Source of the DNA: a virus
Strand: one strand, 5' to 3'
DNA: 64,000 nucleotides
Virus record (IMG/VR): IMGVR_UViG_3300042197_001803
Location: 1-64,000 of that record
The notes beneath the pieces are model-generated. The model ran no database searches, had not been told where the DNA came from, and saw only the letters and a list, made by a program, of their open reading frames with translations. This document shows, piece by piece, positions 1 through 64,000 of the stretch. A program made the position numbers and the translations under genes. Numbering within the stretch: position 1 is the stretch's first letter; each line of letters opens with the position of its first letter.

Positions 1-3
1 ATA

Positions 4-129
4 TTATTCTTCTTTTATTATTGTATAATCCAATATATTACCTTCACTATCTAACCATTTAACACATTCTTCATATGTTTGATATGTTTGGATTATGTTA
101 CCCGATTTTATTTCAATTATACTATACAT
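4..129 (-). CDS. Small hypothetical protein (41 aa)
   Basis: Complete short reading frame starting MYSIIEIKSG and ending ILDYTIIKEE. It starts 2 nt downstream of the stop of the tail-fibre-like gene on the same strand, so it is probably cotranscribed with it. The YxTYEECVKWLDSEG segment looks like a folded small protein rather than random sequence. No family is recognised. Small genes behind fibre genes are sometimes fibre chaperones, but nothing in the sequence shows that here. Confidence 0.5.
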   Translation of the reverse strand: MYSIIEIKSGNIIQTYQTYEECVKWLDSEGNILDYTIIKEE

Positions 130-131
130 TT

Positions 132-1031
132 TTAATAAAATTTAAGTGTTAAAGTTTGTGTTGCGGCGTTAACTGTCGTCCCAATACCACCCCAATTTGA
201 ATTATTAATCCATGGTCTTAAAGCTGCGGTACTACTACCGCTACACAACGCAACATTAGCGAATTCGACCGCTCCGTTTGCCGCACCGCCAGCTCTACAA
301 TTACAACAACCTACATTCCATGTTACACCACTAATATTTGTTGAGAAGTTGACACCTGTTGTACCTGTTCTTAAAGCATCTGCAAGTTGTTGGACTTTAA
401 CATTGTCTGTTATTGTAGTGTACCCTTGTCCGTTAGAACTTGTAAAATCAAATTTTGTATAAGTACCTGTTAATTGACTTCTAAAGGTTGTCCAAGCAGT
501 CTCTATCGCCACACCAGGTGACTGTCCTCCTGTGAATGTTTGTGAGAATATTACCGCACCTCCCGATGAAGGCGTACTACTTGGTGTTGGTGTTACAGTT
601 GGAGTTACGGTACTAGTTGGTGTTATTGTAACTGTAGGTGTAATAGTAGGTGTTGGTGTTGGTGTAGGTGAAACACTAATCCATGAAGTCCAATATCCAT
701 TATTATTAAGATATGTTTTACATTCATTACCTGTTGTAAAACTTTGTACAAATAATTGGTTAACTAAATCAACAAAAGATTGTTCAGTTTTTAACTCACT
801 CATTTCAAATCCAACGTACGCAGGTATTCCTAAATCATTTGGTTGTGAACCATTTGGTACTGGTAAGGTTATGACATAACCTAAATCTTCATCAGGTCCA
901 CTCCACCACTGAACACCACCAGGTTGTTCTGAGTAATCTAAAGGGTCAACACCAATCGCTAAGTCACCAAGTTGTTCAGTACCTGAAATTGTATTACCTG
1001 TATTATATGCGAATGGTCTTGCGGTCGGCAT
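132..1031 (-). CDS. Tail-fibre / virion surface protein with Pro-Thr linker
   Basis: 299 aa. The N-terminal part (about 1-120) begins MPTARPFAYNTG and contains QWWSGPDEDLGYVI, a style I associate with N-terminal attachment domains of fibre proteins in Bacteroidota phages. A Pro/Thr/Ser linker (about residues 122-157, many TPT repeats) joins it to a C-terminal Gly/Asn/Thr-rich beta-type domain with two adjacent Cys and a third nearby (GCCNC). Attachment domain, extended linker and small C-terminal domain is a typical layout for a fibre or receptor-binding protein. No signal peptide is seen. The exact virion position is inferred. Confidence 0.6.
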   Translation of the reverse strand: MPTARPFAYNTGNTISGTEQLGDLAIGVDPLDYSEQPGGVQWWSGPDEDLGYVITLPVPNGSQPNDLGIPAYVGFEMSELKTEQSFVDLVNQLFVQSFTTGNECKTYLNNNGYWTSWISVSPTPTPTPTITPTVTITPTSTVTPTVTPTPSSTPSSGGAVIFSQTFTGGQSPGVAIETAWTTFRSQLTGTYTKFDFTSSNGQGYTTITDNVKVQQLADALRTGTTGVNFSTNISGVTWNVGCCNCRAGGAANGAVEFANVALCSGSSTAALRPWINNSNWGGIGTTVNAATQTLTLKFY

Positions 1032-1044
1032 TTAGTAAAATAAA

Positions 1045-1494
1045 TTATATTTCTTTTATTTTTATAACTTTAGCACCTTTACCATTTTGTTTTAATGTTA
1101 TTTCTTTTTCATTTGGGTAAAGAATGTTGTTTGATATTGTACTTTGAGCGTCAATTAATGATTTATTTGCTATTACCGTTAATAAAAATTTTTTCTCACC
1201 GTAACCTAAAGCATATTCATGATATCCAATTAAATTTTCATAATCCATAGAATAATGTTTTCCTGGTTGTTTTGTGTTTATGTCAGATTCATTATCGACA
1301 TAAACAACACGGTATAGTTTTAATTCATTTGGTAATGACTTAAACCATTTAATGTGAGAATCTAATTCTTCTTCAGCGTCTTCAGGACTATAATCCATAA
1401 CTTGCAAGTCGTGTAATAAACTACTACGGTTAACTTTAAACTCCAATAATGTATTAGTCTCTTCTTTTAGTATTTTTTCAATAATTTTTTTCAT
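1045..1494 (-). CDS. Candidate ADP-ribosyltransferase-like protein with head-targeting N-terminus
   Basis: 149 aa. The first residues (MKKIIEKILKEE) fit the hydrophobic/basic peptide plus [I/L]-x-E pattern shared by many proteins in this window. The rest carries LYRVVYVD (a possible motif-1 Arg), PGKHYSMDYENL (a possible Ser motif) and YPNEKEITLK (an ExE motif) in the order expected of R-S-E ADP-ribosyltransferases. T4 Alt is a head-packaged enzyme of this class. The match is to motif order only, so the enzymatic call is an inference. The start overlaps the stop of the upstream peptidase gene by 4 nt (ATGA), indicating translational coupling. Confidence 0.45.
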   Translation of the reverse strand: MKKIIEKILKEETNTLLEFKVNRSSLLHDLQVMDYSPEDAEEELDSHIKWFKSLPNELKLYRVVYVDNESDINTKQPGKHYSMDYENLIGYHEYALGYGEKKFLLTVIANKSLIDAQSTISNNILYPNEKEITLKQNGKGAKVIKIKEI

Positions 1495-1913
1495 ACTAAC
1501 CTGTCTTTAACAATATTTAACAACTCTTCAGAAAACGGTCTTCCATGTCTGTTTTCAAACTCGTCCTCAAGTCTTTCAGTTGACATACCTTTACTCTTTA
1601 ATAAAATATACGCGCCTAAATCAGCTTCAATTTCATCTTGTTCTGACCTTGGCCCATCATGTCCCAAAATAAGGTGAGCCACTTCATGAGCCTCAATAAA
1701 TTTCATGTCATCAAATGTAAAACCATCATCACTTAAAAATATCTCACCGTCAATAAAAATAGTTTTAAATTCAGGTGCTAAAAAACCATAACCATATGAA
1801 TTAAAAATGTCTTTGATTATTGGGTAGTTTGGGTTTTGTTTAAATATAACATTGATATTCAAATTGGGTATAAAACTACTTTTATATGACACTAAATCAT
1901 CATTTTCTTCCAT
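1491..1913 (-). CDS. ImmA/IrrE-like zinc metallopeptidase
   Basis: 140 aa. Contains HEVAHLILGH, an HExxH zinc-binding helix, followed about 15 residues later by EIEADLGAYILL, where a Glu/Asp supplies the third ligand. This is the layout of small ImmA/IrrE-like (M78-type) peptidases. No DNA-binding domain is fused. A TATTTATA box on the coding strand (positions 1917-1924) lies just upstream of the start codon. It is coupled by a 4-nt overlap to the candidate ADP-ribosyltransferase gene, so the two may act together on host proteins. Substrate unknown. Confidence 0.65.
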   Translation of the reverse strand: MEENDDLVSYKSSFIPNLNINVIFKQNPNYPIIKDIFNSYGYGFLAPEFKTIFIDGEIFLSDDGFTFDDMKFIEAHEVAHLILGHDGPRSEQDEIEADLGAYILLKSKGMSTERLEDEFENRHGRPFSEELLNIVKDRLV

Positions 1914-1952
1914 AACTATAAATACTTACGACTTTCATAATATTTATATAGT

Positions 1953-2324
1953 ATGTTTAATAGATTTGTCACATATTCCAAAGAAATCGTAGACTCTTAT
2001 TTTTCAGATAAAGAAACGAAAAAAGAGATGTTAAGTGAGATGTTTGGTGAAATATCTAACACACTACTAAAAGCAAGTATAGAACTTGAGGATAACAAAT
2101 TTCCAGAGGAAAGTTGTATAATTATGAAAGATTTAACAGAATCTATATTAAAACAAACCAATTACGGTAAAAAAGATAGATATATAATTAAGCTACATAA
2201 AATGTTGAGTGATTGTAGTAATTTGAAAAATAAATACGAAAGAAATGAAATTCCTATGATGATTTGTGATTTACGTAAATCGTCTAAAGAATTTAAAGCC
2301 TTATCTATGGCGGTTAGTTTATAA
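1953..2324 (+). CDS. Hypothetical helical protein (123 aa)
   Basis: A mostly alpha-helical, Lys/Glu-rich small protein (MFNRFVTYSKEIVDSYF...) with no signal peptide or membrane segment. It is one of the few plus-strand genes and is divergent from the peptidase gene. The 40-bp gap between them holds a TATTTATA box for each direction. It converges with the next minus-strand gene, whose stop lies 1 nt away. No family is recognised. Confidence 0.6.
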   Translation: MFNRFVTYSKEIVDSYFSDKETKKEMLSEMFGEISNTLLKASIELEDNKFPEESCIIMKDLTESILKQTNYGKKDRYIIKLHKMLSDCSNLKNKYERNEIPMMICDLRKSSKEFKALSMAVSL

Positions 2325-2325
2325 T

Positions 2326-3060
2326 TTAATCGTCCACCCACCATTTAATTCTTTCACCTTTTTGGTTATAAAAATCAATATTTGCAGAAGTAAACATGTA
2401 GTCTCTATCTAAAAGTAATGGGTTGTTCCAAAAAAAATTTAATATATCGTCAGGAAAATCATGATTTATATAATCAAAAAAATTATCATCATCAATTACC
2501 TCAGCCATAACTTCTTTAAGTTTTTTGTTGTCAATTTCGACACCTTCATATTTTGGATTTAATAACTTAACATTTAAATCAATTCTTAAGTGTTCATCAT
2601 CGTCCATGACAGCGCCTTCGTAAGTTGTGGTGCAAACACTTTCAATACCTAAAATATTGAAATTAGTAATTAATTTTGATAATCTTTTTATATGTTCCAC
2701 ATCCTCTCGGTTCATTAAAACATCTCTATATTGTCTATATTTGAATTGACTGTCACTATCTTTTTCTATTATTTCACCTTCGTAAGAAACATAAATTTTG
2801 TTAAATAAATTTTTAAAATAATCACGATTGATATAATAATCATTATTTTTTGAGGGGATAAATTTAAGAAAGTCGTGTATTAAATCATCTTTAACACCTT
2901 TAATAACTTGCAAATTTACTGACAATTTTTTTGGGTTTTCAAAATTTAAAATAACAATACCGTCTTCATTTAAAATTGTTGAGTATTCTAAACCGTGAAA
3001 GTCTTTTTTTTCACGACTTAAAAATTTATCATAAAATATTGACAGTAATCTTGGATTCAT
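2326..3060 (-). CDS. Hypothetical protein (244 aa)
   Basis: An acidic soluble protein with no signal peptide, membrane span or known catalytic motif. The C-terminus is aromatic and acidic (IKWWVDD). It lies 2 nt downstream of the 397-aa OmpA-motif gene and is presumably cotranscribed with it from the box upstream of that gene. Not recognised. Confidence 0.6.
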   Translation of the reverse strand: MNPRLLSIFYDKFLSREKKDFHGLEYSTILNEDGIVILNFENPKKLSVNLQVIKGVKDDLIHDFLKFIPSKNNDYYINRDYFKNLFNKIYVSYEGEIIEKDSDSQFKYRQYRDVLMNREDVEHIKRLSKLITNFNILGIESVCTTTYEGAVMDDDEHLRIDLNVKLLNPKYEGVEIDNKKLKEVMAEVIDDDNFFDYINHDFPDDILNFFWNNPLLLDRDYMFTSANIDFYNQKGERIKWWVDD

Positions 3061-3062
3061 AA

Positions 3063-4256
3063 TTATTTAGTTTCTTTACCACAAGCGTTTATGTCTTTCA
3101 TATATGCTGTTTGGTCTTTTCCTGTTGGGGTTGATGCTTGATAATTGAATACTTGACCTTTACCATTTGTAACTTTAATATCACCAGCCCCTTCATGACA
3201 TCCATTACCCCATTTGTGGTGACTTTCATTATTATAATTTCTACAAGTTGCTCCGATTCTAAATTTAGGTGTCTGACCAGGTTTTGTATTAGGTATTGTT
3301 GCGGATAATATTTTGTTGGCTAAATCAGGACTAACAATAAATTTATTATACCTCATACAGGTTTTATCGGTATTACCACTACCTGTACAAGTACCAGGAT
3401 TGTTATCATATGGGTCAGGAGTACCATCTTTTCTTTTAGCGTTATTTAAACTGGCATATTTTTTACCGTCATCTCTTGTTAGTGGAACATCATTTAATGT
3501 TATCTCATATACAGAACTATTACATTTATGACCTTTGCTTAAGTCCGTATAATTAATTTCAATAACCATGTTATCTAAACATTCTTTAATTGTGGTTAAC
3601 TCCTCTAACTTAAGTTTAACTCGTAGGTATTGAGCGTTAATATATTCATTAAGCTGTGTCGCATAATCAGTTTGTTTTCCATTAAACCAATTTTTAATTC
3701 CATTACCTGGGTCAAAAGTTTTTGATAAACATACATAACCTTGTTTGTCATCAGCAGGTATTTTATTTGAAGGACAAAAAGGTTGTCCAATCCATTTAGG
3801 ACCACCGACATCACCTTGAGGGTTAACTACTTTGAATGATGGTAATGTTAACAATAACTTTTGATTGACATATGACTGTAGTTGTTTTGTAATGTAATTT
3901 TGAATTGTTGCTGTTCTTTTCTTGGATAAAGTTCCAGGTTCAACTCTAGTACCACCCTTTTCATTATCAGTATTTGGGATTCTTGATTCTCCTCCCCCTA
4001 ACATAACGCTAACCATGTAAGCCTTTCCTTGACCATTTTTTAAAAATTCAGTTACCTTAGCTAGTTCAGGGTCTAAAGTATTTTTAAAATCCGCATATGT
4101 TTCACTATAATAACCTCCTTTGAATGTAACTCTAACATCAACTTCCAACGTTTTACTTGGTTGGGTGTTATCTGTCGCTTGTTCAGATAAAATACCGTAT
4201 TGTTTGAGTATATCCTTCTTTTCTGATTCAGTTATCAAAAACTTCTTAATGTTCAT
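3063..4256 (-). CDS. OmpA-motif protein with head-targeting N-terminus
   Basis: 397 aa. It starts MNIKKFLITESEKKDILKQ and continues YGILSEQ; both [I/L]-x-E sites fit prohead-protease cleavage. Residues about 80-125 contain GGGESRIPNTD, then GTLSKKRTATIQNYI, resembling the Gly/Ser-x-Asn-x-LSxxRA helix of OmpA-like peptidoglycan-binding domains. The C-terminal half has several Cys (for example GTCTGSGNTDKTC, CRNYNNESHHKWGNGC). I read it as a virion-associated protein that may touch peptidoglycan; the OmpA relation rests on one motif. A TATTTATA box is at 4269-4276, and a host-type promoter for the opposite strand overlaps this region. Confidence 0.5.
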   Translation of the reverse strand: MNIKKFLITESEKKDILKQYGILSEQATDNTQPSKTLEVDVRVTFKGGYYSETYADFKNTLDPELAKVTEFLKNGQGKAYMVSVMLGGGESRIPNTDNEKGGTRVEPGTLSKKRTATIQNYITKQLQSYVNQKLLLTLPSFKVVNPQGDVGGPKWIGQPFCPSNKIPADDKQGYVCLSKTFDPGNGIKNWFNGKQTDYATQLNEYINAQYLRVKLKLEELTTIKECLDNMVIEINYTDLSKGHKCNSSVYEITLNDVPLTRDDGKKYASLNNAKRKDGTPDPYDNNPGTCTGSGNTDKTCMRYNKFIVSPDLANKILSATIPNTKPGQTPKFRIGATCRNYNNESHHKWGNGCHEGAGDIKVTNGKGQVFNYQASTPTGKDQTAYMKDINACGKETK

Positions 4257-4277
4257 TCAAATTTTTATTATAAATAC

Positions 4278-4308
4278 TTTGTGGATTCAGTTTATTTACC
4301 TATCTTTG
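4278..4308 (+). promoter_or_regulatory. Bacteroidota sigma-A-type promoter (TTTG-N19-TATCTTTG)
   Basis: TTTG at 4278-4281 and TATCTTTG at 4301-4308 with a 19-nt spacer match the Bacteroidota -33/-7 consensus (TTTG, TAnnTTTG). It sits 22 nt upstream of the lipoprotein start codon and drives the plus strand. Confidence 0.8.
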
Positions 4309-4329
4309 TAATACAAAATAGTTAAAGAT

Positions 4330-4581
4330 ATGAGAAAGTCATTATATATATTACTCGCATTACTAATCGTATGGTTGTTAAGTTCTTGCAAGACCACTTT
4401 TATTGGTAAGCCTAAAACTTATTACACTAAGTATATGGTTAACTACAAAAACGGTCAATCTCAAGTTTTAATTTATCCTCATCATTGGGACGTAATGTCT
4501 ATGATTGATACTACAGGTGAACTTAAGCTTGACCACATTGATACTTTACAATACAAAGTAAAACAAAAGGACTTAAATTAA
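4330..4581 (+). CDS. Small lipoprotein
   Basis: 83 aa. A typical signal sequence (MRKSLYILLALLIVWLLSSC) ends in a lipobox with Cys20, so the mature protein should be lipid-anchored in the host envelope. The remainder (about 63 aa) is polar. It has its own host-type promoter and a strong terminator, making it a monocistronic, probably early-expressed gene. Phage lipoproteins of this kind often block superinfection or alter receptors; that role is inferred from context only. Confidence 0.75.
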   Translation: MRKSLYILLALLIVWLLSSCKTTFIGKPKTYYTKYMVNYKNGQSQVLIYPHHWDVMSMIDTTGELKLDHIDTLQYKVKQKDLN

Positions 4582-4605
4582 AAAAGGGGTTTTAAACCCC
4601 TTTTT
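4581..4605. terminator. Bidirectional intrinsic terminator
   Basis: Inverted repeat AAAAAGGGG / CCCCTTTTT with a 7-nt loop between convergent genes. The stem has a U tract in either direction, so it can end the plus-strand lipoprotein transcript and the minus-strand 340-aa gene. Confidence 0.85.
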
Positions 4606-4607
4606 GT

Positions 4608-5630
4608 TTATAAATAATCTCCGAACATTTCGTTAATATATCTATCCACTAACCTTGAGTCAGGATAATCAGGAATCCTAAAGTCTAAAAAATCATACCC
4701 ACTCATTTCGTCCATCATTTTTGTTAGTATACCTGTAAAACTACCATGATATTCCATTAAATCATCGTTGTAATGACTATCTTTGTAGGTTTCTAAATAA
4801 TCATAAATAATTTGGTGTAAATCTTTGATTTTTATGTATTCATCATATCTTGTTTTTTCACCAACTTTAACGGTTTCAGTATGGAATTTGGGTTCAAAGT
4901 ATGTTGATATCTCATCCATAACATCTTTCCATACTTCATCAGTATATGCGGTATTATAAGCATTACCGTGTAAACCGTATAACTCGGAATTAATCGTATC
5001 TAACTCATATTTGAGTAGATATTTCATAGTTTCCTCGTCATCAACAACTCTATCAATATTTTCAGATGTAACAAAAAAATGGTCATCGTGTCCTTGTTCT
5101 GACGCAATCAACTCCATTTCTTCAGACGCCTTACTATTAAGTTCAATTGATATATTTTTTAATTCATTTAGAACTCTTTCTTTAAAATATTTTAAATTAT
5201 CAGGGGTTAACTCTTCAATAACATCTCTATAAACATCATCAGTGGTATCATAATATGGCTCCCACCAATCTTCACCCATAATATTCTTTACCAAATCTCT
5301 GGTATTTTCATATCTAGTTTCTTTAAAAAACTCAGAAATCTCTTCTCTATCACGTAATCTTAAATAATAACCATCACTCTTTTTATGGATATCAGTTAAA
5401 GTGTTGTCTACAATATAATCAATAACTTTTTCAGGGTTTTCTTGGAGTAGTGTGAAAGCAAAATTATTATATTGTTCGTCAGGTATGTTTTTTAAAGTTA
5501 ACTCACTTTCTAAACCATTTTTTTTTAAGTATTTATAAAAATTATCAAAACTACCAAAAAAAGGTTTAATTTCATCCCACCCACCATCGTGTAAGGTTTC
5601 TAACATATTTAAAGCCGATTCTCTACTCAT
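4608..5630 (-). CDS. Hypothetical protein (340 aa)
   Basis: A large, strongly acidic, helical soluble protein (MSRESALNMLETLHDGGW...). No signal peptide, membrane segment or known motif. Its N-terminus is not a clear head-targeting peptide. A TATTTAT box (5647-5653) precedes it, so it falls in the phage-type transcription class. It stands alone between two terminators. Not recognised. Confidence 0.6.
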   Translation of the reverse strand: MSRESALNMLETLHDGGWDEIKPFFGSFDNFYKYLKKNGLESELTLKNIPDEQYNNFAFTLLQENPEKVIDYIVDNTLTDIHKKSDGYYLRLRDREEISEFFKETRYENTRDLVKNIMGEDWWEPYYDTTDDVYRDVIEELTPDNLKYFKERVLNELKNISIELNSKASEEMELIASEQGHDDHFFVTSENIDRVVDDEETMKYLLKYELDTINSELYGLHGNAYNTAYTDEVWKDVMDEISTYFEPKFHTETVKVGEKTRYDEYIKIKDLHQIIYDYLETYKDSHYNDDLMEYHGSFTGILTKMMDEMSGYDFLDFRIPDYPDSRLVDRYINEMFGDYL

Positions 5631-5666
5631 TAGTAATCAATATAAGATAAATATATTGATAAATAA

Positions 5667-5692
5667 AAAACCCCTAACTAAGTAGGGGTTTT
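5667..5692. terminator. Intrinsic terminator
   Basis: AAAACCCCTA...TAGGGGTTTT inverted repeat immediately downstream of the 73-aa gene on the minus strand, followed in that direction by a run of T. It can act in both directions. Confidence 0.75.
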
Positions 5693-5704
5693 AAGTTTAT
5701 CGGT

Positions 5705-5926
5705 TTAATTATGGATTAGTTCATGTTGAATTAACAATAGTCGGTATTTTAATTCTGACTTAATTTCACTTCTTATTATAATATCAACATTATTATTTTT
5801 CATCTGTTCGTAAAAATTGTTAATTAATTTTGACGCAACAATTGTTTGGGGATAGGTAATACAAGAGTCAATTACTTTTTCAACCCAACTTTTAACATCC
5901 ATATAGTGATTACTTTTATTATTCAT
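5705..5926 (-). CDS. Hypothetical protein (73 aa)
   Basis: A small helical protein beginning MNNKSNHYMDVKSWVEKVID. No motif recognised. It starts just after the stop of the 74-aa gene and appears to be the last gene of a run that begins near 7574 with the nucleotidyltransferase. Confidence 0.5.
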   Translation of the reverse strand: MNNKSNHYMDVKSWVEKVIDSCITYPQTIVASKLINNFYEQMKNNNVDIIIRSEIKSELKYRLLLIQHELIHN

Positions 5927-5927
5927 T

Positions 5928-6152
5928 TTATTTAATTATTGTCGTTATAAAACCTGTCTTTTCAATCTTTTTAATAATCTGTTCAGGAGTTTCAATAACT
6001 CTATAGTAATTTTGGGAACCAAAAGCCATTGTTATCAAAGTATGGTCACTTCTTTGGTCAATACCTTCAATAAAAGTAGCATTTAAATATACAATTTTTT
6101 CATCTGTCTGAGTTACGGATATAAAATTATTTGTCATAGTTTTTATTTTCAA
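5928..6152 (-). CDS. Hypothetical protein (74 aa)
   Basis: A small alpha/beta protein (MKIKTMTNNFISVTQTDEKI...). It has no recognisable motif or membrane segment. It sits between the 220-aa gene and the 73-aa gene in the same orientation with short gaps, consistent with one early operon. Confidence 0.5.
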   Translation of the reverse strand: MKIKTMTNNFISVTQTDEKIVYLNATFIEGIDQRSDHTLITMAFGSQNYYRVIETPEQIIKKIEKTGFITTIIK

Positions 6153-6171
6153 ATTTAATAAATTTATTTAA

Positions 6172-6834
6172 TTAATCCAAACTATTAGGAAGATATAATA
6201 GTGTGGGATTTTTCTTTTGAATATCAATTTCAGGGTATCTTTTTTTAAATTCCATGACATCGAATTTTTCAGTGATAATGTGAAATCCATTTTTAGTTGG
6301 TATTGTCATAAGCCATTTAGGGGCTCTTTCATATGTGATTACAACACCAGATGAAGTATGTGTGTGAATCTCGCTTCTATTAACAAACGGTGGACATTCT
6401 TCATTGATATAATTTATAACCTCAGTTAAATGATTTATATCATTACTATCAATATCAACAATCCATCGTTTTTCCAATGTTTTAATTTGTCCAACAACTG
6501 AATCAAAAACGTGTTGTTGGTTTATCTGTCCACTTTGGATTCTATGTACAATCTCGGTTATCATATTCATTGCAACATCCTTGTGATTTTGTTTTTGAAT
6601 ATGTATATACGCACGAGCCTTAAAGATTTCACATAACTGTTTAATCTCATCGTATCGTTTATCGAGATATTCGATACTTTCTACACAATATGTTTTTATA
6701 GTGCGAACTGACTGATGATTGTCTCGTTCACCTTCAGGTTGGTCTTTCTTCCTTTTGAAAACATATAACATATAAAAGTCACCTTTATTTTCAAAATTCA
6801 AAAGAGGTTTAATTATTTCTATATTGTCAATCAT
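6172..6834 (-). CDS. Hypothetical protein, possible primase-polymerase-like fold
   Basis: 220 aa, starting at MIDNIEIIKP because that ATG overlaps the stop of the upstream nucleotidyltransferase (ATGA). The middle has WIVDIDSND, an acidic DxD-type motif after a hydrophobic strand, and later TIPTKNGFHIIT, a Lys/Asn-Gly-x-His motif. DxD followed by a basic/Gly/His strand is reminiscent of archaeo-eukaryotic primase (AEP) cores. This is a motif-level guess only. Coupling to a tRNA/poly(A) nucleotidyltransferase suggests nucleic-acid metabolism. Confidence 0.4.
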   Translation of the reverse strand: MIDNIEIIKPLLNFENKGDFYMLYVFKRKKDQPEGERDNHQSVRTIKTYCVESIEYLDKRYDEIKQLCEIFKARAYIHIQKQNHKDVAMNMITEIVHRIQSGQINQQHVFDSVVGQIKTLEKRWIVDIDSNDINHLTEVINYINEECPPFVNRSEIHTHTSSGVVITYERAPKWLMTIPTKNGFHIITEKFDVMEFKKRYPEIDIQKKNPTLLYLPNSLD

Positions 6835-7574
6835 AGTTCCATTGTTGGTTTTAACCACATTCCTCTACCAAACATAATCTGAATAAGTTTTGGATTTATG
6901 CGGTTTATGTCATAAAATAAGTCTAAAGATTTAATTGTATCGTGTTTCATCATTTTAAAGACTTCTTCACGAATTCTTTCTTGTGAGACAACCTCTTCAA
7001 GTTTGTTAACAACACTATCCATTAAACAGGTTTCCCAAACTCTTGGTGAAATAACAAACTCTTTTGTAATTGAAAACCTAAAAGCTCTCAAAAGTCTAAG
7101 TGGGTCATCTAACATGGTTATACGAGAATCCAAAGGTGTTATTAACATTCTTGCCTCTAATGCCCACATACCGTCAAAGTAGTCAATAATATTACCATCT
7201 TCATCTTTAGCGAGAGCGTTCAAAGTGAAATCCCTACGAATTAAATCATCGTATAGAGTACCAGGGACGATAATGGGTTGTCTTGTGCCCTCAACATATC
7301 CAATCTCCTTACGAGCCATTACGAAGTCAGCAACACCTTGGTATTTGTGTCCCTTTGGGAACTTAGCTCTGATTGTAAAACACTCAGGTGTTGACAAGAA
7401 AATTTCAAACTTTTCAGAACTAAGATACGTTTCCAAGATAACAAACATTTCGTAAGCATCTTTATATTTGTCTAAAAGATTTTCATTAGGGACGGCAACA
7501 TAGTCAATGTCCTTGGACTTTAAACCAAGAATTTCGTCTCTGACGCAACCACCAACTTCAAAAAAGTTAAACAT
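6831..7574 (-). CDS. CCA-adding / poly(A) polymerase-type nucleotidyltransferase
   Basis: 247 aa. All head and neck motifs of class II tRNA nucleotidyltransferases are present: FFEVGGCVRDEILG near the N-terminus, KSKDIDYVAV with the catalytic DxD, RRDFTLNALA, IIDYFDG, and DDPLRLLRAFRF. It is shorter than cellular enzymes (about 400 aa) and lacks most of the body and tail. It probably repairs or adds CCA on tRNA 3' ends, or polyadenylates RNA; the two activities cannot be separated by eye. The coding-strand TATCTTTG box at 7579-7586 ends 4 nt from the ATG, implying an almost leaderless mRNA. Confidence 0.88.
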   Translation of the reverse strand: MFNFFEVGGCVRDEILGLKSKDIDYVAVPNENLLDKYKDAYEMFVILETYLSSEKFEIFLSTPECFTIRAKFPKGHKYQGVADFVMARKEIGYVEGTRQPIIVPGTLYDDLIRRDFTLNALAKDEDGNIIDYFDGMWALEARMLITPLDSRITMLDDPLRLLRAFRFSITKEFVISPRVWETCLMDSVVNKLEEVVSQERIREEVFKMMKHDTIKSLDLFYDINRINPKLIQIMFGRGMWLKPTMEL

Positions 7575-7578
7575 AATA

Positions 7579-7586
7579 CAAAGATA
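7579..7586 (-). promoter_or_regulatory. Host-type -7 box (TATCTTTG)
   Basis: TATCTTTG on the minus strand directly before the nucleotidyltransferase ATG. No clear TTTG -33 element is visible at the usual spacing, so the promoter may be weak or factor-dependent. Confidence 0.55.
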
Positions 7587-7590
7587 AGAA

Positions 7591-7800
7591 TTATTTTTGA
7601 ATTAACATATTGGTATTTGAAATAGGTACTCGTAATACTGGCACTACACCGCTATTAGTTTTCATCATGACTTCGTAATAACCATCATTAACTTTAACCG
7701 TTGGTGTGTTAATGAATTGATAAATACATGACGACCCACCTGGATTACCTGAAAATAATTCTGTAATTTTTTCTTCTGTTTTAAAAACTAATGTTTGCAT
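7591..7800 (-). CDS. Hypothetical protein (69 aa)
   Basis: A small beta-rich protein (MQTLVFKTEEKITELFSG...). Its start overlaps the end of the 197-aa gene by 20 nt, so the two are likely translationally coupled. No recognised motif. Confidence 0.5.
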   Translation of the reverse strand: MQTLVFKTEEKITELFSGNPGGSSCIYQFINTPTVKVNDGYYEVMMKTNSGVVPVLRVPISNTNMLIQK

Positions 7801-8374
7801 ATTCTTTTATTTTATTTATTAACTTTTTAAATCTTTTTGGTTCTTCTGTTGTGTTATAATTTTTTGGGGTGTTCATCATCTCCCATTCGTATCTCTCTCT
7901 ATTAAATTTAGCGTTACGCCAATCAATAATCCTTTTATATTTATCTTCACTATAAGTAGGCTTGTGTCCAAATACTGAACTACGATTTAACCCCCAAAAC
8001 GCCAAATCATAATATGTACACTTAGTTATGAAAGAACCTTCATCAACTTTAATTTCAAAGTTATTAATTTCTGATAAGTCATACCAAACCAAAACATTCT
8101 CAACTAAATGATAAACAGCCTCCCAAAGTATTTCAGAGTTATTGTACCTATTAGGTACTGAAATTGTAAAATTATACTTTACATTTGGTATCTCACAATT
8201 AAAAGAGTAAGTAACCTTTTCACGAGTTGTTTTGTCCATATCAGATGATACAATTTTTCTTAGTATCTGATTAAGGTGTGTAGTTCTTTTATCCTGACCG
8301 TGAGGGTAAAAAAATTCAGAGCGAGCAATTGTCTCGTTATCCAATAATGGTTTATATCCTATCTCTGTTAACAT
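7781..8374 (-). CDS. Hypothetical protein (197 aa)
   Basis: A soluble alpha/beta protein (MLTEIGYKPLLDNETIARSE...), rich in Trp and Tyr in its second half, with a basic helical C-terminus (KRFKKLINKIKEYA). A host-type TATCTTTG box (8379-8386, minus strand) ends 4 nt before the ATG, so it is predicted to be an early, leaderless transcript. Function not recognised. Confidence 0.6.
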   Translation of the reverse strand: MLTEIGYKPLLDNETIARSEFFYPHGQDKRTTHLNQILRKIVSSDMDKTTREKVTYSFNCEIPNVKYNFTISVPNRYNNSEILWEAVYHLVENVLVWYDLSEINNFEIKVDEGSFITKCTYYDLAFWGLNRSSVFGHKPTYSEDKYKRIIDWRNAKFNRERYEWEMMNTPKNYNTTEEPKRFKKLINKIKEYANISF

Positions 8375-8410
8375 AGAACAAAGATACGGAAAAAAAATTA
8401 AATAAGAAAA

Positions 8411-9466
8411 TTATTTTGATAAATCGTAAAGTTTGATAATCTTACGAATCATTTTTTCACCAACTTGGTTGAATAGTTTTATTTCATAATTATAAAACTT
8501 TTCATAGTTATCTCCAAATCTTTCTAAATGTTTTATAAAATTATCGAAGAATATTTGTTTTTCACCTCTGAACCCAAAAATCGCCTCTAAAGGGTGTTGA
8601 GATAAAAATGAAACCATGTTTTGACCTTGCCATGAAATAATATTTTTAAATGCAAGTTCTAAGGTCTTTTCAACTATTTGGTCATCAGAGAGTCCATCAT
8701 AATCAACATCATTATAATCGAATAGTTGTTTTATTTTTGGAATCTCTTCTTTAATTTCGGTTTTAAAGGTATCGTAATTAAAGTTTTTTAAATCAGTTAA
8801 AGTTTTGTAAGTTCTTGTACTTGTTATAAAATTATAAAATTCTTTTTTTGTAATTTGTCCATCATCAATAATAGATGCTAATTCACTTGGTCTAACTAAA
8901 CTTTCAGTAATGTGAGCATAATACATGAAATGTATAAATTTATTTATTGGTGTTATATCACCAAAACCTCTACCTGAAGTTGATTGATACTTAACTCTTG
9001 ACGCTAATGGTGATTTTCTTTTTTTAGAAGAATCGTATCTATGTTTTAGTTCGTGTCCAATTGAACCAATAAATTCAGCTCTTTTACTTTTCATTAAGTT
9101 TTTAATATCAGCGCCTGTGATTTCTTTGGGTCCAACAAACCTAAACTCTAAACCAAAATTATTCTTAACACGACTCTTAAGTTTAAATTTTTTAGTTAAT
9201 TTACTTTCCTCACCTGTGGCCATCCCAATTAATTCAAAGTCGCTGTGTTCTTTGATTTTCATTGAAAAATTAATTTCATTGAATCTGTAATCGGCAATTT
9301 CAAAGTCACCATAAATTGTTTTATTAAATCCGTCAATGTCGTCAAAATCTATATCATCAGGTATCGCGTTGTACACTTCATCATAAACTATTCTAGCTGT
9401 TTTTGTTAAATTTTCAGGAACACCTAAAACTTCGTTTATCATTTTTTTAATTATTTCTTTTGACAT
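8411..9466 (-). CDS. Predicted zinc metallopeptidase with head-targeting N-terminus
   Basis: 351 aa, starting at MSKEIIKKMINEVLG. An ATG 36 nt further upstream is in frame but would add a hydrophobic leader that crosses the promoter box. FIGSIGHELKHRYDSSKKR contains an HExxH zinc-binding motif (about residue 146). The N-terminus fits the basic/hydrophobic pattern ending in [I]-x-E (KKMINE). A TATTTAT box (9471-9477) is 4 nt upstream. I infer a peptidase packaged in the head and delivered at infection, or one active in virion maturation. The third zinc ligand was not identified. Confidence 0.55.
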   Translation of the reverse strand: MSKEIIKKMINEVLGVPENLTKTARIVYDEVYNAIPDDIDFDDIDGFNKTIYGDFEIADYRFNEINFSMKIKEHSDFELIGMATGEESKLTKKFKLKSRVKNNFGLEFRFVGPKEITGADIKNLMKSKRAEFIGSIGHELKHRYDSSKKRKSPLASRVKYQSTSGRGFGDITPINKFIHFMYYAHITESLVRPSELASIIDDGQITKKEFYNFITSTRTYKTLTDLKNFNYDTFKTEIKEEIPKIKQLFDYNDVDYDGLSDDQIVEKTLELAFKNIISWQGQNMVSFLSQHPLEAIFGFRGEKQIFFDNFIKHLERFGDNYEKFYNYEIKLFNQVGEKMIRKIIKLYDLSK

Positions 9467-9489
9467 ATAAATAAATACCCTAAAAAGTA

Positions 9490-9496
9490 TATTTAT
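9490..9496 (+). promoter_or_regulatory. TATTTAT box, plus-strand gene
   Basis: TATATTTATC 6 nt upstream of the ATG at 9503. A second box at 9471-9477 faces the minus-strand peptidase gene, making this a compact divergent control region of about 36 bp. Confidence 0.5.
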
Positions 9497-9502
9497 CAAC
9501 AT

Positions 9503-9889
9503 ATGAAAATATTTTTAACCGAATCTAAAGTAAGAGACTCAATATTCAATTATTTAGATGACTCTCCTTTGTTTAAAGATGTTAGTGAACATAGAACAGG
9601 TTATCCTGTCGACGCAAAGGAGTATTTTCAAGAAGTTAGTTGGGGTGAAGATATTGACCCTGATTATGACCATGTATTTACTTATTATAGAGACCCTCAA
9701 TCATATGAAGATATTACAGGTGTTGAGGATTACTATCCTCCTCATGTATTTCCATTAATTGAATTAGATACAAACTACGTATACACACCTTTATCCAATC
9801 TATTTACGGAAGAAATGGTTAAAAAATATGTTAGAGAATGGTTAAACCAAAAATTTGGTTTAGATGCGGTTCATTTAGAACCTAATTAA
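9503..9889 (+). CDS. Hypothetical protein with head-targeting N-terminus (128 aa)
   Basis: It starts MKIFLTESKVRDSIFNYL, one of the clearest copies of the shared N-terminal peptide (cleavage predicted after LTE). The rest is acidic and aromatic (YDHVFTYYRDPQSYEDI). No enzyme motif is recognised. It converges on the T9SS-type protein gene with no gap. Confidence 0.6.
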   Translation: MKIFLTESKVRDSIFNYLDDSPLFKDVSEHRTGYPVDAKEYFQEVSWGEDIDPDYDHVFTYYRDPQSYEDITGVEDYYPPHVFPLIELDTNYVYTPLSNLFTEEMVKKYVREWLNQKFGLDAVHLEPN

Positions 9890-12115
9890 TCATCTTAACA
9901 CATTTACGTGACCAATCATTTCATATTTGTAATAACCGTCAAAGTTACCATAACTTAATTTCCAAACGTAAACACCAATCGGTACTAGTTTATTATTATG
10001 TCTACCATCCCAACCATCGTCAGTACTTTTGGAAACCCATATTAGTTCACCCCATCTGTTAAAAACTTCAAGTTTAAAATTATAATTAAACGCTGAGTTA
10101 TATTCTGGTTTCCAAATATTATTTAGTTGATTACCATCAGGGGTAAAAGAATTAGGGATAAAAATTAAATCTTCTGGACAATATTCTACCGAAACATTAA
10201 AATATGTTGGTGATGAAAAACAACCATTTTCTTCTCGTATAACATAGAATTGATACGTTCCTTCACTACTCCAAGTAATTTCTAAAACTTCAGTTTGTAT
10301 AATATCATTCATATAATACCACACATTGTCACCTATCAAATTACTGGATAACACCGCAAAAGTATCTATGTCTTGTTCCCCTAAACATAACATATGATAT
10401 TGACTGTTATCACCAATAACACCATTAGTTATTGGTTGAATTGTGGGTATAGGATAAACAACTACTGATGTATTTGACATGAACACACAACCATTTTGAC
10501 TATAGGTATAATAAACAGTGTCAAGACCATATAAATTTAAATTTGGACAATATTGATTATTGACAACATTGTTACTCCAAAATTGTCCGCCAAAGGGTGT
10601 TGCATTTAATTGAACACAGTTGTCGTACACACAAAAAGGCCCTATTGGTGTTATAGTTATTGGTATGTCTAAAACATAAACACTAAACGTCTCAACTTGA
10701 CTATTACATCCACTTGAATCCTGTCCGTAAACAGATATGATATTTGGATAATACCCACCACTTAAACCTGTTATGTCTAAATTTATTTGATTGGTTCCTT
10801 GACCATTAGTTATTTGTCCCGCATTTGAAGACCAAACATAATTTAAATTTGGATTACCGTTAACAACCGAGAACTGGTTTGTTATTGAATTAACACATAA
10901 TGTATCATTACCAAAAATGGTATCAATGACTACAGGTGGAGGATTTAATAAAACAACAAAAGATGTATAATCACACCCATTGTTGTCTGTTAATATATAG
11001 TTGTAAGTTCCAGGACATAATCCAGTTGGGTTAAACCCGTTTAAACCACCCGTCCAAGTAATAGTAAAAGGTCCAATACCACTACTAGGTGTTACTAATA
11101 CTTGACCATCACAAAAATTATTACACGTTGGTTCTGTTATTAAAACTGCGGGTGCAGTTAGGTTTGGTGGGCCAGGTAAAACAAATACAGTGTCAGGTCC
11201 AAAACCAACTTGTTGATTACAACTATTCCATCCTGCATTACAGGTTGGGTAAACAAATTGACAAGTATAGTACGCACCTTGTGATGGTGGTGTAACAGTT
11301 AATGTTGGTCCAGTACCTAGTGGTATTGGGTTTCCAACCTGATACCAAGTTAGTGTTGGTAATACAGGTGTACCTGAAGGGGTCCATCTATAGGCATCGT
11401 TAAGTGCTGTCCAAGCTGTAGAGTTTCTACCTGGTGTTGTAAAGGCGACAGTACCCGCCTGATTATGTATTCCTTGTACTGCGGTTCCACCCGCCCAAGT
11501 TAAACAGTTTGGTTTAATTTGTATATAATTTTCAACATAGTTGGTTGACTCATGAATCACTATGTGAAATGTACCTTGAACATTTGTACATTGAAACATA
11601 GGTACATTAATCCAACTAACAATCAACTTTCTGCACGGTTGAGTCCCCTGAACTTGATATCTTATTTGACCTCCAACACCAGGATGCCAATCTTGCCATG
11701 GACCCATAATACAGTTTTTTGGTACACTACCAGCAACTGAAGGTATGGGTGTTGAGGTGAATGTAGTTGGTTGTCCTGCGGAAAAAGAAACCCATCCATT
11801 ACTACCAACCCAAAATTGTGTGTATGTTTGCCCAAAAAAACAAAAGTTAAACCCAATATTAAATGGCCCTTGTTGAGAGTCGTCACTCATAAACAATTGA
11901 GTACCATTATTAGTTTGGTTAACATATTGTATCTGAGATACAGAATAAGTGTTTGTCTGATTAGGATTAGTACCTTGGGTACATTGGCTTAAATCAGCCG
12001 TAAGTGTTGTTGTATTAACTCCGCAAGGAAGATATTGGTCAGGACCTAAAAAAGGGCAATACTGAGAAAACGAAAAGTTGCTAAGCAACAAAAAAAAGAA
12101 AACCAAAGTTCTCAT
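9890..12115 (-). CDS. Secreted protein with T9SS-type (gliding motility-associated) C-terminal domain
   Basis: 741 aa. It has an N-terminal signal peptide (MRTLVFFFLLLSNFSFSQ, with the Bacteroidota-typical SQ end), then a beta-rich domain with FNFCFFGQTYTQFWVGSNG, then Ig/PKD-like repeats with paired Cys. The last 90 residues form a type-B T9SS C-terminal domain: IPNSFTPDGNQLNN, FNRWGELIWV, GWDGRHNN and GVYVWKLSY. In Bacteroidota this domain routes proteins through the type IX secretion system to the cell surface. In a phage it implies that the infected cell exports or displays the product. A paralogue with the same ending lies at 15517-19560. Confidence 0.85.
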   Translation of the reverse strand: MRTLVFFFLLLSNFSFSQYCPFLGPDQYLPCGVNTTTLTADLSQCTQGTNPNQTNTYSVSQIQYVNQTNNGTQLFMSDDSQQGPFNIGFNFCFFGQTYTQFWVGSNGWVSFSAGQPTTFTSTPIPSVAGSVPKNCIMGPWQDWHPGVGGQIRYQVQGTQPCRKLIVSWINVPMFQCTNVQGTFHIVIHESTNYVENYIQIKPNCLTWAGGTAVQGIHNQAGTVAFTTPGRNSTAWTALNDAYRWTPSGTPVLPTLTWYQVGNPIPLGTGPTLTVTPPSQGAYYTCQFVYPTCNAGWNSCNQQVGFGPDTVFVLPGPPNLTAPAVLITEPTCNNFCDGQVLVTPSSGIGPFTITWTGGLNGFNPTGLCPGTYNYILTDNNGCDYTSFVVLLNPPPVVIDTIFGNDTLCVNSITNQFSVVNGNPNLNYVWSSNAGQITNGQGTNQINLDITGLSGGYYPNIISVYGQDSSGCNSQVETFSVYVLDIPITITPIGPFCVYDNCVQLNATPFGGQFWSNNVVNNQYCPNLNLYGLDTVYYTYSQNGCVFMSNTSVVVYPIPTIQPITNGVIGDNSQYHMLCLGEQDIDTFAVLSSNLIGDNVWYYMNDIIQTEVLEITWSSEGTYQFYVIREENGCFSSPTYFNVSVEYCPEDLIFIPNSFTPDGNQLNNIWKPEYNSAFNYNFKLEVFNRWGELIWVSKSTDDGWDGRHNNKLVPIGVYVWKLSYGNFDGYYKYEMIGHVNVLR

Positions 12116-12200
12116 AGTAAAAAAATAATAAAAAGTTTATTAATGAACGATAGACAGATATAAAAGGTTACACCCTTTTACATAAATACAAAAAATAATA

Positions 12201-12208
12201 TATTTATA
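12201..12208 (+). promoter_or_regulatory. TATTTATA box upstream of plus-strand pair
   Basis: TATTTATA 20 nt upstream of the ATG at 12229; the same element as before many other genes here. Confidence 0.45.
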
Positions 12209-12228
12209 ATATAAACAAAGAAAAATTA

Positions 12229-12726
12229 ATGGAGAAGTCTAAATTTGAAAATATCGGAAATACACAGTTATTTTTTACTCTAAAATTTATTGTGGAAAAT
12301 ACCTCTAGTAGTAGATTTGATTATAGCGACATAGAATATTCTTCATTTAGGAGTGACTGTGATAACGCAAGTTCAATAGTTGGTATTACAGGTTTAGACT
12401 TCATAGACTATAATTATTTATTAGCCGTTTTGTTATTAAATAAAAATTTTGATTATACCACCAAAAAACCTGAAGGAACTTTAGTAAGACCTTCAGTTGG
12501 TTTGTATTCATTTGATATTGATGAACATAGAAATGAGTACGTTAGAAGAACATACAAACATGAAGTGGAATCGTATTTACCTGAATTAATACAACCAATG
12601 ATTCGGGGTATGGAGGATGAGGGTGTTTTTGAATATTATGAGGGTCAAGAAACTGATACTGATTATTACGATGGTGAGACCACCGATGTTAATTTTGATA
12701 GGAGTTCTGTTAGAAAAATTAAGTAA
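12229..12726 (+). CDS. Hypothetical protein (165 aa)
   Basis: An acidic soluble protein (MEKSKFENIGNTQLFFTLKF...) with a Tyr/Asp-rich tail. The stop overlaps the start of the next gene by 1 nt (TAATG), so it forms an operon with the CxxCxGxG protein. Not recognised. Confidence 0.6.
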   Translation: MEKSKFENIGNTQLFFTLKFIVENTSSSRFDYSDIEYSSFRSDCDNASSIVGITGLDFIDYNYLLAVLLLNKNFDYTTKKPEGTLVRPSVGLYSFDIDEHRNEYVRRTYKHEVESYLPELIQPMIRGMEDEGVFEYYEGQETDTDYYDGETTDVNFDRSSVRKIK

Positions 12727-13616
12727 TGGAAATATATAGAATTGGAATATTAGCATCTAAATTAAAAGAACGTTATAAAGGTTATAATAATCCAACTGAG
12801 ATTTATTTAAACCTAAAAAATGACATGTTCATATCACCACTATTGAGAGATGGTAAATTATCAGGTCTTGACTTATTTTACCTAATTTTTATGATATACC
12901 TTCTTAATCAAGGTAAAACGGGAGATTCGATTTTAAATCTATTACAAAATTTTACTTTCGGATTTAATGTCTCGGTAATACTAGAGTCAGACCCTAATGT
13001 TGAGTGCGATTCTTGTAGTGGTACAGGTGAAATAGAATGTGATTCTTGTTACGGAGGAGGAACAAAAGAATGTGACGAATGTGATGGTACTGGTGAAAAA
13101 AGTTGCGACACTTGTGATGGTGAGGGGAGAGTTGATTGTGACACTTGCGATGGAACTGGTGAGGATGAAGAAGGTGGAAGTTGTTCAGAATGTGATGGTG
13201 ATGGATATGTTAACTGTACTGAATGTCGTGGTAGAGGTAGTGAAAATTGTGATTGGTGTGGTGGCGATGGAGATTTAAATTGTGGTAATTGCGGTGGTAG
13301 TGGGAACGAAGAGTGTACCGAATGTGATGGTGAAGGGGAAGTTGAACAAACGGGTTATAATAGAGTTGATGTTTATTCATTTTTAAGTATTAGTACTAAA
13401 TTAAAAGATATTTTGTTAGACTTTGAGGAAAGAAAAATAAGTCAGGAATTGTTTGAACAAATAGAAAATGATAAATTAACAATTAATCTTTCAGTAATTG
13501 AGGATATTGTTGATGACTTTTACGGTGATTATGAAGACGGTGATATGTCTCTTAATTATATTGACGAAGAACCTAACATATTCTTCAGTAGTGGAAACAT
13601 TTTAAAGTTTAATTAA
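12726..13616 (+). CDS. Protein with ten CxxCxGxG zinc motifs, no J domain
   Basis: 296 aa. Residues about 95-210 hold ten consecutive CxxCxGxG-type motifs (CDSCSGTG, CDSCYGGG, CDECDGTG, CDTCDGEG, and so on to CTECDGEG). DnaJ/Hsp40 has four such motifs binding two zincs; ten could bind five. No J domain (HPD) is present, and the flanking parts are unrecognised acidic/helical regions. It may act as a chaperone-like or disulfide-handling protein, or as a scaffold. A canonical DnaJ is encoded separately at 48151-49065. Confidence 0.8.
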   Translation: MEIYRIGILASKLKERYKGYNNPTEIYLNLKNDMFISPLLRDGKLSGLDLFYLIFMIYLLNQGKTGDSILNLLQNFTFGFNVSVILESDPNVECDSCSGTGEIECDSCYGGGTKECDECDGTGEKSCDTCDGEGRVDCDTCDGTGEDEEGGSCSECDGDGYVNCTECRGRGSENCDWCGGDGDLNCGNCGGSGNEECTECDGEGEVEQTGYNRVDVYSFLSISTKLKDILLDFEERKISQELFEQIENDKLTINLSVIEDIVDDFYGDYEDGDMSLNYIDEEPNIFFSSGNILKFN

Positions 13617-14146
13617 TCAGTTAAAAATCTTCTTATATTAATTTCCGCATGTTTGTTAATAGCTTCAGTAACCATTGGTATATAAAAATTTTTATACCAT
13701 TTTAACAATTCTTTAATATTCTCAAAATTACCATCTACATCATATCCAGTATATTCATACTCTTCAATAGAAATTACTTCTTTATTGTCTTTCTTTCTAT
13801 AGACTGTAAAATTATCAGAATCTACAGGTACAATTTCACTACCATCGTAAAAAGGTGTTGCCATTGTTATTAATATACCATAAAACTCATCATTTATGTT
13901 GTGTTTTGTTTTTATATACCAAACACCACTAAACCCATCAATGTACATATCATCAACAATATTAAGTTTAGGTAATTTATTGTCACTTAACATATCCGAT
14001 AAAACCATGTTAGATGTAACTACATCTAATTTTATGTTTAACATTCTAACAATTTCGTAAGTTGGTAATCCAACTAACTTTGACGTTTCATATAACCCAT
14101 TGTTATTTAAATAATCAATTAATTTATTTTTAGTAACGTCTTTCAT
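13613..14146 (-). CDS. Hypothetical protein (177 aa)
   Basis: Begins MKDVTKNKLIDYLNNNGLYETSKLVGLPTYEIVRML, a helical segment that may be a small helix-turn-helix, followed by a beta-rich acidic domain. It overlaps the plus-strand gene end by 4 nt and abuts the 244-aa gene. No assignment. Confidence 0.6.
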   Translation of the reverse strand: MKDVTKNKLIDYLNNNGLYETSKLVGLPTYEIVRMLNIKLDVVTSNMVLSDMLSDNKLPKLNIVDDMYIDGFSGVWYIKTKHNINDEFYGILITMATPFYDGSEIVPVDSDNFTVYRKKDNKEVISIEEYEYTGYDVDGNFENIKELLKWYKNFYIPMVTEAINKHAEINIRRFLTD

Positions 14147-14880
14147 TAGTACTTAACATCAAACTCATATTTAACTCCGACTTCACAAACTTCGGGTAAC
14201 ATTTTAGTGATTAGTGATTCAATTTCTTCCGATATTTTATCCCAACTATGTTCAGGTAAATCATGTATTCTGTACATTTTTTCCCACTCATCTTCAGATT
14301 CACTACCAATTAATATTTTTTTAACAACTAAAGTAACCTCAGCTTCGTAAACACAATATTCTTCCATATTTTTAGGTTTTGATTTAATTGGCTCAACTTT
14401 AACGTCTTTAACCATATGTTTTACTATCCAATCAACACCTTCTTCATCAGAAGTTGAGTATGGTAATACGTACCATCCTTTATGTTCGTCAACTTTATAT
14501 ATTAATTTAAAAATTAAATTTTCAATCTTTTCAATTTTTTCTTTATTAAGGTCAGAAGTTTTAATAAACTCAATATAAGTTTCTGAATATTCATAACCTA
14601 AACTATCTAACGTTTTTTCAAGAGTATTTGATATTAATTTTTTAACTCTACCTATTCTACCATCCTTAACATCAACCTCGACTTTTACACCTAAATAGTT
14701 AAATCTTGGTGATTCACTATCCTCTAAAACTCTCCAAATGTTTGAAACAGAACCCATAACATCCAATATATTTATATTGGGCAATTGAAAATTATGTTGA
14801 GATTCATATCTCTCAATAAACTTAGGTAAAAGTTTAGACATAATTTCTTTTACTCTTTCGGTATATATTGAATTGTTCAT
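14146..14880 (-). CDS. Hypothetical protein (244 aa)
   Basis: A soluble protein with alternating Lys/Glu helices and beta strands. No signal peptide or recognised catalytic motif. The 1-nt junction with the next gene (stop and start share a base) indicates a two-gene operon. The related layout of the two proteins (helical N-terminus, acidic beta C-terminus) is suggestive only. Confidence 0.6.
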   Translation of the reverse strand: MNNSIYTERVKEIMSKLLPKFIERYESQHNFQLPNINILDVMGSVSNIWRVLEDSESPRFNYLGVKVEVDVKDGRIGRVKKLISNTLEKTLDSLGYEYSETYIEFIKTSDLNKEKIEKIENLIFKLIYKVDEHKGWYVLPYSTSDEEGVDWIVKHMVKDVKVEPIKSKPKNMEEYCVYEAEVTLVVKKILIGSESEDEWEKMYRIHDLPEHSWDKISEEIESLITKMLPEVCEVGVKYEFDVKY

Positions 14881-14939
14881 AGTATTTTTAAAAACTACCT
14901 ATTGAGTGGTCTCCCCAGCTATCGTATTCGTCTTCCATA

Positions 14940-15497
14940 TTATTTAATATCTAATTTATATATTGTCACAGGAACACCTGTTTTATTGGTTATTTCGTTT
15001 TCAATATAATCCAAAATACATTCTTGAATCTCATTCTCAACTTCCCAGCCATAATCTTCATTTTTTAATGCGTCTTCAAGTTGATGTTCTTCCCCTCCAA
15101 TCATAATTAAACTAACACTAGCATTTGGATTTTTTGCATCAACATATGCGTTGACGTAAATTTCACTAACACCTAACTCTTCACGTCCATCATTTATCTC
15201 TTTTGCTATTTTTAAATCAAAATCAAAATTATACCCACCACACATAAAATTATCTTCACCTATTTTATGTGGGTTTTTTTCTATAATTTCTTTCGCTAAT
15301 CTGTGAGCATCTTCGTTACCTAACCATTGTCTTAAAAATCCTCTGACAGTAAAAATATCAATTCTATGATTTTGTGAACTAAATAATTTAAGCAAGTCAT
15401 CATTTATTTCACCACCAAATTTATCCCAATACTTAAAAAACGCCTTTTTAAGGGACATCAGTGCTGACATTTGATTTTCGGTCAGTATTATTTTCAT
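14940..15497 (-). CDS. Hypothetical protein with head-targeting N-terminus (185 aa)
   Basis: It starts MKIILTENQMSALMSLKKAF, a clear copy of the shared N-terminal peptide with a predicted cut after LTE. The C-terminal half is beta-rich (VNAYVDAKNPNASVSLIMIGG). A TATTTAT box is at 15502-15508, 5 nt from the ATG. No enzyme family is recognised. Confidence 0.6.
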   Translation of the reverse strand: MKIILTENQMSALMSLKKAFFKYWDKFGGEINDDLLKLFSSQNHRIDIFTVRGFLRQWLGNEDAHRLAKEIIEKNPHKIGEDNFMCGGYNFDFDLKIAKEINDGREELGVSEIYVNAYVDAKNPNASVSLIMIGGEEHQLEDALKNEDYGWEVENEIQECILDYIENEITNKTGVPVTIYKLDIK

Positions 15498-15516
15498 ACT
15501 AATAAATATATTAAAA

Positions 15517-18500
15517 TTATTTAATTAAATTAATATGACCTTTTATTATGTGCCACTCACCAGTAAAGTCCCTAACTTTAATTAAATACACATACACATC
15601 TTGTTTAACATAAACACCATTATATTTACCATCCCAACCTTTAGTCATAGGTTCTAGATTCTTATATGATGCTAGTAATTCCCCCCAACGGTTAAATATT
15701 AACATTTCCGCTTCTACAATACCTGTTCCATGAATTTTAAATGTATCATTTAAACCGTCTTTGGTCGGGGTAAATGAATTTGGTTTAAAAAATGTAAAAT
15801 TAGAGTTTATAAACAAAGGATGGTATATTGAGTCGGTACACCCATATTCATTTTCAACATGTAAATATATTAAATAACGACCTGTGTCAGCGGGGAATGT
15901 ATATGATAGATGAGTTTCGGTAAACGTTTGAAACATTATTTCCCATGTATTATATAAATTACCTTGTGATAAGTTAGTAAATTCTATTTTAGTATTTGCC
16001 GTGTTAGGATTTTCAGGTGAGTAGGCAAACTCAGCCACTGGTAATGGGTAGGTTTTAATTACATCAGTAAATGTAATTGTTGAGTCACATCCTTTATCTG
16101 ATATAGCAGTTAAAGTAACAGAATAATTACCTACTGTAGTATATGTTAAATTTATGTCCTCTGTGTAGTAAGTATTCAATCCTATATCCCATATATAAGA
16201 ATTTACAATTCCTCCAGAGGCTATTGTAGTTTGATTATCTAAAAATACTTGTAATGGAACACAACCTTCAAATTGACCACCAAAATTAGGTATAGGTCTA
16301 GGATAAACTTCTAGAGTTTGTAGTAAACTATCTTGACAACCATATTGATTGGTACCAATTAGTTGTATTTGGTATTGACCCCATGGATAAACTTGTTTTG
16401 GGTTGGTTGATGTTGAAAATAAATTACCGTTCAAATACCATTGATATACAGCAGCACCACTAGATAAGTTTGTGAATGTTACCGAGTCACCCGCACATTC
16501 ATTTGGTGATATAAAACTAACAAATGGTAGTGGATAAATTTCAAATTGACTATAAGCTGTATCAATGCAACCATCTACTGATTGAACAATTAACTGTACA
16601 GGATATACTCCAGGAGAATTAAATGTATAATTAAAGTTTTGACTATTTTGTAAAGTATTATTTGTTGACCAATTCCAAGATGCAATTTGGCCAATTGAGT
16701 TGTCTGATAGTAAGGTTGGATAGGTTAAACAGTTATTGTTTGGAGTAATACCTGCAACTGGTATTTGATAGTTTCTATATTCTTGAACTAAAGTATCTAA
16801 ACATCCATCTGTATTTTGTACAATTAACTGAACTTGATAAATTCCATTTGTTTGATAGGTATGAGTAGGACTAGTTTGATTGGAAGTGTTTCCATCTCCG
16901 AAATCCCAAGACCATAAAGCTATGTTAAATAAACTTAAATCGGTAAATGGAGCAATCATACCACACGAATCAGGTAATACAAAAGCAGCAGTAGGTTTAG
17001 GATATACTGTTATCAAATCTGAAATAGTATCAGTACAACCGCCTTGGCCAGTGACAATTAAGGTAACTGGGTATTGACCATTTGTGTTATAGAAATGAGT
17101 TGGGTTCTGTTGGTTCGAGGTTTGACCATTACCTAATGACCAATTCCATCCTATAATTTGAGAGTTTGTAATTGTAGATTGGTCGGTGAATGTAAATGGA
17201 ATACCATAGCAAGTTGGAGTATGTGTAAATTGAGCAGTTGGGATAGACCAGATTGTTACTGGTTGAGTAATCGTATCAGAGCATCCTTGGTTAGAATTAA
17301 CAATTAGAGCTACATTATAAATACCAGGAGCATTGTAGGAATAATTAGTATTTGGTTGATTAGATGTTTGACCGTTACCAAAATTCCACTGATATGAAGT
17401 AATAAATCCAGGAGGAGCGATTATGGATGTACTTGATATTTGACCTGATAATCCGCAAGAATCTGGAATAGTAAAATTAGCTATTGGAGTAGGAGGAACA
17501 TTAACAATTTGCGTAGCTGTATCAGAGCATAATCCAGGACCTATAACTATTAAGGTGGCTAGGTATTGACCAGGATTAGCGTACATTTGAGTTGGATTGG
17601 TTTGGTTTGATGTATTTCCATTTCCAAATGTCCATTGATAGTTCAAGTTGGCATTACCTAAAACATTTGAGGTATTCGTAAAAGGTACAGCATTACCATG
17701 ACAAGTTTGTGGAGCTGTAAAGGAGGCTACTGGTATTGCATTAATAGTTATAGGCTGAACTTCTGAATCAGTACAGCCACCAGTTGATGTAACTGTTAAT
17801 GTTACATTATATACACCTGGGTTAGCATAATTGTAAATCGGATTCTGCTGATTTGAGGTCTGTCCATTCCCAAAATTCCACTGATAGGAAGTGATTTGTG
17901 CAGGAGGAATAACAGTTGATGTATTGGTAATCGTATCACTCAGTCCGCATGTATTTGGTAATGTAAAGGCCGCTACTGGTAAAGGATTAACGGTAACTTG
18001 TTGAACTGTAGTATCTTTACAACCACCAGGTCCCGTAACAATCAAAGTAACAGTGTAAGTACCTGGGTTTGGATATTGATACCAAGGAGAGGTTTGTACT
18101 GAAGTAGCTCCGTTACCAAAACTCCAAGCGTGTTGCATTAATCCACCACCAAATATATTAGAGGTGTTTTGAAAAGGCATATTCTGGCCAGCACAAACAT
18201 TTTGAGTTGCAAAACTAGCAACTGGTATTGCGTTTACGACTATTGGTTTAGTTATTGTATCGCTACATCCTACACTGTCTTGAACAATAAGAGTGACATT
18301 GAAATTACCTGGGGTGTTGTATGTATGAATTGTGTTTTGATTGGTGTCTGTAGTTCCATCACCGAAATCCCAAAACCAAGAAGCAATTCCTCCAGGATTG
18401 GCTATTGTAGATTGGTCTGAGAATGCTTTAGCCAAACCACATAAAGTATCTACAGCAAAATCAGCATTTGGAATAGGAGGCACAACAATAGGTAGAGTCA

Positions 18501-19560
18501 CTGTATCTTCACAACCAACTTGAGCTGATGAAATTAAAGTTACATTGTATGGTCCTGGATTTTGATAGGTATGAATTGGATTAGGAAATGATGACTGACC
18601 TCCATCACCAAATGACCAATTCCAAACTGCGGGTTGAACTCCTGGGATAATGGTGGAGTCCGTAAATTGTATTTGACCATTACATAAACTTTGCCAGTTA
18701 AAATGGGCTGTAGGAAGTACAGGATTGATGTTTGCAGACAATTGAGCTGTACAACCAGTAGCAGAAGTTAGGGTAACCTGATATACATTTTGACCCCATG
18801 TCGGATTGATAATAGATATTTGTTGAGTAGTTGCTCCATTGGACCATTGGTATCCAACAAAACCTGGAGGAGCAACAAGGGTTGCTACAGTATCACCTAC
18901 GCAATATGTAATATCAATTTGAAGAGGACGGCACTCTGCAGCCAAATACGCGTATCCGAAATGACCTGAGTAATCACAATCTCCAGTACGAGCTTCAATA
19001 GTAACTACCTGACCAACATAGTTAAGTAGATTAACACCAGTAGTAGTCCAATCTCTCCATCTCACGTTTTGATAGTTTATGAATCCAGGTACATTATTAC
19101 CCGCCGCCACTTGATAAAAGGTACAAGGAATAATTCCTCCATTCTGATTTCTAACCTGCATTTCAAAACGGGGTTGAGCAATTGGTGGGTGTCCAGGGTC
19201 TTCTAATACCACAGCATAACGATAAACGAATAAAGCATTTTGATTAGATACTGTAAAAGAGTATGTTAAACTTTCAGCCTGCGCACCCACCTGACTGTTT
19301 CCTAACCGAGCTGATTGAGGTATTCCTGGAGGAGTTCTTGTTAAAGCGGGTACAATAGGGTCTAAACCAGGTGTCATAATAGTATGACGACCATTTTGTA
19401 TTGTATTGGGGTTCGTAATTACAATTGGGCAACAATTTCCAATTCCTCCAATCCAGTTCTGAAACCCGTTCATTGAGAAATCGGCATTCGGACATTGACT
19501 TGGTTGTGACCACAATAATTTTGTGAAAAATAAAAATAAAAACAAACTTAAATTTCTCAT
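15517..19560 (-). CDS. Giant PKD-repeat surface protein with T9SS-type C-terminal domain
   Basis: 1347 aa. The signal peptide (MRNLSLFLFLFFTKLLWSQ) is followed by a domain of about 240 residues and about 12 PKD-like repeats of 80-90 aa, most with W-x-FG[D/N]G...PG.Y.V.L signatures (for example SWFWDFGDGTTD, SYQWNFGNGQTS). The last 90 residues form a type-B T9SS C-terminal domain: KPNSFTPTKDGLNDTF, FNRWGELLAS, GWDGKYNG and DVYVYLIKV. It should be exported by the host type IX system and shown on the cell surface or released. The repeats resemble host adhesins, so the gene was probably acquired from a host; to the eye its base composition is less AT-rich than its neighbours. Confidence 0.88.
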   Translation of the reverse strand: MRNLSLFLFLFFTKLLWSQPSQCPNADFSMNGFQNWIGGIGNCCPIVITNPNTIQNGRHTIMTPGLDPIVPALTRTPPGIPQSARLGNSQVGAQAESLTYSFTVSNQNALFVYRYAVVLEDPGHPPIAQPRFEMQVRNQNGGIIPCTFYQVAAGNNVPGFINYQNVRWRDWTTTGVNLLNYVGQVVTIEARTGDCDYSGHFGYAYLAAECRPLQIDITYCVGDTVATLVAPPGFVGYQWSNGATTQQISIINPTWGQNVYQVTLTSATGCTAQLSANINPVLPTAHFNWQSLCNGQIQFTDSTIIPGVQPAVWNWSFGDGGQSSFPNPIHTYQNPGPYNVTLISSAQVGCEDTVTLPIVVPPIPNADFAVDTLCGLAKAFSDQSTIANPGGIASWFWDFGDGTTDTNQNTIHTYNTPGNFNVTLIVQDSVGCSDTITKPIVVNAIPVASFATQNVCAGQNMPFQNTSNIFGGGLMQHAWSFGNGATSVQTSPWYQYPNPGTYTVTLIVTGPGGCKDTTVQQVTVNPLPVAAFTLPNTCGLSDTITNTSTVIPPAQITSYQWNFGNGQTSNQQNPIYNYANPGVYNVTLTVTSTGGCTDSEVQPITINAIPVASFTAPQTCHGNAVPFTNTSNVLGNANLNYQWTFGNGNTSNQTNPTQMYANPGQYLATLIVIGPGLCSDTATQIVNVPPTPIANFTIPDSCGLSGQISSTSIIAPPGFITSYQWNFGNGQTSNQPNTNYSYNAPGIYNVALIVNSNQGCSDTITQPVTIWSIPTAQFTHTPTCYGIPFTFTDQSTITNSQIIGWNWSLGNGQTSNQQNPTHFYNTNGQYPVTLIVTGQGGCTDTISDLITVYPKPTAAFVLPDSCGMIAPFTDLSLFNIALWSWDFGDGNTSNQTSPTHTYQTNGIYQVQLIVQNTDGCLDTLVQEYRNYQIPVAGITPNNNCLTYPTLLSDNSIGQIASWNWSTNNTLQNSQNFNYTFNSPGVYPVQLIVQSVDGCIDTAYSQFEIYPLPFVSFISPNECAGDSVTFTNLSSGAAVYQWYLNGNLFSTSTNPKQVYPWGQYQIQLIGTNQYGCQDSLLQTLEVYPRPIPNFGGQFEGCVPLQVFLDNQTTIASGGIVNSYIWDIGLNTYYTEDINLTYTTVGNYSVTLTAISDKGCDSTITFTDVIKTYPLPVAEFAYSPENPNTANTKIEFTNLSQGNLYNTWEIMFQTFTETHLSYTFPADTGRYLIYLHVENEYGCTDSIYHPLFINSNFTFFKPNSFTPTKDGLNDTFKIHGTGIVEAEMLIFNRWGELLASYKNLEPMTKGWDGKYNGVYVKQDVYVYLIKVRDFTGEWHIIKGHINLIK

Positions 19561-19573
19561 ACTGGTAAATATA

Positions 19574-19966
19574 TCATTTAATCATATTTATCGCATCTTC
19601 AACTAGTATAACACCATCAATTCCTTCAATTAAAACAGGCTTTTTCTTTTTACCATGTTCAACAAGCTTACCAACAACCATGTAAAACTTACAAGGAGTT
19701 TTAAAATTGTTTTTATACATTAAAGCGTTATACGCTTTTTGTTTTAATCTATCACTTCTATAAGTCGTAGTTAAGTCCATGTAGATATCAACACCATCAA
19801 CATTCTTGTGGAAGTCAAAATCAATAATTTGTTTCTTACCATGTGAATTAACAAACGAAGGTTTTTGTTTTTTACCAAATTTTTTTAAACCAGTTTGCTC
19901 AGTGAAATAACCTTCAAGACTATTCCCATTTCTAGATTTATCCCCGTTTTCTAAACTGTACTTCAT
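19574..19966 (-). CDS. Hypothetical protein, possible nuclease-like fold (130 aa)
   Basis: Contains QIIDFDFHKNVDGVDIYMDL and TTTYRSDRLKQKAYNAL, an acidic strand pattern followed by a basic helix that recalls PD-(D/E)xK nucleases, though a canonical ExK is not obvious. It is very basic overall. It overlaps the AAA+ ATPase gene by 4 nt, so the two are coupled. The nuclease reading is tentative. Confidence 0.4.
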   Translation of the reverse strand: MKYSLENGDKSRNGNSLEGYFTEQTGLKKFGKKQKPSFVNSHGKKQIIDFDFHKNVDGVDIYMDLTTTYRSDRLKQKAYNALMYKNNFKTPCKFYMVVGKLVEHGKKKKPVLIEGIDGVILVEDAINMIK

Positions 19967-20919
19967 TTTCCAAAACCAATATTACTCTCACCTTTCGCAC
20001 TTGGGGTTCTTTTCATTCCCTCTAAATTTTCCATAGTTTCTTCAAAACTACGACCCATGACTATTGTTGAAATTACAACTTCTTTTAAGTGTGATAACGA
20101 CATACCCTTTGTTCTTTCAACCCATTCGGTCATGTTTATCTTATTTAAATCTTCCTCATTTAATTTGTGTCTGATATACGCTTCACGAATTTCTTCGTTT
20201 GGTAACTCAACTTTATATCGTCTATCAAATCTTGATGGTCTGTTGGTTATTCGTTCCTGTAATTTTTCAGGATAGTTAGTGGTTGCAATATAAACAACAT
20301 TTTCAATTTGTTTAACCCCATCTAATATATTTAACAATCGACTAACTTGATTTCTATTTTCACCAGCAATTGAATCAATGTCTTCTAGTATTACAACCAA
20401 AGGTCTTTTAGGTTCAATCTTACGGAAAGTTGGTATAAATTTAGTGAATGATTCAACGTCATCCTCATCTTTAACGTTTATAACAATACCGTCTTTATCC
20501 ATAATTAATTTGGATAAAAGCTGAATAATACCAGACTTACCACACCCTGGTTCACCATACATTAGAATACCTCTCTTATGCACGAAGTTATATTTTTTAT
20601 AAACATCAACACGATTCCAAAAACTATTAATATCTTCAATAATATCTTTAATCTCAGGTGATGGTAAATGATATAACTCGTCAGTTTTAAACGGTTGTTT
20701 CTTAAGTGTATAGGTCTGATGGGTATGACTCCATACGATTTCATAAACACCTGTTGGTACTTTGGGTGTTGTAACATAAGATGGTAAATATTCATCGTCT
20801 TTTAGTTTATTCCAACAACTTGGAACATCTGTTTCGTACTTTTTATCGTAAGAATCGTCCTCAAAATAACCCTCAATTTGTGGTATACTTTCTTCAATCG
20901 CAATATTTTCCATATCCAT
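19963..20919 (-). CDS. AAA+ ATPase (BCS1/FtsH-like AAA module)
   Basis: 318 aa, starting at MDMENIAIEE; the frame is open 48 nt upstream but that would read through the promoter box. Walker A GEPGCGKS is at residues 122-129, Walker B is VVILEDID, sensor 1 is YIATTNYPE, and Arg fingers lie in ITNRPSRFDRRYK. The classic single-module AAA layout resembles BCS1, FtsH or spastin. The first 110 residues look like a substrate-binding region. A host-type TATCTTTG box is at 20937-20944. A remodelling or chaperone role is inferred; the coupled 130-aa protein is the likely partner. Confidence 0.82.
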   Translation of the reverse strand: MDMENIAIEESIPQIEGYFEDDSYDKKYETDVPSCWNKLKDDEYLPSYVTTPKVPTGVYEIVWSHTHQTYTLKKQPFKTDELYHLPSPEIKDIIEDINSFWNRVDVYKKYNFVHKRGILMYGEPGCGKSGIIQLLSKLIMDKDGIVINVKDEDDVESFTKFIPTFRKIEPKRPLVVILEDIDSIAGENRNQVSRLLNILDGVKQIENVVYIATTNYPEKLQERITNRPSRFDRRYKVELPNEEIREAYIRHKLNEEDLNKINMTEWVERTKGMSLSHLKEVVISTIVMGRSFEETMENLEGMKRTPSAKGESNIGFGK

Positions 20920-20936
20920 AATAACAAAGTTTAATA

Positions 20937-20944
20937 CAAAGATA
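20937..20944 (-). promoter_or_regulatory. Host-type -7 box for AAA+ ATPase
   Basis: TATCTTTG on the minus strand, 17 nt before the chosen ATG at 20919. It supports the shorter start because the longer frame would overlap the promoter. Confidence 0.6.
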
Positions 20945-21001
20945 AAAAAATAAAAACCATTTATCAAGTTAGACTTTGTTTTTATATTTAAATAAAAAGT
21001 T

Positions 21002-21352
21002 ATGGCGCATCCAATAATTCATGCGAAATCATCCGCTAAAAAGTTTGGTGGGACTTGGGAGGAATACATTCACATTCACAACTGGTTTGATGAAACCAAA
21101 GCTTGGTATGGACACTCAAATCATAGAGTATGGAGACATCACTCAGAGGGGATATTTGAGATGGAAAAGATATTCGGTATGTCTTTTATAAATAGTGAAG
21201 GGAAAACCGTTTATACTCGATATGTTGGTGAGCAACATGTTAAAGAAGATTGTTATAATCATATACCTTCAGCTAAAGAATGGTTACAAGCTTTAGAATC
21301 TAAAGAAAGACCTATGTGGATGATGAGAACGTTAGAAATTAACGTTGATTAA
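21002..21352 (+). CDS. DUF6915 family protein
   Basis: 116 aa, starting MAHPIIHAKSSAKKFGG, with IHNWFDETKAW, HRVWRHHSEGIFEMEKIFG, RYVGEQHVKEDCYNHIPSA and EWLQALE. This His-rich pattern is that of the small DUF6915 proteins found in phages and mobile elements. Conserved His/Trp/Glu suggest metal binding, but the function is unknown. It is divergent from the AAA+ gene. Confidence 0.7.
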   Translation: MAHPIIHAKSSAKKFGGTWEEYIHIHNWFDETKAWYGHSNHRVWRHHSEGIFEMEKIFGMSFINSEGKTVYTRYVGEQHVKEDCYNHIPSAKEWLQALESKERPMWMMRTLEINVD

Positions 21353-21354
21353 TA

Positions 21355-21362
21355 TATTTATA
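21355..21362 (+). promoter_or_regulatory. TATTTATA box
   Basis: TATTTATA in the 21-nt gap between the DUF6915 gene and the next gene, 11 nt before its ATG. It suggests separate transcription of the downstream gene. Confidence 0.45.
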
Positions 21363-21373
21363 TTAAAAAGTCT

Positions 21374-22045
21374 ATGAAAAAACCTATAGTTACAGAAGAA
21401 GAATTAAAATCACTTAAATTATTTTCATATTATGCACAATCAAATGGTATAAAATCGGGACACATTGAGGTTAGTATACAAGAGTGTGGAATAGATTGGA
21501 TTAGTGAATTATATGGTGATGATGGTGGTAGAGCGGAAATGTATGCCGCAATAGAAGAAGTTATAACAAATATTTTGGAAAGAAATGAAATTTTTAATTA
21601 TTTGGACGATTGTGAAAATTATGCTGTGGCAAGAATAAATATAGACTGCATTGAAAAAACTTTAGAGATTGAATTATCTGAAACTGTTCGTGGTTCTAAC
21701 GAAATGTCAGATAGTAAAGAATTTGATGAATTAGATAAGTCTATGATAACTTCTTTAGAAAAAATGTTTGAGGAAAGTGACTCACCAACTTTTGAAGTTG
21801 CCTTTTATGGTGGTGGTGATTCGGGTGATATTGAGTCAAGAACTAGTAATGGTGTGGATGTTGATAGAAATATTGAAAATTTATTGTATGCCTGGTTAGA
21901 ATCATTTTATGGTGGGTGGGAAATTAATGAAGGTTCTCAAGGTAGATTTATTTTTGAATATGAAGACAAAATAATTTATTTAGAATTTGAAGAAAACACG
22001 GAAGAAAATGAAGAACGTGATATAGATTTTCAAATTAAGTTTTAA
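21374..22045 (+). CDS. Hypothetical protein with head-targeting-like N-terminus (223 aa)
   Basis: Starts MKKPIVTEEELKSLKLFSYY, a weaker variant of the shared N-terminal peptide (VTE). The rest is strongly acidic (net Glu/Asp) with VAFYGGGDSGDIESRTSNG in the middle and a WEINEGSQGRFIFEYED segment near the end. No assignment. A strong terminator follows it. Confidence 0.6.
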   Translation: MKKPIVTEEELKSLKLFSYYAQSNGIKSGHIEVSIQECGIDWISELYGDDGGRAEMYAAIEEVITNILERNEIFNYLDDCENYAVARINIDCIEKTLEIELSETVRGSNEMSDSKEFDELDKSMITSLEKMFEESDSPTFEVAFYGGGDSGDIESRTSNGVDVDRNIENLLYAWLESFYGGWEINEGSQGRFIFEYEDKIIYLEFEENTEENEERDIDFQIKF

Positions 22046-22071
22046 CAAAAAACCCCTCCGAAGAGGGGTTT
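22046..22071. terminator. Strong intrinsic terminator (bidirectional)
   Basis: AAACCCCTC CGAA GAGGGGTTT: a 9-bp stem with a stable tetraloop and A/T tracts on both sides. It ends the plus-strand 223-aa gene and any minus-strand transcript coming from 22260-22700. Confidence 0.88.
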
Positions 22072-22259
22072 ACTGTCTGGCTAATAGATGAATTATTTGT
22101 AAGAGAGTTTTGTAGTTTGATTTGCGAATTTTGAATTTGGCAAATTTTGACTAAAGGACTGTTCTACATCAAAATCGTATCATCAATGACTGCAAGTGTG
22201 TCGTATCTTAGAATTGTTCAACGGATAACCGTTAATACTCATCTTTCACCTAGACAGGC
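22072..22259 (-). ncRNA. Candidate structured RNA or long 3' UTR
   Basis: 188 nt with no open frame of note between the stop of the 146-aa gene and a strong terminator. CTGTCT (22072-22077) can pair with AGACAG (22252-22257), closing the region. Inside are AACGG-TTAT-CCGTT and a direct repeat ATTTGCGAATTTTGA / ATTTGGCAAATTTTGA. The gap is unusually long for this compact genome. It could be an independent small RNA or a regulatory 3' UTR; the strand is inferred from the terminator and upstream gene. Confidence 0.35.
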
Positions 22260-22700
22260 TTAAATTTCCGTGTTGGAGTTATGTACATCCAACTCGTCTT
22301 GAAGTTGTTCAATTTGAGTTTCTAATGTTTTAACCATTTCGTCTCTTTGAACAATCCCAATTTCCGCAGTTAGTACGGCTGATTCTCCTGGTTCTCCCCA
22401 TCTTCCTCTTGACGGTTGTTTACCTTCACTACAGTTCATCCCATTTAATTTAGAAACCATAGACTTTAACTCAGCCAATTTGAAAATTTTATCATAGACG
22501 GGAGCATTTGCTCTATGAATTTTGGTTTTCAAATCAACCAACTGTTTAGTTCCTTCGTTCCACTTTGCCAACATTTCTTTAGGTGCGTAAGGACGAACGC
22601 TTCCTTCCTCAACTGAGTTGTATTGGGACAACTTAATGAACACCTCGTTATTTTCTTTAACGAGTTTGTTTTTCAATTTAAGAGCTTGTTTAATATTCAT
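22260..22700 (-). CDS. Coiled-coil hypothetical protein (146 aa)
   Basis: Lys/Glu-rich helices at both ends (MNIKQALKLKNKLVKENNEV, and TLETQIEQLQDELDVHN) around a central GKQPSRGRWGEPGESAVL loop. A coiled-coil dimer is likely. No family is assigned. It is preceded by an AT-rich stretch with TATCTTATAAT, not a full host-type box. Confidence 0.6.
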   Translation of the reverse strand: MNIKQALKLKNKLVKENNEVFIKLSQYNSVEEGSVRPYAPKEMLAKWNEGTKQLVDLKTKIHRANAPVYDKIFKLAELKSMVSKLNGMNCSEGKQPSRGRWGEPGESAVLTAEIGIVQRDEMVKTLETQIEQLQDELDVHNSNTEI

Positions 22701-22753
22701 TATACTTGTTTTTAACTTCTATACAATTATAAGATATAAAATAAAAAAGTCAA

Positions 22754-23081
22754 TTACCATATCTCATAAAATAACAATCGATATTCACTACCTCTTCGTT
22801 CCGCAATTTCTTTTTCTAACTGGTCTCTTAACTGTTCGTTGAATACGTCCCACCTCATCGCCATCACCTCAAACCCCAACATATTACCAATAGTTTGGAT
22901 GTAACTAGACATATCGTCTTCAGGTATCCATTGATTTGACATTAAAATAATACTTTCCTGAACTTTAGGATATGACGTGTAAAGGTAAAACATCCTATAA
23001 TCAGGATGTCTTCTCATCTTAGGGTGTTTTTCATAAACTTCCTTTAAGAACGTCTCAACTCTTTTTTGGGTACACAGACAT
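22754..23081 (-). pseudogene. Hypothetical protein with apparent +1 frameshift near the start
   Basis: The main frame (KRVETFLKEVYEKHPKMRRH... to RLLFYEIW) has no ATG near its natural N-terminus. An ATG at 23081 opens MSVYPK and then runs out of frame at a run of six A on the coding strand (positions 23062-23067). Removing one A gives a continuous reading from MSVYPKRVETFLKEV. It is therefore either a one-base homopolymer error, a true frameshift mutation, or +1 recoding. The intact product would be about 108 aa; no family is recognised. Confidence 0.5.
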
Positions 23082-23102
23082 AAATTAAAAATAGTAAAAA
23101 TT

Positions 23103-23126
23103 AAAAAGGGAGTCAAACTCCCTTTT
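23103..23126. terminator. Intrinsic terminator
   Basis: AAAGGGAGT CAA ACTCCCTTT directly downstream of the 246-aa gene on the minus strand, followed by a T-rich tract in that direction. Confidence 0.85.
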
Positions 23127-23130
23127 CTAA

Positions 23131-23871
23131 TTAAATCATCTTTAAGATGACTTCGGTCTTACCATCCCATTTGATGATTCGAGATTTAGGAACCCAAAAT
23201 TGCATCTCTCCAATTTCTTCAACTTTTGCCAAGTATTCGTTACGGAAACGTTCTGCTTGACTTGAGTCGGTGATGTATTCAACACCCATGTGTTTAGCAC
23301 AAGTCTTACCCATTTTAGTCAACATAGAGAACTCATCGGTAAGAGTTTTAGCACAACATACACACACATCACCACGTTTTACAGTCATCTTTCCTGAGAA
23401 CTTAACCGCCTTTGGTGATACTGCCAATACTTTGGTAATGTCCAAGAGAATTGGGTTGAATTGAAGACCGTAAGTTTCTTTCATCTTCTGACCAATAGAA
23501 CGACCTACTTTAACGGTTTCACCAACAGTTGGGATATTCAACTTACGGGTATTCTTCTTGTCTTCCTCGCCCTGAATCTGTTTGTTAGCAGCTTCAATTT
23601 GTTTGTAGGTCAAAGTACCATAAGTCATCAACTTACCTTTAAGGTCATTAACAAAAGTGTTCTCACCTTCGTATTTGGCAATACGTTTCATATCCTCAGG
23701 AAGTTCATCAACATTCACCTGCTTCACACCACCACTCAAAGCTTTCTCTACAGCCTCGGCTTGTTTGTCGGTCAATCGACCCCATTTGTTAATCACGTCC
23801 TTCATTTTGAGAATGAAAGGGTTAGTGCCTTGGTAGTTACGAACTTTGGTGGTGGTGTTGGTGGTTGTCAT
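23131..23871 (-). CDS. Zinc-finger protein with two helical repeats
   Basis: 246 aa, starting at MTTTNTTTKVRN; an upstream TTG is in frame but lies in the promoter. Two similar units occur: NPFILKMKDVINKWGRLTDK and NTFVNDLKGKLMTYGTLTYK, each followed by a Q-x-x-A helix. The C-terminal half has GDVCVCCAKTLTDEFS...GKTCAKHMG, a CxxC...CxxH treble-clef-like zinc finger of the kind found in DUF6011-like phage proteins. A perfect host promoter precedes it and a terminator follows, so it is an independent early gene. It may bind nucleic acid. Confidence 0.65.
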   Translation of the reverse strand: MTTTNTTTKVRNYQGTNPFILKMKDVINKWGRLTDKQAEAVEKALSGGVKQVNVDELPEDMKRIAKYEGENTFVNDLKGKLMTYGTLTYKQIEAANKQIQGEEDKKNTRKLNIPTVGETVKVGRSIGQKMKETYGLQFNPILLDITKVLAVSPKAVKFSGKMTVKRGDVCVCCAKTLTDEFSMLTKMGKTCAKHMGVEYITDSSQAERFRNEYLAKVEEIGEMQFWVPKSRIIKWDGKTEVILKMI

Positions 23872-23892
23872 ATTTGTATCGTTTTGTGAATA

Positions 23893-23923
23893 CAAAGATA
23901 CAACAAATTATCAGAAAACCAAA
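23893..23923 (-). promoter_or_regulatory. Bacteroidota sigma-A-type promoter (TTTG-N19-TATCTTTG)
   Basis: On the minus strand TTTG (23920-23923) and TATCTTTG (23893-23900) are separated by 19 nt, the exact consensus spacing. The ATG at 23871 lies about 21 nt downstream. Confidence 0.8.
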
Positions 23924-23934
23924 AAAAAATTTAA

Positions 23935-24882
23935 TTAATTTGTGGGATGTTCAAACACAAATTCAGTGTTATCACCATTTAAGTAATCACTATTATCTCT
24001 AATTACTCTTTCTTTAATACCATTTTCAATATCTTCTGAGAATGGACTTGGTACGATATATCCTTCAGGGTCTACAACCATTTTGTTAGCACCTTCAACT
24101 TTCCCAGCTTTATTGATTGTAACATAAATTTTAATCTTACCATCCTCCTCTTTAATGTTTGATATAGTAAAATTAACTTTTTTTCTATTTTCATACCAAC
24201 CAATAGATATTGTTCTTTTTGTACCTATTAAAGATTTGGCAAATTTACTTGAGAAATTAGTTACTCTTTTTCTTCTAATTTCATCTAATGAAACACCTCT
24301 CATTAGACTACTAATCTCATCTTGAGTTACCAAATATGTATCAGCCTTTAAACCAGAATTGTATCTAACAGGATTTGAACCTGAAAGATGTTTTGCTGTT
24401 GAGCTGGAATAACTATTACTAACTCGATACCAATTATTATTTATGAATAGATAAATTGGATACCAACCATAAGATTTAACAACATAATACCATTCATTAT
24501 TATTATTTACATCCCAATATCCTTCAAGATTAGAACCTTTGAATGGTATTTTTGCACTACTATATTCATAAGCGGTGTTGTTTGGTGTTCGTCTCTGTTT
24601 GAAACTTCTAAAATCTCTAAAAGTTAATTTATTTATGTTTTCATAATCACCTTCAGGTCTATAGTTAGCGGTATAAACTTCATAATAGAATCTAGCATCA
24701 GACTCAGGTCTACCTATGAACGGCATCATAGTTTTAACAAATGCCAATAATTTTGATTGGGTAGGATAGTTTTCTTTATTCTTATTCAAGTACTTAAACA
24801 AACGAATTTCTTTTTCAGATAAAGGATTATCACCTTGACCTTCTAATTGTTCTTTGATTATACGTTTGATTAATTTTTTCAT
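23935..24882 (-). CDS. Hypothetical protein with head-targeting N-terminus (315 aa)
   Basis: Begins MKKLIKRIIKEQLEGQGDNP, a strong copy of the shared peptide (IKE). The middle region is rich in Tyr, Trp, Asn and Ser (WYYVVKSYGWYPIYLFINNN), the rest beta/acidic. A TATTTATA box (24887-24894) sits 4 nt from the ATG. It is probably a virion-associated protein; no enzymatic motif is seen. Confidence 0.6.
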   Translation of the reverse strand: MKKLIKRIIKEQLEGQGDNPLSEKEIRLFKYLNKNKENYPTQSKLLAFVKTMMPFIGRPESDARFYYEVYTANYRPEGDYENINKLTFRDFRSFKQRRTPNNTAYEYSSAKIPFKGSNLEGYWDVNNNNEWYYVVKSYGWYPIYLFINNNWYRVSNSYSSSTAKHLSGSNPVRYNSGLKADTYLVTQDEISSLMRGVSLDEIRRKRVTNFSSKFAKSLIGTKRTISIGWYENRKKVNFTISNIKEEDGKIKIYVTINKAGKVEGANKMVVDPEGYIVPSPFSEDIENGIKERVIRDNSDYLNGDNTEFVFEHPTN

Positions 24883-24886
24883 CAGT

Positions 24887-24894
24887 TATAAATA
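24887..24894 (-). promoter_or_regulatory. TATTTATA box
   Basis: GGATATTTATAAC on the coding strand immediately before the ATG at 24882. If this is a -10-type element, the mRNA is leaderless or nearly so. Confidence 0.5.
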
Positions 24895-24904
24895 TCCAAT
24901 AAAA

Positions 24905-24933
24905 GAAAAAATCCCCACATCTCTGTGAGGATT
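24905..24933 (-). terminator. Intrinsic terminator
   Basis: ATCCTCACA / TGTGGGGAT stem with a GAGA loop followed by T6 on the minus strand, downstream of the 148-aa gene. Confidence 0.75.
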
Positions 24934-24957
24934 CTCTATATTAACATTAATAACTAA

Positions 24958-25404
24958 TCACTTCAAATATCTCAACTTATATAATGTCGAATTTATTAAT
25001 TCACAAACATTATCAATTTGATTTTGAATCCAAGTATCTTTACAACAGTCTCTTAAATCCGTCACTTTATCACATAACTCTTTGAAGTAATTTATTGTTG
25101 ACGTAGTATCTTTATAATCTTCAATAGGATATTGTTTATAACCTTTTAATATTGTGTATTTACCTTGGTAAGACTCGATTAGACCATCCGTTAATTCATC
25201 TATGCTAGTATAATAACCGTTTAACGCCATGTGCTCAGCGTATGATTTACATTGTAAATGAAATGTATGTGATTGTGTTTTTGAATGTAATAACAAAGAC
25301 ATCATTTCAGTAAAGTCTTTTTTACCACCATTGTTCTGTTCAACAATTAGTCCTTTTTGTTTTACAGCTTCAAATAATTTTTCCTTTAATATGATTTTAT
25401 CCAT
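24958..25404 (-). CDS. Hypothetical protein with head-targeting N-terminus (148 aa)
   Basis: Starts MDKIILKEKLFEAVKQKGLI followed by VEQNNGGKKDF; candidate LxE-type sites are ILKE and IVE. The rest is an all-helical domain with several Cys and His (SHTFHLQCKSYAEHM, ELCDKVTDLRDCCKDTW). A TATTTATA box lies at 25419-25426. No family recognised. Confidence 0.6.
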   Translation of the reverse strand: MDKIILKEKLFEAVKQKGLIVEQNNGGKKDFTEMMSLLLHSKTQSHTFHLQCKSYAEHMALNGYYTSIDELTDGLIESYQGKYTILKGYKQYPIEDYKDTTSTINYFKELCDKVTDLRDCCKDTWIQNQIDNVCELINSTLYKLRYLK

Positions 25405-25426
25405 CTTAATATTTTATCTATAAATA

Positions 25427-25693
25427 TTATGTAATTTCAAAATATATTAATTCAAGATTATCAATCGAATACAGTTTAAGGTGGTATTTCATTTCTTTAT
25501 CTATGTAGTGTTTAATTATATTATCAGTTAACTGTTTAAATTCATCTCTATTATTGACTTTAACGGTTACTATTGTTAGTCCATTTTTTTCAATAGTATT
25601 TCCAACCAAACTTATATTTAATTTTTCCTTTTGGTTTGGTATGGTAATTAGTATGTTTTTACCTTCATTAACTTTAAATAATTTCTCTAACAC
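25427..25693 (-). CDS. Hypothetical protein (88 aa)
   Basis: A small alpha/beta protein (MLEKLFKVNEGKNILITIPN...). It lies 3 nt downstream of the RmlC gene and is likely cotranscribed with the sugar genes. No motif recognised. Confidence 0.5.
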   Translation of the reverse strand: MLEKLFKVNEGKNILITIPNQKEKLNISLVGNTIEKNGLTIVTVKVNNRDEFKQLTDNIIKHYIDKEMKYHLKLYSIDNLELIYFEIT

Positions 25694-25696
25694 TAA

Positions 25697-26203
25697 TTAA
25701 AAATTTTTTGTAACTAAATCTTTTTCAGATATGATAAGTTCACCCTCATTTAAAACACCATCTTGGTATTCTTTTATTGTGTCAACTATTTCAGGGAATT
25801 CTTTCCAATAAATAGAACCTTCGTTTTCGGGACTATAAATATTGTCCACCAAATATTGAACAACCGTGTTATCCTCGGTAGTTAAAAACCCATGAGCATA
25901 TCCTCTAGGGACATATAATTCTTCGCCAGGGGTTACAATAAATTCATAAACTTTTAAATAATGTGGTGAATCAATTCTAATATCAACAATAAAGTCAATA
26001 ATCATTCCTGTAATTACCTTAATAAGTTTTGCCTGAGCAAAATCACCTAATTGAAAGTGCAACCCTCTAAAAGTACCTTTTTTAGGGTTAAAACTAACAT
26101 TACTTTGAATCCAATCTTTATCTAAAGAATATAAAGATAGAGGTGCAAAGGTACCTCTGTGGTCAACAAATACGTTATTTTTTATTTTAAAACCCTGTTC
26201 CAT
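25697..26203 (-). CDS. rmlC: dTDP-4-dehydrorhamnose 3,5-epimerase-like protein
   Basis: 168 aa, close to the usual 180. Family signatures are visible: DHRGTFAPL, KKGTFRGLHFQ with the catalytic His, AQAKLIKVITG, DIRIDSPHY, ELYVPRGYAHGFL and VVQYLVDNIYSPENEG. These belong to the cupin-fold RmlC epimerases, which convert dTDP-4-keto-6-deoxyglucose toward a rhamnose or related deoxysugar. RmlB lies two genes upstream, so a nucleotide-sugar branch is encoded. RmlA and RmlD are not in the window and may be supplied by the host. The product may be another deoxysugar rather than rhamnose. Confidence 0.88.
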   Translation of the reverse strand: MEQGFKIKNNVFVDHRGTFAPLSLYSLDKDWIQSNVSFNPKKGTFRGLHFQLGDFAQAKLIKVITGMIIDFIVDIRIDSPHYLKVYEFIVTPGEELYVPRGYAHGFLTTEDNTVVQYLVDNIYSPENEGSIYWKEFPEIVDTIKEYQDGVLNEGELIISEKDLVTKNF

Positions 26204-26205
26204 AA

Positions 26206-26427
26206 TTATGAATTAATTTCAGCCATCATAACCATTAAGGCTTCAGCTTTATCTCTTGCGTTGGTATATTGTTCCACAATTTTATCCATTTCTTCAGTGA
26301 ATTGTGGGTGTTCACCTATAGCAACAGGATTATTAATGTAGACTTCAAGTCTAGCAATTGCGTCCATCATTTCCGCATGATACTTAGCTGACAATGCAGC
26401 ACTTAATCTGTTTTGTTTTGATTCCAT
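26206..26427 (-). CDS. Small helical protein between rmlB and rmlC (73 aa)
   Basis: Two amphipathic helices rich in Ala, Glu and Met (LSAALSAKYHAEMMDAIARL). It is packed 1-2 nt from both sugar genes in the same orientation. No motif recognised; unlikely to be an enzyme at this size. Confidence 0.55.
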   Translation of the reverse strand: MESKQNRLSAALSAKYHAEMMDAIARLEVYINNPVAIGEHPQFTEEMDKIVEQYTNARDKAEALMVMMAEINS

Positions 26428-26428
26428 T

Positions 26429-27352
26429 TTATTTATTTTTAATTTTATTTATCGTTTCTTTTATCCATTCTTTGAATGTTATATTCTGAATATCACCAAA
26501 AATATTCATGTACTTACCACTATCTAGGCTATATCTCCTATCATGACCTAACCTATCTTCAACATACTTAAATTTAACATCTTTACCTAAAGACTCACTA
26601 ATCATTGACACTATTTCGTTATTGGTATATCGCTCACCAGTTCCAATATTAAAAATTTTATTTACGTAATCAGATTTAAGTAATTTATAAATTGCCTTAG
26701 CATTATCATCGGCATGAATCCATTCTCTAATTTGATTTCCGTCACCATAAACAGGAACCTCGATTCCGTTTTTAATTGAATTGATAATTTTTGGTACAAA
26801 TTTTTCTTTATGTTGGTTTTCACCGTAGTTATTACAAGTTCTAGTAATTAAGTACGGTAACTTGTATGTTCTACCCGCAGCCATCACTAACATATCTGAA
26901 GACAATTTAGTTGCCGAATAATATGAACTACCAATTAAGGGTGATTCTTCATTAGCAATTTTATATCCAGGATAATCATCCATGTCACCATAAACTTCAT
27001 CCGTAGATATCTGAATAAATTTTTTTAGGTTTTTATTTTTTCTAGCAACTTCAATTAAATTAAAAGTGCCTTCAACATTTGTTCTTACAAATGGTAATCC
27101 GTTACTAATTGAGTTATCCACGTGAGATTCAGCCGCAAAATTAACAATATAATCATATTCACCAAGTTCTTCTGATGTTACATCACAAATATCTTTTTGT
27201 AAAAATTTTACACTTTTTCTAATATTATTAGGATTTGCGGCGTATGTGATTTTATCAATCAATATAATTTCATCATCTTGGTTTTCATTCACATAATTAA
27301 TAAAGTGTGAACCTATAAACCCCAAACCGCCAGTTACAATAATTTTACTCAT
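26429..27352 (-). CDS. rmlB: dTDP-glucose 4,6-dehydratase-like protein
   Basis: 307 aa, short-chain dehydrogenase family: TGGLGFIGSHFINYV (NAD-binding Gly motif), NFAAESHVDNSI, ISTDEVYGD, YSATKLSSDMLV with the YxxxK pair, RTCNNYGENQ and GDGNQIREWIHADDNA. This is the RmlB signature. The enzyme makes dTDP-4-keto-6-deoxy-D-glucose, the substrate of RmlC. It is the first gene of the sugar operon. No TATTTAT or clear TTTG box lies immediately before it. Confidence 0.92.
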   Translation of the reverse strand: MSKIIVTGGLGFIGSHFINYVNENQDDEIILIDKITYAANPNNIRKSVKFLQKDICDVTSEELGEYDYIVNFAAESHVDNSISNGLPFVRTNVEGTFNLIEVARKNKNLKKFIQISTDEVYGDMDDYPGYKIANEESPLIGSSYYSATKLSSDMLVMAAGRTYKLPYLITRTCNNYGENQHKEKFVPKIINSIKNGIEVPVYGDGNQIREWIHADDNAKAIYKLLKSDYVNKIFNIGTGERYTNNEIVSMISESLGKDVKFKYVEDRLGHDRRYSLDSGKYMNIFGDIQNITFKEWIKETINKIKNK

Positions 27353-27356
27353 AAAA

Positions 27357-27392
27357 AAAAACCTTCGTATAAATTATAATACAAAGGTTTTT
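27357..27392 (-). terminator. Intrinsic terminator
   Basis: AAAACCTT...AAGGTTTT inverted repeat with inner GTAT/ATAC pairing, followed by T9 on the minus strand. It separates the 105-aa gene from the sugar operon. Confidence 0.7.
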
Positions 27393-27414
27393 AATTGTAA
27401 AATATTATGATAAA

Positions 27415-27732
27415 TTATTTACCTATAACAATCTCATCGTAGTTTAATTTACCCATACCACCACTATCATCAACTAGTTCATCATACATAAATGTTTTAA
27501 CAACTGATGTAATACTTTGTTCAGCTTGGGCAATCTTAGATTCCATCCAATCTTCTAACTGCTCACCATCTTCCATTTCTTCCCACATTTTGTAAGCCAT
27601 AATAGCTATAGTGAATAATTGTTTTTTAGCCATGTAAGAACCTTCTTCATGATTCTCAACAATTCTACCATCTTTAACACCGTTAATTAACTTTTCAAGT
27701 TGTTTTTCGGTTAATATAATATCTTTACCCAT
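27415..27732 (-). CDS. Hypothetical protein with head-targeting N-terminus (105 aa)
   Basis: Starts MGKDIILTEKQLEKLINGVK, a clean ILTE peptide. The remainder is acidic and helical (MAYKMWEEMEDGEQLEDWME). A TATTTAT box is at 27748-27754. It is likely a small packaged protein; no family is assigned. Confidence 0.6.
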   Translation of the reverse strand: MGKDIILTEKQLEKLINGVKDGRIVENHEEGSYMAKKQLFTIAIMAYKMWEEMEDGEQLEDWMESKIAQAEQSITSVVKTFMYDELVDDSGGMGKLNYDEIVIGK

Positions 27733-27763
27733 TTTAATAGTTTATTAATAAATATCTGAAAAC

Positions 27764-27786
27764 AAAAAAAGGAGACCGAAGTCTCC
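27764..27786 (-). terminator. Intrinsic terminator
   Basis: GGAGAC TTCG GTCTCC followed by T7 on the minus strand: a 6-bp GC-rich stem with the very stable UUCG tetraloop. Confidence 0.88.
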
Positions 27787-27852
27787 TGATTTGGGGCCGA
27801 CCAGATTAGTCGACGGTTCCACCACCTTATTTTTCTAAATAAGGAAACACGA
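27787..27852 (-). ncRNA. Structured 3' UTR or small RNA candidate
   Basis: A 66-nt GC-richer stretch with two further hairpins: CCTTATTT/AAATAAGG at 27826-27845, and a GGGGCC-GAC / GTC-(GAC)-GGTTCC foldback at 27793-27820. It follows the stop of the 163-aa gene and ends in a UUCG terminator. The unusual GC content and three adjacent stems suggest a functional RNA structure. The plus strand looks slightly like a tmRNA 5' end, which I rejected. Confidence 0.35.
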
Positions 27853-28344
27853 TTAACTAAACTCAGTGGATGACGAAACCCTTAAACCATCCACATATGT
27901 GTCATGGTACTTGGTGTAATCAACATAGTGAGTTGTTGGGTTTCTTTCATAATAGGTTTTAACATCCCAACCATCAACACACCAATTTAAAGCCATCTCA
28001 ATGAACTCTTCAACTGGTTGTTCAACACCGTATTCATCAACAACTCTACCACTTCTAATAAATTTTAAAAGTTCTTCTTTATTTGAATAGTATTTGTTTT
28101 TATGGAAGTTCCAAGAGAATTTCCATCCACCGCTTCTTTTACCTAAATGAACTGACATACCTTCGGTAAGTTCTTCCCAAGGATTTAAATTTTCCCATTG
28201 AGATTCAGGATTTGTGATTGAGCGATACCCTCTTTGAATTTCACCAGGACACCACCTATCCATCTCCTGTAATCGAATATGCAATTTTTGAAAACGAGAG
28301 TTTACTTCGTCTACTTTAGGTACCCTATAATAATTAGTTCCCAT
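27853..28344 (-). CDS. MGTNYY-family phage protein (163 aa)
   Basis: Begins MGTNYYRVPKVDEV and has HLGKRSGGWKFSWNFHKNKYYSN, the start and GKxSGGW motif of a small protein family common in tailed phages. Many members have CxxC near the start; here those Cys are missing and replaced by a helical insert. Function unknown. The end is followed by a structured UTR. Confidence 0.65.
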   Translation of the reverse strand: MGTNYYRVPKVDEVNSRFQKLHIRLQEMDRWCPGEIQRGYRSITNPESQWENLNPWEELTEGMSVHLGKRSGGWKFSWNFHKNKYYSNKEELLKFIRSGRVVDEYGVEQPVEEFIEMALNWCVDGWDVKTYYERNPTTHYVDYTKYHDTYVDGLRVSSSTEFS

Positions 28345-28354
28345 AATATATATT

Positions 28355-28630
28355 TTATTTAGTCACCAAAGCCTCAATTTTACTTCTCATGTGGTCCGCA
28401 AGTTCGTACTCATTGGTTGTAGTAACAACGATAGAGTCTTCTAAAAAACGGAATGGTATGTTGATTAGAAAATCAGTTCCGTTGAAGAACGTTAGATTTT
28501 CCTTGAGTTCCAAACATCCTTGAACCATTTTTAGGAACAGTTTGAACTGTGTTCCATCCACAAATGTTTCATTCAAAAGGGTTCCGAATTTTTCGTTTTC
28601 GATTCTGATTTTATATACTACTGTGTTCAT
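28355..28630 (-). CDS. Hypothetical protein (91 aa)
   Basis: A small alpha/beta protein (MNTVVYKIRIENEKFGTLLNE...). The host-type TATCTTTG box at 28650-28657 is 19 nt upstream of the ATG. It probably forms a two-gene early operon with the MGTNYY-family gene. Not recognised. Confidence 0.55.
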   Translation of the reverse strand: MNTVVYKIRIENEKFGTLLNETFVDGTQFKLFLKMVQGCLELKENLTFFNGTDFLINIPFRFLEDSIVVTTTNEYELADHMRSKIEALVTK

Positions 28631-28649
28631 ATCTGACTTAATTGTTATA

Positions 28650-28657
28650 CAAAGATA
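28650..28657 (-). promoter_or_regulatory. Host-type -7 box (TATCTTTG)
   Basis: TATCTTTG on the minus strand 19 nt before the start of the 91-aa gene. A matching -33 TTTG is not clear. Confidence 0.55.
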
Positions 28658-28666
28658 AATAAAATT

Positions 28667-29401
28667 TTAGACTTTACCTAATGATTCTACCAAATTTTCT
28701 AACCCAATGTTATTAGGAACCTCAACTTTAATAACTTTAAAGGTAATTACATCTTCAACTGGACTATAATTGTATGATAAAGTAATGTGTGTTTGGTTGG
28801 CATTCTCCACAACAAATGTACTAGGTTGTAAACTTCTAGAATTGGTTCTAATAAATTTATATGGAAACTTATCGGAAAGTTCTTTATAGGCTCGTTTATT
28901 AATATCTTCTCGTTCTTTTTTTAAGTTTTCCTGACGAAATAGAGTTTCAACGTGTTCGATAATTTTTTTAGCCACAGTTCTTCCTGACTTGTAATAAGGA
29001 CTTTCGTTATAATCAATGTTAGTTCTAACTTTGTATCCTTCATTTGTAGACCTCCAAGAACCTCTATGACTTACATGATGTTCACAAACTTCAATACAAA
29101 TACGGTTTCTAAAATGTTCCTCAGGTAACTTACCAACATACTTAATAGTTAAATCAAAGTATTTCAAAGGAATTCTCTCAACAGGGAATCCATCTACAAA
29201 AATGGGAAATTCATCAACCCTTTCATCCTTAATTAATTCAAAATCAGGTGAAATCTTTAACATTTCATCGAAGTATTTTTGAAAGGCCGATTCTCTGTCT
29301 CTGTGTTCTTTGGACCTTCTGTTAACGCCATCCATAACACGAGCTTTAGCATTTCTATACGATTTTAAGTATTGTTCTTTGGTTAATTTACTATTGGTCA
29401 T
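28667..29401 (-). CDS. Hypothetical protein (244 aa)
   Basis: A basic, helical N-terminal half (LKSYRNAKARVMDGVNRRSK) and a beta-rich middle with CIEVCEHHVSHRGSWRS, a Cys/His cluster that could bind metal. A host-type TATATTTG box (29422-29429) lies 20 nt upstream of the ATG. No family is recognised. Confidence 0.6.
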   Translation of the reverse strand: MTNSKLTKEQYLKSYRNAKARVMDGVNRRSKEHRDRESAFQKYFDEMLKISPDFELIKDERVDEFPIFVDGFPVERIPLKYFDLTIKYVGKLPEEHFRNRICIEVCEHHVSHRGSWRSTNEGYKVRTNIDYNESPYYKSGRTVAKKIIEHVETLFRQENLKKEREDINKRAYKELSDKFPYKFIRTNSRSLQPSTFVVENANQTHITLSYNYSPVEDVITFKVIKVEVPNNIGLENLVESLGKV

Positions 29402-29436
29402 TGTTTAGGTCTTTGTTAATACAAATATACAACAAA

Positions 29437-29874
29437 TTATTTAATTTGCCTCATTAAATCCCTATTAATGTCTTTTTCTTTTATACTTTCTCTCTTGTCG
29501 TATAACTTTTTACCTTTACCTAAAACTATTTCAACCTTTAACAAACCTCTATCATTTGTAAAAATTTTATAAGGAACCAAAGTTAACCCCTTAATAAGTT
29601 CTTTTTGTAACTTTACAAGTTCTTTTTTCTTAAGAAGAAGTTTGCGTTCTCTCAATGGTTCGTGAGTGTATGATTGTTTATATTCAGGTATATTCATACC
29701 CCGAATAAACAATTCACCTTGATTAAAATAACAATAAGCGTCCACAAGTGAAACTTTACCATCACGTATTGATTTAACTTCAGAACCCATCAGTTTTATA
29801 CCAACAACAAAAGTATCTACGAAGAAATATTCGTGACTAACTTTTTTATTAACTATGTTGACTGATGACTTCAT
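29437..29874 (-). CDS. smpB: SmpB (SsrA-binding protein)
   Basis: 145 aa, starting at MKSSVNIVNKKVSHEYF; the frame extends 24 codons upstream but that part crosses a terminator and a promoter box. SmpB signatures: GSEVKSIRDGKVSLVDAYC, GELFIRGMNIPEYKQ, RERKLLLKKKEL, LVPYKIFTNDRGLLKVEI and GKKLYDKRE. It binds tmRNA for ribosome rescue. The C-terminal tail is short (EKDINRDLMRQIK). A host-type TATCTTTG box (29880-29887) is followed after 5 nt by the ATG, a leaderless arrangement. No tmRNA gene was found in the window. Confidence 0.93.
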   Translation of the reverse strand: MKSSVNIVNKKVSHEYFFVDTFVVGIKLMGSEVKSIRDGKVSLVDAYCYFNQGELFIRGMNIPEYKQSYTHEPLRERKLLLKKKELVKLQKELIKGLTLVPYKIFTNDRGLLKVEIVLGKGKKLYDKRESIKEKDINRDLMRQIK

Positions 29875-29879
29875 AACAA

Positions 29880-29911
29880 CAAAGATAGTAAAAAAAATAA
29901 AAAACCCCAAA
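29880..29911 (-). promoter_or_regulatory. Host-type promoter of smpB
   Basis: On the minus strand TTTG (29908-29911) and TATCTTTG (29880-29887) with a 20-nt spacer. The -33 element overlaps the terminator stem, packing the end of one unit against the start of the next. Confidence 0.65.
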
Positions 29912-29935
29912 AAGTTTTTACACTTTTGGGGTTTT
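29901..29935. terminator. Intrinsic terminator
   Basis: AAAACCCCAAAAG / CTTTTGGGGTTTT stem of 13 bp with A/T-rich flanks, able to act in both directions, between the Nudix gene and smpB. Confidence 0.8.
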
Positions 29936-30004
29936 AAGTATTTCAACCATTAAAGAAAGGGGTTTGGCTGTGTATCACATAAATATCACAATTTTTTAAA
30001 AAGT

Positions 30005-30430
30005 TTAATCTTTTGTTAAAATTTTTAAAATTAATTTATATAGTTGGTCATTTTTGTCTTCTATAGGTATATTATTAACATCAAAATAACCACACTCGGT
30101 GTGTTCATCACCGTCAATAGCGTTTTTTAAGTCAGGATTAATTTTTTCATCAACCTCCATTAAAAAAACATACATTAACCCTTTGTTTTTAGAGCCGTCT
30201 CTATTAGTTCTATTTATAAACCCAACAAGTTTTAATTTAGTTTCAGGTTTGATATTAGTTTCTTCGTAAAATTCACGAATAGCACCATCATAAGGTGACT
30301 CACCATTATTAATTTTACCCGCGGGTATTGACCACGCGCCAGGTAATGAACCTTCATTATTTCTTTTACATAACAGAACTTTATCGTCATGTTTAACTAA
30401 AACACCAGAGTACCTTTTAACTATTTCCAT
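30005..30430 (-). CDS. Nudix hydrolase
   Basis: 141 aa. The Nudix box GKINNGESPYDGAIREFYEE is complete (Gx5Ex7REUxEExGU form), preceded by PGAWSIPAGK. The fold length is normal. Nudix enzymes hydrolyse nucleoside diphosphates linked to another group, for example oxidised dNTPs or NAD-type compounds; the substrate cannot be told here. Divergent from the DUF192 gene, with the start codons 20 nt apart. Confidence 0.92.
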   Translation of the reverse strand: MEIVKRYSGVLVKHDDKVLLCKRNNEGSLPGAWSIPAGKINNGESPYDGAIREFYEETNIKPETKLKLVGFINRTNRDGSKNKGLMYVFLMEVDEKINPDLKNAIDGDEHTECGYFDVNNIPIEDKNDQLYKLILKILTKD

Positions 30431-30439
30431 TTGAATCGA

Positions 30440-30446
30440 TATTTAT
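30440..30446 (+). promoter_or_regulatory. TATTTAT box
   Basis: GATATTTATCAAT in the 20-bp gap between divergent starts, 4 nt before the plus-strand ATG. The reverse strand reads ATAAATATC, so orientation favours the plus-strand gene. Confidence 0.45.
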
Positions 30447-30450
30447 CAAT

Positions 30451-30795
30451 ATGTTAATAAATATAAATAGTAAAACTTTTAAAGTAAAATCTGTTTTTAC
30501 TGGAAAAGATATATCAAAAGGAATGATGGGTAGAAAATTTGATTCATCTTTTGATGGTATGTTATTTATTATGGAGCCAGGTCAACATTGTTTTTGGATG
30601 AAAAATTGTATTATTGATTTAGATATAATTTTCATAAAAAACAATACGATAACAAAAATACACCACAATTGTAAACCTTGTAATTCTGAAAATTGTGAAA
30701 ATTATTGTGGTGAAGGTGACTTAGTATTAGAAGTTGATGGTGGTACTTGTAAAAAGTACTCCATTGAAAGTGGTGATACCTTAAGATTTATTTAG
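30451..30795 (+). CDS. DUF192 family protein
   Basis: 114 aa. MEPGQHCFWMKNCIIDLDIIFI is the core DUF192 motif, followed by LVLEVDGGTCKKYSIESGD. Cellular members are usually secreted, but no signal peptide is seen here. A CKPCNSENCENYC insertion could bind metal. Function unknown; the family includes archaeal and bacterial beta-barrel proteins. Confidence 0.82.
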   Translation: MLININSKTFKVKSVFTGKDISKGMMGRKFDSSFDGMLFIMEPGQHCFWMKNCIIDLDIIFIKNNTITKIHHNCKPCNSENCENYCGEGDLVLEVDGGTCKKYSIESGDTLRFI

Positions 30796-32194
30796 AGTTA
30801 ATCTTTTCTTGTAAAACCTTAACAAATTCATTTTGTATCATCTTGGTGAACTTAACGTAAGGTGCATCATCAGACTCAGGGTTGTATTTGTATTTACCTT
30901 GTGGTGGTCTATTTGACCTACCTAAATAATTTAAACCTGAAATGTTGGTAATACATTTGTGACCACCACTATTCGACTGTATTAAATCCCAAGCATTTAT
31001 AGTTACTTTGTCTAAAACACTCATTTCTTCATCGCTTAATTCTGTAAATGGTTTTTCCATTATCTTACCAATATAAGTTAGAATTTCTTTTCCACTATCC
31101 ATAGTTTTAAAACTATCTCCATAAAGTGCAACAAAATCTCTAAATGTAAAACCTACTGACTCACCACCAAAATCTTTAGATGATTCGGATATCCATTTAA
31201 TAGTTGATAAAGGTATTTGTCTATCTTTTAGTTGTGATTCCCATTTTGATAACACCTCTTGAGCAATTTCACCTAAATTAACACCTTTTAATTCTCTCTC
31301 TTTTTTGAAAGGGTTACATGAAGCTTGAACCAATCCTAAAGGCCATGCGATAACCAAGAAGTCGGCTTCTGGATTATTTTTGAATGGTGTATATCTATCA
31401 TAAGAACCAGGTTTGGTCATTATACCACCACCATATTGAACAATAATATTATCCATAACATTTACGTTAGGGCTTGTTTTCATTTGTTCTATATACGCTA
31501 ATTTGTTTTTTTCTAACTCTTCAACACCAACATAACCTTTTTCTTTCATAATTCGTTTTATGTTCATAACCAAATTAAGTAAAGATGGTGATGATTTTAA
31601 GACAAGTTCCTCAAGAAACCCTGGTTTGTTTTTAAAAGCTAAAAGTAATTTGTTAGCGACTAAACCAAGTGCTCTTTTATTTTTAGCTAAAGATTCGTCT
31701 TTATCTAATTTAAATAAATAAGAAATTACTTCATCAACACTAACTTCGTTTGACGCATAGTTGGCTGAGTCAACCATTGATATTAATTGTATATCTTCAG
31801 GCGTAAAAACATCTTTTGGTGATACTACTTGAGATATGGTTTCTACGTTTGAGCGAGAAGCTCTGAATGAGGTTGACTTTGTATCTTCAGCCCCAGCCTG
31901 TCTATCATGATGGTCCGTGTGAATAACAAACATTGGTTTACCGTGTGCAAAATCAACTAAAACAGGCATTGTATCGCCCTGAGCGTCATTCTTTTTAACC
32001 GCAAACTCTTTATCGCCATATTGAATTACGTGAGCATCAACAACTTTAATACCATTGTTTTCTAGATATTTTTTCATTGCTAAAGCTGTGGTTACACCAT
32101 CCAAATCTTGGTGAAAATATATTTCAGCCTTTGGGTATCTTTTAGCCAACTTATTTATATCTCTAAGTCCGCTCTCTTTAATTAATTTTTTCAT
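30788..32194 (-). CDS. DHH-family phosphoesterase with head-targeting N-terminus
   Basis: 468 aa. Starts MKKLIKESGLRDINKLAKRY (LIKE peptide). DHH motifs are in order: YFHQDLDGVTTALAMKKYL (DxDG), VLVDFAHGKP, and FVIHTDHHDRQ (DHH). Near the C-terminus SNSGGHKCITNISG matches the GGH motif of DHHA1 domains. RecJ, NrnA and c-di-AMP/pGpG phosphodiesterases share this fold. In a head-packaged protein, degradation of a host nucleotide signal or of short DNA/RNA would be plausible; the substrate is an inference. TAATG coupling to the upstream 369-aa gene. Confidence 0.82.
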   Translation of the reverse strand: MKKLIKESGLRDINKLAKRYPKAEIYFHQDLDGVTTALAMKKYLENNGIKVVDAHVIQYGDKEFAVKKNDAQGDTMPVLVDFAHGKPMFVIHTDHHDRQAGAEDTKSTSFRASRSNVETISQVVSPKDVFTPEDIQLISMVDSANYASNEVSVDEVISYLFKLDKDESLAKNKRALGLVANKLLLAFKNKPGFLEELVLKSSPSLLNLVMNIKRIMKEKGYVGVEELEKNKLAYIEQMKTSPNVNVMDNIIVQYGGGIMTKPGSYDRYTPFKNNPEADFLVIAWPLGLVQASCNPFKKERELKGVNLGEIAQEVLSKWESQLKDRQIPLSTIKWISESSKDFGGESVGFTFRDFVALYGDSFKTMDSGKEILTYIGKIMEKPFTELSDEEMSVLDKVTINAWDLIQSNSGGHKCITNISGLNYLGRSNRPPQGKYKYNPESDDAPYVKFTKMIQNEFVKVLQEKINSK

Positions 32195-33303
32195 TATACA
32201 AGTTTTGCGGGTCCGCCAAGTAATCCACCGATTATTGTTGATAGTATATCACCACCTTTTCCAAGTGAAGATGCTGGTGTTGATGATGTTTGAGATGGTA
32301 GTGGAGGTGGTGGCGGTGCTTGACCCAATCCCATCTCAGAACTCCATGTTTGTTGTGCTTGTGGTGTTTGAGAATACTCTTCCCATCTTTGTTCCGCGTT
32401 AGGAATAGTTTGTTCCAACTCTTCAGGTCCCACAAAATTAGCAACACCTAACCAATCTAAAAATCCTAAATAGGTTTTGGTTCTTCTCATTAATGACCTA
32501 GTTGCTGGATTTCCACCGAATATTCTTGGGACTCCAGCATATAGTTTTTGGCCTAATTTAGCATCTGATTTCATATACTTCCACCAAGAATTTTTCATGT
32601 CTTTATAACCACTAAAAACTTTACCTTCTTGTTTGGCGATTTGTTTTAATAATTCTTCTTTTTCTGCAGCGCCTAAAGCCTTTTCAGCTTTAAGTGTTGC
32701 ACCACTACGACTCGCTTTTGAAAATATTTGAACATATTCTTCAACGGCATTAACCAACCCTTTACCAAGACCTGGTACTCTACCAACTGAGTTTCGTAAC
32801 AATTCAACTAATTTTGTTCCCCATGTCGGAGCCTTTTCAACCATTTTTGCAATTGGTCCACCAGCCTTTTTAGCGGTAGACGCTATTTTAGCAGCATCTT
32901 TAGCAACAACCGCCGCTCTAAACGCTTTGGTTGCGGAACCTCCAACTTTTAAAACACCAATAACAGGTTTGGCGATAGCGTCTCCTAAGAATGGTAATAC
33001 TGAAACCCATGATAATATAGCAAAAAGTTTATCACCTTGTCTCCAATAACTTATACCATTAACCAAATCAACAATCCCTGTCGGGTCAAAAATACCAACA
33101 ATATCACCAACAGTATTATACCATTTATCTTCTTTAAGAAGTGGTTTTTTTTCGGGATAAACCACTTTTAACATTTCAACAACAATTCTTTTGTCTTTGT
33201 TAGATAATTTATTCCATTTTTCATTAAGAATTTTATGGAATTCTTCTTGATATATCTCAAATATTCTATCTTTTAATTCGGATTCTGTAACTATTTTAGG
33301 CAT
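32194..33303 (-). CDS. Pretoxin-like hydrophobic protein with head-targeting N-terminus
   Basis: 369 aa. Starts MPKIVTESELKDRIFEIYQE (VTE). Around residues 65-115 is GIFDPTGIVDLVNGISYWRQ followed by a hydrophobic helix WVSVLPFLGD, a layout like the pretoxin segments before toxin domains in polymorphic toxins. Then come Ala/Lys-rich helices and a Pro-rich stretch (APPPPPLPSQ), and the C-terminus is GGLLGGPAKLV. It may insert in membranes or help delivery. It is the first gene of an operon with the DHH phosphoesterase; a TATTTATA box lies at 33318-33325. Confidence 0.5.
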   Translation of the reverse strand: MPKIVTESELKDRIFEIYQEEFHKILNEKWNKLSNKDKRIVVEMLKVVYPEKKPLLKEDKWYNTVGDIVGIFDPTGIVDLVNGISYWRQGDKLFAILSWVSVLPFLGDAIAKPVIGVLKVGGSATKAFRAAVVAKDAAKIASTAKKAGGPIAKMVEKAPTWGTKLVELLRNSVGRVPGLGKGLVNAVEEYVQIFSKASRSGATLKAEKALGAAEKEELLKQIAKQEGKVFSGYKDMKNSWWKYMKSDAKLGQKLYAGVPRIFGGNPATRSLMRRTKTYLGFLDWLGVANFVGPEELEQTIPNAEQRWEEYSQTPQAQQTWSSEMGLGQAPPPPPLPSQTSSTPASSLGKGGDILSTIIGGLLGGPAKLV

Positions 33304-33317
33304 ATGATATTTTTTAC

Positions 33318-33325
33318 TATAAATA
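33318..33325 (-). promoter_or_regulatory. TATTTATA box
   Basis: GATATTTATAGTAAAAAATATC on the coding strand, 14 nt before the ATG at 33303. The GATATT/AATATC ends form an inverted repeat around the box, which could be an operator. Confidence 0.5.
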
Positions 33326-33331
33326 TCATAA

Positions 33332-33358
33332 AAATAAAAAAGAGGACTTAAAGTCCTC
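33332..33358 (-). terminator. Intrinsic terminator
   Basis: GAGGACT TTA AGTCCTC followed by T6 on the minus strand directly after the methyltransferase stop codon. Confidence 0.85.
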
Positions 33359-33360
33359 GA

Positions 33361-34212
33361 TTAATGTAATTCTAATTTAACTTGTTTCTTTTCGTCAACA
33401 AAATGTTGGACTCTATCTCGAGCTATTTGACAATAATTGGGTGATAATTCAATACCTAACCATCTTCTATCTAAAATCTCAGCAGCTACACAGGTAGTTC
33501 CACTTCCGTTGAAAGGGTCTAAAACAACATCATTTTTGTATGTTAATATTTTAATGGCTCTTGTTGGTATATCCATAGAGAATGTTGCTTTAGTTAAACT
33601 TTTAGTGTCCGCAAAATAGTTCCATTGTCCAAACACTAAATCAATAAATTCTCTTTTTTGAGCGTCGGTATAAAAAGTTTTGTTTCTTAAATTACCGTTT
33701 TTATCTTCAACTTCTTGTATGTTACCAACCCATTCAGGAACTCCTTTAATTTTTTTAATGTGATGTTTTTTATAAGCTAAAATTACACACTCTTTAGGGT
33801 TATAGATGTACGGTGCTGATGGGCTCATCCAAGAACCCCAAGCGGTTGTTCGGCTCCTGTGTGGAGAATCCTCTTGTAAATCAACAACTCCAAAAAATTT
33901 ATAACCAATTTTTTTCATTATTTGCCAAACTTCACTTACCATAAAAACACGGCCACCCTTGTCTTGCCTATTAATTTCATAAGGAATGTTTATTGCGATA
34001 CGACCATCATCTTTTAAAACTCTAAAAGCCTCAGTCATCCATCTTTCGGTAAACTTAAAGTATTCATCAACCAACATGTCATCATCATGAACGTCATATT
34101 CAATACCAACTCCGTATGGTGGTGATGTAACAATTAAATCAACACAACCTTCAGGTAGTGTTTTCATTACTTCAGTACAATCCCCATTTATAATTTTTCC
34201 TGTTTCAATCAT
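33361..34212 (-). CDS. Beta-class DNA methyltransferase (N4-cytosine or N6-adenine)
   Basis: 283 aa. Catalytic motif IV TSPPYGVGIEYD is near residue 30 and the AdoMet-binding motif DPFNGSGTTCVAAEIL near residue 240: the beta-class order. Target-recognition segments lie between (PHRSRTTAWGSWMSPSAPY). TSPPY occurs in both N4C and N6A enzymes, so the modified base is not decided. No partner restriction enzyme is beside it; a solitary phage methylase protecting DNA from host restriction is likely. Confidence 0.9.
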   Translation of the reverse strand: MIETGKIINGDCTEVMKTLPEGCVDLIVTSPPYGVGIEYDVHDDDMLVDEYFKFTERWMTEAFRVLKDDGRIAINIPYEINRQDKGGRVFMVSEVWQIMKKIGYKFFGVVDLQEDSPHRSRTTAWGSWMSPSAPYIYNPKECVILAYKKHHIKKIKGVPEWVGNIQEVEDKNGNLRNKTFYTDAQKREFIDLVFGQWNYFADTKSLTKATFSMDIPTRAIKILTYKNDVVLDPFNGSGTTCVAAEILDRRWLGIELSPNYCQIARDRVQHFVDEKKQVKLELH

Positions 34213-34218
34213 TGTATT

Positions 34219-34365
34219 TTATTTTAAGATAAACATTACCCCAAAAATTAGTAATGTTACGATAATAGTAATGAAAACTAATTTAATAAACAAGTCAAAA
34301 GTTTTATAATTTCTTTCAACTTGTTTTTTAGTTCTGCCTTGCCATTCGTCTCTATTCCACTCCAT
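34219..34365 (-). CDS. Small single-pass membrane protein (48 aa)
   Basis: A short frame beginning MEWNRDEWQGRTKKQVERNY and ending in one transmembrane helix (LVFITIIVTLLIFGVMFILK). Its start overlaps the end of the DUF3310 gene by 14 nt, arguing for a real coupled gene. An N-in single-span topology is likely. Function unknown. Confidence 0.6.
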   Translation of the reverse strand: MEWNRDEWQGRTKKQVERNYKTFDLFIKLVFITIIVTLLIFGVMFILK

Positions 34366-34579
34366 TGTTTTCAAGTTTTTTAATATGATGTTCCAAGTAC
34401 CAAAGAGCCTTTTTAAGGTCTTCTAATTCTTTTTTAGGGTCTTTCTTACCCGCCCTTGAGATGTATTTAACAGTATTACCCAAACTAAACCCTAATCCCC
34501 AAGCATCAATTACTTTTATCGCTTCATAAACATTATTTTCACCCCCATAATGATTGGGGTGGTTAATCATTTCTCCCAT
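34352..34579 (-). CDS. DUF3310 family protein
   Basis: 75 aa. NHPNHYGGENNVYEAIKVID, then SLGNTVKYISRAGKKDPKKE and LKKALWYLEHHI are the standard DUF3310 signature of small phage proteins involved in nucleotide metabolism or replication. It covers the family's full length. Confidence 0.9.
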   Translation of the reverse strand: MGEMINHPNHYGGENNVYEAIKVIDAWGLGFSLGNTVKYISRAGKKDPKKELEDLKKALWYLEHHIKKLENNGVE

Positions 34580-34584
34580 AATAA

Positions 34585-35826
34585 TCAGTCGTTAAATATT
34601 GAACCGTTTCTTCTTTGAACGTTATTAAAATTAAATTGAATTTCTTTTGACGAAACATTAGCTTTAGAGTTCATAGTTTCCATGTCAACAACGTAGTCTT
34701 CATCGTTTTGATATTCATCAAGTAAATCGTCGTTTTTAATAGTTCCGTTATATTTCTTTATGATTTCTTCGATGTTTTTCATACCTACATTACTATACAT
34801 GTTATTTAAAGTATTGTGTAATTCTTCAGCCATTTTCATACTTTCTGAAATTACCTGTACAATTTGGTATGGATTTGCGTTAGAAGCTGGTCTTCTATCT
34901 TCCAAATATCCTTTCCAACCATCATAAGTTTGTTTTGGTATTCTAATTGAAGCCCCTCTATCACTAACACCGTAAGTAAATTTATCAATAGATTGTGTTT
35001 CGTGTTTACCAGTAAGTCTCATGTAATTGTCAGTACCATAAACCTCAATGTGTTTATTTTTTCTACTATCAAAAGCCTTAAATATTGAATTAAAGTAGTC
35101 TTCACCACCTTCTTCCCTCATTCGTTTGTTTGAGAAATTTGTGTGTAATCCTGAACCATTCCAATCTTGATTACCTAATGGTTTTGGGTGATATTCAATA
35201 TAGTAGCCATATTTTTCAGAAATTTTTTCCATAAAATACCTTGACATCCACAAATCATCACAGGCCTTTAATTTACCTTTACCAAACACCTGATACTCCC
35301 ATTGACCTAGTGCGACTTCAGCGTTAACACCAGTAATATCAATACCAACATTAATACAAAACATCATGTGTTCCTCAACCAAATCCCTACCAACTACATT
35401 ACCCCCAACTCCGCAATAATATTTACCTTGAGGTTCTAATCCAAGATTTGGGTGTTTTATTGGGTTATGACCTAAAACAGGTCGGTACTTACCTTCTCTA
35501 ATAAAATATTCCTGTTCAAATCCAAACCAAAAGTTATTATCATCCTCAATTAGCGCCCTGTGATTTGATTCATGTGGTGTTCCATCAGGATTCATCACTT
35601 CACAAAATACATAAACTTTTTTATCGTTTTCTCTATATAGTCTAACAGGTTTTAAAATACAATCTGATTTTGACCCCTCAGCTTGTTTGGTTGATGAACC
35701 ATCAAAATTCCATTCAGGAATTTCTTCTAATGATAGTGGTGGATGACTTAAAATTTTAATTTTACTTCTTAAGTTTGGTTCAGGTAAATAACCATCTAAC
35801 CAAACATATTCAATTACTTGTTTCAT
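34585..35826 (-). CDS. Glutamine synthetase, GSII type
   Basis: 413 aa. Signatures include PEWNFDGSSTKQAEGSKSD (beta-grasp entry), FGFEQEYFI with metal-binding Glu, NAEVALGQWEYQV, QDWNGSGLHTNFS, TYGVSDRGASIRIP and LEDRRPASNANPYQI. This is the eukaryotic-like GSII family, also found in Bacteroidota. It should make glutamine from glutamate, ammonia and ATP. The catalytic core is complete to about residue 340; a 70-residue acidic tail is extra. It could raise the nitrogen supply for nucleotide synthesis. It lies in a row with DUF3310 and the DNA methylase. Confidence 0.93.
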   Translation of the reverse strand: MKQVIEYVWLDGYLPEPNLRSKIKILSHPPLSLEEIPEWNFDGSSTKQAEGSKSDCILKPVRLYRENDKKVYVFCEVMNPDGTPHESNHRALIEDDNNFWFGFEQEYFIREGKYRPVLGHNPIKHPNLGLEPQGKYYCGVGGNVVGRDLVEEHMMFCINVGIDITGVNAEVALGQWEYQVFGKGKLKACDDLWMSRYFMEKISEKYGYYIEYHPKPLGNQDWNGSGLHTNFSNKRMREEGGEDYFNSIFKAFDSRKNKHIEVYGTDNYMRLTGKHETQSIDKFTYGVSDRGASIRIPKQTYDGWKGYLEDRRPASNANPYQIVQVISESMKMAEELHNTLNNMYSNVGMKNIEEIIKKYNGTIKNDDLLDEYQNDEDYVVDMETMNSKANVSSKEIQFNFNNVQRRNGSIFND

Positions 35827-35833
35827 ATTTAAT

Positions 35834-36103
35834 TTAATTTATTTTCGTTATGTAATACTTGCAAATTTTAAAACTTTTTTTATACCCATCCCTAATAGAA
35901 AAAGAAGGTTTTTTAGTAATATGAAAACCTATTTCTTTTTCACCGAACCTAACATAAAAGTCATAATCGTTAATACCAATTGATAAACGATATTTCAAAA
36001 AAGTCACAATATATTGTTTTCCGTGTCCGTCAACAACATACCTATTTGTTTTTAACAACGTAGTACCCTTTTGATATTTGACTTTCTTCGATTTCACCTT
36101 CAA
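35834..36103 (-). CDS. Hypothetical basic protein (89 aa)
   Basis: Lys/Tyr-rich beta protein (MKVKSKKVKYQKGTTLLKTN...). It overlaps the end of the winged-helix-like gene by 62 nt in another frame, an unusually long overlap. No later ATG leaves a reasonable protein, so the overlap seems real. Function unknown. Confidence 0.5.
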   Translation of the reverse strand: MKVKSKKVKYQKGTTLLKTNRYVVDGHGKQYIVTFLKYRLSIGINDYDFYVRFGEKEIGFHITKKPSFSIRDGYKKSFKICKYYITKIN

Positions 36104-36230
36104 CTATTAACTGGTCTAAAATTTTTTGTGTTTCTTCTTCAGATACTCTCAAAATATAGTTACTTATGTAAGATATGTGAACAGGTAATCTTAATTTTGA
36201 GATTAATAATTTATATTGTTTTTGATTCAT
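36042..36230 (-). CDS. Small winged-helix-like protein (62 aa)
   Basis: HISYISNYILRVSEEETQKI followed by LDQLIVEGEIEES and KGYYVVK gives helix-helix-wing spacing typical of a minimal winged helix-turn-helix. It may bind DNA as a transcription factor. It is in a tight overlapping cluster with the 68-aa and 89-aa genes. Confidence 0.5.
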   Translation of the reverse strand: MNQKQYKLLISKLRLPVHISYISNYILRVSEEETQKILDQLIVEGEIEESQISKGYYVVKNK

Positions 36231-36417
36231 GATATTCTTTTAACTTGGTTTTAATTTCACTAATATCTAACCCATCACAATACCATTTATAAACTTCATT
36301 AGAAATAGTATCTGTGAATATAAAAGCGTCGGCACTAAATAATTTATCCAAAGATTTTTCATTTGAGATATACTCTTCAACCATTTTTTGACTCACATAT
36401 CTTTTATTAAAACCCAT
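36211..36417 (-). CDS. Hypothetical protein (68 aa)
   Basis: A helical small protein (MGFNKRYVSQKMVEEYISNE...). It overlaps the winged-helix-like gene by 20 nt and lies 2 nt downstream of the 260-aa gene. No family is recognised. Confidence 0.5.
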   Translation of the reverse strand: MGFNKRYVSQKMVEEYISNEKSLDKLFSADAFIFTDTISNEVYKWYCDGLDISEIKTKLKEYHESKTI

Positions 36418-36419
36418 AT

Positions 36420-37202
36420 CTACGCCAATAACTTTTTATTACTTATATTTCTGACGTTACGTTGCTGATTTATAAAAGAAGATATTTTTCTTTTTGAAAT
36501 TGGTAATAGAGTTTCTTCTATTGGGAAGATGTCTTTGGACTCAATCTCAAATAAAGGGTACAAACTTTCGTTATCAGTTTCGTAACTTTTAGAAAAATTA
36601 GATAAAATATCTGTAATAGTCAAATCTTTTTGAGGTCCGAAATATATTAATTTGGTCGTTGTTTTAGTTTGACCTTTAGTTTTATAAACTCTTTTTATTG
36701 TGTACTTCCAAACGTATATATCATCACCTGTTTTGAAGTAGAAAAATCCGTTTTTGCTTTTAATATTGTTTTTATTTTTTTTAATAACCACCTCAACAGA
36801 ATCATACACAACAGACCATATAGACTTTGCAAAACCAAAGTAATCATACAGTTGTGGTTGACTATTACTCAATATCTGATGATATTCAACAATCTCTTCT
36901 TCCGATAAAACAGGGATATCTTTTGTTTTTAAATCAGTTATTAATAACTCATCATCATTTGTTAAAAATTTTTTATGAGTATATAATATTTTATTCTGAT
37001 TAATTAATGTTTGTATATTACCTAAATGTAGGGATAGTTCAATAAACATTGGGTAAACTTCCATGTTTTCCAAATGTTTATTAAGTTTTTGAAAATAGTC
37101 TAAAAGTACATATTGTTTTTGCTCCGCATCTAAAATACCTTGGAATATCCAATCAGTATCCATTATGAACTCGACTTTTTTATGACCTCTTCTTGCTTTC
37201 AT
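36420..37202 (-). CDS. Hypothetical protein (260 aa)
   Basis: A soluble alpha/beta protein; starts MKARRGHKKVEFIMDTDWIFQ and has a DIYVWKYTIKRVYKTKG beta region, ending in a basic tail (RNVRNISNKKLLA). It heads the small-gene cluster running to 35834. Not recognised. Confidence 0.6.
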   Translation of the reverse strand: MKARRGHKKVEFIMDTDWIFQGILDAEQKQYVLLDYFQKLNKHLENMEVYPMFIELSLHLGNIQTLINQNKILYTHKKFLTNDDELLITDLKTKDIPVLSEEEIVEYHQILSNSQPQLYDYFGFAKSIWSVVYDSVEVVIKKNKNNIKSKNGFFYFKTGDDIYVWKYTIKRVYKTKGQTKTTTKLIYFGPQKDLTITDILSNFSKSYETDNESLYPLFEIESKDIFPIEETLLPISKRKISSFINQQRNVRNISNKKLLA

Positions 37203-37244
37203 TTTATTTTAAATATAGAAGAGAATTATTCATAAATGAATACT

Positions 37245-38585
37245 TTAATTAATTCTCATTATGTAATAATCTTCCCCATTAATATTAATAGTGTCGTAAT
37301 TACCGTCATAAGAATTCATTAATCCGTAACCTTCTTCATCCGCTAAACCTTTAGCTAATTCGTCTTCATCAACAAAATCTTTAATATTTAACCCATATTC
37401 TTTAATATAAAACATTGGGTTGCGTTCTACATCGTACAGTTTATCTTCAAGGACTTCTTCAATCATTTCGTCGGTAGGTTCTGTACTAGGTACAATTTCT
37501 TCTTTCTCAGATTCAAGTTTGTCTATTAGGTTTTGAAAATCCTCATAATAATTGTCGTAATTTTCGTCATCAGGGTCTAATTCGTTTTGTTCTCTTTCGT
37601 AATCTTCGATTTCAACTTCAATTTCAGATATTCTTTGTTCTTGTTCAGGAGTTAATTCAAAATCATCATCATTAAAATAAACATCAGGATTTTGATATAT
37701 ATCATCTCTCCACCAGTCCTCAAAATAATCTTTTAAATAATCTTCATCTATATAATTTTCTATAAAACTTTGATTAAAACCTTCAATACCAACATCGTCA
37801 ATGTAATTTTCAGCGTATTCTAAAACAGCATCATCCATTTCAGTTTCAGTCCCAACAGTATATTCTTCATCTCTACTAAGTAAATTTTCAAATCTTTGTA
37901 AACCATAGTGTTCACCTGCAGGATATAAAACATAAACATCACTTTTGTCACTAATCAAATCATCAATTTCTTCCTGTAAATTATCAATCTGTTCCTGAAG
38001 TTCATCATCTTTTTCATTCCAGTCTTCATCGTCCATACTAAGACTATCTTTTTCAGTTTCTAATCTTTCGATTTCACTTCTATTTTGACTTATTTTTTCT
38101 TTTTCATCTTCACTTAACGATTCTAAAGTCCCATCACCAACCAAATACTCAAAAAGGGCATTTGCTTTAAGACCTAAATCATCTATATCAGGATTGTTTA
38201 AATTCCAATCATCAGATTCTCTGTACTCATCCATTTCATTTGATTTAGCTCTTTGTCTAGCAGCAATTCTTTTGGTTTCAACAGGGCTACCATAATCAGA
38301 AACATACCCTTTAACTTGAGTATTACCTAAATCGGAAATTTTAGTTCTACCAATTGATAGATTACCTTGAATGTATCCAATATTACCTAATGAATCTGTT
38401 GGTGTGTTTGATAAATCTAAATTACCTGTTATCCATAAAGGTTTACCTTCAAATCTAGGTAGTTTACTAATACCTTTACCGTGGTAACCCGATAGTTTCA
38501 TTAATTCCACATATTCTTCAGGTGATATCTTATAGTAAGATTCCTCGGGTAATGATTGTTCTAATAAACGTTCAAGTTTTCTCAT
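37245..38585 (-). CDS. Acidic coiled-coil protein with short leucine-rich start and head-targeting N-terminus
   Basis: 446 aa. Starts MRKLERLLEQSLPEESYYKI (LLE). Residues about 45-95 form leucine-rich/beta-helix-like turns (LWITGNLDLSNTPTDSLGNI, GYIQGNLSIGRTKI). Then come long acidic coiled coils (EIERLETEKDSLSMDDEDW) and Asp/Glu/Tyr-rich segments. It is probably virion-associated; the acidic core would suit an internal head or scaffold protein. A TATTTATA box (38589-38596) is 3 nt from the ATG. Confidence 0.55.
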   Translation of the reverse strand: MRKLERLLEQSLPEESYYKISPEEYVELMKLSGYHGKGISKLPRFEGKPLWITGNLDLSNTPTDSLGNIGYIQGNLSIGRTKISDLGNTQVKGYVSDYGSPVETKRIAARQRAKSNEMDEYRESDDWNLNNPDIDDLGLKANALFEYLVGDGTLESLSEDEKEKISQNRSEIERLETEKDSLSMDDEDWNEKDDELQEQIDNLQEEIDDLISDKSDVYVLYPAGEHYGLQRFENLLSRDEEYTVGTETEMDDAVLEYAENYIDDVGIEGFNQSFIENYIDEDYLKDYFEDWWRDDIYQNPDVYFNDDDFELTPEQEQRISEIEVEIEDYEREQNELDPDDENYDNYYEDFQNLIDKLESEKEEIVPSTEPTDEMIEEVLEDKLYDVERNPMFYIKEYGLNIKDFVDEDELAKGLADEEGYGLMNSYDGNYDTININGEDYYIMRIN

Positions 38586-38588
38586 TCT

Positions 38589-38596
38589 TATAAATA
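38589..38596 (-). promoter_or_regulatory. TATTTATA box
   Basis: AGTATTTATAAGAATG on the coding strand. With only 3 nt to the ATG, a -10 role would give a leaderless mRNA. Confidence 0.5.
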
Positions 38597-38659
38597 CTAT
38601 TATATAAAATAAATATTATGTTTGATTTACAAATAAACAAATATTGGTAATATTTATTG

Positions 38660-39250
38660 ATGATGGAATCAGGTATTTACATTATCAAAAACATAACTAA
38701 CAACAAAATATATGTTGGTAGTTCTGTTAATATTTCGTCACGAGAATATAAACATTTTTGGATGTTAAAAACAGGTATTCACGATAATCATTATTTACAA
38801 CAATCATATGACAAATATGGTAGGGATTCGTTTATTTTTGAAGTTGCCGAATTGTGCAGTTATGATGACTTAATAATTAAAGAAAATCACTATATTGATT
38901 TGTACCAATCAAATAACCCAAAATACGGATATAATCTAGCTAAAGTTAATGAATTCAGAAGAAACACATATAATGACGAGGTTAAATTAAAATTATCGAC
39001 TTATAATCAAAATAAAAATAACAACTTTAAACAATTTTCATTAACAAATATTGAATCAGGTAATATATTTATATTTGACAATTTAATTGAGGGTGCGAGA
39101 TACTTAATTAACAACGGTTTTGCCAAAGGTATCGAAAGAAATATTAGGATGAAATTATCAGCTTCATTACGCAATAAAAAAGTTAACAACGGTCATAAGG
39201 GTACCATAAGAAAAACTTGTTATAAACATAAATTCAATATAATAAACTAA
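38660..39250 (+). CDS. GIY-YIG endonuclease
   Basis: Starts MMESGIYIIKNITNNKIYVG; GIYIIK and KIYVGSS are the GIY and YIG strands, followed by REYKHFWML and a catalytic Glu segment IKENHYIDLYQ. The C-terminal part (about residue 100 on) likely holds DNA-binding NUMOD-like repeats. It resembles a free-standing homing endonuclease. A TATTTAT box is at 38651-38657. It sits between unrelated genes and may have inserted there. Confidence 0.9.
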   Translation: MMESGIYIIKNITNNKIYVGSSVNISSREYKHFWMLKTGIHDNHYLQQSYDKYGRDSFIFEVAELCSYDDLIIKENHYIDLYQSNNPKYGYNLAKVNEFRRNTYNDEVKLKLSTYNQNKNNNFKQFSLTNIESGNIFIFDNLIEGARYLINNGFAKGIERNIRMKLSASLRNKKVNNGHKGTIRKTCYKHKFNIIN

Positions 39251-39267
39251 ATTAAAAATTAAAAATT

Positions 39268-39438
39268 ATGGGCGGATGCGGATGCAAAAACAAATCAAAT
39301 AACACTCAACAAAGTGTATCATCACAACAACCAAGTCAAAATCAAACCTTGTCTCAAGTTCAAGCTCAACAAACACAGAACGCTTCGATTCAAGAATCAA
39401 TTCGTAAGGTTGTTGAAAAGTATTACAATAAAAAATAA
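39268..39438 (+). CDS. Small Gly-Cys-start protein (56 aa)
   Basis: A short frame starting MGGCGCKNKSNNTQQSVSSQ, Gln/Ser-rich, ending in a helix (ESIRKVVEKYYNKK). The MGGCGC start recurs in small phage proteins and suggests a metal site or lipid modification. It lies 17 nt after the GIY-YIG gene and is closed by a strong terminator. Function unknown. Confidence 0.65.
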   Translation: MGGCGCKNKSNNTQQSVSSQQPSQNQTLSQVQAQQTQNASIQESIRKVVEKYYNKK

Positions 39439-39461
39439 TACTTGGTGATTTTATCGTATTG

Positions 39462-39483
39462 AAGGGGCTTTACGCCCCTTTTT
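39462..39483 (+). terminator. Intrinsic terminator
   Basis: AAGGGGC TTTAC GCCCCTT followed by TTT; ends the plus-strand GIY-YIG / 56-aa unit. Confidence 0.88.
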
Positions 39484-39532
39484 CTATTTATACATTTAAT
39501 TTTTTTTATTATCCTTAATAAAAAATAACTTT

Positions 39533-40339
39533 ATGAATTTTATAAATTTAAAATCTAATAGAGGGTTGGTTAATTTATTGGCGGATTTTATTCTATTAGA
39601 AATTAATGAAAATGAAAAATACGACACAATAATTGAGGTCTCTGATTTTGGTAGATTTTTTGTCGTTAATGGAATGACCTCAAGAAAAGATGTAATTAAT
39701 TTGTCTGAAGTTACTGTTAAATTTAAAAAAGAATATGAAGATTTGATGACCTTACTAGGTTATGAAGAATTAAATGTAATTGACCTTATAATATACGGTA
39801 ATGAATTATCTAAAAAAAATGAATTTTGGTTTACTTACTATGATACAGAAAGACCTGTATATAGCAGAAAAACAATAGATTTAACTTCCACAAATTTAAA
39901 ATACCAAAAAATAAATAATAACAGTATTGAATTAGATTTTTCTGAGAATACCACAGAAGGTTTGGGGGTTTTTACGTACTCACCATTAAACATAACTTCT
40001 GAATTCCCTTACGGTCATAGTTTTAACATGGGTAGAAATTTTTACTATTATTCAGAGTATATTTGTAATCATTTGTTTACAATGTTAATGTGTGATGAAA
40101 TTAGCTTTAAATGTTCAATTAATAAAGATTTAAATGATGATTATAATATCGACATAATTTCAAATTCAATATATAAAAAAGAAAAAATAAAATCACTTAT
40201 ATTAGATGTTTTTGACTTTAACTTAGGTAAATTCAAAAACAAAATTTCAGGGTATAACTATATCGAAGATATAACTAAACCTTTGGAAAAAAAACCTTGG
40301 TTGGTTAAAGATGAAATAAAAAATATGTTAATGTTTTAA
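39533..40339 (+). CDS. Hypothetical protein (268 aa)
   Basis: A soluble alpha/beta protein (MNFINLKSNRGLVNLLADFI...), with a segment LGVFTYSPLNITSEFPYGHS. An S-adenosylmethionine synthetase-like reading is not supported: no ATP-binding motif is visible. It converges with the next minus-strand gene, overlapping by 4 nt. No assignment. Confidence 0.6.
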   Translation: MNFINLKSNRGLVNLLADFILLEINENEKYDTIIEVSDFGRFFVVNGMTSRKDVINLSEVTVKFKKEYEDLMTLLGYEELNVIDLIIYGNELSKKNEFWFTYYDTERPVYSRKTIDLTSTNLKYQKINNNSIELDFSENTTEGLGVFTYSPLNITSEFPYGHSFNMGRNFYYYSEYICNHLFTMLMCDEISFKCSINKDLNDDYNIDIISNSIYKKEKIKSLILDVFDFNLGKFKNKISGYNYIEDITKPLEKKPWLVKDEIKNMLMF

Positions 40340-40860
40340 ACTCTTTTTGAATATGAAACTACTTGATAGAAATCTTTTTCACCATCACAATAACTTTTAA
40401 CTAAATTAAGTAGGTTTTTAAACATAAATGCACCAGGTGCTTGTTTTTCACACTTAATAAATAATTCAATCATGGCTGAGATAAAGTCGATTTTGAAGGC
40501 ACCTAAATTATCCAAAGAAAAATAAGAGTCGGTAAAATAGTCGTTATAAATTAACTCATAATTATTACGTTCTTCTACACTATTAAATGGTTCCATTATT
40601 TCATATATGTCTAACCATTCATTTACATATCTACCAACCTCTTCAGAATCGTGTTCGCATTTAACAATTAAATCAACAATCCAGTGAGTGTGTGATGGTG
40701 CTCTTAATCTAGATTTAGGTGTTTTATATTTTACAATATAATCTAAATCAGGATTGTGTCCACGACTACCTTGATATATTGCGATTGTACCACCATCAGA
40801 CAATTCCCAACTTTTTAAAGGATTGTGTAAAATACCATTTTTTCTAAAAGATAAAGACAT
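40336..40860 (-). CDS. Hypothetical protein (174 aa)
   Basis: Contains KTPKSRLRAPSHTHWIVDLI and DGGTIAIYQGSRGHNPDLDY. Basic N-terminal and helical C-terminal halves; no recognised catalytic motif. A terminator separates it from the redox genes. Confidence 0.6.
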   Translation of the reverse strand: MSLSFRKNGILHNPLKSWELSDGGTIAIYQGSRGHNPDLDYIVKYKTPKSRLRAPSHTHWIVDLIVKCEHDSEEVGRYVNEWLDIYEIMEPFNSVEERNNYELIYNDYFTDSYFSLDNLGAFKIDFISAMIELFIKCEKQAPGAFMFKNLLNLVKSYCDGEKDFYQVVSYSKRV

Positions 40861-40886
40861 ATTGCAAATTTAATATTTTTTTTGAT

Positions 40887-40916
40887 AAAATAAAATCCCT
40901 CTCGGGATTTTATTTT
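40887..40916 (-). terminator. Intrinsic terminator
   Basis: AAAATAAAATCCC / GGGATTTTATTTT with a 4-nt loop; the stop codon of the glutaredoxin gene lies inside the stem arm. Confidence 0.8.
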
Positions 40917-41194
40917 GTAAAGTGTTCTTTAATTATGTTAACACCCTCATCAATTTCGTTGTAATCTCTTTCAGGTGCAAACAAATAAGTTTTTGGATTT
41001 CCATCAGGTGATTCAACAATCATAAAGGAAGGTACATAATCGTTTTCAGTCACTTCAACGAATAGATTGTACTCATCTTCATATTCATCAATATCTCTAT
41101 CAACAAATTCAATACCAGCCTCATTAAGTTTTTCTTTCATTTCAACACAATAAGGACATCCTTTCATTGTGAATATAACCAGTAGTTTATCCAT
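40910..41194 (-). CDS. Glutaredoxin-like protein
   Basis: 94 aa. MDKLLVIFTMKGCPYCVEMK has the CPYC redox site, and NDYVPSFMIV supplies the cis-Pro strand. A dithiol glutaredoxin of near-normal length. It may keep phage ribonucleotide reductase or host enzymes reduced. Its start overlaps the thioredoxin gene end by 8 nt. Confidence 0.9.
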   Translation of the reverse strand: MDKLLVIFTMKGCPYCVEMKEKLNEAGIEFVDRDIDEYEDEYNLFVEVTENDYVPSFMIVESPDGNPKTYLFAPERDYNEIDEGVNIIKEHFTK

Positions 41195-41510
41195 TCAAAA
41201 CATTATTTACCACATCTTTTATCATACTTTCCATAAGAACACCTGACTTAGAAAATACTTCTTGTCCGTTGTTAAAACCTTTAACGGTTGGGATTGCTCT
41301 AATACCTAAACTAGATGATAATTCTCTATTCTCTTCTACATTTAGTGTGTACATTTTAACGTCTGAACCTTCAGTGTTAACTTCACTAGCAACCGACTCA
41401 AAGATAGGTTTCATTAATTTACAGGGTCCGCACCACGGTGCCCAAAAATCAACTACTAGTTTTTCGCCATTGGCAATTTTTTCGCTTAATAATTCTTGTG
41501 TAATTTCCAT
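41187..41510 (-). CDS. Thioredoxin
   Basis: 107 aa. LVVDFWAPWCGPCKLMKPIF contains WCGPC; IRAIPTVKGF supplies the cis-Pro. Full-length thioredoxin fold. In a phage it may serve as a reductant or a polymerase clamp (as host thioredoxin does for T7), but only the reductase role follows from the sequence. It forms an operon with the glutaredoxin. Confidence 0.95.
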   Translation of the reverse strand: MEITQELLSEKIANGEKLVVDFWAPWCGPCKLMKPIFESVASEVNTEGSDVKMYTLNVEENRELSSSLGIRAIPTVKGFNNGQEVFSKSGVLMESMIKDVVNNVLNG

Positions 41511-41514
41511 TTTT

Positions 41515-41832
41515 TTAATTAGTTTTTTTTAAATTATGAATAGTGAAATCAACGATATTTGACTTGTCGTTTCCACTTAATATAAATATAGTATTACCAT
41601 GTTTAATGTAAAATAAAATACCAGTCGCATCATATTCTAATAGAATATCATTGTATGTTATATTACCGTCTGAATCAACCTTTTTAACCTCCCATAGTTT
41701 ATGGTATTTTTTTATTGATTTTTCAATGAAATCTTCAGGTTTATATGGTGGTTCAACTAAACATATTGAAGGGTAAGTTTTATATTTTCTTACAAATGTT
41801 TCAATACAAAACTGCGGTATATCATTAATCAT
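41515..41832 (-). CDS. Hypothetical protein (105 aa)
   Basis: An alpha/beta soluble protein (MINDIPQFCIETFVRKYKTY...). It starts the redox operon, ending 4 nt before the thioredoxin start. Possible partner of the redox pair; no motif recognised. Confidence 0.55.
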   Translation of the reverse strand: MINDIPQFCIETFVRKYKTYPSICLVEPPYKPEDFIEKSIKKYHKLWEVKKVDSDGNITYNDILLEYDATGILFYIKHGNTIFILSGNDKSNIVDFTIHNLKKTN

Positions 41833-41856
41833 TATTTATAAATTTAATAAACTATT

Positions 41857-43602
41857 TTAAAAAAAGAAACCTAATTCGTTGGCTAATGAGTTATTATTAC
41901 ATATGTTTTCTGTGTCCCACTTTAACCCAATAAGTTTTTCACCTGAAGGAATGTTATATCTAAGCCTGTCATCATTATCAACAACTAGTTTTGTGTAAAA
42001 TTTTCTAGCTCCAACTTCAAGAATTGCCGATGGTAATTCAAATTTATTTTTATCCACCAAATCGTCAAGTCTTTTATCTAAACACTCTAAAGTATAGTCC
42101 CATGTCTCATCAAGTTTGTTGTTAAACCTACCTAAACTCTGTACTCTAGCGAGTTTAATAACTCTTTCACCATTATGCCAAATTTTATATTCAATAGTTG
42201 CCCTGTCTTTACTTTCAACATCATTTTTTCTTAGTGATACAATAACAGAACTTTCTCTTCTCAAATACGTTTTAACACAGTTTGATTGAATAAAAGATTC
42301 ATAGTTATATTCTCTTGAGTCGGTTAGTAATTTAGAATATACCACACCGTATTTAGTCAGAATAGGAACCTCAACAGTTTTTTTAAACTCATCAGAATAT
42401 AATCTCTTGAAATTACCATTATTATAACTTTCCAGTTTTTCAGTCCAGTTATAATGTTCGTCCAAAAAAGAATCATAATTATTTGATTTCCACTTAACAT
42501 TTTCAATAGGTCTTAATCTATTTAAGAATCTAATATGGTCAAAAAAAGTGTTGATGTTTATCTCACCAATCAATACTAATTTAAATATCTCAAAAGCATT
42601 GTGTTTTTCTTTTGGGTTATCCAACAAATATTGAGAGGTACAATCAACCCCATGATAAATTTGAGTCTCAATTATTTTCTTAATAACATTATCGTCTTGG
42701 GATAGTATGTAATCTTTACCAAATATACTAAATGTGGCATCTAACCCACCAATCTCAATAGATTCTACTTTGTGTAAAACTCTTTTTAATTTATCACCAC
42801 TAAGTTTTCTCATACCCATAAAAGTATCAATAAACTTATTTTTATACTTTTTTAAATCTTTTTTAGTTGGTGCAGGGTATAAATTTCTAAACGAAGACCA
42901 GTTATTAGAGTATTTTATGTTGTTATTATCCAAATATAATTTATAGATTAAATCATCATCGGATAAATTAGGGGTCTGACTTATGTTTAATTTTTTGAAA
43001 AATACATTGAATATTTCCGAAGCTGAGTAAACCGCGGGATGTTCAATTAGTTCACCTGAAGAAAAATTAATTTGTTTTGGTAAATAACTACCAATCACAT
43101 TTCTAATATATATTTTCATTTCTGCACATGGTGACTTCCAAAAGGAGTTTTTACGCATTGCTTTTGAAAATTTTCTTTTCTTGTGGTAATTAGTAATGTG
43201 CCCTGAGTAAAACGTATTTGTTTTAGAGTTGAACCCGATGTATTTTAAATGAGTTTTAACTCTAAAATATTTAGAACCAGCAATTCTAACTCTAGAGTAA
43301 TCAAAAACTTTAATAACTGTTTTACCTTCGTTCTGTTCAACAAATATAGTAGTCCTTGACATCTCAACTCTAGCTAAAGGATTACCATAATTTTCTAAAA
43401 AATCACTTTCCTTATCTGATTTTGATAGTAAAGTAAATTTACGATTGTAATAATCATGTACAGGACCTACTAAATCATCAAATAATGAATCAACATCATT
43501 AGTTTCAATATTTTTAATTCTTTTAGGTTTATATTCGTTGTAGTTCTGAAATATTGACGTAGAATGTCTTACTAACACTTTAGTATATAATGTCTCCTTC
43601 AT
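41857..43602 (-). CDS. PcfJ-like protein (581 aa)
   Basis: The C-terminal third has IQSNCVKTYLRRESSVIVSL, DRATIEYKI and ARVQSLGRFNNKLDETWD, resembling PcfJ-domain proteins from conjugative plasmids and phages (Cys-Val-x-x-Tyr, SLR, TIEY, Q..GRxN). The N-terminal two thirds are unassigned. The function of PcfJ is unknown. The next gene is the DUF932 protein, and PcfJ and DUF932 are both typical of mobile elements. Confidence is moderate. Confidence 0.6.
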   Translation of the reverse strand: MKETLYTKVLVRHSTSIFQNYNEYKPKRIKNIETNDVDSLFDDLVGPVHDYYNRKFTLLSKSDKESDFLENYGNPLARVEMSRTTIFVEQNEGKTVIKVFDYSRVRIAGSKYFRVKTHLKYIGFNSKTNTFYSGHITNYHKKRKFSKAMRKNSFWKSPCAEMKIYIRNVIGSYLPKQINFSSGELIEHPAVYSASEIFNVFFKKLNISQTPNLSDDDLIYKLYLDNNNIKYSNNWSSFRNLYPAPTKKDLKKYKNKFIDTFMGMRKLSGDKLKRVLHKVESIEIGGLDATFSIFGKDYILSQDDNVIKKIIETQIYHGVDCTSQYLLDNPKEKHNAFEIFKLVLIGEININTFFDHIRFLNRLRPIENVKWKSNNYDSFLDEHYNWTEKLESYNNGNFKRLYSDEFKKTVEVPILTKYGVVYSKLLTDSREYNYESFIQSNCVKTYLRRESSVIVSLRKNDVESKDRATIEYKIWHNGERVIKLARVQSLGRFNNKLDETWDYTLECLDKRLDDLVDKNKFELPSAILEVGARKFYTKLVVDNDDRLRYNIPSGEKLIGLKWDTENICNNNSLANELGFFF

Positions 43603-43620
43603 ATCGTAAATTTAATTAAA

Positions 43621-43647
43621 ATAAGAGGGAGAGTCAATCTCTCCCCC
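43621..43647 (-). terminator. Intrinsic terminator
   Basis: GGGAGAG ATTGA CTCTCCC followed by a T-rich tract on the minus strand, after the DUF932 gene. Confidence 0.85.
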
Positions 43648-43656
43648 AATCACAAT

Positions 43657-44412
43657 TTAACACATCTCCTCAGCAAGTTCCCAAAGTTTGGTGTTAATCT
43701 GACTAACCGCCAAGATGTTTTTCAACCCTTTGAGTTCTGTTTTTCTACCTGAATTTGAGGTATATTTCAAACCACCTTTAACAAAGTTCTCTTGAATTAC
43801 GTTGAAGGTTGTCCAAACATCTTTACCCATGTCAGCCTCTCTTTTTGGGTGAACGATAGACATAACATCAAGGGCTGTTGGTACACTACCACTTTTCCAA
43901 CGAAGGTTAATTGCTCGTTTGATGAAAGTAATCCTTTCTTTATCGGTCATTACCTTGTTCATCATTTTACTAACAGAATTTTCAATCAAAGGTAATCTTG
44001 AGGCGAAACTTTCAGTCAATTTTTTCGCATCATCCAAATCAAATCTTTGGTGCTTAACATTAAAAGATTCAGAAACTGAAGTAGGTACTGTCAACCCATT
44101 ACTACAAACAAGTCGGTGTAAGCCAGCACTTACTGAAAATGTTGCCATACCATTGTGAGAATTGCGAATAATCGCTTCAACCAATGAATCACCTACTTTA
44201 GGTAGCTCGCCATTACGGAATCTTAATTCGTGAACTGAATGTACACCTTTACCAATTTGTTTAACTGATGACACATTCCAACCTTGTTTTTCAAAGTTTT
44301 CCAAAATTTCCACGGTAGGTACAAATACGTACCTGTTAGACATTTTAGTTGATGGTGATGTTGCAAATACTGATGGTGCAATCTCTTTAATAAGTTCAGG
44401 TGTATAAATCAT
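43657..44412 (-). CDS. DUF932 family (phage/plasmid-like) protein
   Basis: 251 aa. RYVFVPTVEILENFEKQGWN, HELRFRN, IIRNSHNGMATFSVSAGLHR and LVCSNGLTVP are DUF932 motifs. These abundant phage and plasmid proteins have no settled role. It has its own perfect host-type promoter and terminator, so it is a monocistronic and probably well-expressed early gene. Confidence 0.85.
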   Translation of the reverse strand: MIYTPELIKEIAPSVFATSPSTKMSNRYVFVPTVEILENFEKQGWNVSSVKQIGKGVHSVHELRFRNGELPKVGDSLVEAIIRNSHNGMATFSVSAGLHRLVCSNGLTVPTSVSESFNVKHQRFDLDDAKKLTESFASRLPLIENSVSKMMNKVMTDKERITFIKRAINLRWKSGSVPTALDVMSIVHPKREADMGKDVWTTFNVIQENFVKGGLKYTSNSGRKTELKGLKNILAVSQINTKLWELAEEMC

Positions 44413-44435
44413 ATCAATTATTTTTAATTACATCA

Positions 44436-44466
44436 CAAAGATAGTAATTAATTTTGATATAACAAA
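44436..44466 (-). promoter_or_regulatory. Bacteroidota sigma-A-type promoter (TTTG-N19-TATCTTTG)
   Basis: On the minus strand TTTG (44463-44466), a 19-nt spacer, and TATCTTTG (44436-44443), 23 nt before the DUF932 ATG at 44412. Confidence 0.82.
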
Positions 44467-44467
44467 G

Positions 44468-44755
44468 TTAGTTTAAACAAAATTGCCCGAACTTTGTATC
44501 TTGAAATAATTTGTTGGTTTTTTCTACTAATATATCATTCTTTTGGACTTTGAGTAGTCCTCCAACAATTTCAATAATTTGAGACCTTGTTAGGGAAACG
44601 TCATCACCTTTTTCAATGTTAATATAACACTGTTCTTTGACTTTATTAAAAAAATCATCTTTATTAATATCACCAATTAATTCTGTAAGAGAACTTGGAT
44701 TTTTTTCAAAAAAAGAAATAAATTGATTTAAGTATATTTCAACATCTACATTCAT
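44468..44755 (-). CDS. Hypothetical protein (95 aa)
   Basis: A helical small protein starting MNVDVEIYLNQFISFFEKNP; acidic. It lies immediately upstream of the DUF932 promoter. No family recognised. Confidence 0.55.
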   Translation of the reverse strand: MNVDVEIYLNQFISFFEKNPSSLTELIGDINKDDFFNKVKEQCYINIEKGDDVSLTRSQIIEIVGGLLKVQKNDILVEKTNKLFQDTKFGQFCLN

Positions 44756-44790
44756 ACGTAAATAATTTTTATTGTTATACCTAACAATAA

Positions 44791-46173
44791 TTAATTTACA
44801 TAATAAAATCCATTACCCTCATCAGATAATTTTTCTTTTAACCTTTCAGGTATTTTTATATTACTGTTTGTACCTGCTAAGTTAATGAACGCCAATCCAG
44901 GAATGTCCGCAATTGATTCAGGTAAACTTTCAAGGTTAGTGTTATTAGGTAAAGCCAAGAAGTTTAATGATTTTAAATTACCGATACTATTAGGTAATTT
45001 TTTAACAATATTTTGTAAAAGTAATGCCTGTAAATTAGTAAATCTACTTAATGTTTCAGGAACATCTAAAGCAATATTTTCTTTAGACTTATTATTGATT
45101 AGTAAGTGTTCAATATCTTCAGGTAAACTTTCAAATAACTCATCAAAACCGTAAAGAGCAACAAATTTACCTGCAGAACTGTCAGGATAATTAATCTCAA
45201 CTTTATTACCGCCTTTATTAACCAATCCTTTAGCAAATTCAGGTTTGAAAAAGTCTTTAAGTTCTTTCATCGGACCATTTAACATTTCAACCAAATTAAT
45301 TTGTCTGTCATGTCTGTCCATGTATTGGTTTGACGGGAAGTGGAATTGATATCTTTCTTGTGGAAGACCTGTTTTCTTACCAACTTGACCCTTATCATCA
45401 TTAGGGAATACAACATATAATGGACCATCTTTAATATAACCATTAAAATAAGTTAATCCAGGTGATGATGTACACCATCTAGACTCACCTTGGTCATATT
45501 CGTGAAATCCACCATACCAAATAGCCGCATCTTTACCAATTTGACCTTGGTCAGAAACTTTAATTAAAGTCCAATTTGGACCTTCATATATAATTTCACC
45601 ACCAGCATGGTTAAATCCTTGTCTTGTTTTTTTAGCTTCTTTTTTCTCTAACTCAGCCTTTTTCTTTTCAGGGATTTGGAAATCTTTAAGAGTATCAAAT
45701 AAAGTTTCTACTGTAAATTTATTGATGTCTCTTTGGTCTTGAGGTAAGTATTGTTTAGCTCTTTCAAATTTAGATAGGTCACTAGTAACCTTATATAAAT
45801 CCTCCATGAATAAATCTCTAGCTCTTTGAACGGCTCTTTTATATTCAGGTGAACGAAAATCGTACTCTTTTTCTTCAGGAGTTAAAGGGATGTTCACAAA
45901 GTTTTTAAGTAACCATTGGGAATACTTACCAACTTTAACTTTTTCCATATCATCAACACTAATTGTATCAATATCACCAAGACCCTCGGGTACTCTAGTT
46001 GTTGGGTCAGCAAAAACAATCGCCTTAAGAGTTTCAAAATCAATAACTCCTTTAGGTTTTTTCTCACCTTCAACACCTTTAGCTTTAGCAGCTGGTTTAA
46101 CTAACTTATCGTATAATACCTTGAATCTCGACTGTTCAACAATCAAATTGGATAACAAATCTGTAAATCTCAT
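44791..46173 (-). CDS. Leucine-rich-repeat protein with head-targeting N-terminus
   Basis: 460 aa. Starts MRFTDLLSNLIVEQSRFKVL (IVE). The middle region has GESRWCTSSPGLTYFNGYI followed by DGPLYVVFPN, a Trp-Cys-Thr domain also seen in other phage proteins with this kind of start. The last 110 residues are leucine-rich repeats (LQNIVKKLPNSIGNLKSLNF, NTNLESLPESIADIPGLAFI). A virion-packaged protein with a protein-interaction tail is likely. A TATTTAT box is at 46191-46197. Confidence 0.6.
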   Translation of the reverse strand: MRFTDLLSNLIVEQSRFKVLYDKLVKPAAKAKGVEGEKKPKGVIDFETLKAIVFADPTTRVPEGLGDIDTISVDDMEKVKVGKYSQWLLKNFVNIPLTPEEKEYDFRSPEYKRAVQRARDLFMEDLYKVTSDLSKFERAKQYLPQDQRDINKFTVETLFDTLKDFQIPEKKKAELEKKEAKKTRQGFNHAGGEIIYEGPNWTLIKVSDQGQIGKDAAIWYGGFHEYDQGESRWCTSSPGLTYFNGYIKDGPLYVVFPNDDKGQVGKKTGLPQERYQFHFPSNQYMDRHDRQINLVEMLNGPMKELKDFFKPEFAKGLVNKGGNKVEINYPDSSAGKFVALYGFDELFESLPEDIEHLLINNKSKENIALDVPETLSRFTNLQALLLQNIVKKLPNSIGNLKSLNFLALPNNTNLESLPESIADIPGLAFINLAGTNSNIKIPERLKEKLSDEGNGFYYVN

Positions 46174-46215
46174 ATCAGTTTCTTTTACAAATAAATATCA
46201 ATAAAATCAAAAATA

Positions 46216-47064
46216 TTAGTAATTCATAATTAAAAGTTCCTCACCCATGTTTTGAGTCTTTCCTTTTTTAGCCGCAGCCGCTTTAGCAAATTCTTTTTTC
46301 TCCCATCGATAAGTCTCTTCAGGGAACCATTCGTGTAAAAGTGGGAAATCATAATAAGACAAACTAAACTTGCCTTTAATACTATGTAATACATTAGCGA
46401 GTCGTTCATGGTCGTTTCTATTAAAATCATGGTTTGAATAATAATCCCCCTCACCGACAGAAAAATAAGGTGGGTCAACATAAAAATAAGTCGTAGGATT
46501 ATCATACTTTTCAATTACCTCTTGAAAATCCATGTTTTCCACAAAAGTAATTTTTTCAAACATTTTTTGCCACTCCGATTTTTTTAATTTATTCATAAAT
46601 GAAGTAAATTTTGAATGATACTTACCTTTTAAATCAATAAATTTTGATTTGGATGGGTTAGCTCCTGAAAATACCTGTGTTAAAACATAAACATATTTTG
46701 CGGCAGTAACATAATCGTAAGGTTCTACTCTGAAATCCTCCGAGAATATTTCATCCTGAAACCTGTTGAATTGTTCAACACATACGGGATTAGTTGGATA
46801 CACCCCTTTTTCCTGAACCACTAATCTCTCACACTCATCCAAAAGTCGTTGGTGGTTTTTAATACATGTATATAAATTATAATTTAAAGGGTTTATATCG
46901 TTATAAACTACCGTTTTTAAATTTGGATATTTATCTAAATCCATATTAAAAAAACACCAAAACATTCCACCAAATGTTTCTACGTATGTTTCCATGTCTT
47001 TTGGATAAAATTCATTTATCCATTTTCCTATTCTACTTTTACCACCAATATAACTTAATGCCAT
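46216..47064 (-). CDS. DNA adenine methyltransferase (Dam/D12 class)
   Basis: 282 aa, alpha class: LSYIGGKSRIGKWINEF and VETFGGMFWCFF (AdoMet-binding), VVYNDINPLNYNLY, and TTYFYVDPPYFSVGE with the catalytic DPPY. Matches Dam-type N6-adenine methylases. It is the second methylase of the window (the other is beta class). A LAGLIDADG endonuclease gene sits 3 nt upstream, which may be an insertion next to a conserved gene. Confidence 0.92.
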   Translation of the reverse strand: MALSYIGGKSRIGKWINEFYPKDMETYVETFGGMFWCFFNMDLDKYPNLKTVVYNDINPLNYNLYTCIKNHQRLLDECERLVVQEKGVYPTNPVCVEQFNRFQDEIFSEDFRVEPYDYVTAAKYVYVLTQVFSGANPSKSKFIDLKGKYHSKFTSFMNKLKKSEWQKMFEKITFVENMDFQEVIEKYDNPTTYFYVDPPYFSVGEGDYYSNHDFNRNDHERLANVLHSIKGKFSLSYYDFPLLHEWFPEETYRWEKKEFAKAAAAKKGKTQNMGEELLIMNY

Positions 47065-47067
47065 AAC

Positions 47068-47751
47068 TTATTTTTTTCTATATTTTTGTTTATTTTTTAT
47101 TGTTTCAATTACTTCGTCAAATATAAGTCTTTTTCTTTGAAGAAAAAAGTTTGAGTCAAAATAAAATCCGTAATATATATTTTCAATGTCTTTCATTCCT
47201 GACCATCCAATAAATTTATATTCTTTATTTTTTGGTCCGTATAATTTGTTAATGTTTGTACCAAACAATAAATTCATTCTTTCATTAATGTTGTTTAACA
47301 TATCCAAAGACCCTCCAACAATTTTTAAATCACCTCTTTGTGAACCATCTCTTTTATCGGTATTAATTCTTATACATCCATCACCATCAAAATAACCTCT
47401 TAAAAAATGTCTTTCAAATTTTTCATTGATTTGAGGATATTTTACAGAAAATGTTTTATTTTGTAATACACCCAATTTTTCTAAATCATTAATTATTTTT
47501 TTTCCAGACATAAAAACTTCACAAGTTTCTCTTTTTTTGTTTTTCCAAACATTCATTTCACCGTCAATGGATTTAATAAATTTCTCTAAGATACCAACAT
47601 CTTTACTATGTAATTTTAAAGTTAATTGATATCGGTGTTTTTTTGGGTCGTTGGTTACGCACCCATCCGCAAATATAAATCCCAAAAAGTAAGCTTTTTC
47701 TTCACTGTCTATAGTTTCAAAATAATTTTCATTATATATTTTTTTTCTCAT
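47068..47751 (-). CDS. LAGLIDADG homing endonuclease
   Basis: 227 aa. Two LAGLIDADG helices are visible: KAYFLGFIFADGCV (about residue 19) and HFLRGYFDGDGCIRI (about residue 115), each with the acidic catalytic residue. A single-chain, two-motif enzyme. It overlaps a ribbon-helix-helix-like gene by 20 nt and abuts the Dam-like gene. It is a mobile selfish gene with no visible host intron or intein splice motifs. Confidence 0.9.
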   Translation of the reverse strand: MRKKIYNENYFETIDSEEKAYFLGFIFADGCVTNDPKKHRYQLTLKLHSKDVGILEKFIKSIDGEMNVWKNKKRETCEVFMSGKKIINDLEKLGVLQNKTFSVKYPQINEKFERHFLRGYFDGDGCIRINTDKRDGSQRGDLKIVGGSLDMLNNINERMNLLFGTNINKLYGPKNKEYKFIGWSGMKDIENIYYGFYFDSNFFLQRKRLIFDEVIETIKNKQKYRKK

Positions 47752-47887
47752 AATACTCTTTAACTAAATTTTGAATAAACTTAGAGATACTAATTTCCTC
47801 AGTTTTCATTTTATCAAATAGATGTCGGTCAATACTAATTCCGTATTTAACTTTTTTATCTTTGTTTTCTTTCTTTGGTCGTCCCAT
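47732..47887 (-). CDS. Small ribbon-helix-helix-like protein (51 aa)
   Basis: A short frame MGRPKKENKDKKVKYGISID, then a strand-helix-helix pattern (RHLFDKMKTEEISISKFIQN). The size and layout fit a minimal RHH DNA-binding regulator. It overlaps the LAGLIDADG gene start by 20 nt and has a TATTTAT box at 47893-47899. It could autoregulate the operon. Confidence 0.55.
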   Translation of the reverse strand: MGRPKKENKDKKVKYGISIDRHLFDKMKTEEISISKFIQNLVKEYYEKKNI

Positions 47888-48007
47888 ATATAATAAATAT
47901 CACAAAATATATTAAAAGTGCGTTAAAAAACAAATAAATTAAGAATTATTTTTATTGTTTTACTTTATTGATTGTTTTTTCTATTTTTAAAATAAATTAA
48001 TATTGAT

Positions 48008-48154
48008 ATGGAAACGACAGAAAAAAAGAAATGTAAAAGTTGTAGAAAATTCACTTCATACCATTGGTCATTGGTTGTGATTTCTTTCTATATTTTGTTT
48101 GCCGCGGTTTACGGTACAATAAAATTAGTAAAAGAACTTATGTTATTGTTTTAA
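48008..48154 (+). CDS. Small membrane protein with N-terminal CxxC (48 aa)
   Basis: [20 protein letters not shown] precedes a single transmembrane helix ([20 protein letters not shown]). The cytoplasmic CxxC could bind zinc or form a redox pair. It converges with dnaJ, the two stops overlapping by 4 nt. Function unknown. Confidence 0.55.
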
Positions 48155-49065
48155 TTAGTTCTTTTAAATTTAACGAATAACTTAACAAACATATCCCCAC
48201 TATTATGATACCCCTTACCTTTAACCCTTAATGGTTTAGAGGTGTCAAAAATATCAGGTAATTTAATTGATATACTCCCGAGTGGGTGTGGAACCTCTAT
48301 GTTGTCTTTTTCAAGTTCATCTTTATTAAGATATGAGTTATAGATTAAATCGTCGCCAATCTTTTCAAAATTATTTTGAGGAACTGATTTAACTCTAATA
48401 ACTAAATTACCATACATACCATCAATGTAATCACCTTTACCTTGTAACTTTAAAAATTGACCGTCGTCAATACCATGAGGTAATTTTATTTTTATACTTT
48501 CCAAAACTGACTTAGTTGTTTTACCATTACAACTTAAACAGGTTTTACTATACAAAAATCCAGACCCTTTACAGTTATTACACGCCTGTCTAACCATTTG
48601 ATTGAACATACTATTACCTATCTTATGTACATGAAATCCTTGTCCATTACAAACATGACAGGTAATTCTGTCTCCCCCAGAACCATTACAGTCATTACAT
48701 TGTAATTCTCTATTATATGTAATAACTCTATCACCAGCCAAAAATGAATCTACCGCACCTATATTCATTTCAATTATTTTATCGGGAACCCCTCTTTTTC
48801 TTGAGGTATAAAATTGATTACCAAATAAATCTTCAAATGGATTAAACCCACCACCGAATGGATTTTGTTTTTTACTATCGTACATTTTTCTTTTATTTTC
48901 ATCTCCCAAAGTGTCATAAGCTTCAGATATTTTTTTAAAATTATCTTCAGACCCTCCTTTATCGGGATGATGTTCAACCGCTAATTTACGATACGCCTTT
49001 TTTATTTCATCTTGTGTGGCGTTTTCATTAACACCTAATACCGTGTAAAAATTATCCTGATTCAT
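48151..49065 (-). CDS. dnaJ: DnaJ-type chaperone (Hsp40)
   Basis: 304 aa. J domain with [17 protein letters not shown] (HPD motif), Gly/Phe segment [14 protein letters not shown], four zinc motifs ([33 protein letters not shown]) and a C-terminal client-binding domain ending [21 protein letters not shown] compact type I DnaJ. It would recruit host DnaK, for virion assembly or replication-complex remodelling as with lambda. No phage dnaK or grpE is in the window. Confidence 0.95.
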
Positions 49066-49133
49066 TTACAATATTTATTTAAAACCTTTTTAAGTTATAT
49101 TTTAATAATATAATCAAAATAAGTTATAAAGTA

Positions 49134-49787
49134 ATGAACTACTCCGAAAATTACCTTATAGTTCTTTTTAAGAATAAAAGAAAAAAGAAAATAATCAATA
49201 AATTTAAGACTCATAAAAGAGCTAAAGAATTTTTTGATAATTTATTATCGGAATCCAATAGTGTAATATTTGATAAACAATACGAAAATGGTGTTAAATC
49301 AAAATATGAAATCGCAATATTAGAACGAATGTCAGGTACTATGTTACCAATCTTTTTAAAAGATGAACTAGGTAGAAATATTAAAGTTGAATTGGATGAT
49401 GAAAACTATAAAATAATTAAGATTGAGGATTATAAAGAAGACGAGTATATTTTAGATTATTCTAATTCAAATAAATTAACAACTAAGGAATTCATTAAGA
49501 CTTTTTTGGACCCGTCAGGATTCAAATTAATATCTAAATTAAATAATAAGATTATTGTACAAAACGACGATAAAATAAATTTATTTACACTTAAAAATGA
49601 AGATGATTCTTTAAGGTTTGTAGATAGTTTAAGTGAATATTTTAGACTACATAAAAGGTTTGATTGTATCTTTGTTAAAGATTACTCAACACAACAAAGA
49701 AAGTACTTATACGAACTTTTGGTTAATAATGGTTTTCCTAAGAGTTATTTGGTTCGTCGTTCAACGACTCATCCAGTAAAAACATAA
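49134..49787 (+). CDS. Hypothetical protein (217 aa)
   Basis: A basic N-terminus (LIVLFKNKRKKKIINKFKTH) and an alpha/beta remainder. No known motif. It converges with the 83-aa gene, overlapping its 3' end by 50 nt. Divergent from dnaJ. Confidence 0.6.
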   Translation: MNYSENYLIVLFKNKRKKKIINKFKTHKRAKEFFDNLLSESNSVIFDKQYENGVKSKYEIAILERMSGTMLPIFLKDELGRNIKVELDDENYKIIKIEDYKEDEYILDYSNSNKLTTKEFIKTFLDPSGFKLISKLNNKIIVQNDDKINLFTLKNEDDSLRFVDSLSEYFRLHKRFDCIFVKDYSTQQRKYLYELLVNNGFPKSYLVRRSTTHPVKT

Positions 49788-49989
49788 ATTGAACGTTGGA
49801 TAATTCAATCATAAATTGAGAATGTCCATGGTCAATTTCTCTAAAATTTTTTTGTACTTTTTTAAACTCGTCTTTTTTAAGCTCTAATGCAACTGCTATT
49901 TTTCCATTTGGAAAAAGTGTTTCTAACCCATCGGAAATCATTGCCAGTTTTTCAATTATCCCATCAATACTTTTTTGATTCTCTTCCAT
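49738..49989 (-). CDS. Hypothetical helical protein (83 aa)
   Basis: Helical, starts MEENQKSIDGIIEKLAMISD. The 3' half overlaps the opposite-strand 217-aa gene, and the 5' part overlaps the 63-aa gene by 34 nt. Plausible as the end of a run of overlapping small genes. Confidence 0.45.
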   Translation of the reverse strand: MEENQKSIDGIIEKLAMISDGLETLFPNGKIAVALELKKDEFKKVQKNFREIDHGHSQFMIELSNVQFMFLLDESLNDEPNNS

Positions 49990-50147
49990 AGTGATAATTT
50001 TTCAGGTTGTTTAGGTAGAATATCTTCTTTTTTTAATTTTTTTATATTGGCGATGATGGTTTTTTTTTGAGATTCTAATTCTGTTTTATCCTTTAGTCTC
50101 TCCTTCTCCAACCACTCTAACGCCCTCGAGTTCGTCTTCAGTGTCAT
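49956..50147 (-). CDS. Hypothetical coiled-coil protein (63 aa)
   Basis: Lys/Glu-rich coiled coil (ALEWLEKERLKDKTELESQK) with a basic C-terminus (LWKRIKKVLMG). It overlaps the 147-aa gene by 62 nt and the 83-aa gene by 34 nt; the true start may be internal. Confidence 0.45.
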   Translation of the reverse strand: MTLKTNSRALEWLEKERLKDKTELESQKKTIIANIKKLKKEDILPKQPEKLSLWKRIKKVLMG

Positions 50148-50529
50148 CTAACTTAATCTTATTGTTTTTTATTTCAAATTGAAGTTCTTTTAAATTGTGT
50201 AAATTTTGTTTTTCAAATAATACTTTAAGTTCGTTAACTTTAGATTCAAATAGTTTTTCTTTTTCTTCTCTTTCTAAATTATATTTAACAATACTTTGAA
50301 TGTTCTTTGAAGTTAATTCAATGTCTTCTTCATTTATTTCACTAACAAAAGAAAAAAATCTATGTCCTTGAATTTGTGATTCTTGTTCTAAAATTTTATC
50401 TTCTCTAACAAATTTTTTAGGTAACTTCCATGTATTTGGAAAATTAACATCAAAACTTAGATAGTTTTTAATTTTTCTAACCGATTGGATATACGGTAGT
50501 AATGCTGAAAATTCTTTATATAAACTCAT
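50086..50529 (-). CDS. Hypothetical protein (147 aa)
   Basis: A helical/coiled-coil soluble protein (MSLYKEFSALLPYIQSVRKI...). It lies between the membrane protein and the 63-aa gene in a row of small minus-strand genes. No family recognised. Confidence 0.5.
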   Translation of the reverse strand: MSLYKEFSALLPYIQSVRKIKNYLSFDVNFPNTWKLPKKFVREDKILEQESQIQGHRFFSFVSEINEEDIELTSKNIQSIVKYNLEREEKEKLFESKVNELKVLFEKQNLHNLKELQFEIKNNKIKLDDTEDELEGVRVVGEGETKG

Positions 50530-50533
50530 TCTA

Positions 50534-50722
50534 TTAAATCTTGATTAGGTATGTTAAAATATAAGACAAAGATAAACCAAAAAACATAAGTTCCCTCCCA
50601 GACAATATAAACTGTTCGGGAGGGTTTTTACTAAGGGCACTTATAAACCTGAAAATTGTTCTACTAACATTTAGTGCTGTAAAAATAAAAACGAATAAAA
50701 AAATCGTGTCTAATGTATACAT
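50534..50722 (-). CDS. Small membrane protein (62 aa) with internal hairpin
   Basis: Two hydrophobic helices (TIFLFVFIFTALNV and FFGLSLSYILTYLI) flank a short loop SKNPPEQFILSGRE. A strong inverted repeat CCCTCCC...GGGAGGG at about 50594-50625 lies inside the coding region. The start overlaps the stop of the histone-like gene by 1 nt (TAATG), so the two are coupled. Confidence 0.55.
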   Translation of the reverse strand: MYTLDTIFLFVFIFTALNVSRTIFRFISALSKNPPEQFILSGRELMFFGLSLSYILTYLIKI

Positions 50723-50898
50723 TATTCGTTTGTTTTCTTTTCGTCTAATATTTCAAGTCTTAATTGTTGTAGTAGTGATTTAAGTTCCTGAGCTTGTTTT
50801 CTTGCTCTGGTTCCTGCACTTTTGTTACCTTTGTAAAATTTAGTAACATCGACTGATAATTCTTCAGTCAATAATTTAATTTTTTCTAAAGTTTCCAT
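50722..50898 (-). CDS. Histone H1-like (Hc1-type) protein
   Basis: 58 aa. METLEKIKLLTEELSVDVTK, then FYKGNKSAGTRARKQAQELK and SLLQQLRLEI match the Bacteroidota Hc1-like histone H1 family (KFYxGNKxAGTRxRK...QELK core). Bacterial relatives bind DNA, and in Chlamydia Hc1 condenses the chromosome. A phage copy could coat phage DNA or alter host nucleoid structure. It matches the core in full but is short, with no basic C-terminal repeat tail. Coupled to the 62-aa membrane protein. Confidence 0.8.
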   Translation of the reverse strand: METLEKIKLLTEELSVDVTKFYKGNKSAGTRARKQAQELKSLLQQLRLEILDEKKTNE

Positions 50899-50976
50899 TT
50901 TTTTATATTTTTAAAGTTTTTATCTTAATCTAAGATTAGTTTTTTTTATTATATAGTAAACAATAACTGAGTTTTT

Positions 50977-51444
50977 TTAATTTTTCAAATTTCTATCCAA
51001 AGTCTTATAAATTGTAGCTATCATATCTAAATCAGACTTGGTAAATGGTTTTTTAACATCGAATAGGTCATTGAAGAAGTTACCTATTGACTTTCTAACC
51101 TTATCGTCAGTTTGATTGTAAAATATGTCTTTAAAGAAAGACTGAAAATATTCGTAGTGGTCACCCTTTTTTAAGAATTTAATATTTTCTTTTTCAAAAT
51201 TCTCAACGGTTTTGTTCCAACACCAATCAAAGTGTTTAACATTATCGTCCTCTGACATTACTATTTTAGTTTCATTAGGTAATGTATTTTCACCCAAATA
51301 GGTATCAACTATAATTATGTTTAATGAATGTGAAAAATCAGAAAACAAATCTAGTTTTTCAGGTATGATATTGTTTACCCTAAACCATATGTCAACATCC
51401 TCAGGATTCAACGGTTTTGTTATATAATTAAAAAAATTCTCCAT
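50977..51444 (-). CDS. Hypothetical protein (155 aa)
   Basis: An acidic soluble protein with aromatic residues (MENFFNYITKPLNPEDVDIW...). Its start codon lies inside a perfect 9-bp hairpin (CTCCATAGA / TCTATGGAG) that may control translation. No family recognised. Confidence 0.6.
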   Translation of the reverse strand: MENFFNYITKPLNPEDVDIWFRVNNIIPEKLDLFSDFSHSLNIIIVDTYLGENTLPNETKIVMSEDDNVKHFDWCWNKTVENFEKENIKFLKKGDHYEYFQSFFKDIFYNQTDDKVRKSIGNFFNDLFDVKKPFTKSDLDMIATIYKTLDRNLKN

Positions 51445-51460
51445 AGATTTGGTCTATGGA
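51434..51460 (-). promoter_or_regulatory. Hairpin enclosing the start codon
   Basis: CTCCATAGA - CCAAA - TCTATGGAG on the coding strand, with the ATG of the 155-aa gene inside the 3' arm. It could block initiation until melted, or act as a weak transcription stop after the 540-aa gene; there is no U tract, so translational control is favoured. Confidence 0.5.
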
Positions 51461-51491
51461 GAAATAATAATTAATAATATAATAATGTAAA

Positions 51492-53114
51492 TTATTGTGT
51501 TTTTTGATTGTAACCCATTAATGATTTCATTCTACCAAATTCCTCATTAATTTTTTGAGCTTTTTTAGGGTCAATAGATTCTAACTTAGTCATAATTTTA
51601 TCACCCTCATCCTCACCTGTCTTATCGTTAACAATAGGTTGTGGTGCTTTATTGTATGCCTTTCTTTTAATCTTAGCTAACAAATTATCTTTTCTAATTT
51701 TATTTCTTTTTTTGTTAACATCAGACTTACCTGTGTTTGCCCACTCAGGATTATTACCTGTTCTTGAAGAACCTTCAATATTGTCTGTTACCCAATCTTC
51801 ATTAGGACTTATTCCGTCATAATCCAAATTCTCTAAACCAGCTGCGGTAAAATTATCAATATAATCTTGAACAGCTCCTGATGGTACATAAGCCTTTTTA
51901 CTCATTTTTGCTAGCTCTCCGTTTCCTTTTGGAAAGAAGTCGGGATTCTCTTTGTATTCACCTTTAGAACCATCTTTAAGATATTCTTTCATTTTTTTAG
52001 CGGTGGCCTTTAAAGCATCACTATTTTCTTTACCATCTTTAGCATGAATTTGTTTATATTTTTCTAAACCTTTAGCAGTTCCTAATTTTATATTAGATTT
52101 CTGTTCTTCCATAATAATTTTTTCAATTAATTTAATCATTTCAGATTCTTTAAGTTTAACTGATTTTTTCTTGTGTTCAGAACCCGCATACCCTTTAATA
52201 TTTTTAGCAAAGTTCGCCATTTTAACCACTGATGGATTATCAGATTTCATAGCTTTATCTATACATTTTTTAGTTACTTCACCTTCTTCAGATGCTAAAC
52301 CATTTCTTTTACACCAAGAACCAAATTTACCTTCAGTTCCTTTCTTCTCAATTTTTTCAGTAGCTTTTTGTATGAATTTTTTACCTTCTCCTAAATTTGA
52401 AGTGTCTTTATATTTTTTACCACCTAACTCAAAAGTACCACCTTTAGGGGTTTGTTTTAATTTAGCGGTAAAAGCATTACCTTCCTCAGTTTCACCTTCT
52501 TCAGAAACCATTTCACCAGCTCTAAATCCTGCAGGTGTTCTGAAATTAGGGTCGTTAATATTCTTACCTTTACTCTTCATACTTCTAAGTTTTTTAAAAT
52601 CAGCACCTGTGATTTTACCTTTTGGTTCTGCAACGTCAATTTTGTGTTGTTTTCCGTGAAGTTCTTCGCTCATTTCTAACTTTTTATGATATCTACAAGC
52701 CTCTTCATTGTATTCTTCAGAATCTTTAGAACAAAATCTGTTAACCCTATCTAATGGGTCACCATCATCATCCGCTGACGTTATTTCTAAATTATCTTCC
52801 ATAGATATTTCTTCTTTATCTTCAGCAACATAATCAAATTCTGTAGATGCGTTTTTTAAATAACCTATTTCTTCTTCATACATTCTGTTAGACCCACACT
52901 GTTCACAAGTTTCACCTTCTTTCATTTCACCACCACATTGTTCACATGTTTCCATTTTTTCGTTAACTTCAGATGACATCATTTCGTCAACTTCTTCATC
53001 GGTTGGGATTTTATTTTTTATCTTGGAAACTAATTTATTGGCTTTTTCCTCCAAAGTTTCATTAATAACCTTATTTATTAAACTATCTATGTAAGTTTGA
53101 TTTAATTTTTTCAT
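51492..53114 (-). CDS. Putative head-associated protein with N-terminal and internal targeting motifs
   Basis: 540 aa. Starts MKKLNQTYIDSLINKVINET (VINE). Residues about 57-76 carry two CxxC pairs (ETCEQCGGEM, ETCEQCGSNR), a zinc ribbon. Near the middle (about residue 325) is KSVKLKESEMIKLIEKIIME, an almost perfect internal copy of the shared peptide, suggesting processing into two products or fusion of two genes. Between them is FGSWCKRNGLASEEGEVTKK. Highly charged, low in aromatics; likely an internal head or core protein. TATTTATA box at 53128-53135. Confidence 0.55.
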   Translation of the reverse strand: MKKLNQTYIDSLINKVINETLEEKANKLVSKIKNKIPTDEEVDEMMSSEVNEKMETCEQCGGEMKEGETCEQCGSNRMYEEEIGYLKNASTEFDYVAEDKEEISMEDNLEITSADDDGDPLDRVNRFCSKDSEEYNEEACRYHKKLEMSEELHGKQHKIDVAEPKGKITGADFKKLRSMKSKGKNINDPNFRTPAGFRAGEMVSEEGETEEGNAFTAKLKQTPKGGTFELGGKKYKDTSNLGEGKKFIQKATEKIEKKGTEGKFGSWCKRNGLASEEGEVTKKCIDKAMKSDNPSVVKMANFAKNIKGYAGSEHKKKSVKLKESEMIKLIEKIIMEEQKSNIKLGTAKGLEKYKQIHAKDGKENSDALKATAKKMKEYLKDGSKGEYKENPDFFPKGNGELAKMSKKAYVPSGAVQDYIDNFTAAGLENLDYDGISPNEDWVTDNIEGSSRTGNNPEWANTGKSDVNKKRNKIRKDNLLAKIKRKAYNKAPQPIVNDKTGEDEGDKIMTKLESIDPKKAQKINEEFGRMKSLMGYNQKTQ

Positions 53115-53127
53115 TTTACTTTTTTAT

Positions 53128-53135
53128 TATAAATA
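53128..53135 (-). promoter_or_regulatory. TATTTATA box
   Basis: TTGATATTTATAATAAAAAAG on the coding strand, 13 nt before the ATG at 53114. Confidence 0.5.
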
Positions 53136-53150
53136 TCAATTATTTTCAGT

Positions 53151-54218
53151 TTATTTTGAGTTTTTGTTTTTTTCATATTCATAAGCTAAAATTGTTTTAA
53201 TCACATTTTCACTTATATTATGTTCTTTACTTACTTTTGATATTACCTTCTTAAGTGTCTCGTTTTCAAAAATATTTAAAGCTTTAATATCACCTTGGTT
53301 ACAATATGGAAATGTCTTACATTTCTTTTTAACCTGAACAAATTTGCCTCCAGGTATTTGTGGTTTTGAAGCCCCTCTAAAATCTTTTTTGTTCATTGAT
53401 TTAGCCCACATTTTAGGTGTTGAATATTGACCAGCAGAGGATGAGCTAGTCGCTTCTTTAGCTTCAATTTTTTGTAATTTATCGTAATACTTTGGGTCTT
53501 CAAATAAATGGTCCATCGCGATTTCTTTAGCCTTACCTCTATCGTCAGTATGTTCCATTTCAACCTTAATACCTTTGTTGAGTTGTTTTTTTAATTCTTT
53601 TTCAACCAACCCAATATCTTTACCTTTTTGTTTGTTTTTATTAACAAGGTCTTCAAAAGTTTTGTTATCCGCTTTACCACCTTTTAGTTTTTCCTCAGAC
53701 ATTTGTTTTTTCTTTCTACCTTGACAATGAGCCCTTTGCGAAAAACCTTTTGGGTTTTTACAATCAATACTTTTTTTATATTTTTCTGACCACTTTTCTT
53801 CTACCTCTTCCGATTCATAAACAAAACCACCTTTAACTTTTTTCTTTGGTTGTTCATCTTTAAACATACTATCAAGTCTTTTAGGTTCAGTGGTAAATAA
53901 AGGTTGACTATATCCACCAGCTGACCCCGCACCTGTAGCCTCGGTTGTTTCTCCATCTTCACCCATAATAGGTTTCATAGATGTTAATTTACCAATAGGT
54001 TTTTTAATTTTCTTTTTACCAGTTAAATCACTTACTTTCATGGTTTTAATAGGTCTTCTAATTATTTGTTCGTTACTTTCGTCTTCATTAGTAGGGACAG
54101 CATTAATGAACTGATTAACCGACATAGCACCTTCGGGTCCTTGGATAACGTTCATATCGCTAGCGGTCTTTCCGATTGCGGTTTTTAAATTTCCTGATAA
54201 GTTTAAGTTTTTAAGCAT
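53151..54218 (-). CDS. Putative head-associated protein, DUF5661-like region
   Basis: 355 aa. Contains KWSEKYKKSIDCKNPKGFSQ followed by RAHCQGRKKK, and EMEHTDDRGKAKEIAMDHLF followed by EDPKYYDKL, segments common in large T4-like phage structural proteins (the latter DUF5661-like). Two related short motifs occur: EATGAGSAGGYSQPLF and EATSSSSAGQYSTPKMW. Starts MLKNLNLSGNLKTAIGKT. A charged, low-complexity, Lys-rich protein consistent with a head or scaffold role. Overlaps the 81-aa gene by 8 nt. Confidence 0.55.
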   Translation of the reverse strand: MLKNLNLSGNLKTAIGKTASDMNVIQGPEGAMSVNQFINAVPTNEDESNEQIIRRPIKTMKVSDLTGKKKIKKPIGKLTSMKPIMGEDGETTEATGAGSAGGYSQPLFTTEPKRLDSMFKDEQPKKKVKGGFVYESEEVEEKWSEKYKKSIDCKNPKGFSQRAHCQGRKKKQMSEEKLKGGKADNKTFEDLVNKNKQKGKDIGLVEKELKKQLNKGIKVEMEHTDDRGKAKEIAMDHLFEDPKYYDKLQKIEAKEATSSSSAGQYSTPKMWAKSMNKKDFRGASKPQIPGGKFVQVKKKCKTFPYCNQGDIKALNIFENETLKKVISKVSKEHNISENVIKTILAYEYEKNKNSK

Positions 54219-54456
54219 TTTTTAATCTAGGTTCCCAATAACTTCTTTGAGTCCACATAAAATTGTAAAACTCTCTGAATATTTTTATGGTGATATCTTT
54301 AACATCACCTTTTAATTTACCTCTTTTAATTTCTTGAGCAACTAAATCAATCATTTTGTCTTCGTGTTGACGCAAAGTACTAGAACCAAGAAAATCTTTA
54401 ATTTCTTTTCTAATCATTGTTTCAATTTCTCTTTTTTCAGTTTGAGTTAGAGCCAT
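54211..54456 (-). CDS. Small helical protein of the structural cluster (81 aa)
   Basis: MALTQTEKREIETMIRKEIK followed by DFLGSSTLRQHEDKMIDLVA and FREFYNFMWTQRSYWEPRLK. Small proteins with this kind of MALTxTE start are found in other large phages. Overlaps its neighbours on both sides (8 and 10 nt), so translation is coupled through the cluster. Precise role unknown. Confidence 0.6.
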   Translation of the reverse strand: MALTQTEKREIETMIRKEIKDFLGSSTLRQHEDKMIDLVAQEIKRGKLKGDVKDITIKIFREFYNFMWTQRSYWEPRLKNA

Positions 54457-54884
54457 ATTCCAATCAATATTGAGGTTGATATTATTCCAATAACCGAACC
54501 TATCTTATAAAAGATACCTTCGGTTTTTCTTCTTTTAATTTCTTTTTTTAAATTATCTGTTAATTCTTTAGAAATCTTTAGTTGTTCGTCTTTTAAAACT
54601 ATAATACATTGATTATTTGTGTCTTTAATAGTCAATAGTTGTATAATACTATCTTTAACTTCTTCTCTACTTTCAATTAGGGATATTTTTTCTTGGTATA
54701 ATTTAACTTCTTCTTCACACCCATCCAACTTTATTAAATCTTTAACAACCTCTTTAGCGGTTTCCTTACTAAGAATAACTTTAGTTGTGTCGGTTAATTT
54801 AACTTTATTTTTTACCGTATCTATTTGTGAAAAACAATTCAAGGTCATTAACGCCAAAATTGTCAACATTACGAATTTTTTCAT
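54447..54884 (-). CDS. Secreted coiled-coil protein with C-terminal TM helix (spanin-like candidate)
   Basis: 145 aa. A signal peptide (MKKFVMLTILALMTLNCFSQ) is followed by a Lys/Glu coiled coil and a C-terminal transmembrane helix (IGSVIGIISTSILIGIWL). It overlaps the upstream TM/coiled-coil gene by 80 nt in another frame, an arrangement that recalls nested spanin genes. An envelope-spanning role at lysis is inferred from architecture and from the endolysin three genes upstream. Confidence 0.45.
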   Translation of the reverse strand: MKKFVMLTILALMTLNCFSQIDTVKNKVKLTDTTKVILSKETAKEVVKDLIKLDGCEEEVKLYQEKISLIESREEVKDSIIQLLTIKDTNNQCIIVLKDEQLKISKELTDNLKKEIKRRKTEGIFYKIGSVIGIISTSILIGIWL

Positions 54885-55146
54885 CAGTATTTCTTTTAAT
54901 TATGTTAATAGTTTTATCAACTTTTTCTATTTTATTTGTTATATTAGATATATCACCATTTAATGTTATTATCTTATTATTAATTTCGGTGTTAATTTTA
55001 CTAATAGAATCCACGTTAGTTTGTAATGATTTTATTTTGTCTTCATACTTTTTAACATCGGTTTTAATAGTATTAACACTAATTAAATTAATAATTAATA
55101 AAATTGCTATAACAGATAATAAAACAAATTCTTTAGTGATTTTCAT
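54805..55146 (-). CDS. Membrane-anchored coiled-coil protein (inner-spanin-like candidate)
   Basis: 113 aa. An N-terminal transmembrane helix (FVLLSVIAILLIINLISV) is followed by a long coiled coil (KIKSLQTNVDSISKINTEIN...). N-in with a periplasmic coiled coil is the form of an i-spanin. The 3' end overlaps the next gene by 80 nt. No sequence match to known spanins can be claimed. Confidence 0.5.
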   Translation of the reverse strand: MKITKEFVLLSVIAILLIINLISVNTIKTDVKKYEDKIKSLQTNVDSISKINTEINNKIITLNGDISNITNKIEKVDKTINIIKRNTDEKIRNVDNFGVNDLELFFTNRYGKK

Positions 55147-55147
55147 A

Positions 55148-55750
55148 TTATTCTACGTCTTTAGTTTTCTTTCTCGATGCTAATATTTTAGCCCATTTAG
55201 ATTTAAATTTTTCGTAATATGTTTTTAGTTTTTCAATCAGTTCCAAAAAATTCTCATCTGTTTTAATCATATCACCATTGATATATATACCATTCTCTTC
55301 TCCAATTGAAAAGAAGAATTCTAAATCAAACTCGATTAATTTACCTGACCACTCAACATTTTGTGGAAACACATTTAAACTATTGAAATCTACTAAATCA
55401 GAAACTTCATTGACAAACTCTTCCATTGTCTCTTGGAAAGCAACTTTTTCATCAGTAGTTAGTTCAACATCTTTTTTGTCTTTACCATTTAACACTAAAA
55501 TACCGCCAGATATTCTATAACCTTGTTTTTTATCTTTACTTGGGTCTGTTTGGTCTTCAATTGTATCTTCAACCGATTTAGTTATATTAATTTTTTTAGT
55601 CACATTGTCGTCAGTCAAATCAACACCTTGTTCAGTTATAATTCCGTATTTACTACGAATTCTTTCATAATCCTCATTAAGATTATTATTACTTAACATC
55701 TCTCTAGATGCTCTTAATAATTGTTTTATTTCATCATGTGTATTCTTCAT
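55148..55750 (-). CDS. Hypothetical protein with YGIITEQ motif (200 aa)
   Basis: Starts MKNTHDEIKQLLRASREMLS (an upstream in-frame TTG is less likely) and contains YERIRSKYGIITEQG at about residues 27-41. This resembles ILKQYGILSEQ in the 397-aa protein at 3063, and both contain [I/L]-x-E. The rest is acidic alpha/beta. It overlaps the endolysin end by 17 nt. Probably virion-associated. Confidence 0.55.
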   Translation of the reverse strand: MKNTHDEIKQLLRASREMLSNNNLNEDYERIRSKYGIITEQGVDLTDDNVTKKINITKSVEDTIEDQTDPSKDKKQGYRISGGILVLNGKDKKDVELTTDEKVAFQETMEEFVNEVSDLVDFNSLNVFPQNVEWSGKLIEFDLEFFFSIGEENGIYINGDMIKTDENFLELIEKLKTYYEKFKSKWAKILASRKKTKDVE

Positions 55751-56339
55751 TTTCAAGTTTCTTTAAAAAGTATTCAAAATTAAATGATGGGTTAATGTCT
55801 GTATACATAATATCATAATTACTTCTACTAACAACACCTTCATATTTTTCAATTCCATTTATTTTAGTATTGTGCCCAATAAATTGTGGTTTTATTGACA
55901 TTTCTGAGAATATTTTCTTACACAATTCAATTGTTTTTTCGGTTTGAATTTCTGTGTAAGGTTCCCAAAAAAAGTAATCTCTCCACTTTTTTTCGTACAC
56001 TTTACCTTTATAAATATCACCAATCCAATTAATGTAATAATCTTTTAGGGGTTCTTTATTTAACCAACCCAAATTTTCTAAAGAAATAATAATACCGTTC
56101 CTGTTTATATTTGGAGAGTCGAATATATTTGAGTGTTCAATGTTGTTTAACAACTGAATTATGTCACCATTTCTGGTAATAATATAATTTGGGATTTTGT
56201 TGTAGTTACCGTTAAATCGGTACGTTAAAGAATTTATATAACTATCGTACTCTCTACCAGTATGAATTAAAATTATCTGATTTTTTTTCTTTTGTTTGCC
56301 ACTTGGACTAAACTTGTTATTTTTTACTATATCTAACAT
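55734..56339 (-). CDS. N-acetylmuramoyl-L-alanine amidase (Amidase_2-type) endolysin
   Basis: 201 aa. KKNQIILIHTGREYDSYINS supplies the first zinc His, IPNYIITRNGDIIQLLNNIE the conserved strand, NRNGIIISLENLGWL the catalytic region, and PQFIGHNTKINGIEKYEG the second zinc His. No signal peptide, so release depends on a holin. It sits between a four-TM protein and two TM/coiled-coil genes, the likely lysis cassette. It should cleave the amide bond between MurNAc and L-Ala of host peptidoglycan. Confidence 0.82.
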   Translation of the reverse strand: MLDIVKNNKFSPSGKQKKKNQIILIHTGREYDSYINSLTYRFNGNYNKIPNYIITRNGDIIQLLNNIEHSNIFDSPNINRNGIIISLENLGWLNKEPLKDYYINWIGDIYKGKVYEKKWRDYFFWEPYTEIQTEKTIELCKKIFSEMSIKPQFIGHNTKINGIEKYEGVVSRSNYDIMYTDINPSFNFEYFLKKLENEEYT

Positions 56340-56360
56340 TAACCATAGTGGTTCAGTAGT

Positions 56361-57146
56361 TTATTTTACATAACTTAATCTCTTAATCCCATCATCTGTA
56401 GTGGTGGTTGTTGTGGTATCGACAGTATGTCCATTTTCATCATACATTTCACCAATTTCATTCACATAATATTTAACAGGTACCTCAACTATTTTTTCAA
56501 CTTCCTTGATGACTTCAATTGGTTTTTCAACTTCTTTAATAACTTCAACAGGAACCTCGACTATTTTTTCAACTTCTTTAATAACTTCAACAGGAACCTC
56601 GACTATTTTTTCAACTTCTTTAATAACTTCAACAGGAACCTCGACTATTTTTTCAACTTCTTTAACTTCAATGTTATTTTCATTATTGTCTTTATATTTT
56701 ATAAAGAAATGTAAAGAAGTTAATGATATGATAGGTAGTAAACCTCCTTCTAAAAATGCCAACCATCTTTTTAATGAAATAATATCACCTACATCTGAAC
56801 CTAAACTTTCCCACACAGGTAATGTTAACTCAACCCAAGCTTTGAATAACTCACCATTAGCGTCTATTTCTTTATAGGAGTAAAAGATATTACCTATCAT
56901 TTGAATAAATGTGACTAATCCAAACATAAACCAAACCCCACCTTTTATTTTATTAGTGGCGGCAACCAAAGCGGTCATAGCCCCAACCTCAATAGCGATA
57001 GATAAGTATATGGCCCAGTTAATTGGGTTTGCGATATCATACCACGAAACTACGTGTGATATTGAAATACCCGCAACGAGAACAATAGGGACTAAAAACA
57101 TAGCCCTATTAGGATTATTTTTTATCCACTCAATAATTCTCTTCAT
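56361..57146 (-). CDS. Four-TM protein with tandem VEVIKE repeats (holin-like candidate)
   Basis: 261 aa. About four transmembrane helices in the first 165 residues (FLVPIVLVAGISISHVVSW, AIYLSIAIEVGAMTALVAAT, GVWFMFGLVTFIQMIGNIFY, GGLLPIISLTSLHFFI). The cytoplasmic tail has repeats EKIVEVPVEVIKEV encoded by three perfect 42-bp copies, a likely coiled coil. It lies directly upstream of the endolysin, so a holin or lysis-regulating role is inferred. The tail is unusual for a holin. TAATG coupling to the 96-aa gene. Confidence 0.5.
   Translation of the reverse strand: MKRIIEWIKNNPNRAMFLVPIVLVAGISISHVVSWYDIANPINWAIYLSIAIEVGAMTALVAATNKIKGGVWFMFGLVTFIQMIGNIFYSYKEIDANGELFKAWVELTLPVWESLGSDVGDIISLKRWLAFLEGGLLPIISLTSLHFFIKYKDNNENNIEVKEVEKIVEVPVEVIKEVEKIVEVPVEVIKEVEKIVEVPVEVIKEVEKPIEVIKEVEKIVEVPVKYYVNEIGEMYDENGHTVDTTTTTTTDDGIKRLSYVK
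56523..56648. repeat. Three perfect 42-bp tandem repeats (coding)
   Basis: Identical units at 56523-56564, 56565-56606 and 56607-56648, with diverged partial copies on both sides. Each encodes 14 residues of the VEVIKE repeat. Perfect identity at DNA level implies recent expansion or ongoing recombination, so copy number may vary between related phages. Confidence 0.95.
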
Positions 57147-57436
57147 TATTTTTGTAGTTCTGAAATTTCTTTATCAATTTCTGTTTGACGATTAACATCT
57201 AACATTTTTCTGTCAGTGGCCTGAATCATCCTTTTTTCGGATTTTAAACCTTCAATTTTAATTTCTCTTCTTAATTGAATCGATAATGAGTCGACACTTT
57301 TATCAACTGATTTAACTTCTTTCGTGATTTTATCTACTCTACCATTGGTTGAGCATGTCTTCAAAAAGATGATTAAAACTAAAATTGTTGTAATTCTAAC
57401 ACCCCATGTGTCAATAAAATTTAAAATATTTTTCAT
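57146..57436 (-). CDS. Membrane-anchored coiled-coil protein (96 aa)
   Basis: N-terminal TM helix (ITTILVLIIFLKTC) followed by a long coiled coil (VDKITKEVKSVDKSVDSLSI...). First gene of the lysis-region operon, coupled by TAATG to the four-TM gene. Topology is like an inner spanin or a membrane-tethered regulator; function unproven. Confidence 0.55.
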   Translation of the reverse strand: MKNILNFIDTWGVRITTILVLIIFLKTCSTNGRVDKITKEVKSVDKSVDSLSIQLRREIKIEGLKSEKRMIQATDRKMLDVNRQTEIDKEISELQK

Positions 57437-57465
57437 AGTTATATTTTTTTATTTAATAAAAGTAA

Positions 57466-57497
57466 AAAACCTTCTACTATAATAAATAGAAGGTTTT
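57466..57497 (-). terminator. Intrinsic terminator
   Basis: AAAACCTTCTA / TAGAAGGTTTT stem with T-rich end on the minus strand, right after the sigma-factor gene. It separates the sigma unit from the lysis region. Confidence 0.8.
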
Positions 57498-57505
57498 CAC
57501 CATTT

Positions 57506-58306
57506 TTACATATAGTCAAATAATATTGAGCTATCGTTTCGTAATTTTCTTAAAGCCTTTTCCTTAATCTGTCTAACCCTTTCTTTGGTTAAATTAAAAT
57601 CACCACCAATATCCTCTAAAGTTCTTGGTGTTCCTGTCAACCCAAAATAGTCCTCAATTATACATTTTTCTCGGTCATCCAAAGAAGATAATAACCTCAT
57701 CAAATTTTGTTTTAATAAATCTGTTGTATTGAATGACGCATCGGGCATTTCCGCGTCAGGGTTTTTAACAACATCAATAAGTGTATCACCATCTTCGTTA
57801 ATTTTCATGTCTAAATCAACAATGGATGGGAGACTTTGATATTTTTTATCCAAGGTACCACCATTACTTTCAACCTCTTTTTTAGCTCTATGCAAATCCT
57901 GAACCACATTTACAGGTAGTCTTATGGTTCTTGCGTTATCATTAAGTGACTGTAATATTGATTGTTTAACCCACCAAACAGCATATGAAATAAATCTAAG
58001 GTTCTTACTCCAATCAAAATTTTGAATCGCCTTCATTAAACCTAAATTACCTTCAGCAACCAAATCAGGAAAATCAAGACCTTGATTTTGATATTGTTTT
58101 GCAACAGTAATAACAAACCTCAAATTACCTTCAAGTAACTCCTTATTAATCTTATCTCTATCCGAATCAGTAAGGTTACCAGAATTAATTAATTTGGCCA
58201 ATTCTCTCTCCCTTTCAGGTGTCATGACCTTAATCTTACGAATGTCCTTTAGGTAGTACTGAATTTCTTCTTGGTTGATAGGAATTGTTGAATTTTTTTC
58301 TTTCAT
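57506..58306 (-). CDS. Phage sigma-70 factor (group 1/2-like)
   Basis: 266 aa. Region 1.2/2: YYLKDIRKIKVMTPEREREL, GNLRFVITVAKQYQNQGLDF, DLVAEGNLGLMKAIQNFDW and RFISYAVWWVKQSILQSLND. Region 4: SSLDDREKCIIEDYFGLTGT, LEDIGGDFNLTKERVRQIKE and KALRKLR. It looks like Bacteroidota RpoD but is shorter and divergent in region 3. Regions 2 and 4 both seem complete, so it should direct host RNA polymerase to phage promoters. It is the best candidate reader of the TATTTAT class. Confidence 0.95.
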   Translation of the reverse strand: MKEKNSTIPINQEEIQYYLKDIRKIKVMTPERERELAKLINSGNLTDSDRDKINKELLEGNLRFVITVAKQYQNQGLDFPDLVAEGNLGLMKAIQNFDWSKNLRFISYAVWWVKQSILQSLNDNARTIRLPVNVVQDLHRAKKEVESNGGTLDKKYQSLPSIVDLDMKINEDGDTLIDVVKNPDAEMPDASFNTTDLLKQNLMRLLSSLDDREKCIIEDYFGLTGTPRTLEDIGGDFNLTKERVRQIKEKALRKLRNDSSILFDYM

Positions 58307-58314
58307 ATATTTAA

Positions 58315-58869
58315 TTAAATTGTTTTTGAGTATTTTTCTAAAATTTGTTTTTCGATATCGGTTAGCGAAGATAAGCCTTTTTCTGATATTTTATCTAAAA
58401 TATCATCAATAGTTGGTTCTTTTTTCTTAGTTTTTAAATTTGTTAATTCAAAATCATCATCAACCTCATCTTCCTCGTTCAACAACTTAATAAACTCAAA
58501 TTCGCTAATTCTATCGTCAACATCGTTTATCGATTCTTGTGCCTCAATCTTAAGACCTGACATAGTTTCACTATTATCAATATCAAATAGATGTTCGTAA
58601 ATACCTTTAGTCAAACTTACTGACAATTTGTCATGGTTATAAGGTACCAAAACATGGACAATATTTGAACCTGAAAATATAATACCTAAAAACTCTTTAA
58701 TGTCATCAAACGTTTCGACAGAGCTAAATGTGAATATTGCCGACGATTGTCCGTAATAAAATTTTATATTTTTAGAGTTAGCTATAACCGAGACTTCATT
58801 AGCAACACTTTCAATAAATTTATCTTGTTCTTTGTGTTCCCCAAAAAGGAACATAATGTAATCACTCAT
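58315..58869 (-). CDS. Hypothetical protein (184 aa)
   Basis: An alpha/beta N-terminal domain (MSDYIMFLFGEHKEQDKFIE) and an acidic C-terminal tail ending PTIDDILDKISEKGLSSLTD, a helix-turn segment with the SLTxxEKxIL pattern also found at the end of some rhomboid or phage proteins. The coding-strand TAATTTTG could be a host-type box upstream. It lies just upstream of the sigma gene. Confidence 0.6.
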   Translation of the reverse strand: MSDYIMFLFGEHKEQDKFIESVANEVSVIANSKNIKFYYGQSSAIFTFSSVETFDDIKEFLGIIFSGSNIVHVLVPYNHDKLSVSLTKGIYEHLFDIDNSETMSGLKIEAQESINDVDDRISEFEFIKLLNEEDEVDDDFELTNLKTKKKEPTIDDILDKISEKGLSSLTDIEKQILEKYSKTI

Positions 58870-58922
58870 ACTGTTTAAGTTATTGTCTTACAAAATTACA
58901 TCAAAATTATTGAATAACCAAA

Positions 58923-61292
58923 TTATTGAGAGACAAAACTAATATTGTCTTCTTTTCTAATTTTAATAATGTTATCCGCCCAATTATTAACCAATGGATT
59001 GTGGGTGATTACAAATATCTTTTCAAAATATTCTTTTATTTTGCTAAAGAATTCAGAAACCATGTCAAGATTATCATTAGATATCTTACCAAAAACTTCA
59101 TCGAATACAACTATATTTGGTTTAGGTAATGAACATATTTTACTTAATACCGCTCTTAAAGCTAAAGAAGCTATAGTTCTTTCATATCCTGAACCTGATG
59201 ACATTAACTTTTCTATCTGAGTGTTGTTATCAATCATAATAAATTCAACCTCATTTTTATCGTTAATTCTAATTTCAAGTCTGAAGTGAGAACTGTCCTC
59301 AAGAAGTCTTTGTAATTCAGAATTAATTAATGGCATCATTGTTTTCATAATCATTTTTGAAATCCCATTTTTACCAAAAATTTCTAAATATATTTTAAAT
59401 ATTTTTTCTTTTTCCGCCTCTTCTTCTATCTTAATAATTGTTTCTTTATTTTCTTTAATTTTGGTAGTTAAAGTTTTTATTTGATATTCAAGATTATCAA
59501 TGTTTCTTTGAGTCTGTGTTTTTTCCCTATCAAGTTCATCTAATCTTAAACCAGCTTTAATTATTAGACCGTCTGTTTTGTTGTTTTCAGCAATCTTATC
59601 CTGAACTTCATTATACCTATCTAATTTAAGATTTAAAGCTTGAATTTTAAGATTGATACTTTCAATACTTACTTCATACTTTTCTTTGATAAGTTTGTTT
59701 TTCTCGTACTCATCGAATTCTTTCTTAAGTTTTACGAAACCTTGTTCTTTGCTGTTTAAATCCTGCATTAACTTAGTTTTTTGGTCTTTATGCACGATAA
59801 ACCCATCAAGTTCGGCTATTTTAGAGTTAGTTATTGCCGCGTTCATTAACTCAATACCACAATGTTCACATTTGATTCCACCCTCAACAGAAGACTTTAA
59901 AGTATTGATATCGGATATTTGCGTATCAATACGTATCAAATCTTTATAAACCTCAGCAACTTCTTCTTTAACCAAATCATGTTCATCTTCGTGATAATAA
60001 GATGAAGGTTCAATAACTTTAACATCTTGTAATTGTTTTTCAACTTTAACCCTATCGTTTATAAAGTTATTAATTTCTTCTTGAACTTTGTTAGGTGAAA
60101 TTAAACTAATGTCTTTATCAATGGTATGTTTACTTTTTAATAAATTATCTCGGTATTCATTACCTATTGTTATTTTACCTAATATTTCTTTTAAAGATTC
60201 TTTTGAATTATCTATGTCAATATTATATTCACCAATTTTAATTGCGTATTCTTCATTATCTGTTTTTAATTTTTCACTACTATAAACATTAGATAACATT
60301 GATTTAGAAAATTGACTATATATTTCCTTTGCAACATCTTCTTTTCTTTTAAGAAAATCTAAACCCATAAATCGTGATAATACCTGACCTCTAGCGGTTG
60401 GTTTAGAATCTATTAGTTCTTCTAAGTTAGTTGCGGTTGTTAAAATTGTCATTAAAAAATCGTCTTTTGAGCCAATTGAAGTTTTAATGAACGCTTCTGT
60501 TTCTCTCCTTTGTTCACCAGTAAAATTTTGTAAACTACCATCTGATAGTTTTTTAAAAAAATCTAATTCGGTTTTAACATTCCAATCACCTGATTTAGAT
60601 TTTTTTCTCTCAATATTTCGGATAATTATATATTCATCCCCATCGATAATAATTTCACCTTTAACATGAACTTTATCTCGATTGGTAAACCTATTAAATA
60701 CTTCTTCAGCTTTACTTGTTTTAGTGGTTTCATTAAAGAAAAGAAATAATAATAAATCAACGGTTAATACAGTTTTACCACCAAAATTAGGCGGATTAGA
60801 TTCAACAACATTAATACCATTACACTTATCAAAATCTAATTTTTGGTTCTCACCGTAGGATAAGAAATTTGAAAACTCTATATTTTTAATATACCATCTC
60901 TTAAACGGTGCCACATCGCTACTAGTTGCCGCCAATTGATTATCAACTACCGAATTTAATTCAACTATTTTATCGGTTAAACTTTCATCGTACTTAGTCT
61001 TAAGGTAAGTTTTAATTAAATCAAGTTGGTAATTTTCATCAAGAATGTTAAATGAGATGTCAACATTATTTTCAACCTCTTCAGTAATTTTAGTTTTGGT
61101 AATAACATTAACATTATTAGTTACATACTTTTTTTGAAAGTAGTGTCTTACGCTTTTTATTTTTTCTTGTGTAAAATTTTCAGCATAATCTTCCCATATT
61201 ACCTGAATATAGGGATTATCTAAATTTTCGATATTAATATCTTTTATCATTATTTTATAATTAAATTCTACATGTGGATTAAATAAATCCAT
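58923..61292 (-). CDS. SbcC/Rad50-type recombination ATPase (T4 gp46-like)
   Basis: 789 aa. An N-terminal extension of about 140 residues precedes WYIKNIEFSNFLSYGENQKL and a Walker A variant NPPNFGGKTVLTVD (about residue 169). Long coiled coils flank a zinc hook GIKCEHCGIEL (about residue 472). The C-terminal lobe has the ABC signature MSSGSGYERTIASLALRAVL and Walker B NIVVFDEVFGKIS. With the SbcD-like nuclease it should process DNA ends for recombination-dependent replication. Unlike T4, the two subunits are separated by four genes. Confidence 0.93.
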   Translation of the reverse strand: MDLFNPHVEFNYKIMIKDINIENLDNPYIQVIWEDYAENFTQEKIKSVRHYFQKKYVTNNVNVITKTKITEEVENNVDISFNILDENYQLDLIKTYLKTKYDESLTDKIVELNSVVDNQLAATSSDVAPFKRWYIKNIEFSNFLSYGENQKLDFDKCNGINVVESNPPNFGGKTVLTVDLLLFLFFNETTKTSKAEEVFNRFTNRDKVHVKGEIIIDGDEYIIIRNIERKKSKSGDWNVKTELDFFKKLSDGSLQNFTGEQRRETEAFIKTSIGSKDDFLMTILTTATNLEELIDSKPTARGQVLSRFMGLDFLKRKEDVAKEIYSQFSKSMLSNVYSSEKLKTDNEEYAIKIGEYNIDIDNSKESLKEILGKITIGNEYRDNLLKSKHTIDKDISLISPNKVQEEINNFINDRVKVEKQLQDVKVIEPSSYYHEDEHDLVKEEVAEVYKDLIRIDTQISDINTLKSSVEGGIKCEHCGIELMNAAITNSKIAELDGFIVHKDQKTKLMQDLNSKEQGFVKLKKEFDEYEKNKLIKEKYEVSIESINLKIQALNLKLDRYNEVQDKIAENNKTDGLIIKAGLRLDELDREKTQTQRNIDNLEYQIKTLTTKIKENKETIIKIEEEAEKEKIFKIYLEIFGKNGISKMIMKTMMPLINSELQRLLEDSSHFRLEIRINDKNEVEFIMIDNNTQIEKLMSSGSGYERTIASLALRAVLSKICSLPKPNIVVFDEVFGKISNDNLDMVSEFFSKIKEYFEKIFVITHNPLVNNWADNIIKIRKEDNISFVSQ

Positions 61293-61302
61293 TTTTTAGT
61301 AA

Positions 61303-61518
61303 TTAGACTGTTTTTGTTTGTACCACTTCAAAAGGAACTTCTTCACCATTAAAATTGATATTTAAATCATTTGTTTTACCTGAAAACTTAGCTTTAATCT
61401 GTTCCATTTGAGTTTCAAACATTTTCATGTATTCTTTTTCCATTTTTTTCTGTTGAGCTTTCATTTTTTGATTTCTAGCGGCAACTTTTTTTCTGTGTTC
61501 TTTTGCTCTTTTACCCAT
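61303..61518 (-). CDS. Small basic coiled-coil protein (71 aa)
   Basis: MGKRAKEHRKKVAARNQKMK, very basic helix, then NDLNINFNGEEVPFEVVQTK. Possibly a nucleic-acid-binding or scaffold helper; sits between the SbcC gene and a membrane gene. No family recognised. Confidence 0.55.
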   Translation of the reverse strand: MGKRAKEHRKKVAARNQKMKAQQKKMEKEYMKMFETQMEQIKAKFSGKTNDLNINFNGEEVPFEVVQTKTV

Positions 61519-61524
61519 TTTATT

Positions 61525-61716
61525 TTATTTTTTAGTTTGTTCTTTATAATCTATAATGAATCCAATTGCAACAATCAAGTTCATCCCTAAACTAGCCAAT
61601 ATTTCGTGGACATCATCATAAACATTATTCATTAAATGTATATGTCCTACCATCCAAAAAGGTATTGACAGATTTTGACTAATCCATACAATAGTGAACT
61701 TGGTGAATCTTTTCAT
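61525..61716 (-). CDS. Small two-TM membrane protein (63 aa)
   Basis: Two hydrophobic segments (FTIVWISQNLSIPFWMVGHI, ASLGMNLIVAIGFII). The start shares its first base with the stop of the DUF1360-like gene, so the two are coupled and may form one membrane complex. Confidence 0.55.
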   Translation of the reverse strand: MKRFTKFTIVWISQNLSIPFWMVGHIHLMNNVYDDVHEILASLGMNLIVAIGFIIDYKEQTKK

Positions 61717-62072
61717 TATAAGTGTTTATTTGGTCTGTTTTCCTCAAACCACTCAATAATACCATTAAATGCCCAAACAAAACCTGACGCTAACATACCA
61801 TCAAAAAACCAAGAAAAGGCGGGATGTATGTTGAACAGTGAGTTGGCTGGTGAATAAAATGCTATTGATAAGAAAAATCCTACCCATGTTGAGGTACACA
61901 TCATACAACTTAATAGGTCTGAAATAAACATCCCTACTTGATTGAATGGTGAGTACGGGTTAGTACCCCATTTACGTAAAAAGTCTCTAAACCCATTAAA
62001 AATTGAGCCATAGACTAAAATGTTTGATTGTCCATACGCAATCAATAACCAAATTAAAATTAGTGTTATCAT
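61716..62072 (-). CDS. DUF1360-like membrane protein
   Basis: 118 aa. ISDLLSCMMCTSTWVGFFLS is the CxxC-x-x-W motif of DUF1360 proteins, flanked by three to four transmembrane helices (ITLILIWLLIAYGQSNILVY; WFFDGMLASGFVWAFNGIIE). Found in phages and bacteria, function unknown. Overlaps the coiled-coil gene by 4 nt. Confidence 0.7.
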   Translation of the reverse strand: MITLILIWLLIAYGQSNILVYGSIFNGFRDFLRKWGTNPYSPFNQVGMFISDLLSCMMCTSTWVGFFLSIAFYSPANSLFNIHPAFSWFFDGMLASGFVWAFNGIIEWFEENRPNKHL

Positions 62073-62785
62073 AAATTTTCTATTATATTTGAACCTTTCA
62101 TATAAACCGCACCTGTTTGACTATTATTTGTCATCGAGTTTTTTAGTTTATCCTCAAGTTCGTTTATTTTTTCATTTTTTAATTTTAAGTCTTTTCTTAA
62201 ATTCTGTAAAGTAGTCTCCAACATTTTAACTTTGTTTTCGTCTATAGGAATGTCTAAATTACGTCTAAGTTCATCTAATTCCATGTCCTTTTTAGACATT
62301 TCATTTTGGAAAATATTTTCCATTTCGGTTATTTTAGTGGAAAATATTTGTACCTCTTTTTGAGATTCTTCGAGTTTAATGGAAAATTCTTGTTTTTCTT
62401 TTACCAACTGTTCTATTTTTTCAAACAGTTCGTTTTCAGTATTTTTGTCGGAAATATATTCTATTTTTGAGACAATTTTTTCAACAGGAACCTCCTTAAT
62501 AACTTCTTTTTCAATAATTATTTCTTTAATAACCTCAATAGGAATTTCCTTAATAATTTCAACCTCTTTTATCACTTCAACAGGTATTTCCACCCGTTTT
62601 TCACGGATTACCTCAATTTCCACTTGTTTTTCATCTTCTCCACCCGTTTTTCCCAACAATCCATACTTTTTAATATCAAATCCCTGTTTAAAACAATCCT
62701 GAATAAATTTATTAATATCTGTTATACCATTCAGCATACAGAATTCATAAATTTCCTTATTGTTTTTTATTTCAACAGAATACAT
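62069..62785 (-). CDS. Coiled-coil protein with VEVIKE repeats (238 aa)
   Basis: Residues about 52-112 carry VEIPVEVIKEVEIIKEIPIE-type repeats, like the four-TM protein at 56361, followed by a long coiled coil (ENIFQNEMSKKDMELDELRR...). No membrane segment. The shared repeat suggests that the two proteins may bind each other. Overlaps DUF1360 and abuts the SbcD-like gene. Confidence 0.65.
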   Translation of the reverse strand: MYSVEIKNNKEIYEFCMLNGITDINKFIQDCFKQGFDIKKYGLLGKTGGEDEKQVEIEVIREKRVEIPVEVIKEVEIIKEIPIEVIKEIIIEKEVIKEVPVEKIVSKIEYISDKNTENELFEKIEQLVKEKQEFSIKLEESQKEVQIFSTKITEMENIFQNEMSKKDMELDELRRNLDIPIDENKVKMLETTLQNLRKDLKLKNEKINELEDKLKNSMTNNSQTGAVYMKGSNIIENL

Positions 62786-63565
62786 TTAAGCGTTTGCCAA
62801 TTTTTCAGTACCGTTAATAATGTCGTCAAATGATTTTAATCTAAAAGATAAAAATGGTTTTGGGTTATCCAAATCAACAAATTCATAAGAATCATTCAAT
62901 ACGTCATAGATACCAAACCCATGTTTTTTTATCGTTTCACCATAATTTTGTTGAATTGTTGAACCAACCATGTAAGCTTTTTTCTTGTTGGGGATATCAA
63001 ATATTTGTCGCTTATGTATGTCACCACATAGTACAAGGTCAACCCCGTTGAACTTAGATGAATCAAAACCACTCTCAAATTTATATCCGATGTCAGTAGA
63101 TAAGCCAATAACTGGTCCGTGAAATAAACCAATCTTAATCCTATCTGTTGTTGGAATTTCAGGAGGTAGGTTGTGTTCCATAAGTGAGTAAACAACCCAC
63201 TCAATGTTTTCATCTTCGTAAGTACCTCTGTTTTTGTAATATACAATATTTTCATTCTGTAATGAATCGATAATTGGTGTTAAAGCATCCAATCTTTGAG
63301 TGTTATTCTCAAGAAAGTCGTGATTACCAATAATAATTATCGTCTTAGATATTTTAGCACATTCACTCAAAACCCAAGAAACCATTTCAATTAATTCAGG
63401 GGTCATTTGATTTTTACTGTGTACCAAATCACCAGTAAAAACTATACGGTCAGGTTTAATTTCCTTAAATCGCGACAACATGTCTCGAATAATGTCTCGA
63501 TATAAATCATGGTCTTTAAAAAGACGAATATGTAGGTCTGAGAAATGTACTAATTTACTAATCAT
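62786..63565 (-). CDS. SbcD/Mre11-type nuclease (T4 gp47-like)
   Basis: 259 aa. Calcineurin-like phosphoesterase motifs: LVHFSDLHIRLFKDHDL, RIVFTGDLVHSKNQ, TIIIIGNHDFLENN, KIGLFHGPVIG and LVLCGDIHKRQIF. The nuclease domain only, without the long capping region of cellular SbcD. Works with the SbcC-like ATPase in recombination and DNA-end processing. The start overlaps the 68-aa gene by 8 nt. Confidence 0.93.
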   Translation of the reverse strand: MISKLVHFSDLHIRLFKDHDLYRDIIRDMLSRFKEIKPDRIVFTGDLVHSKNQMTPELIEMVSWVLSECAKISKTIIIIGNHDFLENNTQRLDALTPIIDSLQNENIVYYKNRGTYEDENIEWVVYSLMEHNLPPEIPTTDRIKIGLFHGPVIGLSTDIGYKFESGFDSSKFNGVDLVLCGDIHKRQIFDIPNKKKAYMVGSTIQQNYGETIKKHGFGIYDVLNDSYEFVDLDNPKPFLSFRLKSFDDIINGTEKLANA

Positions 63566-63764
63566 TTAACTGTTCTTTATTTTTAATTTCAATACTACCT
63601 AAAGAACTTGCTTTTCTCCATCTTTCTTTAAAAGATGCTACATCAAATTCTTCATCATTAACTTGACCCATTTTTTCAACTATGGGTGTAATCTCAATGT
63701 GTTTATTTTCAAGTTTACCATAAAGGTAACCTTCTAACCAAATGTAAAATTCTTTATGAGTCAT
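63558..63764 (-). CDS. Hypothetical protein (68 aa)
   Basis: Starts MTHKEFYIWLEGYLYGKLEN, a pattern seen in small phage proteins; acidic/helical. It overlaps both neighbours slightly (8 nt and 1 nt). Function unknown. Confidence 0.6.
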   Translation of the reverse strand: MTHKEFYIWLEGYLYGKLENKHIEITPIVEKMGQVNDEEFDVASFKERWRKASSLGSIEIKNKEQLND

Positions 63765-63979
63765 TATTTATCAAAAAGTTGGAAGTCTTCATTTACATGT
63801 CCGCACTTTTCACACATATAAGTTGGAAAAGGTACTAATGTGTCCTCAGAGCTTCCAGTTAATAATTTAGGAACTTTTTTTATCAATGTGACTTCTTTGA
63901 AGAATTTATTATCACACATCTCACAAACAACAGTTTCTTGTTGTTTTAAATCGATTTTAGGTTTTAAAATATCATCCAT
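63764..63979 (-). CDS. Small zinc-ribbon protein (71 aa)
   Basis: VVCEMCDNKFFKEVTLI and YMCEKCGHVNEDFQLF give two CxxC pairs about 40 residues apart, a zinc ribbon. Start taken at MDDILKPKID. A host-type TATATTTG box (63983-63990) ends 3 nt before this ATG, again a leaderless pattern. First gene of the SbcD/SbcC run as far as the window shows. Confidence 0.65.
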   Translation of the reverse strand: MDDILKPKIDLKQQETVVCEMCDNKFFKEVTLIKKVPKLLTGSSEDTLVPFPTYMCEKCGHVNEDFQLFDK

Positions 63980-63982
63980 AAT

Positions 63983-63990
63983 CAAATATA
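63983..63990 (-). promoter_or_regulatory. Host-type -7 box (TATATTTG)
   Basis: TATATTTG on the minus strand, 3 nt before the zinc-ribbon ATG. The -33 region is cut by the window end. Confidence 0.45.
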
Positions 63991-64000
63991 ATTATTTATA

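What the first reader, a model, noticed from the sequence alone, without database searches (positions are those of the whole stretch)
50722..50898. Small histone H1-like (Hc1) protein in a phage
The 58-aa frame contains the KFYxGNKxAGTRxRKxxQELK core of the Bacteroidota Hc1-like family, with nearly every core position present. The gene is easy to overlook because of its size. It is coupled to a small membrane protein. A phage nucleoid protein could compact phage DNA or displace host regulators.
Basis: partly seen in the sequence, partly recalled or inferred. Interest (0 to 1): 0.72.

Follow-up and report, generated by a model that had tools for sequence, protein, structure and literature searches.

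The report
Phage Hc1 protein with membrane partner
The window, part of a large virus of Bacteroidota bacteria, really does carry a tiny protein of the Hc1 ("histone H1-like") family; such genes were already reported in this kind of phage, but here the gene is a fixed part of the genome, always followed by a tiny membrane protein whose messenger RNA folds into a conserved hairpin.

Summary
Window 50722-50898 (-) encodes a 58-aa protein matching Pfam PF07432 (Hc1) over the whole profile, 72.2 bits against a cut-off of 23.5, E = 3e-20. It is conserved (dN/dS about 0.14), single-copy and, in a test with an independent marker, present in 67 of 67 relatives that cover the region. Predicted fold: a confident two-helix hairpin, with A28, R31, R33 and R47 identical in all phage and bacterial sequences compared. 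DNA binding is unproven: chlamydial Hc1 binds DNA through a lysine-rich C-terminal tail, and no phage Hc1 examined has a long one.

It is not new in kind. PF07432 was reported in 2025 in four complete "moraphages"; the window's DnaJ and glutamine synthetase fit that lineage.

New here: (1) Hc1 occurs in several phage groups, including at least 443 contigs resembling a cyanophage, yet in only about 20 of 50,697 annotated phage records; (2) in this lineage it is always followed, almost without a gap, by a two-helix membrane protein; (3) that gene carries a covarying, coding-strand mRNA hairpin, one copy per genome; (4) a near-Hc1-specific conserved leader precedes Hc1. Best reading: a small nucleic-acid-binding architectural protein made in a coupled, RNA-regulated cassette; its biochemical role is inference.

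The parts
50722..50898 (-). Hc1-family protein, 58 aa, predicted helical hairpin (helices 2-22 and 26-56)
   Evidence: PF07432 E 3.1e-20, 72.2 bits; AlphaFold2 mean pLDDT 96.2; dN/dS about 0.14
50534..50722 (-). Small two-helix membrane protein, 62 aa; its ATG overlaps the Hc1 stop by one base (TAATG)
   Evidence: Partner in 81/81 loci and 67/67 independent-marker loci; helices 4-31 and 42-61, pLDDT 89.8; hydropathy maxima near both ends; no Pfam family
50579..50650 (-). Conserved mRNA hairpin inside the membrane-protein coding sequence
   Evidence: Covariance model R1 hit E 2.7e-10 in the window; covariation counts; synonymous-codon null; coding-strand bias GU 79 vs CA 11
50916..50960 (-). 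Hc1 leader element TTTACW...AATAAAC, probable promoter/5' UTR; degenerate second half in the window (GATAAAAAC)
   Evidence: Alignment of 47 leaders; AATAAAC within 45 nt upstream in 65/80 Hc1 genes, at most 19/74 for any other conserved gene
50086..50529 (-). Conserved downstream gene (147 aa, unknown), flank of the cassette
   Evidence: 80/80 loci, same strand
50977..51444 (-). Conserved upstream gene (155 aa, unknown), other flank of the cassette
   Evidence: 80/80 loci, same strand

Best explanation
The gene encodes a genuine Hc1-family (PF07432) protein that is a core gene of a large-phage lineage of Bacteroidota (moraphage-like). It folds as a two-helix hairpin that probably dimerises. 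Its invariant arginines (R31, R33, R47, with K34 nearly invariant) lie at the start and on the second helix and probably contact nucleic acid, so it most likely acts as a small nucleoid-type architectural protein on phage and/or host DNA during infection. It is made in a cassette: its own conserved leader, then Hc1, then a translationally coupled two-helix membrane protein whose coding sequence carries a conserved mRNA hairpin, probably tuning the relative amounts of the two proteins or the stability of the message. Shown: family, conservation, core status, predicted fold, gene coupling, hairpin covariation. Inferred: dimerisation, nucleic-acid binding, the role of the membrane partner, and the role of the hairpin and leader.
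For: Pfam match; all 34 sampled phage and bacterial relatives match PF07432; 67/67 loci fetched through the sigma factor and carrying both flanking genes have Hc1 and the membrane partner; one copy per record in 25/25 and 9/9 records; strong purifying selection; A28, R31, R33 and R47 at 100% in 166 phage and 75 bacterial unique sequences; confident helical hairpin; no HU/IHF (PF00216) found in ten relatives of 274-322 kb, so no competing HU-type nucleoid protein; conserved coupling and hairpin.
Against: No DNA-binding evidence exists for a tail-less Hc1. Chlamydial DNA binding maps to the tail that is absent here (PMC2848022). Net charge is only +2. Structure searches gave no match at E <= 0.001, so no DNA-binding relative by fold. 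Universal coupling to a membrane protein fits a free nucleoid protein poorly. Hairpin function is untested.
Confidence: 0.5

Rival explanations
1. Hc1 and the two-helix membrane protein form one functional unit at the membrane (for example anchoring phage DNA or replication sites, or modifying the envelope), and Hc1 is not a general nucleoid protein.
For: The partner follows Hc1 in 81/81 and 67/67 loci. A diverged homologue of the partner also follows Hc1 in more distant phages (L169, L195, L196, L200, L203, L207, L211, L303, L306, L311, L314, L315); profile comparison gives E 1e-25 to 3e-11, though both are hydrophobic.
Against: Bacterial Hc1 and the cyanophage group have no such partner, so the Hc1 domain can work without it. 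Adjacent coupled phage genes need not interact.
Confidence: 0.22
2. Phage Hc1 acts on the host's own Hc1: it forms mixed dimers through the shared domain and weakens or redirects the host nucleoid protein, as some phages do with other nucleoid proteins.
For: 148 of 247 sampled genomes of the phylum of G026 (Bacteroidota) encode Hc1. The chlamydial N-terminal domain dimerises (PMC2848022). A phage protein that inhibits a host nucleoid protein is on record: LUZ24 gp4 against MvaT (PMC4635203).
Against: 99 of 247 genomes had no hit. The window protein is only about 41-45% identical to the flavobacterial-type Hc1s in the alignment. Bacterial Hc1s mostly lack tails too, so the phage copy is not an obvious truncated dominant negative.
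Confidence: 0.13
3. The protein mainly binds RNA or ribosomes and affects translation or message stability.
For: Basic, arginine-conserved small helical protein; chlamydial Hc1 and Hc2 are reported to affect RNA and translation (PMC2848022; Pedersen 1994 as cited in PMC12619734). A structured mRNA lies in the same cassette.
Against: No fold or sequence match to a ribosomal or RNA-binding protein that survives inspection; the mL100 hit is a repeat artefact.
Confidence: 0.1
4. A recently captured host gene with no selected role in the phage.
For: Bacteroidota commonly carry Hc1.
Against: Core status, purifying selection, a coherent moraphage group separate from bacterial sequences (weak support on 57 columns), fixed synteny.
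Confidence: 0.02

Closest known systems
Bacteroidota Hc1 proteins (Pfam PF07432)
   Same: Whole profile matched, same length (about 58 aa), same invariant A28, R31, R33, R47 and near-invariant G24, K34
   Different: About 36-56% identical to bacterial copies against 72-86% among the phage copies aligned; phage copies sit in a coupled cassette with a membrane protein
Moraphage histone H1-like protein (PMC12619734, 2025)
   Same: Same Pfam family, same type of large aquatic phage with Bacteroidota hosts, DnaJ and glutamine synthetase genes
   Different: That paper reports the gene in four complete genomes and suggests genome compaction; I found no mention of the membrane partner, leader, hairpin or wider phage distribution in the passages read. 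The moraphage sequences themselves were not available to compare
Chlamydial HctA/Hc1
   Same: Weak similarity to the N-terminal half
   Different: Lacks the lysine-rich DNA-binding C-terminus; far below the HctA cut-off
Synechococcus phage S-SRM01 'histone H1' (MW015081.1)
   Same: 62-aa Hc1-type protein in a cultured phage, same invariant core
   Different: Different host phylum, no membrane partner, distinct group in the tree
Other phage proteins that mimic or act on nucleoid proteins: NinH (Fis-like, PMC7166090), phage H-NS (PMC3097231), LUZ24 gp4 (PMC4635203)
   Same: Small phage-encoded proteins acting in the host's DNA-organising system
   Different: Unrelated families; those have experimental support, this one has none

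Membership tests
PF07432 (Hc1 domain family) | Profile score above the curated cut-off over the full domain | tested here: met
   72.2 bits against 23.5, profile 1-57 of 57
PF07432 (Hc1 domain family) | Conserved core GNxxAGTRxRK and downstream arginine | tested here: met
   All present; A28, R31, R33, R47 at 100% in 166 phage and 75 bacterial unique sequences
Chlamydial HctA (NCBIfam NF051889) | Score above the equivalog cut-off | tested here: not met
   17.7 bits against 100
Chlamydial HctA (NCBIfam NF051889) | Lysine-rich C-terminal DNA-binding tail | tested here: not met
   Protein ends with the domain; phage copies extend at most 10 residues past it
Eukaryotic linker histone H1 | Winged-helix globular domain | tested here: not met
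   Model is a two-helix hairpin; no significant fold match in the PDB
Nucleoid-associated / histone-like protein (functional class) | DNA binding and compaction | not testable with these tools
   Needs a gel shift or nucleoid imaging
Moraphages (large aquatic phages of Bacteroidota) | DnaJ, glutamine synthetase and PF07432 in a large phage genome | tested here: met
   DnaJ, glutamine synthetase, Hc1; syntenic relatives up to 322 kb. Supporting features, not the lineage definition
Moraphages (large aquatic phages of Bacteroidota) | Marker-gene phylogeny with the published genomes | not tested
   Published genomes were not retrieved

The most novel reading that the evidence does not exclude
Hc1 and the two-helix membrane protein form a dedicated phage system that ties a small nucleic-acid-binding protein to the membrane, with its output set by a conserved structured mRNA inside the membrane-protein gene and a cassette-specific leader. 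The hairpin would be an undescribed cis-regulatory RNA family.
Probability: 0.25. Interest if true: 0.72.

Novelty: new member of a known kind. Interest (0 to 1): 0.45.

Why it matters
Phage-encoded nucleoid proteins bear on how large phages organise DNA and take over host chromosomes. The Hc1 gene appears to be core in a whole lineage and widespread in uncultured phages, but almost absent from cultured ones, so it is easily missed (PHROGs has no family matching the window protein at E <= 0.01). A cultured cyanophage, S-SRM01, makes the function directly testable. The covarying hairpin within a short phage coding sequence is a clear, checkable RNA finding, independent of what Hc1 does.

Tried and rejected
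1) PDB hit to mitoribosomal protein mL100 (E 1.8e-5): rejected; three identical repeats at 8.7 bits each, the GNxxAGTR core not conserved. 2) Leader element as a genome-wide phage promoter: rejected at that stringency; exact pattern counts in whole records do not clearly exceed the reversed-pattern control in most records, while near Hc1 it is specific. 3) Hairpin as an intrinsic terminator: not supported; the scan found none inside the membrane gene. 4) Hairpin as a DNA-level palindrome or antisense structure: disfavoured by 79 G-U against 11 C-A cells. 5) Hairpin as a by-product of protein conservation: disfavoured by the synonymous-codon null, 48 rows with at least 8 of 9 core pairs against a mean of 8.2, maximum 16. 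6) Fold searches: only generic helical hairpins, nothing at E <= 0.001. 7) Rfam: no match in 49000-52000 up to E 1. 8) Expression timing from gene order: not decidable; the neighbours include a sigma-70 family factor and SbcC but also an amidase.

Full report
Observation. The ORF lies at window 50722-50898 on the minus strand and encodes 58 aa. PF07432 (Hc1) matches it end to end at E 3.1e-20, 72.2 bits, far above the cut-off of 23.5. PHROGs has no convincing family for it. The record holding the window is a 95,857-base virus record with one Hc1.

Relatives. A scan of viral contigs confirmed 151 relatives; the best 80 were kept, 76-86% identical, on contigs up to 321 kb. Conservation is by purifying selection: median dN/dS about 0.14 over 501 unsaturated pairs. 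Synteny is tight. Around Hc1 the order of genes from about 44.8 to 58.9 kb is shared, including a D12 adenine methyltransferase, DnaJ, an amidase and a sigma-70 family factor, with SbcC beside it. Because those loci were chosen by Hc1, I repeated the test with an independent marker, the sigma factor: of 80 loci, 67 carry both genes that flank the cassette, and all 67 have Hc1 and the membrane partner. Records searched whole have one copy each, and ten relatives of 274-322 kb have no HU/IHF match.

Prior art. PMC12619734 (2025) describes moraphages, large aquatic phages of Bacteroidota with DnaJ, DnaK and glutamine synthetase, and reports PF07432 in its four complete genomes, suggesting genome compaction. 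The window has DnaJ and glutamine synthetase, so it is probably of this lineage; I could not compare it with the published genomes. The core claim of the finding is therefore already in print in general form.

Wider distribution. In the annotated phage collection only about 20 of 50,697 records match, nearly all very large phages. In bacteria, 148 of 247 sampled genomes of one phylum (Bacteroidota) have a match. A tree of 99 rows groups the moraphage copies together and scatters other phage copies among several groups, but 57 columns resolve little.

Structure and mechanism. AlphaFold2 gives a two-helix hairpin, helices 2-22 and 26-56, mean pLDDT 96. A28, R31, R33 and R47 are identical in all 166 phage and 75 bacterial unique sequences, G29 and K34 nearly so. 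Structure searches give only generic helical hairpins. [quoted passage not shown] The window protein has no such tail, nor does any phage copy examined, and its net charge is +2. Dimerisation and nucleic-acid contact through the arginines are therefore inferences.

Membrane partner. A 59-66 aa hydrophobic protein starts within -8 to +6 nt of the Hc1 stop in 81 of 81 loci; in the window the overlap is TAATG. The model has two helices and there is no Pfam family. Diverged versions follow Hc1 in more distant phages, with profile similarity E 1e-25 to 3e-11; hydrophobic composition may inflate these values. Bacteria and the cyanophage group lack it.

mRNA hairpin. Within the partner's coding sequence lies an inverted repeat whose arms change together. 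Free energy against synonymous-codon shuffles averages z = -2.85 over 84 unique sequences, 66 below -2. With the stem defined on one relative, 80.8% of cells pair against 60.8% (SD 1.3) in synonymous shuffles, and 48 of 77 rows have at least 8 of 9 core pairs against a mean of 8.2. On a 29-row alignment chosen from rows that form the stem, 12 of 16 pairs show changes on both sides, with 45 such cells against 14.4 expected, and 88.4% paired against 38-51% in slid controls; that subset was selected for the stem, so the paired percentage is biased upward, while one search used all rows. G-U cells outnumber C-A cells 79 to 11, pointing to the coding-strand RNA. A covariance model finds one strong site per genome in ten records, in the window at 50579-50650, E 2.7e-10. 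The window and a few relatives use a shifted inner stem, and one subgroup (for example L036, L041, L054, L064) lacks the hairpin. Rfam has no match.

Leader. Upstream of Hc1 in most relatives is TTTACW, about 29-35 nt, AATAAAC. AATAAAC lies within 45 nt upstream in 65 of 80 Hc1 genes, against at most 19 of 74 for any other conserved gene. The window's copy is degenerate in its second half. A promoter or 5' UTR role is inferred.

Verdict. A real Hc1-family protein and a core gene of a large-phage lineage; new member of a known kind. The cassette with a coupled membrane protein and a covarying mRNA hairpin appears undescribed in the sources I could search and is the more interesting part. DNA compaction remains a hypothesis.

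Noticed in passing
window 50579-50650 (-): Conserved, covarying mRNA hairpin inside the small membrane-protein gene, one strong copy per genome, no Rfam match.
   Followed up: yes
window 15517-19560 (-) and 9890-12115 (-): Two large proteins (1347 and 741 aa) with PKD-type domains (one also a weak SprB repeat) and a C-terminal CHU_C type IX secretion signal domain, odd for a phage: possible use of the host type IX secretion system.
   Followed up: no
L164 and viral loci L220-L299: Hc1-type 'histone H1' of cultured cyanophage S-SRM01 has at least 443 relatives in viral contigs but is otherwise unmatched in the annotated phage collection; no membrane partner.
   Followed up: partly
L139: One bacterial Hc1 carries a lysine/alanine-rich C-terminal tail (AAKAAPAKKAAAPAAKKAAPAKKK), unlike the other copies examined.
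   Followed up: no
window 57506-58306, 58923-61292, 62786-63565 (-): Sigma-70 family factor close to SbcC-like and metallophosphoesterase genes, an arrangement reminiscent of the T4 gp55/gp46/gp47 region.
   Followed up: no
window 34585-35826 (-): Glutamine synthetase, an auxiliary metabolic gene also reported in moraphages.
   Followed up: no
window 50916-50960 (-): Hc1-specific leader element TTTACW-N29..35-AATAAAC conserved in relatives, degenerate in the window.
   Followed up: partly
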